Assembly (NCBI GenBank): GCA_022925895.1
Contig: JAKSYS010000524.1
Span: 1-43,886 of the forward strand
DNA from: Fragilaria crotonensis
Taxonomy: Eukaryota; Bacillariophyta; Fragilariophyceae; Fragilariales; Fragilariaceae
DNA length: 43,886 nucleotides
Direction: 5' to 3'
Of this stretch, positions 1 through 43,886 are shown one piece after another (position 1 is the first letter of the stretch; every line of letters starts with the position of its first letter). Under the pieces are notes generated by a model. That model was given only the letters and a program-made list of their open reading frames with translations. It was not told the DNA's origin and did no database searches. Both the position numbers and the translations under genes were made by a program.

Positions 1-61
1 ACCAATGGTTCGGGGTTGAGTCGCTATCGACAACCAAACGTTTGTTGACAGCTATCGGAAT

Positions 62-870
62 ATGACAGATGGGTATGAATCAGCGGTCTCCTACAAACTG
101 ATTACCTTCCCGGGCGTCGGAAATCTGGCCATGGTGTGTATTCGTGGGACTACCAATGCATGGGATGCCCTCACGGATGCGCAGCTCTGGTCACCTGCTG
201 CGTTGTTCCAAGCGTTGCGCTATGTTTTACCAGCTGGTAATATCTGGACACCTATCTTGCATAGGCTGATCAACGTTATATCTTGGTTAGCTTCTGAGTC
301 TATCAACCGAGTTGCATTCTATCGGGACACGACTGAATTTGTCCAATACTTGCAAAAAAGTGCACAATTCGGAAACATTCAAGTGACAGGTCATTCTTTG
401 GGAGGAGGTAAGAATTTCTATCTGGTCTTTCTGCTCTGAGTTGCTTGTGCTTACGAATCTTCACACAATTTTGAGGTTTGTCCATCATTACTGGGGCACA
501 AACTGGCGTTGCTGCGGTTGCGTTGTCGGGTCCCAACGCCCTCCTCAGCCGCACGTCATTTGATCCACCAATCACGGAGGACGCTTTGAACACGTTGACT
601 TTTAACATTATTCCAGACCGCGACATTGTCCCTCGAATTGATGATGTCGCCAAACTTAATCAGCACATCAGTTGCACAGCTGACTTCAACGATTTCGTTG
701 GCTGCCACGATGGTCGACGTTCGTTGTGCGAAATCATCTATACATGCGGTACCGGCAACCGTCCCGCTCTTTGTGATTGTGTCACTGAGTTTGGATACCC
801 AGAACCCACGCCCAAGGAGGGCGTCAATAAAACATTTGCGGAAGAATGTGCCGCGTTGCTTCAGACGTGA
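62..870 (+). CDS. Class-3 lipase (alpha/beta hydrolase), 5' partial, two exons
   Basis: Probable triacylglycerol lipase of the fungal-lipase-like class 3. Exons 62..407 and 476..870 are joined across a 68-bp GT-AG intron (donor GGTAAG, acceptor TTTTGAG). Splicing restores the nucleophile elbow GHSLGGG followed by LSIITGAQ; Ser of GHSLG is codon 395-397. An upstream FPGVGNLAMVCIRGTTNAWD stretch fits the oxyanion-hole strand, and DIVPRIDD downstream supplies the likely catalytic Asp. A Cys-rich tail (ISC, GCH, LCEIIYTCG) suggests a disulphide-bonded secreted or lumenal enzyme; the His of GCH is a candidate third triad residue. The frame is open upstream to a stop at 17-19 and TTGACAG near 50 could be an acceptor, so the true start probably lies outside the window. 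Substrate cannot be inferred. Confidence 0.8.
408..475 (+). other. Spliceosomal intron in the lipase gene
   Basis: The 68-bp GTAAG...TTTTGAG segment interrupts the lipase frame with a stop. Removing it joins the phase-1 split Gly codon and recreates the conserved GHSLGGGLS elbow. Confidence 0.85.
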
Positions 871-1109
871 GGCAGTCGTATATCGACGAAAAATGAGGAT
901 ACGCGGTGGGGAGTTTCCTCCGTCATTAGTTTGAACGTGTGTGTGTTTGTGGATTCTTATTAGCTATCATTCACCGGGTACGGAGTTGATGGTCGAGCTT
1001 ATGAATAAGAAATAAGAACTATTTACGCGTATTGACGGGTGATCGGCATAAAATACCTTGCCGCAAGTCGAGGGATCGACCAGCTCTCCAAAGAATTCGC
1101 GATTGCGGC

Positions 1110-2764
1110 CTAGTCTTCGTCTGAGTCATCATCATCGTCGAACGCACCAAATCGAGCTTTATCTCCGCCGCTGTCCCTTTCCTTTCTTCGGAGGCGTTCT
1201 GCCACATCATGATCGACCCTGGGCCATGCGCTCCAAAAATTCTGCATCGTGACCTTGTGCATCCTTCTTTTCAATTGTAGTCACCAAATTTCTCTTTCCT
1301 GGCCGTCCAGTCGATAGCTGTACGCGCGATGGGATGGGCAAATATGTGGCTTCATCCTTCGATATCCAGATACAGAAGTTCGAGTTGGCTAGATCTTCAC
1401 TTTCCTTCAATGGCACAACATCCAAGTCGTATTGTGCTGCTGAAATAAAGTTGTTGTCTTGCTCCTCCGATGGTACCAACAATTGACACGACATGCGGGA
1501 ATTCGCGGCACGCTGTTCCACGTGCGCAACGAAAGCCTTGTCTAAGTGCTTGATAGATCCAGACTTTGGCGGGTTATCCATAACTACATGCGTGTAAGCG
1601 TGACCCCAATGCTCCACGTTGGGCAGTAGTGGTAGTTCCCAGAGTATCTTCTGCTTCTTGTTGCCTGACGGATGCTCCATTTTGATTCGATCAAAGCCCT
1701 TTTTCAACCAAACTTGCCGACTTGTCCAGCTGCCGTTGCTTGGCATTAAGTTCATCAGCCGCGCGTTTCTTGGTTTCCGCCAAAGATGTGAAGTCGTGAA
1801 CTTTCCGAGTGTAATCGTTACTAAGGTAGCTTGTTTTCTTCATAAAGAAAACCATCCCATGATCCAGCACTCGAGAAAAGTCCTCGCGAGCGCCTCCCTT
1901 CTTTTTCTGAAACTGTGGTGCCTGTTGCGCCGCCGGCATAACCTTTCCGGCGAGGGCCAGGCGTGCCGCAGCACGCTTGGAGTCCTTCGTTTTCTGCAAT
2001 AACTCCATCGCTGAATCGCCCAGACTGCCCTTCCACTGCAACAATGCCTCGTCATCTGGATGGAGCGGAGGTGGGTCGGAAGATGGCTTATCGTACATTT
2101 CCAAATTCATGGCAGATGGCGCCAAAGGTACGCCCAAATCTTGTTCGGAGTGCAATTTCCAGGAATAATTCACTTCCACAGCATTGTGGTGTCGGTAGGT
2201 GGCCAAATCTTTCAAATGACCAGTCAATCCTTGCCCTACAAAGCAAGGACCAACAGGCGGGCGCGGTGGTGCATTGCGGAAGCTAAAATCAATTCGAAAC
2301 CCCTGGGCTCGCTGCAAAAAGAGGGACGAGAATACGGAACTTTCGATTGCCGATAATGGGTCTGGTTGCTTAGTGCCGCTGCCACCACTGCGCTGCTTGT
2401 TGGCTTGATCCAGCACACGCTGGGTATGCTCGCGGCGTTTGCGATCCTTTTCAGAAGTTGCCTTTGCTGATTTAGCTGCCTAGTAGAGATCAATAATGAA
2501 AACAATTGTGAGTCTATGAGACAAGAAACGAGAAACTGTCCCAAGGCCTCTATACTAGGAGAGGACCGGTCTGCAGTACTTGGGGCCTGTACGCAATGAG
2601 CAGTAGCAACTACTGTACTGGTAGTGCCTTAAACGAATAAGACGCAAAGCAAACCTTCAACTTGGATTTGTTCATGCTTCTTCTCCACAGATGCACTGTA
2701 CCTTTCGCTTTGCACGACGATCGGCTTCCTCCCGCTTGTGCTGATCATGCTCGACTTCGGCCAT
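1110..2764 (-). CDS. PAF1: RNA polymerase II-associated factor PAF1, two exons, two frame breaks
   Basis: Core subunit of the Paf1 complex, which travels with RNA polymerase II and supports elongation and histone modification. Exon 1 (2764..2702) encodes a charged N-terminus starting MAEVEHDQHKR. A 222-bp intron (GTACAG...CTACTAG) follows, and exon 2 starts at 2479. Family landmarks are FRNAPPRPPVGP, MVFFMKKTSYLSND, WELPLLPNVEHWGHAYTHVV and NFCIWISKDEATYLPIPSRV, then an acidic tail ending DDDDDSDED, typical of PAF1. The frame breaks twice. Near 1697-1704 (T5 beside CCC) one extra base separates LVEKG from FDRIKMEHP. Near 1217-1219 (CCC) one extra base separates ERMAQ from VDHDVAERLRRKERD. With both shifts absorbed the protein is about 476 residues, a normal size. 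Conservation on both sides of each break argues for sequence errors rather than a dead gene. It is divergent from the FG-GAP gene at 3099. Confidence 0.85.
2480..2701 (-). other. Intron 1 of PAF1
   Basis: This 222-bp intron is bounded by AAG|GTACAG and CTACTAG|GCA on the minus strand, phase 0. It joins the 21-codon first exon to the main PAF1 exon. It is the longest intron I could resolve in the host genes here. Confidence 0.7.
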
Positions 2765-3098
2765 TGTTTTCGTTTGAGAGTCGAATGATTGGCACTACAA
2801 ACAGAGGCGACAAATGTGAACCTGCTGGACTGTGCCCTGTGCCCCAGTTCAGATCCATTCGTATGACGGTGATTGGTGCGACGGTGGACAGGTGGGACAG
2901 TGCGAGTGAAAAGATTTTTGGGGTCACAGACAGACCGAATCGTTTTCGTTTTTCGAAGACTGGCACCTGGCAACAATGAGATTAATCACATTCGCCATTC
3001 GCATTCCAAATTGCACATCGTAGGTCGCCACAGCCCTTGCTTGCTGCTCGCTCGTCCTGCCCTCAATTCAACTGGAAATCTTTGATTTCAGGATCATA
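2765..3098. promoter_or_regulatory. Divergent intergenic region, PAF1 / FG-GAP gene
   Basis: The 334 bp lie between two divergently oriented start codons and must hold both 5' UTRs and promoters. I see no convincing TATA box or other named element and no coding potential on either strand. Confidence 0.4.
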
Positions 3099-5132
3099 AT
3101 GCTCCGCAATCGCGATGTAATTGCGATTCTGCTCGCTGTCTGGCTTACTCGCTTGGCTAATCAACAAGACAAGACTGTCAAGGCAGCGCTCCATCTTGCA
3201 TTTTACACGCATGCCACCCTTCACGCGCCATTTGACGTTGATGGCGACGGCACCGTGGAAGCGCTAGCAATAATCACGGGAGAAAAGTCAAAACGAGTGC
3301 TGGAGATATTAGATCTGAAACCTCTGCACTCTCGCTATCATTCTACTGCTTCACCACCATTTCGACCCAAAACCATGTTGCAGGCTAGCATCAATGGAGA
3401 TGCCATTCCACTGAAAATCACGACAGGTCAAATTATGGTGTCCCATGCTCCAAAGAAGAAACCCATCCTGGTCAAAACGACCACGGAATACACTGATCGC
3501 ACCCGGCACTACTTTTGCGGACTTGACTGGCACGATGCATCCCAAAAATGCCTCCAACCCTGCCCCGGAGGGACCCCAGGAGAATGTCCCGGAGAAGAAA
3601 AGTGTTTTGCCGATACCCCTTGCGATGCGATGGCCGGTGACACCGATCTGACGAGCGATTTTCAATATCAGCTGACACCCGCTGGCGGGCTGCCCTCGGT
3701 TGTGACATTGTGGTCCGACGGAACTGTTGTATTACATTCCGTCACGTCTGCCTTAGAGGGCGGTGCCACTCTGGAGCTAAAAGAAATGTGGAGTCACTCG
3801 GTAGCCCTGGGAGTCGATGTCTACGATCTAGTGCTATTGGGCGATCAAGACTTCAGCACTGGTTCGGATTCACAAGGTCGGTACGGAATTGTCTTGGTCG
3901 GTGGCACTTCCACGCCCACATCGGTCGTTTATGCACTTGATGCCATGACGGGTCAAGTATTATGGACGTCCAGCAGTGCAAATGACGCTTCTGCTGACGC
4001 AGGAAATCTACCAAGTCGTGGAACCCAGTCATTCGCAAGGCGCCGATCGAGGCTACTTGATTCTGGAGGCGTCCCTGATCTTTCCCTTCCCAACTGCTGG
4101 ACGATGTATAAACACTCGCTACTTAACAATCTCAAGGCATATTGGGGACCAGGTGATGCAAAATGGCATGCTGTCCACCTCGATCGGTGGGCTTCAAAGA
4201 AAAAGAAGAAAAGGAAACAAGGTCGCCAATGGCATCATCGTCATTCGAAATTGCCGTTCCACGGTCGTCCCAATTCACTATTGCTGCGCCATGAAGGTGG
4301 CATTCAAGTTCGATCCCTTAAGAATGGACGGTCGATTTGCCATTTGACATTATCAAACAAAGTGCTATACTCGGACTTAAATAGCGACGGTGCACTTGAT
4401 CAAATCCAGGCGGTGACAACGTCGCAGAGCCAGTTGGAAGAAAATGCAGCTTGGATCGCAAACCTTTCGAGTCAATTTGCAGCGGAAGCTCAAGCGAACC
4501 GGCGAGATGGACGACCTCGACGTCACCACTCATTGTGTCATTTGCTAGTTCTTAGTGGAATGCCAGCACGTGAACAAGTGTTCGCATCCAATCTCTGCCA
4601 GGCAGTTCGAGCGACCGAAGACGAGCATCTTTCTGCAGCACCGCCGCTCTTGACGCCAACTGGTGACATTGTGGTGGCACTCTCCAATGGTTTGGTCTCC
4701 AAGCATAATTCTCGAACAGGACAGCGCATGTGGCAGACCTCCAATCACCTGGCTCTGCCGACTTGGCAACCGTCTTCCGACGCCGCCATGGTGTCTTCTT
4801 TGTTCCCGGACCAACCATCGACACCCATATTGATATCTGGAGAAAATATGGCGACCATCCTTACCAGCACTCAGGGAAATATTTTGGCCACTGCAGCATT
4901 CCCTCAAGCGACCCGATCACGACCAATTTTTGAAGACTGGTCCGGTGATGGCACACCTGATGTTTTGATTCAGACTCCGGATGCCGTGTGGGGTTACATC
5001 ATCTTGGTTCGCTCAACGGGGACGTTGTCGCGGATAATGCTTGGATTGCTCTTGGTGGTCATGCTCTTGGCTCTTCTTCGAAATCGCTTCGTCAATCGCG
5101 GAGGCGGAGACAGACGCAGCACAGAGAAGTAG
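3099..5132 (+). CDS. Secreted single-pass membrane protein with FG-GAP/VCBS-like Ca-binding repeats
   Basis: The 677-residue intact frame begins with a hydrophobic signal sequence (VIAILLAVWLTRLA, residues 7-20) and ends with one transmembrane helix (IMLGLLLVVMLLALL) and a short basic tail, so most of the protein should face the lumen or outside. Asp-rich loops typical of FG-GAP/VCBS or EF-like calcium sites appear at about residues 46-51 (DVDGDG), mid-protein (DLNSDGALD) and near the C-terminus (DWSGDGTPD). PQQ-like phrases such as VVYALDAMTGQVLWTS suggest a beta-propeller. At about residues 138-175 lies a compact Cys module (FCGLDWHDASQKC, PCPGGTPGECP, EKCFADTPC) that I associate with other diatom extracellular proteins. 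A basic KKKKKRK patch interrupts the propeller. Adhesion or cell-wall association is plausible but not shown. The ATG at 3099 directly precedes the signal sequence. Confidence 0.75.
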   Translation: MLRNRDVIAILLAVWLTRLANQQDKTVKAALHLAFYTHATLHAPFDVDGDGTVEALAIITGEKSKRVLEILDLKPLHSRYHSTASPPFRPKTMLQASINGDAIPLKITTGQIMVSHAPKKKPILVKTTTEYTDRTRHYFCGLDWHDASQKCLQPCPGGTPGECPGEEKCFADTPCDAMAGDTDLTSDFQYQLTPAGGLPSVVTLWSDGTVVLHSVTSALEGGATLELKEMWSHSVALGVDVYDLVLLGDQDFSTGSDSQGRYGIVLVGGTSTPTSVVYALDAMTGQVLWTSSSANDASADAGNLPSRGTQSFARRRSRLLDSGGVPDLSLPNCWTMYKHSLLNNLKAYWGPGDAKWHAVHLDRWASKKKKKRKQGRQWHHRHSKLPFHGRPNSLLLRHEGGIQVRSLKNGRSICHLTLSNKVLYSDLNSDGALDQIQAVTTSQSQLEENAAWIANLSSQFAAEAQANRRDGRPRRHHSLCHLLVLSGMPAREQVFASNLCQAVRATEDEHLSAAPPLLTPTGDIVVALSNGLVSKHNSRTGQRMWQTSNHLALPTWQPSSDAAMVSSLFPDQPSTPILISGENMATILTSTQGNILATAAFPQATRSRPIFEDWSGDGTPDVLIQTPDAVWGYIILVRSTGTLSRIMLGLLLVVMLLALLRNRFVNRGGGDRRSTEK

Positions 5133-5474
5133 CATTAAATCACTCAAGACAACTGACAAAACCGGGTAGCCTTCAAGAATGTCAACTGTTTCGTCTGTAG
5201 AAGCTACATCGCAATCAGAACCGTGAACAAACACGGCGATCAACGAAGTACTGCCATTCTTTGAAATCATTCATATAGAGGCCAATAGAAATTGATGCAG
5301 GGTAGCGTCTCCGCTAGAATTCCTTCGATAACACCCCACCAAGCATTCTTTCGCCTAGCGTGGCAAGCTTGACAATTTGCGACGCGAATTGTCCTCACCT
5401 TCACCCTATTCAGTAGGATTAGAATAATCGGCCATAAGCCATAAGTAATATACGAATCGAAAATAAAATTCAGA
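5133..5474. other. Convergent intergenic region
   Basis: About 340 bp separate the 3' ends of the FG-GAP gene and CWC25. It should contain both 3' UTRs and polyadenylation sites. No conserved frame or repeat is visible. Confidence 0.4.
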
Positions 5475-6848
5475 TTAGAATGAGTCATTTGGTCGTTGGT
5501 TCGTATGTCTGTTTTGCGCAACCCTCTCGGCGACTGTTCGATGTTCTCCACGCACTCCGTGCGTTTGCTGAGCCATTTTATGAAGAAAGACTGCTGACTT
5601 TCGTTCTTCTTCCTCTTCTTTTGGTGCCACAGCCTTTCGCTTAGCATCGTGCCTAATAGCATCACTCTGCATCGTTTTTAGCGCTTGTTCTCGTTCTTCG
5701 TGAGTCAACCGACGTCGATCAGGTTTCGCTTTGCGTTGGTACTCGCTATCTCTTTGATGATGTCGCCGATTGATCAAATCTGCGCTGGGTCCCAAATCCT
5801 TTAAATTTAGGGATTTGGTTGATCCCTGCAGTCCAAAGCTGTCACCACCGCCATCGCGTTTGCGATCCTCGCTTTTCCGCTCATGCCTAACATTATTTGA
5901 GGGGGATAATTCCTCGTTATCACGAGATTTTCTTTCGTCGCGTCTGTCGTTGTCTTCGTACACTGGTGCGCGTCGACGGTCATATTCCCGACTTCGTTCA
6001 CCAGAATATCGATCTCTTCTATAATAATCTCGCCTTGGAGAGTGTCCTTCACTATGATCATGATGCCGAAATCGCTGCCGTCGATTATCAGGGCTTTCCT
6101 CCCGATCTCGTTCTCGATGGTACTCCGGACTTCGTCGTCGGTAGTCATCCCTGTCACTATCAGACCGACTAACACTGCGAGATCTGTGTCGCCTTGAGCG
6201 AACAGCCTCCTTACGTACCTTGCGGTCTTTTTTTCTGTCCTTCTTTTCCCTCTTTCTGCGCACTCGGCTATCTTCATCGTCGCTCCGCACTTTCCCTACG
6301 ACTCTTTCATAGAGCGCCTTCGTTTTTTCAACCTTCACAACTTGTTCACGTCGTTTCTGACTGACTAAAAACATCGGGTCTTCATGTTTGACGCGAAATG
6401 CCTCGTTTCGTTCTGCCACAGATGGACCATCGACATAAGCGCATTTCTCAGCAGGTTGTTCTGTAGCCAAGTTAGTCACCACTGCATTGACTCCTTCGTG
6501 CTGGTCCAGAGCTTGCGCTAAATCACCCTTAATCTTAAGCGTTGGCCCACCGGTGAATTCTTTTCCTAATAAGTATTCTTCAGCTTGTTTCTTCGCGTCT
6601 TCTTTGGCGGCCTCAGATGTGACACCCTGATACATCCAGTCTATTCCTCTGTCCAATCGATTCGTTTTCCTGCCTGCAATACGATCCAAGTCTTCCTCTT
6701 CGCGTTCGCGTTGTATTTGCTTGGAGAGTTCGAGCGTTTTGGAGTCTTCTGCCGCTTTCTTCTGTTCCTCGATCCATACTCGCTCCTGGTTGGCCAAATT
6801 CTTGGTGTGCCATGACTTTTTGGATAGAAATGCAAGCCCCTGCACCAT
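5475..6848 (-). CDS. CWC25: Pre-mRNA splicing factor CWC25 homologue
   Basis: The 457-residue single-exon gene encodes CWC25, a spliceosome factor that joins around the first catalytic step and stabilises the branch-site/5' splice site arrangement. The N-terminus carries the diagnostic Cir_N/CWC25 block: GLAFLSKKSWHTKNLANQ, then VWIEEQKKAAEDSKTLELSK and QREREEEDLDRI, followed by GIDWMYQG. Residues from about 200 to 330 are rich in Arg-Ser, Arg-Asp and His-Arg pairs (RRHRSRSVSRSDSDRDD, RRDYYRRDRYSGERSREYD), an RS-like region expected in nuclear speckle proteins. The C-terminal part has the HEEREQALKTMQSDA and KAVAPKEEEEERKSAVFLHKM blocks seen in homologues. Length is close to the metazoan protein. 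The start at MVQGLAFLSKK places the domain at the extreme N-terminus as in the family. Confidence 0.88.
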   Translation of the reverse strand: MVQGLAFLSKKSWHTKNLANQERVWIEEQKKAAEDSKTLELSKQIQREREEEDLDRIAGRKTNRLDRGIDWMYQGVTSEAAKEDAKKQAEEYLLGKEFTGGPTLKIKGDLAQALDQHEGVNAVVTNLATEQPAEKCAYVDGPSVAERNEAFRVKHEDPMFLVSQKRREQVVKVEKTKALYERVVGKVRSDDEDSRVRRKREKKDRKKDRKVRKEAVRSRRHRSRSVSRSDSDRDDYRRRSPEYHRERDREESPDNRRQRFRHHDHSEGHSPRRDYYRRDRYSGERSREYDRRRAPVYEDNDRRDERKSRDNEELSPSNNVRHERKSEDRKRDGGGDSFGLQGSTKSLNLKDLGPSADLINRRHHQRDSEYQRKAKPDRRRLTHEEREQALKTMQSDAIRHDAKRKAVAPKEEEEERKSAVFLHKMAQQTHGVRGEHRTVAERVAQNRHTNQRPNDSF

Positions 6849-7586
6849 AATTTCTGATGTGACGGCAAGGATGCACGGAGTGTAACGACAAAGGTTGTGC
6901 TGTGTTCAGAGTTCAGAATGTGTTAAGGGTGGTTTAATGGTGTCCTCGCTCACGTGTCGAATGGAGTCGTAACGTTGCCACCTGGGTCCCTGGTCCCTGG
7001 GTCCTGGGTCCTGGGTCCTGGGTGGAGAGAAGCAGAGCAATGTCTTGCTGTATGTACAAACCGTCCTAGAGTACTCAGAGTACTACTACATTTACTCCAG
7101 TAGTCCAGTACTTGAAACTTGAAGCCCGCCCACGCCATGTTCTTGACAATGAACAAGCACTTGTTCTCGGTTAGTACGGAGTACAGTACTGGTAGTATCA
7201 TACTTGTACCAGGTGCTGGCCTATTCGGAGCAAAACCATGATTTTGTATTCGAGAGTCGAGAGGCGCATCCCGGTACAATTGCGTACACGCTCAAATGTA
7301 ATCCTATTCATACTTCCGTGGATTACTCGGTGTTCCACATCCGATCTCTACCGACTACCGATGACGCCTTATATAGGATGATGTTTCCGATAATCGGGAC
7401 TCGCTTCAGTAAAATACACGAATGAACAGAAAAATACCGGTACACCGCGCACACCCGTACGGCTTGTTCCTACTTGGCGTATGACGGAGCTGTTTAAAGG
7501 ACGACCAAAAATTCTGAATTCTCGGGTGTGACCTTCGGCTTCTTCCCGTCACCACAAAAATGTATCTTTGAGAATTTAAACGAAAA
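6849..7586. other. Intergenic region with short tandem repeat and GTAC-rich stretch
   Basis: The 738 bp between two divergent genes show no supported coding. It contains a CTGGGTC-type tandem repeat (6981-7023) and a GTAC/AGTACT-rich stretch (about 7060-7210). It presumably includes promoters for CWC25 and the small gene at 7587. Confidence 0.5.
6981..7023. repeat. Short tandem repeat, unit CCTGGGT
   Basis: About six imperfect copies of the 7-bp unit CCTGGGT/CCCTGGT lie head to tail. It is a minisatellite-like tract with no coding role visible. Confidence 0.8.
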
Positions 7587-7910
7587 ATGATGCGTCGTCT
7601 GGTGAAGTTCATTTTCTGCATTTTTCTCTCAGCGTGTTCGGCCCAAGCCTTCTCTCAGCCGAAATTCGTCGTTGGCAGGAGAGCGGGCATTCCGACAGAA
7701 GTCAACGCTGGTCCAGTCGACGAGCCCCGTGCAGGACGAGTCGCACTCCTCGGGGGAGTCGTTGGCAAATTTACGAACAGAATTATTGATGGCTTCCTTT
7801 CAGAGGAACACGACTTCAAGTCAACTGTTCTACAAGCTGTCTTTCTCTTGGGTGTGATTGAAATGGTTTCTGACAACAGGGCTTGCTCTGGGAAATCAAC
7901 TCTCGACTGA
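7587..7910 (+). CDS. Small hypothetical protein, probable signal peptide with plastid-type motif
   Basis: The 107-residue frame has no family I recognise. Residues 1-21 form a signal peptide: basic MMRRLVK, hydrophobic FIFCIFLSAC, then SAQA. The next residues FSQPKFVVGRR give a Phe immediately after the predicted cleavage site and a basic, hydroxylated stretch. That is the arrangement of the diatom ASAFAP-type bipartite plastid presequence, so import into the complex plastid is a reasonable inference. The mature part has a Gly/Val-rich amphipathic segment (VALLGGVVGKFTNRIIDGFLS) and a second hydrophobic stretch (VLQAVFLLGVIEMV). The C-terminus could continue by splicing, as CTGACAACAG at about 7868-7877 resembles an acceptor, so the last 15 residues are uncertain. 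Upstream sequence is AT-rich. Confidence 0.5.
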   Translation: MMRRLVKFIFCIFLSACSAQAFSQPKFVVGRRAGIPTEVNAGPVDEPRAGRVALLGGVVGKFTNRIIDGFLSEEHDFKSTVLQAVFLLGVIEMVSDNRACSGKSTLD

Positions 7911-7987
7911 GAATCATGGACACACTGAAGATCCTGGACATTCTTAAATGCACGTAAACTTGTATAGAATCAAACAAACTGGAACAA

Positions 7988-8920
7988 TCATTCCTGGAAA
8001 TCCTTCTTCGATTCAGATTGCCGCTTATCGAATAGAAAGTTCTCTCCTTGCCATATCGATGTGCGCTCGCCCACATTATTCTCTCTAGCCCATCTATGAT
8101 AGCCGATGATCCCATGCTCCAGTCGTCGAACATCCGAAAAACCCAATTTTTGTTTCAGGTATGCGCCGACTTTCACGCATCGAATTCCGCCTGTGCAAAA
8201 AATGTGAATGGGTTCATTCTTATCCAGGTGCTTCGTTTCTTCCTGAATTTGCTGCCATGATTCCTGAAAGACTTGTGTTTTCAGAGGAGTAGCCCCCGTG
8301 AAACTTCCCTTTTCGGATTCGTATAAATTCCGGCAATCCAGCAGCACCGACGATTTGGACTGCCGCAACTCCTGGTCCCATTCAGCTGGGGTCAACTCAA
8401 ATCCAGCATTGTCCCAATCTAAAGGCTCGCCCAGTTCATCCCGTAGAACGGCGTCGCGGGTTCGCACAATGAGCCGATTGAACGTTGGCGTAGACGCAGG
8501 TACAATGTCTCCTAGATTCGGTGCATTTATCTCAAACGGATCAAACGGTAGACACTCGATGCATGCATTCAACAGTGCGTCGAGTGGTTCTCCACAAGGC
8601 ACCGCAAGCTGTGCGTTGACACCCTCCGAAGCGAGATAGATAGTCCCCCGAAGACCAGGAATGTTCTTTACAGCCAAGAAAAGTTCGTCGCGCGTCGTCG
8701 TCGGATACGTGATGGGTGTGAAGCGATAGAACGACAGCATCTGAAGTTCTGTGGCACTGGTTGGAAGCGGTTGTTGAGAACAAACATGGGGAGAACCGCC
8801 ATTGCTTGAAGAAAACAGCGTGGTTGTCGAAAATTTACTGTAGAGACCCTCCGATCGGTTGAGTAAGCATACTATTGAAGTTGCCACGCGTGAGCTTACG
8901 AAGAGCTTCAATGCAATCAT
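7988..8920 (-). CDS. TrhO/TSTD2-like rhodanese-domain protein (tRNA uridine hydroxylase family)
   Basis: The 310-residue protein belongs to the TrhO (YceA/UPF0176) family. In bacteria TrhO hydroxylates uridine 34 of tRNA in an oxygen-dependent way. After a leader of about 55 residues comes the family N-terminal domain (LSFYRFTPI, GLRGTIYLASEGVNAQLAVP), then the rhodanese domain with LLDCRNLYESEKGSFTGA and the active loop CTGGIRC. Cys242 of that loop is the predicted catalytic cysteine and Cys248 is the conserved second one. The following KVGAYLKQKLGF and LEHGIIGYHRWARE also fit. The bacterial C-terminal Cys-rich segment is largely absent, as the protein ends soon after the rhodanese domain. 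The leader (MIALKLFVSSRVATSIVCLLNRS) is basic and hydrophobic and may direct the protein to an organelle. The domain assignment is secure; the substrate is inferred from family. Confidence 0.8.
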   Translation of the reverse strand: MIALKLFVSSRVATSIVCLLNRSEGLYSKFSTTTLFSSSNGGSPHVCSQQPLPTSATELQMLSFYRFTPITYPTTTRDELFLAVKNIPGLRGTIYLASEGVNAQLAVPCGEPLDALLNACIECLPFDPFEINAPNLGDIVPASTPTFNRLIVRTRDAVLRDELGEPLDWDNAGFELTPAEWDQELRQSKSSVLLDCRNLYESEKGSFTGATPLKTQVFQESWQQIQEETKHLDKNEPIHIFCTGGIRCVKVGAYLKQKLGFSDVRRLEHGIIGYHRWARENNVGERTSIWQGENFLFDKRQSESKKDFQE

Positions 8921-9403
8921 TGCTCACGTGCGACGCAAACGTTTCTGGCGACAAGAAACGCGACCGCAAGTCGCACTGGACCGCCTTCAGAGGGGAGCAC
9001 TGCTCCTGACTGTGTGACGAACTCGGCGTATTCCGATGATGCCCCTCCTGCGATTGAGGCGTGGCAACTCGCAGAACTCGCAACTCGAAACCAATATCCA
9101 AAATTTCTGCGAATGGGTGCCACTCTTCAGCCTTCTGGCCACTGGTTCGGTCGCAACTCGCAACCGGCAAATGGGTAAAATGTAAAAGTAGATGGGTATG
9201 ATCCGCCCCGTGATCATCCGTCATCCGGTCATCCGTCATCCGTCATCCTTGATTTTCCTCTACTGTACAACAGTGTGCAGTATTTAGTACTCCAGTATTA
9301 TTCATCCAAATCTTCTCGTGAGATGACCAGGACCAAACTATTGAAAAGAAACATATCTGTCATATACTCTACTAGTAGTATATGATTATGATATCATAAA
9401 TAC
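8921..9403. other. Intergenic region, includes TCATCCG tandem repeat
   Basis: No supported gene. A tandem repeat of TCATCCG/GTCATCC units lies at 9212-9249, followed by GTAC-containing low-complexity sequence. Frames on either strand here look like chance. Confidence 0.4.
9212..9249. repeat. TCATCCG short tandem repeat
   Basis: About five imperfect 7-8-bp copies of TCATCCG(T/G) lie in direct tandem. This is directly visible, with no function suggested. Confidence 0.75.
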
Positions 9404-10860
9404 CAGGGATTGGAAGTAAATAACCACCGGTACCGGTAACCAAATACCGATGGTATTATACTGCACCAAAACTGGGATTTTAGATTTGCCAAGTAACTAG
9501 TTACTCACTTCCAGTCGGTACAAGTAGTACCATACTGAGAGCCTCCAGTATACCAAACAGTACCCTACTAGACCCCAGGAAATCATCTACTGAGTTTAGG
9601 CGGTAGTATTTTGAATTGCAGTATTAGGGAATACCAATCTGAATTTCTATATAGTGTCATGCATGCGTATCCATGACTAATGAGACTTGTAGAAACAATG
9701 TAGAATATGCATTGCAATGCATGTGATTCATGCGCATCATGACAAGAATTTGCGTAGAAACCTACACCTAAAATTTCTTGAGATCCGGAACTTCACGCTC
9801 AGATCTGTGTTTTGTGCAGCGTACGAAACCACACAAATTTGGAAAATCCTGTTTGTTGCATGCATTGTTGGAGTCATCACCATGGCTCCAACACCGTCTT
9901 CGCCCAGCAGTAAGTCGATCTGTCATTTCTTCTTCACAGAGGTGCGAAGTTGTAAGTGGCAGTGCAAAAAATGTTTAAAGACGAAATCGAAGAATGGTGG
10001 CTGGACCAATCTTATCAGCCACCTGCGAACCTGTGTTGGGACTGACTATGAGAAAGTGTTTTTGGATCATCAAAAAGCTTCAGCTTCAAACTCCACTATG
10101 TCAGCATTCTTTGTACGTGTAAGCAATCAAGAAAAGGAGATCACCAATGGATACAATTCATTGTGATGATGAATCTTCCTGTATCATTTGTCGATAGTGC
10201 ATACACACGTGCCATCTCTCCTCGTTTGAAATCAATATCTGGTCGATCACTCCGCCGTCACATCCTTTTGCTTCGTGATGTATTGAAGGAAACGTTACAA
10301 AAGGAGCTTCCTTCAAGATTTGCTGTGGTCTTCAATGGTTAGACCGAAGGAACGCATTTTTTCATCTTAATTTTAGAATGACTCAAGCAGGGATCGGGAA
10401 ATACCAACCGCACCCCTTCATTCTAGGTACCGGTATTTGAAACCTATGGTTAGTGACCTAGTATCACAGTACGTCATCAGTTGGTTATCTGGTTTTCTGA
10501 AAACGCTGAGGTCGGATTTCAGTTATTATTCCTGGCCAGTTTTGGGTTTCGGTATTGGTCTTTGATAACCGTGATTTTTCGGTTATATACCGCTGACATT
10601 TAAAGCATAATACTGTATCATATACAGTGCACTGCAACGTAGAGCGTACGTACAAAATGTATACGCATCTTAATTCTACAGTCACTCATCATCTCATCGT
10701 ACATATATATTGGCCTACAGTTAGTGCGGTCATTGAAAAAAACCCACCTGAAAGTAACTACCGCCAATTCTGGTAGTTAATAACCAAACCATCCGGTATG
10801 CGGTATGCGGTTTGGTATACCAGTTGACAGCAGTACGTAGTAACCGTAAGGCCTTGACCT
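9404..10860 (+). mobile_element. Decayed hAT-like DNA transposon
   Basis: The segment starts near CAGGGATTGGAAGT, which resembles the CAGGG-type hAT terminus, and contains a broken BED-finger/hAT transposase N-terminal region (see 9892). Both flanks carry many short copies of GGTACCGGT, AAATACC, GGTATTTG, CCGGTATGCGG and similar AT/GGTAT motifs, as in hAT subterminal repeats. A second CAGGGATCGGGAAATACC at about 10389 is in direct, not inverted, orientation to the first, so boundaries are uncertain and more than one relic may be nested. No target-site duplication was identified. Confidence 0.5.
9892..10379 (+). pseudogene. hAT transposase fragment with BED-type zinc finger, broken
   Basis: From the ATG at 9892 the frame reads MAPTPSSPSSKSICHFFFTE, then CKWQCKKCLKTKSKNGGW and NLISHLRTC, the Cys-Cys...His...Cys spacing of a BED-type finger. 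A frame change near 10145-10160 leads to WIQFIVMMNLPVSFVDSAYT and the block LKSISGRSLRRHILLLRDVL, which matches the region preceding the first catalytic Asp in hAT transposases. There the expected DGWTEGTH appears as NG, a TAG stop, then TEGTHF, so both the catalytic Asp and the Trp are lost (GAT to AAT, TGG to TAG). The remaining two thirds of a transposase is absent. This is a dead remnant, not an assembly error alone, because the Asp is substituted as well as the frame broken. Confidence 0.65.
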
Positions 10861-11524
10861 TGGGTGACCGGTGAAATCACTGCATATACATTTAGTTAAA
10901 TGAATACGTATTACCGAATATGCTTTTCAGTATCCTACGAAACCTACACATTGTCAGAATAACAGTATAGCGCATCACATAAAACATTTTTTCATGTGTC
11001 ACGTCTCACGTCTGACTTCTGCAGTGTATCAATCGGGTTTCAGGGGTACAGTTGTACTGTACGCGTACGTGTAAAGTACCTGGTAGTGTATACCGATTGT
11101 CTTCAGCCTTGCATACATATAACGTATTAAAGCATGTATATATTTATGTATGTGCGTACTACACAGTACACACTACTCCGTACTCCAAAAACAGTACGAC
11201 GTACGACGTACTTGTATGAACATGCGTTACGTCATTTCCTTGCATTCTAATCGAAACCCAACCTCCCCATTCGATTCGTGATTGCCGCTGGATGCTTCCT
11301 GCTGGCGTACGTCGAATGCGTCAGCCTGCAAAAGATCTTGTGTACGGCTGGTAGATGGATATATCATACTGCATGTACTGATTCTTGTATCCTTGTATCC
11401 TACTACTACTTGAGTACTGGAGTACTTTCTAGAGTGCACGTAACGTGTATCATAAATATGCATACATCAATAGAGGGAAGCAACCCGATTACACAAAAAG
11501 ATAGACCACCATTTCGATTCCATT
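10861..11524. other. GTAC-rich intergenic spacer
   Basis: No gene is supported. Between 11041 and 11215 the tetramer GTAC occurs 11 times, several within CGTACG or AGTAC contexts. The stretch just before the peroxidase start presumably contains its promoter. Confidence 0.5.
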
Positions 11525-12181
11525 ATGTTGGCGGCCAGATTTCTTCGCACCACTACATTGGCGTCAGTCGTCCTCCTTTCGCGTGCATTCTCCGCCATCA
11601 TGCCATCAATTCACAAGCTTTCTGACTTGGACATGAAGGGTGAGACAGTCCCCATGTCCCAGTTCGAAGGCAAAATTCTCTGCATTGTAAACGTTGCCTC
11701 AGCATGTGGATACACCAAGTCAAACTATGAGCAGCTCTCTCAGCTATACGACGAATTCCCTGATAAGATCAAGGTTTTGGCTTTTCCGTGCAATCAGTTT
11801 GGAGCTCAAGAGCCGGTGCGTATCCGTGGTAAAGCGCGTCTGGTCTCGGTCAAATTTGCTCGTCGTGACGAGATAAGTGCTAACAAACTTAGTCGATCAT
11901 TTTCTGTACAGGGAACGCATGACGAAATCTGTGAGTTTGTAGCATCAAAACCTGCGTTCAACGGGGCAGACAAGAAGTTTTTCTTTTTCGAAAAGGCTGA
12001 CGTTAACGGACCCAAGGCTCGAGAGGTGTACACCTTTTTGAAGTCTAATACTGGAGGCGCTGACATCGGATGGAATTTTGAAATCTTCTTGGTTGACCAG
12101 AAAGGCGAACCGGTCAAGAGGTTCAATCCTTCGAGGAATCCCTATGCCGCCCTTAAACCCGAGATTGAAAGGCTTCTTTAG
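11525..12181 (+). CDS. Glutathione peroxidase (Cys type), one in-frame intron
   Basis: A GPx-family thiol peroxidase reducing hydroperoxides, probably using thioredoxin like other non-selenium GPx. Exons 11525..11815 and 11912..12181 join as EP|GTHDEICEF. The joined protein has 186 residues. Motifs in order are VNVASACGYT with the peroxidatic Cys61 (TGT, not a Sec TGA), LAFPCNQFGAQEPG (second Cys and catalytic Gln), FFFFEKADVNGPKA and DIGWNFEIFLVD with the catalytic Trp and Asn. The extension MLAARFLRTTTLASVVLLSRAFSA resembles a signal plus transit peptide, with SRA-FSA a possible plastid-type cleavage. An internal ATG (MPSIHKLSD, residue 26) would give a cytosolic form. The 96-bp intron is a multiple of three and has no stop, so the unspliced RNA would still encode a 218-residue protein with a 32-residue insert. 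Confidence 0.88.
   Translation: MLAARFLRTTTLASVVLLSRAFSAIMPSIHKLSDLDMKGETVPMSQFEGKILCIVNVASACGYTKSNYEQLSQLYDEFPDKIKVLAFPCNQFGAQEPVRIRGKARLVSVKFARRDEISANKLSRSFSVQGTHDEICEFVASKPAFNGADKKFFFFEKADVNGPKAREVYTFLKSNTGGADIGWNFEIFLVDQKGEPVKRFNPSRNPYAALKPEIERLL
11816..11911 (+). other. Stop-free 96-bp intron in glutathione peroxidase
   Basis: GTGCGTATCC...TTTCTGTACAG is a clear GT-AG intron: removing it restores the conserved EPGTHDEI. Its length is 3n and it contains no in-frame stop, so retention would be translationally silent apart from the insert. Confidence 0.85.
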
Positions 12182-12307
12182 GAAGGCCAACCAATCATCT
12201 GAACCAGCAACGGGAAGAGGATATGTCTGCTGCATCTAACGCGGCTAACAACGCATCTAATACGTATTACATCCGTCGCGTTGAGTGTGTACTCTAGTGC
12301 ATGTTTT

Positions 12308-15300
12308 TTAATTCTTCGGGTTTTGATATCCACCCGGAGCTGGAGCCACATTGGAGGCTTTGATGTCGCTGTATTCCCGCAGGAAGAAACGGCGGCTCTT
12401 AAGGTCGTAGGGTCTGCGACGAGGAGGATCACTACCACTCACAAATCCAACGTAGCTGAGAGTATTGAAAATCCAAATCGAACCTTGACGACCTCCAGAA
12501 CCACTATCATCCCAAAGCTTCTGTACAAAGGTAGACTCAGTGCACCAAGACTTAGGGACGCACCTCATGTTTCGAACATCTGGAGGGGCATCCGTTGTAG
12601 TGCCAATGAATCCTAAAGCGACGAATTCTTCGCCGGGAGGGACTGGTTCCCAAGCGTAAAAAGGGTTGCTGCCGTGGGTCAAGCTCCAAGCTAAGCGGTA
12701 ACGAGCAGGGTTGGGCATGAAACGCTCCAGCACAATTGGAAGCCAGCTGCTACCCATGAAGCTTCCAGTTGTATCCGTTACCTCGACCGCGAATCGGTCC
12801 TTCCCATCCCTGTTCGGATTGTCGTACTCGTATCCAGCGAAGTGTCCTAAGGTGACCGCCGCCTTGTTGGCTCTGAACGATGCGCTTTGGACAACCGGAG
12901 CCCAAACAGAAGTTTTGGACCGACTCATGCTTCCCTTGCTGTCCCAAATATTCACAAACTTGGTGATTTTCTTTACTTTTATCTTGATGCCAGCAAGGAC
13001 AGCCTCGGGGATATTGACATTCTTCTTGTCTTCTTCGTCAGTCGGCATAGGCGGCAGGGGCATCATCGAATCACCTCCGAACACAGGGAGCATCTCATTT
13101 CCACCCTCGCCGCCTTCCCAACCAACTGCCTTCTTGAATTCACTCAAATTGATGAATCCGTCGGTGTCCTTATCCACCTCCTTCATGAATCCAAGAAGGA
13201 GGGACTGGTCGAGCTTTAGGCCCAGCCACTCCAAGCCTCTGCGCAAGTCGTCATAGTTCAATAAACCATCACGATCGCGGTCGAAGTGAACGAAGGCATC
13301 TCGCGGGTACATCCCGCGGGATTTAAGCATCGCTGTGATCCTCCCAGTGGCAATTCGATACGAGAGTAAGTGGTGTTCATCTGCGGTGATGAAAACCTTG
13401 GACAAAGAAGTTGTCGCGGGATCCTTTTGCTTGCGTCGACGGTTGCTCATGACTTCGACAAAGTAGTTGTATCGCTTTTCGCAGGCGTTGTTTTGCAGAG
13501 CACGCAAAAGCAAATTAAGTTCTCTCGGCTGGTAGTTCACACTCGAGTCGATGAAACGATAACATGCCTGAGCAGTTCCATCCTGGAAGCTCTGCGCGGG
13601 AGCGTACCCAGCACTGGCATCCAGCATTGTCCGGTCAGTCCGCAGGGCAACCATAGTATCCTTTCCAGGAACTATCGGCAGCCCATGAGATTGGTGGAGA
13701 ACAGCGCGCATACACTCAGCTTCGAACAACGATAGGGCGACGTAGTACCTGCCGGCTTGGACCCGATAATAGAGACGCTGGGTCAACATGTTTTGAGATC
13801 ATCGAAAGTGATGTTTCCTTGACCGCTGGTGGGATCAAGGTTCATATTCTCGAAAAACTTATCACCTTCTTCCCCATCAACATCGACGTCGACTGCTCGC
13901 AGAACCTCTTTGATTTCAGAGAGAGAAATGCCCGCTCCGGTGCCTCCCTGGGCAACAGAGAATGCCTTCTTCAGATTCTTCTCTTGTTGAGGAGTGAAAG
14001 GCTTGCTCACAGCAGCAACTTCACGTAGTGCCTGCTTTGATGGCACGAAGTCCATAGTTACGATGACATTCTTCAAACGACGATGAGTCTTCATGCTCCA
14101 AGACTTCTCGTAGTAGTTGTTCGAAACATGCAGAAATTCGGGAAATTCAACAGATATAGCCTTCGAGAAAGTGTAATTTTTGACCGAGAATTGACTAGCA
14201 GGATAGAAGTGTTTCTCCCACGGCTCGATTTTGTCCTCTTGCGTGTTCTTGTCACCTGCACCCTGCGCCGAGTATTGGATTTGGCTTCCTTTCTTAGGAA
14301 CAGCCAAAGACCTCACTAGCCAGGGCTGCGGGTTTTCACCATCGCGAGCGTATTTCTTCTTCTTAGCGCTCTCGTTGACAACTTCCTCCTCCTCCTCCTC
14401 CTCTTCTTCCTCCTGCAAGAGAATAGAGTGTGAACAAATGAGATGAACACGTTGACAATATTGGCATTTAGGCACAACAATTTGAAACAATGTTCTCACC
14501 TCTTCTTCCTCCTCTTCCTCTTCTTGCTCCTGTAACACCTCTTCTTCAGCCGTTTGCTCTTTTTGAAGATCGACGTCCTTGTCGTCGCCAGCATCATCTT
14601 CGAGTGTCGCTGGGCCCAAATTCTTCTTTGCCAAACCTTCAGAATTGATGAGAACCATGAGAATCTTATCAACAACGGCCTTATCATAGTCGTTGACGAA
14701 GAAATCTGCCCGGCGAACAACACTGTTCCGCAAGTTTTCGGACAATGGCACCGGAAGTGGAATACTGTTGTGAACGGTATAATCTATGCGCTCTGTCAGA
14801 ATATCCAAGCATTTCTGCAATTTTTCGATCCCGACAGGTTTTCCTGATTAGCGCCAGTGACAGGGATAACAATACTTTTGATCTGGGCGATGTCGTCCGC
14901 AAAAAGCTTTTGGCTTCTTTCGAACAGGCCATCGATATCCGATGCAATATCGCCGCTGCTATTACCAACTGTGTTCGTAGTCATCGAAGCAAACTCCTTG
15001 ATGCGACTTGCGAAGGCCAGCTGACTTAGCTCCTTGTAGTTTTGCGTCAAAACCCCGTGAGCTCTCTTACGCGTAACGTTGTCAATACTCTGATGGCAAA
15101 GCATACGGAATTGTACATTTTCCGACTTCATTCCATTGACAACCAACCAAGAGGCGATGTTTACAAGCAACTGGCGACCCTGCGTTGCTGAGGATATCGA
15201 TATACCCACGTTCGGAGCATTGAGTGAAAGCATGTCAGACCCATACCCTCCTTGAGGCTGCTGCACAACTGGCTTAAAAAGACTCGCCCCGGTACTGGCC

Positions 15301-18300
15301 TTCTTCATCTGGTCATCAATCAAGCGCAGAACTTCAGGGATGACGAACACATGGATGGTCTGGCCCTTTCCAATGCCACGCATTCTGAACGCACCCTGTG
15401 CATAATCTCGAAATGTCATATCCTTCCCCAAAGTCAAGACAGCTCGTGCATCGATACCTTGATGAATGTCCATTCCTGTTGTGTGAATCTGATCATAAAA
15501 GGAAAAACGCCGGTCCGGTGGGATACCAGCCTGATTGAGTCGAACGACATTCATGCCGTGGCGCATCAGAATCATCTTCCTATCCGCGTGATCCAAGAAA
15601 ACAACTCCTTCGAATTGTGAACTCAAGCCATTGTTGATCATGTACTTTGCGACATCGTAGTTACTCATTCCAGTCACCAAAGCACCAGAGTCAATCAGAA
15701 CGTGGAATGGTGGTTCCGACCTTATAATGTCATCAAGCAAGCCTTTCACAGACCACGACGAAGGGAGCAGTCGAGTAGAGCAAATAGTCTCCGACGTCAA
15801 ATAATCGAGTATCTGTCCATCGACGCATTCATCGAAATGACACTGTCCCAACTCCTCGGGAAGAAGATCACTTGGAGTTCCACTAAAACCAACCCTCCTT
15901 CCAAAGAGCATCTCACCACCGAGATCTTGCCCGGAAGCACTGATCTTCTCATGGTGATGTTCCATCGTCAAAGGGAAGACGAAGCTATCAAGATAGTACT
16001 CGATGACCTGAGGGATGTTCTTCAAAAGGTTGTAAGTCACCCCCATGTGGTGGTCATCCTTCAAATCCAACAAGTGAAGTGGCCAGATGTCATCTGACCC
16101 CCTTCCGCCGACTTTTCCAGTCATAGGAGCACGAAGGAATGCGTCTGCTTCGTCGGGGGTGACATCCTTTTCCCCTTCGCGTGGACCACGAACCTTCCCA
16201 CCTGCCGCTTCTACCCAAGCCTTGTAACGCAGTGACGAGGGTCGCTTGTGATACGGACCATACTCAGAATCAAGCTGCTCGCGCAGTTCTAGGAGGCAGT
16301 TCTCGAAGTCAACGAAACGAAGACCTTCGTAGCGATACGCAAGAGTGGTGAGGCCGATGACAACATCTGGGTGAGAAAACTGGCTTGCTCTGCTAGGAAC
16401 ATCCTTTCCTACATAGGGAATAGCAGCAAGCCTTCGAGTCAACGACACATTATTTCCACTTGATCCGGCCAGGGCGAGCTTCAAATCTTGTTTTGAAAGC
16501 AATCCAAACGACACTCGGTTTATCTTGCCGAGCATGAACGGGAGGAAATTATTCAACAAATCGTGGCTCAAGTTAAGCATCTTCATGTACTCGTCGTCGA
16601 GGGCCACGGAAACAGCAGATGCTGCGGCTTTATCCTTGTTCGGACCGTTGACCATGTACGATAGTAGATGCTTGTCTTCAACCGAGGGAAGTCGTTTGTT
16701 TCGGAGAAAAAGTAGTTGCCAACGAGCCATCAATAATTTCAATTCCTTGTGGTAGAATACTCGATTCAATAAGACAAGATGAGGTGTCTGCTGGATGAAT
16801 TTATTCGACACGCCTTGTTGAATCACCCCAGATATGCTCTCGAGGATAGAGATTGCTTCTCGACTATCTTCGAACGCTACCGACATCTTCTTTGTTTTTG
16901 TATAAAAGATGGGATCCAACAAATGCCATTGAATTTGCCATCTCAAACCGACCCCAAGCTTGGATCTCGAGAAATCGATTGGATCCTTGATACCGATTGG
17001 CCAATTCAATTCACTTTTGAGAGGATGGAGAATGAGATCCACTTCGTCAAGCAAGAGAACTCCACCCCTGAAGAGTTTCATTATCTCTACACAGTAGTAC
17101 AAGTCTTCGGGGTCAACCTTAAGTTCTTGAATAACAGAGCTGTCGCGGAATCTTCTGGCGATGCTTGACAAAGAGAACGCAGACAAAAACCCTCCATCGT
17201 TCTTTCTCTTTCCTTTCTTCTCCTCTAGATGTCGCATCATTTCAACAAACTTGAGCATGAATGACTTAACACTAGTTGGAGTGGCACATATCACAGCCTT
17301 GCTGTCTCGAGCCTTGCAGAGTTTCAAGTACAGTTCTCTGGTAACCGGTGAGCTGCGATCAAACTGGAACGTAAACACAGGTTTTCGCACCACGGCAGCG
17401 AACTTCTCACGCATGACACCTCGTGAGAACTCTAGGAGTGCATGAGGTACCACCTGAGTGACGAGGGACTTGCCATCAGCCAGCATGAGGGCTAGAAGCG
17501 GAGTGACAACAGTTGTCTTTCCGGCACCCATGATCATCTGGTGGCACATTGACTTGTTGTTCTTAAGGGAGTCCATGAATTTGTTGACAAGAATCACCTG
17601 GCTCTTTCGAAGCATGATAGAATAGGTAAACTCAAACACAAGGTATCTCGGATCAAAGCTTATGAAGCTGGGATTGGCACTATCCATCTTCATGAAATGG
17701 CGCTCAGTCATGATGTCGGTGGCAACTTTAACTGACTGCAACTTGATCTCCTGGCAAATACGGCTGCGTTCGGCAATTTTGTTTGAGGCTTTCACTCTTC
17801 TCAATAGAAGAATTAACTTCCGGAGGCTACGTGGAGGAAGTCAATGAGTAATTCATTCAAATCTGTTGCAGCACCGATATATCATGGACTTACCTGGTTA
17901 GAGCTCGATCGGTCTGACTGATACGGATTGACGTCAGCATGGCAACTATCGTGAGACTCATGACCGTCTTATAAGCGGTGGCTGACATGTATGGATTAAG
18001 CGAACGTATGTCATGCTCTGCAGTGGTCGAGAGGATCGACGAGACGAGGAGCTCGAACCAAACAGACGGCTCTCGTTCACTACACTGCCCGAGTCGGAAT
18101 CGAAGAAAATTGCACTCGCCATTCGGACCACCGGCGTTCGGTGTGTCGCTCCTTTCGTCGCTAGTGGCGATTGCAAGGGCGCGATTCATGAGGTTCCACA
18201 AGGACTTTCGATCAAAATCCATAGCATTGTTCAATGCCTTGATCAACTTGCTAAGCTGGTCTGTGGCTTTGCTCAGAGCTGCAGGTGAATCGTGGAAGGT

Positions 18301-21300
18301 ATCGATTTCACGAGGCATAAATCCGAGTAGAATTGCAGTTTTTTCCGCATTCGTTTTCTCTGCATACTTCATCACATCGGTCGTGATGCGGTTCATAGTT
18401 GCTTGCGAGCAATGAGTCTGAGTGGCTCTCTCGGCGCCCAAACTAAATGGCAGGCCACCTGACACAGGGGCTAGTCCGAGCTGCGAACGAGTCAGCTCTT
18501 GCACAAAATTCTCGAGTTTCATTGGTGCAAGTGGCCTCGTCGCGAAAGCCTGCAGTTGCCTGGATGGAATATTCACCGACGCGCAGTTTTCAATATCAAG
18601 ATGGAAAATATTCTGAGAATAATCTGAGATCCTGGGCACAACCCAAAGTCGATGCTGGGAGTATGAAGTCGGCCGACTCAGGATCATAGTATTCCTTGGA
18701 GTCGATTCGTTCAAAACTTCATGAGAAAGTCTCATATTGCGAACATTCTGCTGTTGGAAGAACGTGCCGAGTTGTTCCAACAGGCGACTAACGGCGTCTT
18801 TCCCACCGAGAACACCTTTCAACTTGGCCATCCCGCTGTCGATTTGAAACTTGGGGATGTTAGGGTTTTGCGCTATTGCTGGATTCTCCGAAAGAATGCG
18901 AAGGACCGACATCTCGGCGGAAGTAGTTTTGTAGTCAGACGGCGGGAGCAATCGAAATAGAATTCGTCCCCAGTTGTGGGGGCGATCACTCGGATGCAGT
19001 TTGAAAGGGACAGTATTTGTCATCAGATCGTACAGCAAGGGAAAGCCATACTTCGAAGACTGCACTTCAATGCCGGAGTTAAGCGCCCCGTTGATAAATT
19101 CAAGAGCCCTGATTCCCCCGTATGCAACTTGATCCTATACCCAAGAGAAAATATTCAGTATTACAATATTTTGCAATCCACGCTGTGAAGTGCGGAAGCA
19201 TTGGTCTTACCTCTTCTGGTCTCGCGTATGCAGCTCCAAATAACTTCGACGAAATCATAGTCTTTTTTGGATTATCGATGATTGTGTTATCGACGATAGC
19301 ATCGAAGTTCTCAAACGATGGCATTTTTTCTGACCCAAGTCTTACAGTCAGCGACTTATCGGGAGGTAGTTTTCCCAGGCTGCTCACGGCAGTCACGTAC
19401 GCCTTTCGGTTCAAGAGCGCTAAAGACAATCTGTCCCTGGCAGAGGGAGTACAGAGCTGAAGGAGCAGCAGTTCCTCTTCGGTACTTAAACGACAAGCTG
19501 AAGACACGTACGGGTGTTTCTTGCAATACTCCTCCATTTCCTCTGCAACACTCCACGGGCATTTCATTGAGTCATCGCCTCCAAGACCGACAGTAACAAC
19601 AGAGAGCTTTAGACGACAAGCGTGAGCATCTGGGTGCATGTCATTCCCTAGATACTCCAACTGATCGAATATCTGCTTCTCTTCTGGTGTAAGCTCTTCG
19701 CTAACGCAGGATTCAACCATCTTAAACACCTCCTGATAAGAACCAGTAATGAAGTACATGACCATGAGATACATCGATGACGCCAACGAAGGCGTCACCA
19801 AGAAAGATCTTGAGTTATGAATTGGATACATGTAGCAGCGAACTTCTCCGATGTTGTCAATCCACTCTTGGTTTCTTCTATCCAGAATCACCTGCACCGA
19901 AAGGTGTGAACCATCGATGTGCAAGCGGCGAGGAAGAGCACATCCTGGCATCAGAACGAAGAGATCGTTTTCGGCATTCTGCAGGACAAGAAAGTGGGAG
20001 ATGGATCCAAGTAATCGTTCTGCGATTTCCCTAGACTCCACGGAAGTTGAGATAAAGAGGCCGTCGTGGTCGTTGCTGTAAAGACGCTGCTCAATCTGTC
20101 CATCTACCGACTCCACTTTCCGTGACACAAATTTGAGGTTCACTCTCGGAAGTTCAATAACATCAATCGACGCTGCTGCATGTGCCGACGTGACACTGCT
20201 TGCGCACCAAAACAAAACGTGAGCTAGGTTGTCTAGCCTTGACAACAGCAAGCCGATTCGTTTAAGAAGCGATGACGGCGGGGCCGACAAAACATTAAGG
20301 AGCGTCATAATGGGACGATTAGGGTCGATTTCCACAATTTCCGGCCTTGCGTTTGAAACAGGAATGCGTTGGATCATCGCCTCTGCGCTTGAATTACAGA
20401 ATCCGCTCCTGTCAAATTCTTCGCTCTTCGCGAGGGTAATCCTCAGCCTTGTCGTCGGCCTCTTGTCGTCGTCGACACCGTTGTCTGATTCGTCATAGTC
20501 TTCCCCTTTCCCCGGTTGAGTCTCGTAGCCAATGATGTTATCGTCTTCGCTTTGCCAGAATGTGTACCTTTCGATCAAGGCCGTAGGTAGAAGGCCTGCC
20601 AGATACCTATCTTGAATCAATGTTTGGGTTCCCAGTTCGGCATTCAATGCACGCGTGATTATGAGGGTCGATTCTGGCTCGAGTGTTGTCATCGGAATTC
20701 CCGTTGACATAGAAAGGATGCCCCCGACACGGTCAGGGTAAGGCTCTCCAGAACCTTCATGCTGACAAAGAGACATGTTCGAGGTGTACTCGAGAACGCG
20801 GAAGTGACGCCTACCATGCTCAGCAACATTAAAGATGTTGATCAAAGGCGGATATTGCCAAACGACGACTTCCTTGAGTGTATGAGTGCATAGATTACCC
20901 GTCGTTTTCGGATTCTCGATCCATCCAGCTAGGAGGGCAAATGGCTCCTCTGAGAAGTCCTTAGTGGACAACTGCAGCGCAACATTGGGAAGAAGTAGAT
21001 TGATCTTGTCCTTCAGAACATCCTCAATCCATCTTTCTCCAGGTCGGAGTCCACTGGGAAATTTTCTGGTGAAGGCTGGATTGAGCGCCTCCTTGATGGC
21101 GATATAGTTTCGCGTGTCGGGAGCCCACGATTGAACATCATGCCTGCGACCGACCAAACTCCACCAAAATCTGTTCGTGGTATGCGTGACCTCTGCACAC
21201 GCCAGATCGCTGGCATCTTTTAAGGCTGTTTTACGAGTGACTTGAAAGTCTGAATCTTCCATTATGTTCTGATCGAGTAGCGACATCTTGTGGTTCTGTA

Positions 21301-24300
21301 GGGTGAAGTCGCTCAATTGCAGATTCACCTCGATTCCGACAGCCTTAGTGGTCACATACAACATCCAGTCCTCAAACTTTTGCCCTGGTTTCGGGATGCG
21401 ATATGTGCCATTCCTTAGCTTGATGTCTTCCGTGTCCGGGATGAATCGTCCATAACATGTTTGATGACCGATACTCTCCCAGTGGCGCTCTTTAAGTTCC
21501 GCATCGCCCACCTCGCGAGTCCCGGTTCCGGTGGCGATGCGTACAACTGCCTCCATCGCGTGATCACCCTCCTTTTGATGCTCTCGAATGAATCGAAAGA
21601 TGTGATACCGCTTCGACTGGATGATATCGAAAATCTCAGACTGCGCGATTTGGATGGAGGGCGGGGGGTGCGTTGGATTTGGGGTATCCTGGAGATCATC
21701 ATACACATTGTTGCTGAAGCGATGATTAATCGTCAGGTACACCTGAGACGATAAGAGGACAGACACGGCTCTGTAGTCGAGGTCTTCATAGCTGTAGTTT
21801 TTGAAGAGGTACAACAAGTGAGAATGAACCAAACAAGAGACATCGACGTCTTTGTTTCGCGACGGATCAATCCAATATTCAAGAGTGGGAATCGCTTGCG
21901 AGTCGAGCATATTCCTGATTTTTTTGACGGCGGCTTCTATCTTTAAGTTGTCCATCGATTCAAGGCCTCGTGGTCTTGGCTGACCCGGACGGCATTTGCT
22001 GAGAGCGTACTTCAAGTAGCCCTCAACACGAACTGCCAGTCGTATCGTATACAAAATCAAGGGACCCGAGGACGAAACCTTAGTGTACTTTCCAACATCC
22101 ATGTCAAGAGCTCGTTCCAGCATCTTGGTGATGCATGAAGTCAACACATCTGGCGATTTGGCAATCTCGTTGAAAAGGGTGCCATGAGGAGTAGCAAGCA
22201 GCATATGTAGTTTGTCCCTATCAACAACGGGGACCTCTGTGATCATCTCGGTAAAGTCAGCAGGTTTCCAGTTTCCTGGCTCGAAGAGTGCTGCGTCCAC
22301 AATTAATTGAAGAGACTTGGTCTTCAAAGCAGTAAGTCTTCCAGGATCTCCGTTGGCGAAAAAGTCAAGGATAAGTGGGATGCGGATGTAAGGCACAGTT
22401 AAAAACTGGACAAATCGCTCTGAGTCTGAAGGGGTAAGAACGTGGCCAAAGGAGGGCAGTTCTTCTTTAGTCAAGTGAAGAACATCATCCTCGTTGTCCA
22501 CACTGATGGGTTTGGCTCGAGACTTCTGGAATTTCTCGCCACAGGAATTGACTACGTTGGCAGGATCAGCCGAAGATAACCTCGCACGCTCTTCTTTGCT
22601 TTTGTTGAACAATGACAAGAACCCCTGAAACCCACTTGCGCTTTCTTTAGTGGCTGTGATGGCAACTTTATCCACAAACTCCTGCTGGGTGCCGCGATAG
22701 GCTGACACGTTGTAGGAGAAGGCAGGATCTTCCTTGTCCTTTCGATGTAAGTCCCAACGAAGCATAGCGTCGGACGGCGTCCATTGAACGGGGCCTTCTT
22801 CTTTTTAGGGTCATCGGGAGGTGTCTGAGCCTTCCCGGAAACGGAGTGTTTGAAGTGAAACACAATATCTCGGAAGTATTCGAATTCTGGGAGAACCTCG
22901 ATAATAGCGCCATTTCTACCTACAATAAGCGCCGCCGCATGATTGCATACCTGCACTTGATTTGAAATGTCAGGTCGTGGCAGAGCTAATTGGATAGCCA
23001 ATTGGTTGATTAACGCAATATCGCCCTCCATGGGAGATAGGCTCAGGTCAAAGTTAAATATCGTGTTTCGATAAGAGCCATCGGGCTTCAGCATCAAGCC
23101 CCGCAAGTAATCCAAACACTGGAATCGTAACGAACACATGTTGGGATCGTAGATAGGAAGGTTTGCTCCAAGTGTGTCAAACGCACCAGCCTCGATCCCA
23201 TACCAGTCCGTTGGGCCTTCACATAGACCTGAGTAGTGTAGGGCAAACTGACTGGGGTCGTCAACTGCCTTGACACGACAAATAGCGTCCGCAATACACG
23301 CGGCGCATGCAAATGTAGTGGACCTTATGGCAACCAAACCACGTGATTGCTGCACGCAGGCCGTAGCCGCCGAGTAGATTCGACAGACGCGACGAATCAA
23401 AAACATGAGGTTGACTTGAGTCTCTCTCCTCATTTCTGCTTTCCTCCAGAAGCAGTGCTTAGGATCCAAATGAGGCATTGGCAGAACGTGCGTTAACGCG
23501 TACTGCGTGGCAGATGCAGCAAAAGCAGCGGCGTTCTTTACTAGCTGCCTCTGCTGCAAGAGAAGACTACATGCGTCAGCGATTCGTTGAAGAGACGACG
23601 CTGCTTCTTGGAAGTTCGTGGCCACGGGGGGAAGCTTCTCATCCGTCAATACAGCTGGGATTAGTATGGGGTCTGGACGGGGCGAGCCCATCAGATGCCT
23701 AACAACTTCCGCATAGTTGTCCGTACGAAGGCGACCAAAGAGCGGATGCGCGACAGATCCAGCATCAGTTCGAAGCGAGGCAATACTCCCCTTCGCAAAC
23801 GCGTCGTTTTGAGCTGTAGTAGATAAACCATGATTGTAGATGTCGACTGGCTTGGCACCGGCATAACTTAGCTTCTTCAACGTCTTGTCAAGGAGATCCC
23901 ACGTACTGGACAATGATGCGCCAAGCGTGCCATCTGCAACCGATAAAGGGTCTAGTGTAGACGCATAATTCGCCAAGTTACGCCCAGCCAATTTAAGGAT
24001 CCTTGTATCCTCTGGATCCATGGACGAAGGTGGCGAATTCTCAATCGTAGCATACGCCAAGTCCATTGCAGCGTTCATTACCAGGAGTGTTGAGTACTTT
24101 GCGGGTCGGGCTCCGCCAGCGGGCGTTGTTGCAAGTGCAAGTCTCGCTAGAGGGTGAAAGGACATGGCAGAGATCTCATCCGGTGCCTCCAAAAATTCAT
24201 GAGGCCCTTGATCCAAGTTCGACAGTAGCGGTTGTGAATTCAGAGCTGGCATTAATTTCGTGTATAGGAAATGGGCATTATTCTTCTTGGAAGGATAAAC

Positions 24301-26157
24301 CTGCATCCTAAACAATAGCGCCCAGAATGTGCTATCCATCAATCGTTGAGACGGAATGTTCCAAACTGTCATGGCCAGTTGCTTAAGTTGACGCCCAGTT
24401 TCCGGATCAAAACTCGATGGATGGTACTCCAACCCATCAGCGCCAGTATTGATGACTGTGAACGAGAATTTTCCATCTCCGCAGTTGCGGACTATGTAGA
24501 GACACAGGTGGGCGTAGTCTGGTTGCTGCCAACCACCAGGAAGAACCAACTGCTGATTGGTTTGGAGATTTTCAATCACGGAGACGAAAACGTTTAGAAA
24601 GTTGAGAAAGAGCCCATCCAACTGCTTCCCAGAGGCACCCGCTGAGTGAGGGAGAATACTGATAAGCTTGACGCACGCTTCGCACGCCCAGTGATTCATT
24701 CGGAGGAATGAAAGCGGACCATCTACGGAGGCTGTATTGTTGCGCTTTCCAAGGCCAAACCGTCCACGACCGCTACGTGCAAGACCGTCAGTCTCGACGA
24801 CGACGTGACAAATGAAGCTCAATGCCTTCGATAGTTGCGCATACATGCCAGCCACGTCAGCTCGCTTCTCCTTGGAAATAGGAAATCTGCGCACATAGCT
24901 TTCCAACTGCATGAGTGCCCAGAAAGGCGGGACTCGGTAAATAGGAGAGAATGTACGTTTTGGAAAGACTCCATCGGTTCCGGACAAAAAGTCGTAGGGA
25001 TTGAACGAAGCTGACTTCATGTGCACTGACGATAGAGCCCCAATATCATCCCCAACAGAAGGGAGAGTGACACCACTAGATCCAATACCGGTGTACGTCG
25101 CTGTAGCCGCTTGCTTGGCGAGCACTTCCTTCTCCTTGCGCATCTGCTCCTTGAGCCGAGCCTCTTCCTGCTCTCGAACGCGTCTGGCCTCTCGCTCTTC
25201 CTTGGTTGCGACGACAGGGACAGCAGAAGTGGCCCCTGAAGTAGGAATGGGGATCGAGGGAAGAACCTTTTGGGACGGTTGGGATGATGTATGCGGCGGT
25301 GGCGTAGGCGACGCGTATCGTTGAGTTGCAGGTGGCGTGGGCGATGCATATCTCTGAGACAGCATCGGAGTTGGGGAAGCTACAGGCTTCGGCGCGGGAC
25401 GAGATGTCTGCGGCGCTGCGATCCCGAGTCGAGCCATGGCAGATGCTGCGTCGTTGCTAGCGGAAGTCGGGGACGATGTTGATTGAGCTTGAGCTGCGGG
25501 TGAAGTGGGCTGGGGCGTGGACGCATTGGATTTAGGGGAAACGGTTTTCTGACCTGCTGACATAGTTGGAACAGCGGAAAGAGGCAGCGACGATGAATAT
25601 TGAGGAGCAGGGATTGGTGCAGGGATTGGCGCAGGTGTTGAGTCTAAGCCAGCAAAGGGATCGTCTGCACCAAGCCTGAATGCAGAAACCGAAGGAGTTG
25701 GGGCAGGGGCACTAAAAGTTGCTGAAAGCGGCTGGACAAGCGTCGGAACACCGTAATTCGGCATGCCTTGATTTTGTGTCGGGACAAACGATTGTTGCTG
25801 TTGGAGAGGAACAAACGCGTTTGGTTGCAACCCATATGAAGGACTTGGAAGACTTTGTGACAGAGGTCTCTGCTGCTGTTGAATCGATGACGGAAAGGAA
25901 GTTTGCTGCATGCGTTGCTGCATGCTCTGCTGCTGCACGTTGACTGAAGGAGGAGGAGCAGCGAAGACATCAGGTTGAGCTTGAAGAGTGACGTAAGCCG
26001 GTGGAAACCAACCTTCTCGACCGTTGTACGAGCCCCACCACCACGCACTTCCTTCCTGACCAGGTTTGGCAGTCAACACAGCGCCCTTCGGAAAGGTCAG
26101 TTGAGACTGAGCCGCTTGACCTGCAAAGGCATGCTTTGCAAGATAAGTTTGCACCAT
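12308..26157 (-). CDS. Giant SH3 / DUF3638-DUF3645 P-loop / EF-hand / Vps62-like protein
   Basis: One gene of about 4,540 codons. Exons: 26157..19211, 19134..17894, 17826..14500, 14412..12308. The start opens an SH3 domain (residues 1-60; GSAWWWGSYNGREGWFPPAYV). Next come a Gln/Pro/Ser-rich disordered region to about 310, a charged coiled coil (about 320-350) and a long region with the family block VPYIRIPLILDFFANGDP. The DUF3638/DUF3645 core looks like a superfamily-2 NTPase: QMIMGAGKTTVVTP (P-loop, about 17510-17530), GGVLLLDEVDLI (Walker B, about 17045), GFSGTPSDLLP (about 15880), TTGMDIHQGIDARAV (about 15465) and YAQGAFRMRGIGKGQ (about 15385). An acidic linker, EF-hands (HFDRDRDGLLNYDDL, EVDKDTDGFINLSEF) and two Vps62/VPS13-like repeats follow. 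The function is unknown; a Ca-regulated ATPase at membranes is inference. Frame breaks lie near 22795, 14825 and 13791. Confidence 0.8.
14413..14499 (-). other. Stop-free 87-bp intron inside a poly-Glu tract
   Basis: GTGAGAACATTG...TTCTCTTGCAG on the minus strand is a textbook intron. It is 3n with no stop, and it splits a glutamate repeat: eight Glu before and ten after join to 18 consecutive Glu. The hydrophobic and Cys-rich insert it would encode is unlike its surroundings, supporting removal. Confidence 0.85.
17827..17893 (-). other. Intron of the giant gene (67 bp)
   Basis: Donor ACCAG|GTAAGTCC and acceptor CCACGTAG|CCTCC, phase 2. Joining gives ALTSLRKLILLLRRVKAS without a stop. Confidence 0.85.
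19135..19210 (-). other. Intron of the giant gene (76 bp)
   Basis: Donor GAAGAG|GTAAGACC and acceptor GGGTATAG|GATCAAG, phase 0. Joining gives AYARPEEDQVAYGGIRALEF, a smooth continuation. Confidence 0.88.
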
Positions 26158-27060
26158 CGGTCTTCGATGGACGCCAATGCTCGTGACTTGACCGGAAGTA
26201 CCTTGTAAGATGTCTTGTCGACTACAACCTCAGATAATCGAATTTCAACACACTCCCCGAGTTCTTGATAAAGAAAAAGAATGAGGTGAGACGATGTGAG
26301 ACTAAACAATGCTATTGATCGTTCTTAGAACCCGAGCGGGAGCAATGGATCAGATCGTGCAATGGATTCGTTGTGCGATGCTTGTTGCGTCCGTCAGCAC
26401 CACTTTCTTTATTGGTATACCAGTACATCTACTACTCCAGGAGTACGAAGCATCATATGAAAATATATCATATGTCATATGTCATATGCATACCAGGTAT
26501 CATGGTAACACACACGCATACACCAGAAAATCTTTTTTCGATCATGGAACTTTACGCCGTACATACCTACACGTATAATTGCATAAATATGAGGGCCGTT
26601 GGACGGTGGACAGTGGACACGATCTGAACCCCCTCGAATGAAACTCCAGTTTTCGGTACAGGGGTGTATGTACGTGCACGCATAAGGGTGGTGCGGTGCA
26701 TTAATTAGATACTCTTCTCTACAGTCTACTCGGAGCTTTGAATACCTGGCTCTGCACTGTACTGGAGTACATGGTATTACGTTGTACTGTACTGGAATGC
26801 TCCTGAGTCCGGAGTCTTGAGTACGGTATGAGAATACTTGTACACGGAGTACGACCAGAACAGAATCCACTCCGAGTTTGCCAAATTTGCAGACACTACA
26901 TATCGCCGCTCGTACAGTGTACAATGGGTGCTCCGAGTCCAACACGTAGATGTAAACAGAGTTTTGCTGGCTGCCTGTTTCAATCAATCAAAACCTACTA
27001 GTTTTTGCCTGTTTCAACTTGGGTTCAAACATTAATGAAAATTAGGTCTTGATGGTACCT
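26158..27060. other. GTAC-rich spacer upstream of the giant gene
   Basis: No supported gene. It should include the promoter of the minus-strand giant gene. GTAC occurs seven times between about 26757 and 26865, and overlapping ATATG/CATATG repeats lie at about 26455-26490. Confidence 0.5.
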
Positions 27061-30000
27061 CCCTCATTATTGATGAAAGGAAGTTCAATTCTGGCGTTGG
27101 TTAAGATGTGATGCAGTTGATCAAACTTGACAGGAGTTTTCAGGATGACATTCCAGAAGACGTTTGTCAATTTCCCCCAAGAAGATAAGACAGATAAGGT
27201 ACCCTTCTCTCAGAGCAATTCAAGGAAGGAAAAAGCTGGCTGCTAGTATATACTATGTTTTCATTTTATGGTCACTCCTGAACACCCTGGGTTGTGCATT
27301 TGGTATACTTTATGTGAAATGCATACAATTTGAGTCATTTTGTTGTAGAGCAGAGACGATACTTTTGTTTGTTGCGGCGATACTGGCGTACTCGACTAAG
27401 GAGAATTATTGTTGTACTTTCATGCTGTGTCCGCATTAATTTATGAATGGGACATATGCATTCTTTCTGATGATCAAGATTCTTGATCCTTTGATGTTAC
27501 ATACCAGTTGGAACAGGACATGCATTGAGTTTTGTGACCTGTTTTGGTATGCTATTTGAGGTGCTCTTTTGTCGACATGAGCAACGCATCACGGAGACGG
27601 ATATGTGTGCGTTCATTGCAATTGAAAGAATAACCTATAGTAATGATGGCAACTTTGACTAGAGAAAGTTTCTGCATCATAGTATTGGTTGATTTGCAAA
27701 GTTTTAGACAATTCCCGTCAAACAAATAAGTACTATATTATAGTTCTTCATCAGATTCATCCCCATTGACATTGCTGTCAGCATCCTGCATTGTTCCGGG
27801 CGGATTCATTACAGAGTCGTTGACTTTATTGGCTTCCGCAAGATAAGGAAGACCTCAAATTCAGGTGGCTGAGAGTAGCTCCTCACAACTCATGACTGGT
27901 GTTCACATGGACATTGCCTGGGAGGATGGTGCAACACTTTGCTGTTGAGAATTTGTTGTGTGGGGGAGCCATGTAATGAGTTGTGCACACAGCATCGTCC
28001 TCCTGAGGAAGGTGGGTGGCAAGCCTCTTGGGCGCCATTTTACAACAAACACAATGATCAGATGTCAATATCCTTCTTAGGAGATAATGAAATAATGAAA
28101 AGCTTGGTTGATTACAAAGCAAAAAAATAGTGTGAAGAGGGGCAGATATGGTTGTTTTGAATACCTTGGTAGTTGCAATGCCGAGCAAAAAAGTAGGAGA
28201 AGGAAGATGGCCATACCATGAGAAAGTATGGTCAATAAGAGAATGGGCAACAATACAACATAAAGGACATCACAGCATGTGAATTGAGATTATGCCAGGA
28301 CAATGATGGGATCACTAAATATGGCATCAATGAAAAAGTCATTTTAAAAACCACAAGCAAAATGGAGCATTTGATGCACTTGCCAAACAAGATCCATACC
28401 ATGCATGTTGATGACAAGAGTGTTTAATGCAACAAATGTGCACGTCGGTTAGACACAGAAGATTTCCCTGCAACACATGTTGTTGTAATGATGTACACAA
28501 CATCTTTTAACAATACACTGTCACAGGTAGATATGATCATGTAGTACATGTATGCCATTACTACAAATACTATGGCCTGAAGGTTACCAACATCACGAAA
28601 ACATGAAATGACATTCTGACAAAAATCACCTTCTGATGTGGTATTCCTGTTTGATCATTCACAGAGACATGCTTTCAAATGCTGGGACAGCATCCTCGGT
28701 GCTCTCAACACAATGTCAAGAACCTGCCAAAAAATCATAACCACAGATGCAGGATGATGAGGTACTACATACAATGACAATTTTGGTTTTTGTGGTATTC
28801 GGACGAGGCTCAGAGACAGCTAAAGCTTGAGTATAGAAGGCACGCAACGTAGTAGTATACAAGGACTCGTCATCAAGAACAAGCTGGCTTTTGCAGGATT
28901 CAAAGCAGTGCTGGAGGATTGTACTTGAAATCAAATACATGGTTGCTATCGAAAATGCACAATTACTAGACCTCATTATCCTGACCCTCAACTGTAATTA
29001 CTTTGTCCTTAAAAACAGAATCAATGAAACAACAGACAGAGTCATGGTGGGCACATCTGTGACCCCTAAGAAAGGACTTCATGAGGAGATCAATCTTGGT
29101 CTATTGAAACATATGTGTGGGAGAATGAACTTCAATTGGAGCAAGAGTTAATGTGGCAGCTGCAGCAGGAGGAGGCCCTTCTCACACCTGCTCCTTGTAA
29201 TGGTAGGTGCATCCATACACCCAAGTCCAGACTGCAAACTTCTCAATTGTCCTTTGTTATCAAATTTTGCAATGAAGTGCCGTTTCTCTCCGCATGCAAT
29301 TGGTACACGCCGATGGTAGAAGGACTGTGCATAAGCCCACCAGCAATACTCTCCATCACCTGCACGCTCAGCATGAAATTTTGGAGTGACCTACAAGCTC
29401 AGCCTGGATTCATGGAGTAAGATCAAGGTGGAGCCGTTTTGAATTCACAAATATTGAAGTGCTGTCTCCTTGTTTTTACAATTTATACATTTGGAATGAA
29501 AATGACACAGCTAGACCTGTAACTTGGTGGCAACACCAGTAAATGGATTTTAAAGCATGTCAAGTGAATACCATCTAAAGGTTGTTCACCAATCCTTGGA
29601 GCTAACCTTTAGCGCTCCTAGAAGCAAACCTTTTTGCTCTCCCTCCTACACCAGGAGAATGCAAATATGCGTTGTCTTCATGTAGAACTAGGAACCGTAA
29701 GGAACATTGGTCGATGCCACGTATTTGCAAGTCTTGGTGTAGTGTCTTTGTCTGTGGCTTGATGCTGCTGTTAGAATGCCACTCCAGTATTGGTCAGCAA
29801 ATTTGCAAATAGCAAATGCTTTGACCATTCAGATTGTTGATTTTCCCTACTGGTTGGTTGTACCATTCACCAATTGCTTGTTTTGTTCAACTATCAGGAA
29901 AAATGGTCCATTTTCACCAGCTAGACAACATCGCCAATGTTGAGAGAACAAGGTAAGTAGTAGGAATCGAGAAAGAATTTGCTGCATCCAGTTTTGTTGC

Positions 30001-30160
30001 GCCTGTGATGACTGCTTGTGCTCCTCGTCCCCACCGGTAGTCTCGCAACAATTGTATTGCATTCAGAGCCTCATTTAGTGTCATGTGTATTCTACATCTT
30101 TAAATGAAGGTGTAGTTCCTGTGCGCTTTCGTCTATTATGGCTTACGAAACCGCCTTTTT
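27061..30160. other. Gene-poor region with decayed coding fragments
   Basis: No intact gene is supported. Pieces look like eroded protein sequence. On the plus strand near 28250-28500 a broken frame gives KTTSKMEHLMHLPNKIHTMH, with Cys pairs soon after. Near 28652-28720 another frame gives FLFDHSQRHAF, matching the second catalytic block of transposase B. On the minus strand near 27740-27850 a short acidic C-terminus NVNGDESDEEL precedes a stop. The G+C looks lower than in the gene-bearing regions. I read it as old mobile-element debris. Confidence 0.45.
28652..28720 (+). pseudogene. Possible fragment of an IS630/Tc1-like transposase
   Basis: A short frame reads VFLFDHSQRHAFKCWDSI and then GALNTMSRT. 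The FLFDHS..H core is the same as in the transposase of element B (FLFLFDHSCGHDR), where it holds the second catalytic Asp. Stops and frame changes surround it. Only this block is convincing. Confidence 0.35.
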
Positions 30161-30394
30161 ATGCCCAGGAAACAACCAGAAACAAAAGATAGTACCGAAT
30201 TTGACCCCAAAAACATGTTCTCTAAAAAAGAAAAAAAGGAAAAAGGTATTTTCGTGTTCACGAAAAAATACAATAGTCGGAAAGTCAGCGTCTTGGGCAT
30301 AGGAAAATTCAATGACTTACAGTACGTTTTAGTTCATCGGATACGGGTCCGATTGAAATGCATTGAAAGGACCTCAATCCAATGCATGTACTGA
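30161..30394 (+). CDS. Small basic hypothetical ORF
   Basis: The 77-codon frame is Lys-rich (FSKKEKKEKGIFVFTKKYNSRK) with no recognised domain and no visible homology to its neighbours. The A-rich composition could produce such a frame by chance. It is listed only because it lies outside any other feature. Confidence 0.15.
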   Translation: MPRKQPETKDSTEFDPKNMFSKKEKKEKGIFVFTKKYNSRKVSVLGIGKFNDLQYVLVHRIRVRLKCIERTSIQCMY

Positions 30395-30477
30395 ACAAGT
30401 ACTTCGCACTACATATTTGACCTCATTTTGAATCTACCAGTGCATAAGAAGTTCGGTTCCGCAATGAGCCATAAAAC

Positions 30478-31239
30478 TCATCTCTGGCGAAGTGAAGGAG
30501 GCGTCTGAAAGGCTCGGACTGTCCAATTTATACGACGTGATGTGGGTGGGTCCATTGTAATTCGTCGCTTAGGTACTTCATGATAATGTGTCTGTTGACA
30601 TGTTCCACCCATAATGAGCAAGTCGCCGTCATTGAGATACACTTCAGTCTTGACCTTCTTATCGGACCTTTGTCGAAATAAAAAGCGTCGCGTTCCACCC
30701 CAAGAGAGGCTCCAGATAGGACAGTCATGGCGTAGAGATCGTTCATCGTCAGAGTGAAGACCAATGGTATCCTCTGGTTCGTACCAGTTCTGCAAACACC
30801 CATTATAGGGCGAGTCGTACATGAGTACTCCTTGTGTCATTTCATTAGCCTTTTCAATCAATGCCGTTACCATTTGCGACTCTTCCAGGGGCTTAGCAAT
30901 GTTCGTCGACCCACTGTACGCGTAAGAGAAGCCCCATGATTGAGACCATCTGTTTTCATGAACTGCCCTGCCAAAGATCTTCAGTTCATGCCGTACCATT
31001 GGGTGCAAGTTCCACTCCGCCTCAAAATTCTCGGAAGGCAACCAATTGCGCTTCAGAAGGTACCACGATTCGCCATCGGGAGTTAGGTAACACGCGTTGG
31101 CGCCAAGCCGTTGCGCCAATGTGTTCGCTGTTTCGTTGGCAGGAGACAATTTCTTTCCTTTTTTGGCGGCAAAATAGCTCGGCAAAGTTCCCTTTTTGTT
31201 TATTGATTCCGCCATGAACAACGCTATTCCGGAGTGCAC
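30478..31239 (-). CDS. AlkB-type 2-oxoglutarate/Fe(II) dioxygenase
   Basis: The 253-residue AlkB-family enzyme is probably of the ALKBH2/3 type that removes alkyl groups from nucleic-acid bases by oxidation. The catalytic core is complete: N151-W-Y153, H162-S-D164 (first two iron ligands, in GLHSDDE), the distal iron His in THYHEVPK (H220) and the 2-oxoglutarate-binding RxNxTxR motif R236-I-N-W-T-V-R242. DCPIWSLSWGGTRRFLFRQR and VYLNDGDLLIMGG are typical strands. The N-terminus KKGTLPSYFAAKKGKK resembles a PCNA-interacting (PIP) box with Lys in place of the usual Gln. This suggests recruitment to replication or repair sites. A second Met (MAES, residue 9) may be the real start, leaving the PIP-like box about 8 residues from the N-terminus. 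Substrate (DNA or RNA) is not resolved. Confidence 0.85.
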   Translation of the reverse strand: MHSGIALFMAESINKKGTLPSYFAAKKGKKLSPANETANTLAQRLGANACYLTPDGESWYLLKRNWLPSENFEAEWNLHPMVRHELKIFGRAVHENRWSQSWGFSYAYSGSTNIAKPLEESQMVTALIEKANEMTQGVLMYDSPYNGCLQNWYEPEDTIGLHSDDERSLRHDCPIWSLSWGGTRRFLFRQRSDKKVKTEVYLNDGDLLIMGGTCQQTHYHEVPKRRITMDPPTSRRINWTVRAFQTPPSLRQR

Positions 31240-31446
31240 GAGGGGAGCGCCAAATGTGATACAAGTATAAACATAGAAGCCGGACGAATGAAATTATTTG
31301 CATTGACTGCGCAGTACCTCGCTGTTTCCTTCAAGGTTAAAGAATGTATTTATGATGTCGTGCATTATTTCTATCTATTCAGAATTCATATGTGATGATA
31401 AATGATGATGATATCATCAATCGAATATTTTTTTCCTTGATTTTTT

Positions 31447-31464
31447 TAACCACAGTATCTGGAC
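31447..31464. repeat. Left terminal inverted repeat of element A
   Basis: TAACCACAGTATCTGGAC pairs with the complement of 34603-34620 with 17 of 18 matches. Confidence 0.8.
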
Positions 31465-31749
31465 TGTTGAGTCACTAATGGAGCAGATTGAGTCCTTTAC
31501 GGCATTCCGTTGATCCAATCCACTTCTATGACACTTAGATGTTTATAAACAGTGGATCAGCTAGGAGTCTACGTATTCAGAAATGCAATATGTGCTTTTT
31601 AATATCTTTGATTTTCCGTTAGTAGTCACGTAGAAATTTCGTTGCACTTCGTAGCTAAAGTCCCGTTTGAGGAACATGCTGGATTCGACGATCAAACACA
31701 ATCATACAATTAGTCCATTCACTATTTCAATCAAGCTTCATACACACTC

Positions 31750-34367
31750 TTACACTGGTGTTGGTGCCATGATTGCTGCATCCTCTCTACGAGGAATGTA
31801 AGTGGTCCAAGCATTGGGCAAGGTATCAAGTTTTGCAAGAATTTGTTCTCGCTTCTTGAGATCTTTCAAGAGGTATGGCACCTTCGCCACGGGCAGCACC
31901 CAGCGGACAATTTCTCCCCATTCCTTTTCGGTAAGTGATCCTGCATCTGTTTCATATTTAGCAAGTGCTGCTTGTGCTCGTTCCAATGTCTTCAGCTGTG
32001 CCTCATTCTTCTTGTTTGCAGTGTTTGTCCTCGCAGTTTCATTCAGTTGTAGTTGCCGCTTCTGAGCCATCAACGTGACACCCGCATTACCAATTCGGGA
32101 TTCGCAGAAGTTCCACTGTCCGGAGGCCGAGAACGCTTTGCCGCTCTTAAGCAGTTCTTCGATCTGAGCATTCTCCGTTGCAGCCCTTTGAACGTGAGCT
32201 GCTGTTGGAATCACAGCGTCGAATATTCCAGGGTTGAATCCGTCACCTTCCAAATCATCGACTAGCAAATTGTATCGAAACTGTAAGTCCTCAAGTGCAG
32301 CATCCTTGTTGTGTTGTCCAAGCTCCTTTCTGACCCTTCGATTCTCCAAACAGCTTCTTGTAAAGGAACAAAACCAACCTTAGCCCACGACCAAAGGATC
32401 TTGTCCTTTGTGAAGTGGAGATCGAATGGTTTGTCGGCAGCAGCATCGGTTGTTGTGCCATTAACAATTGTCGGAAGGTCCTCAAAGTTAAGGTTAAGAA
32501 CAGCAGAGCTGAGTTGTTGTCCGTTCCTCCTGGCAAGCCCTCTCGCTTTCAACTTCTGCTGCACAACTTTTCACCGCGAGAATATGTGGCCGACTTGAAA
32601 GGACCATACAAGGCGTCCATTTCTTGTTGGACACTGGTGGCATTAGGTGCCGAGAAGAATGATCAATCCTTTTTCAAACAGTGCCTCGCGCTTGGCTAAC
32701 ACAATTTCTGACGATACGATCCTCCCAGGCCCTGCATCAACCTTTAAAATAACTGGACCCTGTAGAAGGCTTCCTCTCTCATCGAAGATTGCTGTTTTAT
32801 TGATGTTGGGATACAATGGGAGTATCACTGTTTCAATGTACTGATTGAGCAACTCATCGTCCATCGATCCACGCGAGCGAACGGCATAAAAGCTGTCGTA
32901 CTTTTCTGTGGATGGGCAGCCAAACCTCCCTTCGACTGTCGGCAAGCCCACAAGCCAATCCATCTTCACACGAAAGTTATCGTCAGACTTTGCTGTCGAG
33001 TCAAAGATATAGAATGGAGGAAGAGCTTCTCCTTCTGCGTTTGTTGCATAGACACCTGTGACATGACGACCTGATTTCACTCCTCTGGATGCACCACGCT
33101 GAAAAGAAGGGTTGTGATACGATACAGCTCGCGGACCTCCTCTGTCGCCGGTAATAGCTAAATTGTGGTGAGTTTCATCCATATTAATGATGCGTCGCTG
33201 CGAATCGCATTTGAAGCAAACTTCTGACGCAACGTTTCCATTCTCATCAAGGACCGCTTTATCCTCAACAAGCCCTGTTGCAACCAAATCCTTCTTCACA
33301 TCGTCAAACCACTGATTCAAATTGTCATGTGTTGTCCATTGTGCGCGAGCGTCTTCAACAGATATCTTGTTGGCTGCTTGGAGGGCATCGGGATACTCGC
33401 TGCGAACCTTCCTCCAAACTGATTCAACCTGGAATGTCTCATGCCTTGTTCCAACTATGGAAGCGCCGATCAAGCGCTTGATGTCGAGGCCCTTCAGCTC
33501 ACCATCTCCGACCTGGCACACTTCAGCATGTGTCGCCACCACCTCAAGCAGTTTGTCGGGAATCTTTGACCGTGGTCCCTTCTTCTTTGGACTGGTCCCT
33601 GCCAGACCATCCTTTGTTGCTTGATACACTGTACTACGTGTCAGCTTCTTTCCAGTGAGGCCGTATGCATTGTTGAGTCTCAAGCGCATACTCTGAACCG
33701 ATTCAGGACTTGCCTTTCCAGCGACAAGATTTGTCGCATCCTTGAATGCAGCCTTGTATCTCCGATCATAATCCGCCTTACTGCGCTTGTCAGCAAGGAG
33801 AGCAATACTCACTTGCTTTGAAGAGCGACGGGTCTTCTTTCGAGGCGGTGATGTCTGTGTGCTGATTAAGGATAGCAAGGTACTATCCATGGTAACCGGC
33901 GACACCACTCCTGTCACATCCTCGTCTTCAGTAATGTCAATAATAGAACCGATTCTCCTTGCATCTGCTCTTCGTATGTGATTATGATACGTGCCTCTTT
34001 CCCTTGTTGCCTTGACTCGAGAGTAGAGTGTACTCAGCGGAACACTTCCAGTCATCTGACAAGCCCCAAGGGCTTGTTCAGCGGTGATACCGTTCACAAT
34101 CACCTGCGTTGGTTTTGTGGAGCAATGGTGCGATAAATTTAGTTAGTACAAAATCTGTGTAGAGATAATAAAATTGATAGGCAGGATGAACTCATTTTTT
34201 CTCGTCACTTTTCATTCCACCATGTCGATCTTTGCGATAGTCTCTAGAAATGAATTACGTACCATTCTCACTACATCTTCGATCGTGTACTGGGCCGTTG
34301 GCCTACCAACCGCAACTGACGGAGTCGCAGAAGCACTACTGCCATTCCTAATATATCTTATCATCAT
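31750..34367 (-). pseudogene. DDE (pogo/DDE_1-like) transposase of element A, frame-broken
   Basis: The gene encodes the likely transposase of element A. A first exon (34367..34263, MMIRYIRNGSS...TIEDVVRM) joins at 34103 across a 159-bp intron (GTACGT...ACGCAG) to VIVNGITAEQALGACQ, giving an N-terminal helix-turn-helix-like segment. The catalytic region shows INMDETHHN (first Asp), ILKVDAGPGR (second Asp) and, after a frame change, TPNATSVQQEMDALYGPFK (third Asp); the last resembles the LPxNTTxxLQPxD block of DDE_1/pogo transposases. A Lys/Glu-rich C-terminal part follows (QLQLNETARTNTANKKNEAQ). The frame breaks at about 32646, 32567 and 32360. With these repaired on paper the three catalytic acids are retained, so it is either recently dead or affected by sequence errors. 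It ends at 31750. Confidence 0.65.
34104..34262 (-). other. Predicted intron in the element A transposase
   Basis: A 159-bp segment from GTACGTAATT to CCAACGCAG, phase 0. It links a short 5' exon carrying the only plausible ATG to the main frame, which has none of its own. Confidence 0.6.
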
Positions 34368-34602
34368 GCAGGAATGAGCAATTAAATTACGAAGTTCGTA
34401 TTGTGTCTAACAAAAAAACATCAACTTTTTAAATCGCGCCATCTTTTGAAATAGATCTCCTCTACACAAAGTAGCTACGGTGACCCTCCATCAATTTGCA
34501 TACACTCTCATTCTCTACAGAGCGTATTCAAAGATCTTCGTGAATGGATAGGGTCAAACAACTCGTTCGTCAATCCGTCCGGGGACTGTCGTAATTTAAT
34601 TC

Positions 34603-34620
34603 GTCCAGATACTATGGTTA
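34603..34620. repeat. Right terminal inverted repeat of element A
   Basis: GTCCAGATACTATGGTTA is the inverted partner of 31447-31464, with one mismatch (C/T at position 6). Confidence 0.8.
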
Positions 34621-34994
34621 TACGAGTACTACCTTTCATCCGCTATCATAGTAGAGAGTAGAGAGTAGTCCGGAATTGTGTGGCCAAAGGTGGCTGCCCT
34701 TTATAACGAGTGACGATCCGAAGTTCATGATGGTGTACCGTTGTACGTAGTGGTACATGGTACTGGTACAGCTTGGAGAACGAGTACTTGTTACTTGTTA
34801 ATACATATTACTGTCGCAGTAGGCATACTTTTCCACTTGTACCTGTACCAGTAGCATAATCGGTGTTTGCCAGATCCGAAAGACAAGGGAGTTTCTCTCA
34901 CAATTGCAGCTACAGATGTACTTTGCAGACGTTGTCGTGCTTCGTTACAGGAACTTTCCCTTCTCACCACTGCGTCTGTCACCAAGCAACCAGA
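34621..34994. other. GTAC-rich intergenic spacer
   Basis: No supported gene lies between the right end of element A and the small membrane protein. GTAC occurs repeatedly around 34626-34790. The promoter of the gene at 34995 must be here. Confidence 0.45.
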
Positions 34995-35375
34995 ATGGGA
35001 AAAGCTCGTTTCAACCCCATGCGACCACGTCCTACTATAGGTGACTTTTTTTCGAACGTCTTCCTTGCCACAATGACTCTATCGTGTTTTGGGTGCTTGT
35101 CTGTACTGGGAATTATAAACCTGTCCGAAAATGATCCTCGAAAGAAACACGGCCCCCTCCTCCGACGGAATGTCGAAGATTCATCGGAGAATGTTCATCA
35201 TGATTGGGATTGGGAACAAGCTAAATTGGAATGGTTCCACGTTCTTCACGGGGTCAAGATTCGAGGGAAATACGTTTTCCTCCCTAAGCCTGGCGAACCA
35301 ACTCTTGAGGACTACTTAAAGGAAAAGGATGCACGACTTCGAGCCGAACAAAGCAAAGACGCTGAGCCTAAATGA
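34995..35375 (+). CDS. Small single-pass membrane protein, hypothetical
   Basis: The frame is open from 34863, but the Met at 34995 (MGKARFNPMRPRPTIGDFF) is the better start: it gives a compact 126-residue protein and the upstream residues are Cys/His-rich and unlike a presequence. Residues about 22-42 (NVFLATMTLSCFGCLSVLGII) form one membrane helix. The rest is charged, with WDWEQAKLEWFHVLHGVKIRG and a C-terminal PKPGEPTLEDYLKEKDARLR. I recognise no family. The basic N-terminus, one helix and polar tail would suit a small mitochondrial inner-membrane subunit, but that is only a guess. The 3' end faces the Tim17-like gene about 60 bp away, so the two are convergent. Confidence 0.6.
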   Translation: MGKARFNPMRPRPTIGDFFSNVFLATMTLSCFGCLSVLGIINLSENDPRKKHGPLLRRNVEDSSENVHHDWDWEQAKLEWFHVLHGVKIRGKYVFLPKPGEPTLEDYLKEKDARLRAEQSKDAEPK

Positions 35376-35433
35376 TTTCGTCAGTGTGCCACGCCGCCAC
35401 AGATGACGCAAAGTACTGTAAGAATAAAACGTT

Positions 35434-36071
35434 CTAGCGTTTATCCCAGTCTCGCATGATTACTTGTGCGCTATCCATGATGATCAACATGCCCGCATAA
35501 GGCATTGATGGACGCAAGGCAGGCTTCGACATCAACGCACCCATAGAGACGAACCCTGCTACCCCTATTTCAGTCCATTCTCCAGGATTCGCAGCCACTC
35601 GTAGACCGTATCTCACCTTCACAAGGATTATCAGAAACACACAACTCGGCAACGATAGCTTCACCATGGAACTGTACTTACCACATGGAAACCCCCAAAG
35701 AAGAGTCCAAACACTGTTGCGGATCTTGTGGTTCCTTCCATCAAATATCGTGCCTTTGCTGTACTCGAGGCTTTTTGCAGAACTACTGATTCTCCCGCAG
35801 TTCGCATGCCATCCATAAATCCAAAAACGGCCCCAGTAATCGATCCAATTGTACCACCAAAGGCCGCCATCTTCAATAATTCACCGGTGTCAAAAGGGAC
35901 TTTGATTTCCTTGTTTTGCGCCAGATCGTTAACTGCATCCTCTTCATCCTCTTCCTGCATCATTTGTTTCTGCAGAGCTTTGTAAACTTGTTCTTTGTAA
36001 GCATCAGGATCACTTCCATCTTGACGAATAAGCGACCAAGGGATGTTGCGACTGCGGTCCCACGATGACAT
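35434..36071 (-). CDS. Tim17/Tim22/Tim23-like membrane protein, two exons
   Basis: Exons 36071..35682 and 35616..35434 join across a 65-bp intron (GTAAGTAC...CTTGTGAAG), giving GGFHV|VRYGLRVAANPGEW and a protein of about 190 residues. The N-terminal half is hydrophilic and acidic. From about residue 65 come Gly-rich membrane segments: MAAFGGTIGSITGAVFGFMDG, ATVFGLFFGGFHVVRYGL, then GVAGFVSMGALMSKPALRPS and MPYAGMLIIMDSAQVIM. Small-residue-packed helices with GxxxG patterns and an Arg-containing loop are the pattern of the Tim17/22/23 family of mitochondrial inner-membrane translocases and their relatives, including TIMMDC1-like complex I assembly factors. Which branch is unclear. Family assignment rests on pattern only. 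Confidence 0.6.
35617..35681 (-). other. Intron of the Tim17-like gene (65 bp)
   Basis: CATGTG|GTAAGTACAG to CTTGTGAAG|GTGAGA, phase 0. Without removal the frame stops at PW after 136 codons. Confidence 0.8.
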
Positions 36072-36463
36072 GGTTGCCTGTGTCTACCTGATCTGAGCAA
36101 CGATACGCCAGGATTTGTCATTATACATCATCCACACGTATTTCAAGTTACAAGGTGGTACAGTGTACAGTACCTTTACTACTGTCGTTCCTATAGCGAC
36201 TTTTTTTGTGCCCAGTGTCAGTCAGTAAACATAATATATATGTATATATGGTATGTATACTGAGTATACCCGAGCTAGAGCGTACTCCAGTCCTGTTCGT
36301 TCACACCGGGCTCCTTTCCTATCTACTTAAGTCTACGCTATGACATAGTAGGAAATCCGACGTTGTCATCAGGATCTAGCCCGATGGCTGGGTGCGCGGG
36401 CCAAAATACGTAGATCTGGTACAAAACGTCATCAAAACCTCAACCTTATCTTTTAATTTCTGA
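36072..36463. other. Intergenic spacer
   Basis: No supported gene. It holds the putative promoter of the Tim17-like gene, a TATATATGTATATATGG stretch near 36234-36250 and several GTAC tetramers. No terminal repeat of element B was found here. Confidence 0.4.
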
Positions 36464-37182
36464 ATGAGATCAAAAAAATGGCGCACTTTCTCGTGCCTTG
36501 ATGGTCCGACGATGATCGTCCATATCTCCACAGGATTGATGCAGCTCAATGTACCTCGACCGGTTCCTTATAGCTCATCAATCAACAGTATGAGCGAGAT
36601 ATTGCCTAAGTACATCGAGAGGCGAGGAATGAGTCATTTTATTCTCACTTCCTTTCATGCAGCCATCAGCAAAACCTCGCTCCACAAGAAATGGTTGAAT
36701 GCCGTCGTTTTGCATGAATACATGCTCCAATGGACTTCAATTTACCCTGGTTGCCATGATGAGATGCATAAACAAGGCATATCAAAACAGCTCCTATAAT
36801 GCCAACTACATCGAGGTTTGCAACGGAACAAAGCTAGACATGTACATCCAGCATCAACGACGACAAGGCGAGACAAAGACGTCCTACTACTTTTACATAA
36901 CTAAGACTGGAGCAACGGCGCCAGCTCTTCCTACGGCAGGCAATACATCAGCTTGGGAAGCAGCGATTGCTGTCAATCGGCTGCTCCCTCCCGCAACCCG
37001 ACAACGGTCTGAACTTGTCGACATAGAACTAGTCAGCAATCCTCACCAGCACGATAGTAGAAAACGACAACTATCGCCATCCTCTCCTTGTCGTAGTACT
37101 AGTCCTCCTAGCACTTTCAGCAGCAGCAGCATAGCAGCAAAGAGGACACGACGACGTTGCAACCAACACGGAAGATTGTTGA
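36464..37182 (+). pseudogene. Broken coding sequence upstream of transposase B
   Basis: Two overlapping plus-strand frames (36464..36799 and 36699..37223) read as one interrupted protein: HFILTSFHAAISKTSLHKKW and LQWTSIYPGCHDEM in the first, then NANYIEVCNGTKLDMYIQHQ and TKTSYYFYITKTG in the second, ending in a Ser/Pro-rich basic tail. The switch is near 36780. It leads directly into the Ser-rich start of the element B transposase and may be its 5' part or a second element protein. No domain is recognised. Confidence 0.3.
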
Positions 37183-39944
37183 ATGGGGGAGCTCCATGGC
37201 GCCACATCATCATCCTCAAGTGATGACGCCACTTCATCGCCCGATGATGCCGTTTTGGCATCATCTGAAGAACGAGGAGGAGAAGAAGCCTCAGAATGTA
37301 TGACAAATGAGGTCGCCACCATGATAGGAAGTAGCGAAGACACTGCTTCATCGCTGGCATCTCCGCGTCGTCCTTTTCTCGAAACGTATTGGGACTCTCC
37401 CGAAGCCAAATTACTTTTCCGACCGCTCGCCTCAGAGTCGACTGCTCTTGATGCCATTGATAACCAGATCAAAGCCCTTCGCGACGTCAACAAAAGTTCA
37501 AATGCTTTCCTCACCGTCGCCGGAAATCTTGACGAGCTAAACGAAGACGACGTCACGGAACATCAAAAATGGGTTATACAACAAAAAGCACAATATCTCG
37601 CCCTTGCACTCCACCTGGCAAGGGAGAACATGAACGGGTGGACGTGGCAAAAATGTTGTGAGAAAACGATTGGTGAATTACAAAGGCAAGGATTGACACT
37701 TGCCACTCGCCATGAGACCGTATCCAAGTGGTACCGTAGCTTCCGCGAGACTCGTACCTTCGTCATTCCGCAACCAGCAAAGAAGAACCTTCCGCCATTT
37801 CTCCATCAAAATCCAGACATCTGTACGAATATAAAAGAATACGCAAGGGGAAACCTCGACACACTCAGCATCAAAATGCTGAGTGACTTTATCCACGACA
37901 AAGTCTTACCAATCCTAGTGATGGACCTTTTCGATTCGACCGAGAAAAGTGTGAGAGCGATGATGGCAAACAACAAAGAGCAATACAACAAGCAATTGAG
38001 GATTATCCTCAAGCGATACGGTCTTACCTGCATAAGTCCCTCAACTGTCTACCGTTGGATGGTCCGCCTTGGCTTCCGCTATGAGCCAACTCGCAAAGGA
38101 TATTATGTCGATGGTCACGAACGACCTGCCACGGTACAATATAGATGGGATTTTTGTCAACGCTACTTATCATACGAAAGAAGGATGCATTGCTGGGTGC
38201 AAGTAACAGAACCTGTGGCGGCACAACTTGAGACAGATGAAATGCTACCGAAAGGAAGCGGCTACTCTTACCTTAACAGCAGCGGGGATCGAATGAGAGA
38301 ATACCATGTCGACAGCTTCGAACCCGAAAAGAGTAAGGCCCTCTTACAGCAACTAGTGACAACTGACTTTGGTGGTAACCTCTCCGTCCGCTTCGATTCA
38401 TCGTTGAAGCCATTAATAATCTTCGGGCATGACGAATGCATATTCAAACAGTTCCTGATGCCGTCCAAACAATGGTATGGCCCCAACAGAGAAACTTTCA
38501 TTCGTCCGAAGGATGATGGTCTTGGGATAATGATTTCGGCTTTTCAATCCAGGGAATTTGGTTTTGGTCTTGATACGACGGAGTCAGACCTATCAGAAGT
38601 GAACAGACGTCGACAAGGGGTTAAGTATCGTGACACACAAGCAGCAATGGACACAAGAAAAACAGAATACAAGGAACCACTTACGACTTCTCCTTTCATT
38701 CGGGAAAGTACGGACAAAATGCTGACGGCTACTGGACATATCAGCACATGGTGCTGCAGCTTGAGGATTGCGTGGACATCCTCAATGTCAAGTATCCACA
38801 GTACGACTTCCTATTCTTATTCGACCACTCCTGTGGTCACGATCGACAACGAGAGGACGGGTTGAATGTGGAGAAGATAGCGAGAATCTTCGGAGGACAA
38901 GCGCAGAGAAAAATGCGCGAGACAACGATAAAGCAAAGTCAAGGATATCTCGGTCCACACTCACCAAAACTGCAAATTGGAGACACGCAATCAATGGTGT
39001 TCAGTCCATTGGAAGCCGGTCCTTTTTGGATGACAGAGGTGCAACGGGAAGAAACTCGCCATGATCGAATTCTTGAGGAGGAAAAACGCGAGAGTTCACG
39101 AAGGACGAGCTGCTTAAAGTACTGAAGAAGGAACGAGTCAGTGCCAAAGGCAAGAAAGCAGCAATACAAGCCATTGCACAAGAGCATGGCTTACCAATTC
39201 GGGAGACATCACAGATAGTTGTTGAGGGGTGGGAGGGAAAACCAAAAGGCCTCCTACAGGTTCTTTGGGAACGCGGAATTGTCGATGAAACAAGACTTTC
39301 AGAGTACACGATCAATGGAAGGCAAAATGGATACGGCGTTGTTGACAAAACCTTTGCCTTGAAGTCTTTGATGGCCAGCTGCCTTGATTTCGAGGAGGAG
39401 GAGACACTTCTTCAGTCAATGGGAAGGGAGATGGGTGTTCTTGTTGATCGGACACCCAAATGCCACTGCGAGCTTGCAGGAGAGGGAATCGAGTATTCCT
39501 GGGGGTGTGCCAAAAACAGTTACCGCCGTGTGTCCTTGAAACAGAAGCGAGGCAAAGACAACTTTAAATCCGTTGTCAGAGAGTGTCTGTCGAGGGAGAA
39601 GGGCGGGGTGTTAGTGACGGAGCGAATCAGACTTTTTTCAAGACGAGTACCTGATTTGGTGCGAACGACAGGGGAGAGAAAGTGCCAGAACAAACAAAAG
39701 TGCGCTCACAACAGATCCCATCAAGACGGAGAACCTTGTCAAACGCTTCAAAACACATCGTTGTGCCCTCGATTTTGACCACAGCTTCTGCAAGGCAACG
39801 TTCATAGACTTAACAAATGAAGAAGCGAAGGAGAAGCAACCATCATTGCAAAGAGCAAAACAACAAGAACAATGGAAAGATCTTTTTTGTGGCATATGCA
39901 TACGCACATCTGGCAATCGTTCTTTGATCACAAAGATTTGCTGA
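37183..39944 (+). pseudogene. Element B: IS630/Tc1/mariner-like transposase, frame-broken
   Basis: A transposase of about 920 codons. The Ser/Asp-rich N-terminus is followed by a helical DNA-binding half (KWVIQQKAQYLALALHLARE, SPSTVYRWMVRLGFRYEP). The DDE core has all three acids: IIFGHDECIF (first Asp), YDFLFLFDHSCGHDR (second Asp) and, after a frame change, HCELAGEGIEYSWGCAK, matching the NxIExxWxxxK block with the third Glu in IS630/Tc1/mariner enzymes. The end reads TENLVKRFKTHRCALDFDH and closes at 39942-39944. Frame changes occur near 38710 (GGG), 39097 (AAAAA) and about 39700-39712. No terminal inverted repeats were found, so the element's limits are unknown. The 5' part may include 36464-37182. 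Related debris lies near 28650. Confidence 0.65.
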
Positions 39945-40274
39945 TGTCATACTTTGAAAATGTGTATTCATAATTTTTTCTATACCAAATTCTATGTCAT
40001 CCTACTATTCCGAGCATTGCGATGCACCCAGCCATGGCCCTATACCCTATTTGCATTAAACCCAAAATTGTAGACTTTTGTGTACAGTACGAGCATAAAC
40101 ATAGTAGCTGGACTACAAAAATTATTCGCTGCATCGGTGTACTACATACCCAACTTCTAACGGCAGCAAATCATAGATCTCATAACAGGCTTTCTATTCA
40201 GCTACTGAAAGTGATGATACGATGTTTATTGATGGAGTTATGAGTAGTCTAATTTTATTTTTTGAGATTTTTTT
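39945..40274. other. Spacer between elements B and C, with a terminus-like motif
   Basis: No gene. TAAACATAGTAGCTGGAC at 40096-40113 resembles the element A/C terminal motif and has the same orientation as the left ends of A and C. It may be an orphan terminus. Confidence 0.4.
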
Positions 40275-40900
40275 TAACATAGTAACTGGACGGTTCAGTC
40301 ACTAGTGAGGCAAATTGAGTCCCATTTGACAATCTCAAGTTGGAACACGTTTTTATGCGAGTTACAAATACATCTCAAGCGTCTGTTCTACAAGTTTGCC
40401 ATCTCAGAACTGATCTATTCAGCAACAAATACATTCGAATTGCTGTTGATATGGACAGCACTAAAATATCGAAGTTCGTAATGAAACTCTTGCATTATAT
40501 GCGATTAAATTAGTAGCAAGAATTTTTTTGTACGGAAGGTGCCGTAGGATTAAAAAATTGAGATGTCAACGCACTTCGATGTTCAAAATTGACTTCGACA
40601 ATGTCGACTTCGTGACGGCCGTTAACAATGAAAAACTTCGATAATTGACTGCAAATTTGGCAGTATATTAGATTGCCGGCCTACCAACAAGTGCTAACAG
40701 TGTCATAGAAGCAGTACGGTTGTCCTTGGCTTTGGTTGACACGATACAAAAATATGCAATTAAATTACAAAGCGAAAGTTAAGATTTGAAAAAAAAATCC
40801 AATATTTTAATTCAATCCATCTTTTGAAGTGTCCCCCCTCACCACAAACGAGCTACGGTAACCCCTTATGTTTCAGTGCACAGGACAATTCTTTAGTTAG
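40275..40900. mobile_element. Element C: internally deleted, non-autonomous relative of element A
   Basis: The left part (TAACATAGTAACTGGAC, then AGTCACTAGTG and ATTGAGTCC from 40275) matches the left subterminal of element A at 31447-31500. The right part (GGCCTACCAAC, GCAATTAAATTAC, CCATCTTTTGAA and AGCTACGGT between about 40679 and 40862) matches the right subterminal of A at 34300-34485, in the same order and orientation. It includes a relic of the A transposase first exon. The main transposase body is missing. The outer right inverted repeat was not found, so the end is approximate and the copy may be truncated. Confidence 0.6.
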
Positions 40901-41018
40901 TGGAATAGTCAATCTTCAATAGCGACCAGAGGGTGAATGACCCTTTGCGCGCGCTTCGTAACGGTCGCGAACACCGCTAAGTAATCCAACTCTCTAAGTA
41001 ACTAGAGAGTGCCATATG

Positions 41019-41122
41019 TTTGCACCCAGACAAGTTGACTGCAAACCCTTGTAACTGGAGCTTCCTACACGTGTAGGAAGCTCCAGTTACAAGGGTTTGC
41101 AGTCAACTTGTCTGGGTGCAAA
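41019..41122. repeat. Perfect 104-bp palindrome (52-bp arms, no spacer)
   Basis: Arms run outward from the centre TACAC|GTGTA at 41070/41071 and match without mismatch to TTTGCACCC on the left and GGGTGCAAA on the right. A transcript would form a 52-bp hairpin with essentially no loop. It could be a fold-back element or an assembly fold-back artefact. Confidence 0.9.
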
Positions 41123-41317
41123 AATAGAATTTTGACCTCCGACGCCAACTGGTCATAAAAGAAAAAAAATTATGGCTCAAAACCTGATGGCCACGTAAAA
41201 TTCTACGTCTGGGTCATATCTTTAAATGTTCTGTTTGCGCGTATCTCATATCTTATTGCACGTGCGGTGTACTACTTCGAGTACCATACCCTCGAAATCA
41301 CTTCATATGTATCACAC

Positions 41318-41348
41318 CATCACATCACATCACATCACATCACATCAC
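41318..41348. repeat. (CACAT)n microsatellite
   Basis: About six copies of the pentanucleotide CACAT in tandem, some 50-80 bp before the ATG of the element D frame. Confidence 0.85.
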
Positions 41349-41399
41349 CAAGAAAGTGCTACTTGTTATCCCTTCTTGCTCATTTTCTTCCTTCTGATC

Positions 41400-43886
41400 A
41401 TGGTTCATACGCGCTCAGGGCATAAGGTTGTACACATGGAAGCTTCATACGGGCGTGCAGCTCGAACGGAGTCGAAAAGGCGCCTTCTGAAGAGAAAGTT
41501 GGACTCGTGTACTGCTCGAGTATCCTCAAATGAATTTGGGATGGAAGGGAATACAATGACACCGAGGAGGACAACAAGAGCTCAAATTCAAGTGGAGGAA
41601 GACTTGGCAACACCTCCCAGTGCTTCGAATCGAGTTGCAGCGACTCCGCCTCCGAGAAGTGAACGACTGCTGAGAAGACGACTGCCTACGTGTTCTGACT
41701 TCGGACCGACTCGCCATTTTGCCTTCCAAGGACAAGGTTTCTTTTTTTGCAACCCTTGCGATTTGTGGGATGCTCGCCTTCCAGATTGCAGTGCAAAGGG
41801 GTCCAGAGTGTCGACAAGGTTTGCTTGCACAGCACATCACAACTGCTTTTCACATCCGACATATATTCGCAACGAGCATTGTAGGTCAAGTGATTACCAG
41901 ACGGAAGCAACCAAGGGAACAGATTCTATGCACGAGACCGACTCTTGCCAGGGACGACAGAATCTGTCAACTGCTTCTCATTCTACTAGTTCTGCTGATG
42001 AATTCGATCGCAATGATGATAATGCTTCTGAAGGCGAAGGAAGTAGCTTCAATCCTCACTCGTCGTGGTGTTCAGTCGGGACACCAACTTCTAGAAGTAG
42101 CAGGAATAGTAGTAGAACGCTCAGTAACGAACCGGAAGAAAATGTTGTGTTGAGACTGGTGCACGGTGAAGAGGAACAGCAACAAGAAGACGCTATTCAA
42201 CAAGAAGACACTATTCAAGAAGAAGACGCTGCTAATGAAGTCAATAATCAACCAGCACAAGCTGAGAATGTGATACGGCTATTACATGGTGACGAACACC
42301 CTGAAGTTAATCGCCTAAAGGGTAAGATAGCATTGCTTCGACAGAAAATTCGTGACATGACTCGAAAGAACAAAAGGTTACAAGCAGCGACTGTCGGGAC
42401 GAACGCATTCGGACCTAGTAATGCGGAGGACCCCACCATCAGTCGGAACAAAGCGTTTAAGCATCAAGTGACAGAAGCAATAAATGAGGTTCTGCGCAGG
42501 TATCCTCGCTGGAGTCCAAAACGGACAGGTGCTTTAGTTGCACAGGCGTTATGGGAACAAGCAGTGAATCTGCCTGAATTGCTGAAACTGTCTCGCAAAT
42601 ACTTTCGAGAGAAGGTCTTCACACCTTTTAATGTTTTGCGAGAGATGGACTTGGCAGGTGGTACACTCTCATACGAAGGCATTGACGTGTTGCGTCGGGT
42701 GGAAACTGCAGGACTCAAACGATTCCGAGGTTCCATGATACCTTCGAAATCAGAAATCAAGCGAATGGCTGGGATGGTTGAGTGGTTTGCCCATCCGCGT
42801 TGTCCCTTTGAATTAAAGCAAACATCCAAGGGCGAATCCGTTGAGTTTGACTATGCGAAGTCGATGCTGTGCATAATTCAAGCCTTTCATTTGGACCAGG
42901 TAGGGAAAATACGTTCATTATCTGTTGCATCCTTGATTGACGGTGCATCGCTGTCAAAAAACCTTTCAATAATAGCTGGAGGCATTAAGATAATTGACCG
43001 AGGTGCACGGTGCCCTCTGACAAGAAAACCATTGCTAGACAACCCGACGACAATGAAAGCCCAGTCTCGCAATTTATGCATCCCTTTAAAGTTAATGATG
43101 GGAAGGGAAACGAAAGAGACTTTTGCCCACTTTGCAACTTTGTTTGAATTCCTTGACCAAATTTCTGACGCAAAGACTCTCCCGCCCGAAATGGCAGGCT
43201 TTATGCCATTTGGATGCATGACAAACTGCGATTTGTCGGCGCAGTGGAAGGGCCTCTGCAAGGGAGGAGCGGCAAAGGTGCACACGTTACCCTGTACAGG
43301 GTGCGCCACGGAATCAGACTGTTTGGCCACACCAAATGCTGGGCTGTGCACACGATGGTGCTATGAACATTCGTTGGTGGATCCCGAATGGATGTGCTTC
43401 CACAAAGCGATGGCCACCCCGGAGCGAGTAAGCACTATCAAGGCAGAAGTAGCAGAGCTCCTGTTGGCATTGGGCGGTGCTCTCGACGAGATTAAAGCAG
43501 ATTCACAGATGACTTCTAATGACGTTGATATCGAATCTCCACTGGTTAGTTCAACAACGGATGCGGCCTCCATTCACTTCATTCCAAAAACTGCTCTTGA
43601 GAAGCAGTCCTTCTCGCGGTTGCTCTCGAATGAGCTCATGCTCCGAAGTCTTGACAATGGAGGAAGCATAGAGACGAGACGAGAGAGTCTGCGACATTCT
43701 TTGCTTGGAGAAGCCACGATTGTTCGGCTTAGTAAGGAAATCGCCCATGGCGAGGTAAAGGAAGGGGCATACTTCCTTTTGATGAACACGCTTCCATGTG
43801 TGCTTCACATGGAGAATCGAAACGGAATTAAGCTTCTGACGATGATATTGATTGAAGGACTTTCTAATGCGAAGAAGAAGCTGCTT
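41400..43886 (+). CDS. Element D: large uncharacterised protein, 3' partial, possibly mobile-element encoded
   Basis: An uninterrupted 829-codon frame from ATG 41400 to the right edge, without a stop. The N-terminus is basic and Ser/Arg-rich with a Cys/His cluster (FFCNPCDLWDARLPDC, CTAHHNCF). An acidic Gln/Glu repeat follows (EEQQQEDAIQQEDTIQEEDA), then a short coiled coil (LKGKIALLRQKIRDMTRKNK) and a helical region (RYPRWSPKRTGALVAQALWE). The conserved-looking core has SLIDGASLSKNLSIIAGGIK, RGARCPLTRKPLL, AQSRNLCIPLKLMMGRETKE, MTNCDLSAQWKGLCKGGAAK and a Cys-rich knuckle (LPCTGCATESDC, LCTRWCYEH). Asp residues in LIDGA and NCDLS could be catalytic. I recall comparable QDLSxxWK plus Cys-knuckle proteins from repetitive genes of marine protists, but cannot name the family. 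No frame break, unlike elements A and B, so it may be young. Confidence 0.65.
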   Translation, partial: MVHTRSGHKVVHMEASYGRAARTESKRRLLKRKLDSCTARVSSNEFGMEGNTMTPRRTTRAQIQVEEDLATPPSASNRVAATPPPRSERLLRRRLPTCSDFGPTRHFAFQGQGFFFCNPCDLWDARLPDCSAKGSRVSTRFACTAHHNCFSHPTYIRNEHCRSSDYQTEATKGTDSMHETDSCQGRQNLSTASHSTSSADEFDRNDDNASEGEGSSFNPHSSWCSVGTPTSRSSRNSSRTLSNEPEENVVLRLVHGEEEQQQEDAIQQEDTIQEEDAANEVNNQPAQAENVIRLLHGDEHPEVNRLKGKIALLRQKIRDMTRKNKRLQAATVGTNAFGPSNAEDPTISRNKAFKHQVTEAINEVLRRYPRWSPKRTGALVAQALWEQAVNLPELLKLSRKYFREKVFTPFNVLREMDLAGGTLSYEGIDVLRRVETAGLKRFRGSMIPSKSEIKRMAGMVEWFAHPRCPFELKQTSKGESVEFDYAKSMLCIIQAFHLDQVGKIRSLSVASLIDGASLSKNLSIIAGGIKIIDRGARCPLTRKPLLDNPTTMKAQSRNLCIPLKLMMGRETKETFAHFATLFEFLDQISDAKTLPPEMAGFMPFGCMTNCDLSAQWKGLCKGGAAKVHTLPCTGCATESDCLATPNAGLCTRWCYEHSLVDPEWMCFHKAMATPERVSTIKAEVAELLLALGGALDEIKADSQMTSNDVDIESPLVSSTTDAASIHFIPKTALEKQSFSRLLSNELMLRSLDNGGSIETRRESLRHSLLGEATIVRLSKEIAHGEVKEGAYFLLMNTLPCVLHMENRNGIKLLTMILIEGLSNAKKKLL

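Follow-up and report, generated by a model that had tools for sequence, protein, structure and literature searches.

A giant DUF3638-family protein of Fragilaria crotonensis and its relatives in Chlamydiae

Introduction

The minus strand of the 43,886-nucleotide stretch analysed here (the window: one contig, C475, of an assembly with 881 contigs and 62.1 Mb) carries a reading region that an earlier note took for one giant gene. Does this region encode a single protein, and what would such a protein do? Pfam describes its two central domains, DUF3638 and DUF3645 (PF12340, PF12359), as unknown. The available literature passages that name DUF3638 give no function for it; the domain appears there in a microsporidian table of gene families, in nine expanded genes of one fungus, and in two Tetrahymena genes described as new.

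Our best explanation, to which we assign a probability of about one half, is one giant DUF3638-family protein, in which an ATP-driven remodelling motor would stand beside a dead hydrolase-like domain, both framed by eukaryotic parts.

The reading region and its breaks

A start ATG at 26157 and a stop ending at 12308 both fit the minus-strand translation, and the open frame between them falls into six pieces (Table 1). The four exons proposed earlier are not confirmed: of the five junctions between these pieces, two are clear GT-AG introns, and the other three are changes of frame. Candidate splice pairs were ranked with a simple score of our own, against a background of 300 places within the gene (median 5.17, 90% point 6.17): both introns score above every background place, the maximum being 7.17. 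In-phase GT-AG pairs exist at the three other junctions, but none stands out, and these junctions look like frame changes, although they may be missed introns. They were left uncorrected, and the six pieces were analysed as assembled.

Table 1. Features of the giant reading region, in window positions; P0001 to P0006 are the open-frame pieces.
Feature	Positions	Strand	Evidence
Whole reading region, first ATG to stop	12308..26157	-	six open-frame pieces P0006, P0005, P0004, P0003, P0002, P0001
SH3 domain, P0006 residues 31-81	25987..26139	-	Pfam SH3_2 1.5e-5 (best stretch 43-81), SH3_9 4.4e-5 (31-81)
Pro/Gln/Ser-rich linker	25030..25977	-	translation; no Pfam match
N-terminal conserved domain, His/Asn half, P0006 540-671 (aligned 550-671)	24217..24612	-	64 bits, E 2.5e-21
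Frame change, overlap of P0006 and P0005	22552..22804	-	no splice pair above background; best of 105 in-phase GT-AG pairs 5.67
Middle conserved domain, P0005 862-1116, TPR-like helices by eye	19457..20221	-	60.2 bits, i-E 8e-20 to profile m4
Intron, GT-AG, in phase, 76 bases	19135..19210	-	splice score 7.5
Intron, GT-AG, in phase, 67 bases	17827..17893	-	splice score 8.5
DUF3638 (RecA-like lobe 1)	17217..17651	-	Pfam 4.6e-25
Walker A, GAGKTT	17511..17528	-	GAGK in 14/14 rows of alignment A2
Walker B, DEVD	17037..17048	-	DE in 14/14 aligned rows
DUF3645, inside long insert between Walker B and GFSGTP	16347..16439	-	Pfam 1.5e-14
Motif III-like GFSGTP	15873..15890	-	first G and T in 14/14 rows
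Motif V-like HTTGMDIHQGID	15450..15485	-	G in 13/13 rows reaching it
Motif VI-like QGAFRMRGIGKGQ	15360..15398	-	RxR in 12/12 rows reaching it
Frame change, overlap of P0003 and P0002	14796..14847	-	no splice pair above background; best of 21 in-phase GT-AG pairs 5.17
Frame change, overlap of P0002 and P0001	13783..13798	-	no splice pair above background; best of 19 in-phase GT-AG pairs 6.0
Possible last segment of family domain, P0001 81-136	13391..13558	-	weak: 8.5 bits, E 2.3e-4 among six pieces
Two EF-hands	13124..13303	-	EF-hand_7 6.8e-11; loops 13282-13247 and 13174-13139
Vps62-type block, probably beta-tripod	12434..12991	-	PF06101 1.4e-6, Pfam match 12506-12991

Similar breaks occur elsewhere in the assembly. 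Some of the HSP70 matches, of which 36 were scored, continue along the profile in another frame, with overlapping or shared coordinates: C358:28853-30596 switches frame at 29805-29809, a five-base overlap, C452:36900-38794 at the shared base 37013, and C881:132913-134688 has internal stops as well as a frame switch. Other HSP70 copies are whole. The frame switches suggest base errors or pseudogenes elsewhere in the assembly. By analogy with these genes, the three frame changes of the giant gene are likely errors of the assembly at the level of bases.

The alternative is that the changes are real, neither assembly errors nor missed introns, and that the region is a decaying gene or several genes. 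Three changes in 13.85 kb, where splicing offers no good candidate, would fit such a history. However, the frames are long and open on both sides of each change, the motor motifs described below are intact, the HSP70 breaks are of the same kind, and the conserved family blocks keep one order over the pieces, across the first change and, the last block being weak, weakly across the other two. We thus consider decay or division very improbable, and retain the reading of one giant gene; in view of the three frame changes, its single polypeptide is putative.

The adjoining genes are partly eukaryotic in kind, CWC25 splicing factor and Paf1 among them, and introns are present. The neighbours at 1694-2416, 5478-6848, 7991-8920, 11525-12178 and 30481-31239 are respectively Paf1, CWC25, UPF0176/rhodanese, glutathione peroxidase and a 2OG-Fe(II) oxygenase.

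The predicted motor core

Pfam matches above the curated cut-offs are SH3 in P0006, DUF3638 and DUF3645 in P0003, and EF-hands and Vps62 in P0001; P0005, P0004 and P0002 have none. The parts named in the earlier note are confirmed, each passing its own cut-off, and the motifs that it quoted are present in the minus-strand translation. The core resembles the DUF3638/DUF3645 proteins in having both domains in one open piece, PF12340 at 88.7 bits (cut-off 31) and, downstream, PF12359 at 53.4 bits (cut-off 25). The giant gene is the sole PF12340 match found in the 62.1-Mb assembly.

Two RecA-like lobes, Walker A, Walker B and motif V- and VI-like segments were all found, as in P-loop motors of the SF2 type. 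Together, the aligned motifs and the predicted model support an ATPase of SF2 type with two lobes, in which a long insert separates Walker B from GFSGTP. In SecA, too, a long insert lies between Walker B and a segment of GxxGT type. The model, of moderate overall confidence (63.6, with much of the insert under 50-60), gives the two lobes a SecA-like fold, and SecA is its top Foldseek match. Whole-chain TM-scores are low: by query length, the five rows with E 0.001 reach at most 0.33. The alignment with two SecA entries covers 474 and 471 residues (rmsd 4.6 and 5.2), that with DbpA 332 (4.1). By sequence, no convincing solved relative was found. Pfam gives no match to SecA up to E 1, and hhalign comparisons with SecA, Mfd and PriA (2.6, 18.8 and 33.1%) fall short of significance, against templates of little diversity (for SecA, 16 sequences from Chlamydiae). 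The SecA/helicase-like motor proposed earlier stands as a fold, with its two RecA-like lobes and motifs, but not as sequence similarity to SecA, and the SecA label should be taken as a likeness only.

Structures of DEAD-box proteins, DinG, RIG-I and SNF2 reach scores close to that of SecA; the fold therefore does not settle the substrate of the motor. The core could be that of a nucleic-acid motor or sensor, binding RNA or DNA in the manner of RIG-I-like and DEAD-box proteins while the added domains signal. Against this stand the larger number of residues aligned with SecA than with DbpA, the limitation of helicase Pfam matches in the six pieces to a weak ResIII (0.015, below cut-off), and the failure of Pfam to find any known nucleic-acid-binding domain in them. 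We regard this alternative as tentative, and clearly less probable than our main reading.

Downstream of the core, the possible last segment of the family domain has an hhalign probability of 9.6%. Two glutamate-rich low-complexity runs (14377-14565, minus strand, in P0002) lie between the motor and the EF-hands.

Two conserved domains upstream of the motor

Two conserved domains between SH3 and the motor had been overlooked. The profile of the first, the N-terminal domain, was built from 16 bacterial rows without the window row, and its E-value, like the i-E of the middle domain, was computed among the six window pieces; the middle-domain profile m4 matches 32 of 33 bacterial ORFs.

The fold of the N-terminal domain, taken from the model of a bacterial relative, hints at a possible likeness to the Legionella effectors LegA15 and AnkD (PDB 7kj6, 7xql, 7ew8; the naming differs between sources). 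LegA15 is described as a GTPase in which H268A has little effect and N290A a mild one (PMC9757750). It differs in being an ankyrin-repeat effector, and the window copy in having no cysteine. His, Asn and Cys follow each other in that order in all 16 bacterial rows of alignment A4; the window copy has the His and the Asn, but no Cys between P0006 residues 583 and 887. The N-terminal domain may be a LegA15-type, cysteine-protease-like domain whose catalytic residue would have been lost in the window copy. At P0006 residues 997-1003 (23241-23221, minus strand) stands LHYSGLC, which looks like the bacterial Cys motif but is some 300 residues further downstream than that motif should be. Our analysis supports the fold class, the motifs, the family blocks and the absence of the cysteine.

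Parts framing the family blocks

The family part is preceded by the SH3 domain and the Pro/Gln-rich linker, and followed by the two EF-hands and the Vps62-type block. Judged by their residues, both EF-hand loops are of the canonical calcium-binding type. PF06101 matches at 27.5 bits (cut-off 22.1), over profile positions 28-172 of 541, and is again found in this gene only in the whole 62.1-Mb assembly; no VPS13-type Pfam match is listed among the six pieces. The second of the two Vps62-like blocks claimed earlier (12434-12478) falls outside the match at 12506-12991. For plant VPS13M1/2, a beta-tripod fold is predicted for the 'Vps62 domains', and the name Vps62 is described as a spurious alignment (PMC7613979). 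We use this doubtful name for a likeness only: the block is probably a beta-tripod.

The SH3 domain, EF-hand pair and Vps62-type block were compared with bacterial members only; a Pfam scan of three bacterial relatives, one of them truncated at its N-terminus, found none of the three.

A scaffold, in which a P-loop core without motor activity and its neighbours merely hold partners together, deserves mention here: SH3, EF-hands and beta-tripod are all binding modules, and one of the neighbouring domains is already without its catalytic residue. However, the window and every aligned relative that extends far enough have the Walker A Lys, the Walker B Asp-Glu and the RxR, and we hold a mere scaffold to be improbable.

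Relatives in Chlamydiae and elsewhere

Chlamydiae live inside eukaryotes, and their giant DUF3638 proteins (loci L002-L016 and L053-L072) show the same succession of N-terminal, middle and motor block as the window. The 16 aligned copies keep the cysteine that the window copy lacks; in weaker bacterial copies such as L066, L010, L012 and L014 it was not seen. Many Chlamydiae have such giants, and in these the motor usually stands together with a cysteine-enzyme-like domain. Our finding, from sequence comparison, is that one family of giant putative motor proteins, with a hydrolase-like partner domain, spans a eukaryote and Chlamydiae.

Genomes G047, G072, G079 and G080 have at least 11 DUF3638 matches each, many of them in ORFs of about 3,000 amino acids: a large share of a small genome is given to this family.

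The search for relatives was loosened with a fungal-like row. A contig-edge DUF3638 ORF (L089:2-4285, genome G251), with Walker A MGEGKS, reaches 158 bits in the PF12340 search, above the 119 bits of the best row of an earlier one; in the tree its partner is the window copy (97/63, not starred), and it is possibly contamination. Two giant ORFs of 3496 and 3802 amino acids (L090:5013-15500 and L091:2940-14345), in the phylum of L004, have PF12340 matches below cut-off; the first matches the core profile at 7.9e-24, the second has only a short blastp match at 6.9e-5.

A possible mechanism and its meaning

How would such a protein work? Binding and hydrolysis of ATP would open and close the two lobes, and this movement may pull on, or remodel, a bound polymer. 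A polypeptide would be a likelier polymer than a nucleic acid, since SecA has the same fold, with its insert at the same place, and since in many bacterial relatives the motor is coupled to a cysteine-hydrolase-like domain. In the window copy, the N-terminal domain has no cysteine and would therefore bind rather than cut. The SH3 domain, the two EF-hands and the beta-tripod block may be eukaryotic additions that recruit partners, and the EF-hands could let calcium gate the motor. The substrate, the calcium control and the location of the giant protein are what we infer.

A bolder and rather unlikely proposal is that each DUF3638 protein is an ATP-dependent hydrolase in a single chain. Its SF2-type motor would pass a substrate, perhaps a protein with a ubiquitin-like modification, to a cysteine hydrolase in that chain. 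The active form would be retained in many copies by Chlamydiae, which would use it in their hosts; the eukaryote would have retained a form that cannot cut, is gated by calcium and serves to unfold or remodel. The available passages on expanded ubiquitination-related families of Chlamydiae (PMC4209131) describe other domains.

The giant protein is real and unusual, and the family that reaches into Chlamydiae is the more interesting part. With DUF3638 linked to an SF2-type motor, a putative LegA15-like hydrolase domain and the giants of many Chlamydiae, the family acquires a mechanism that can be tested, and a eukaryotic protein family is connected with bacteria that live inside eukaryotes.
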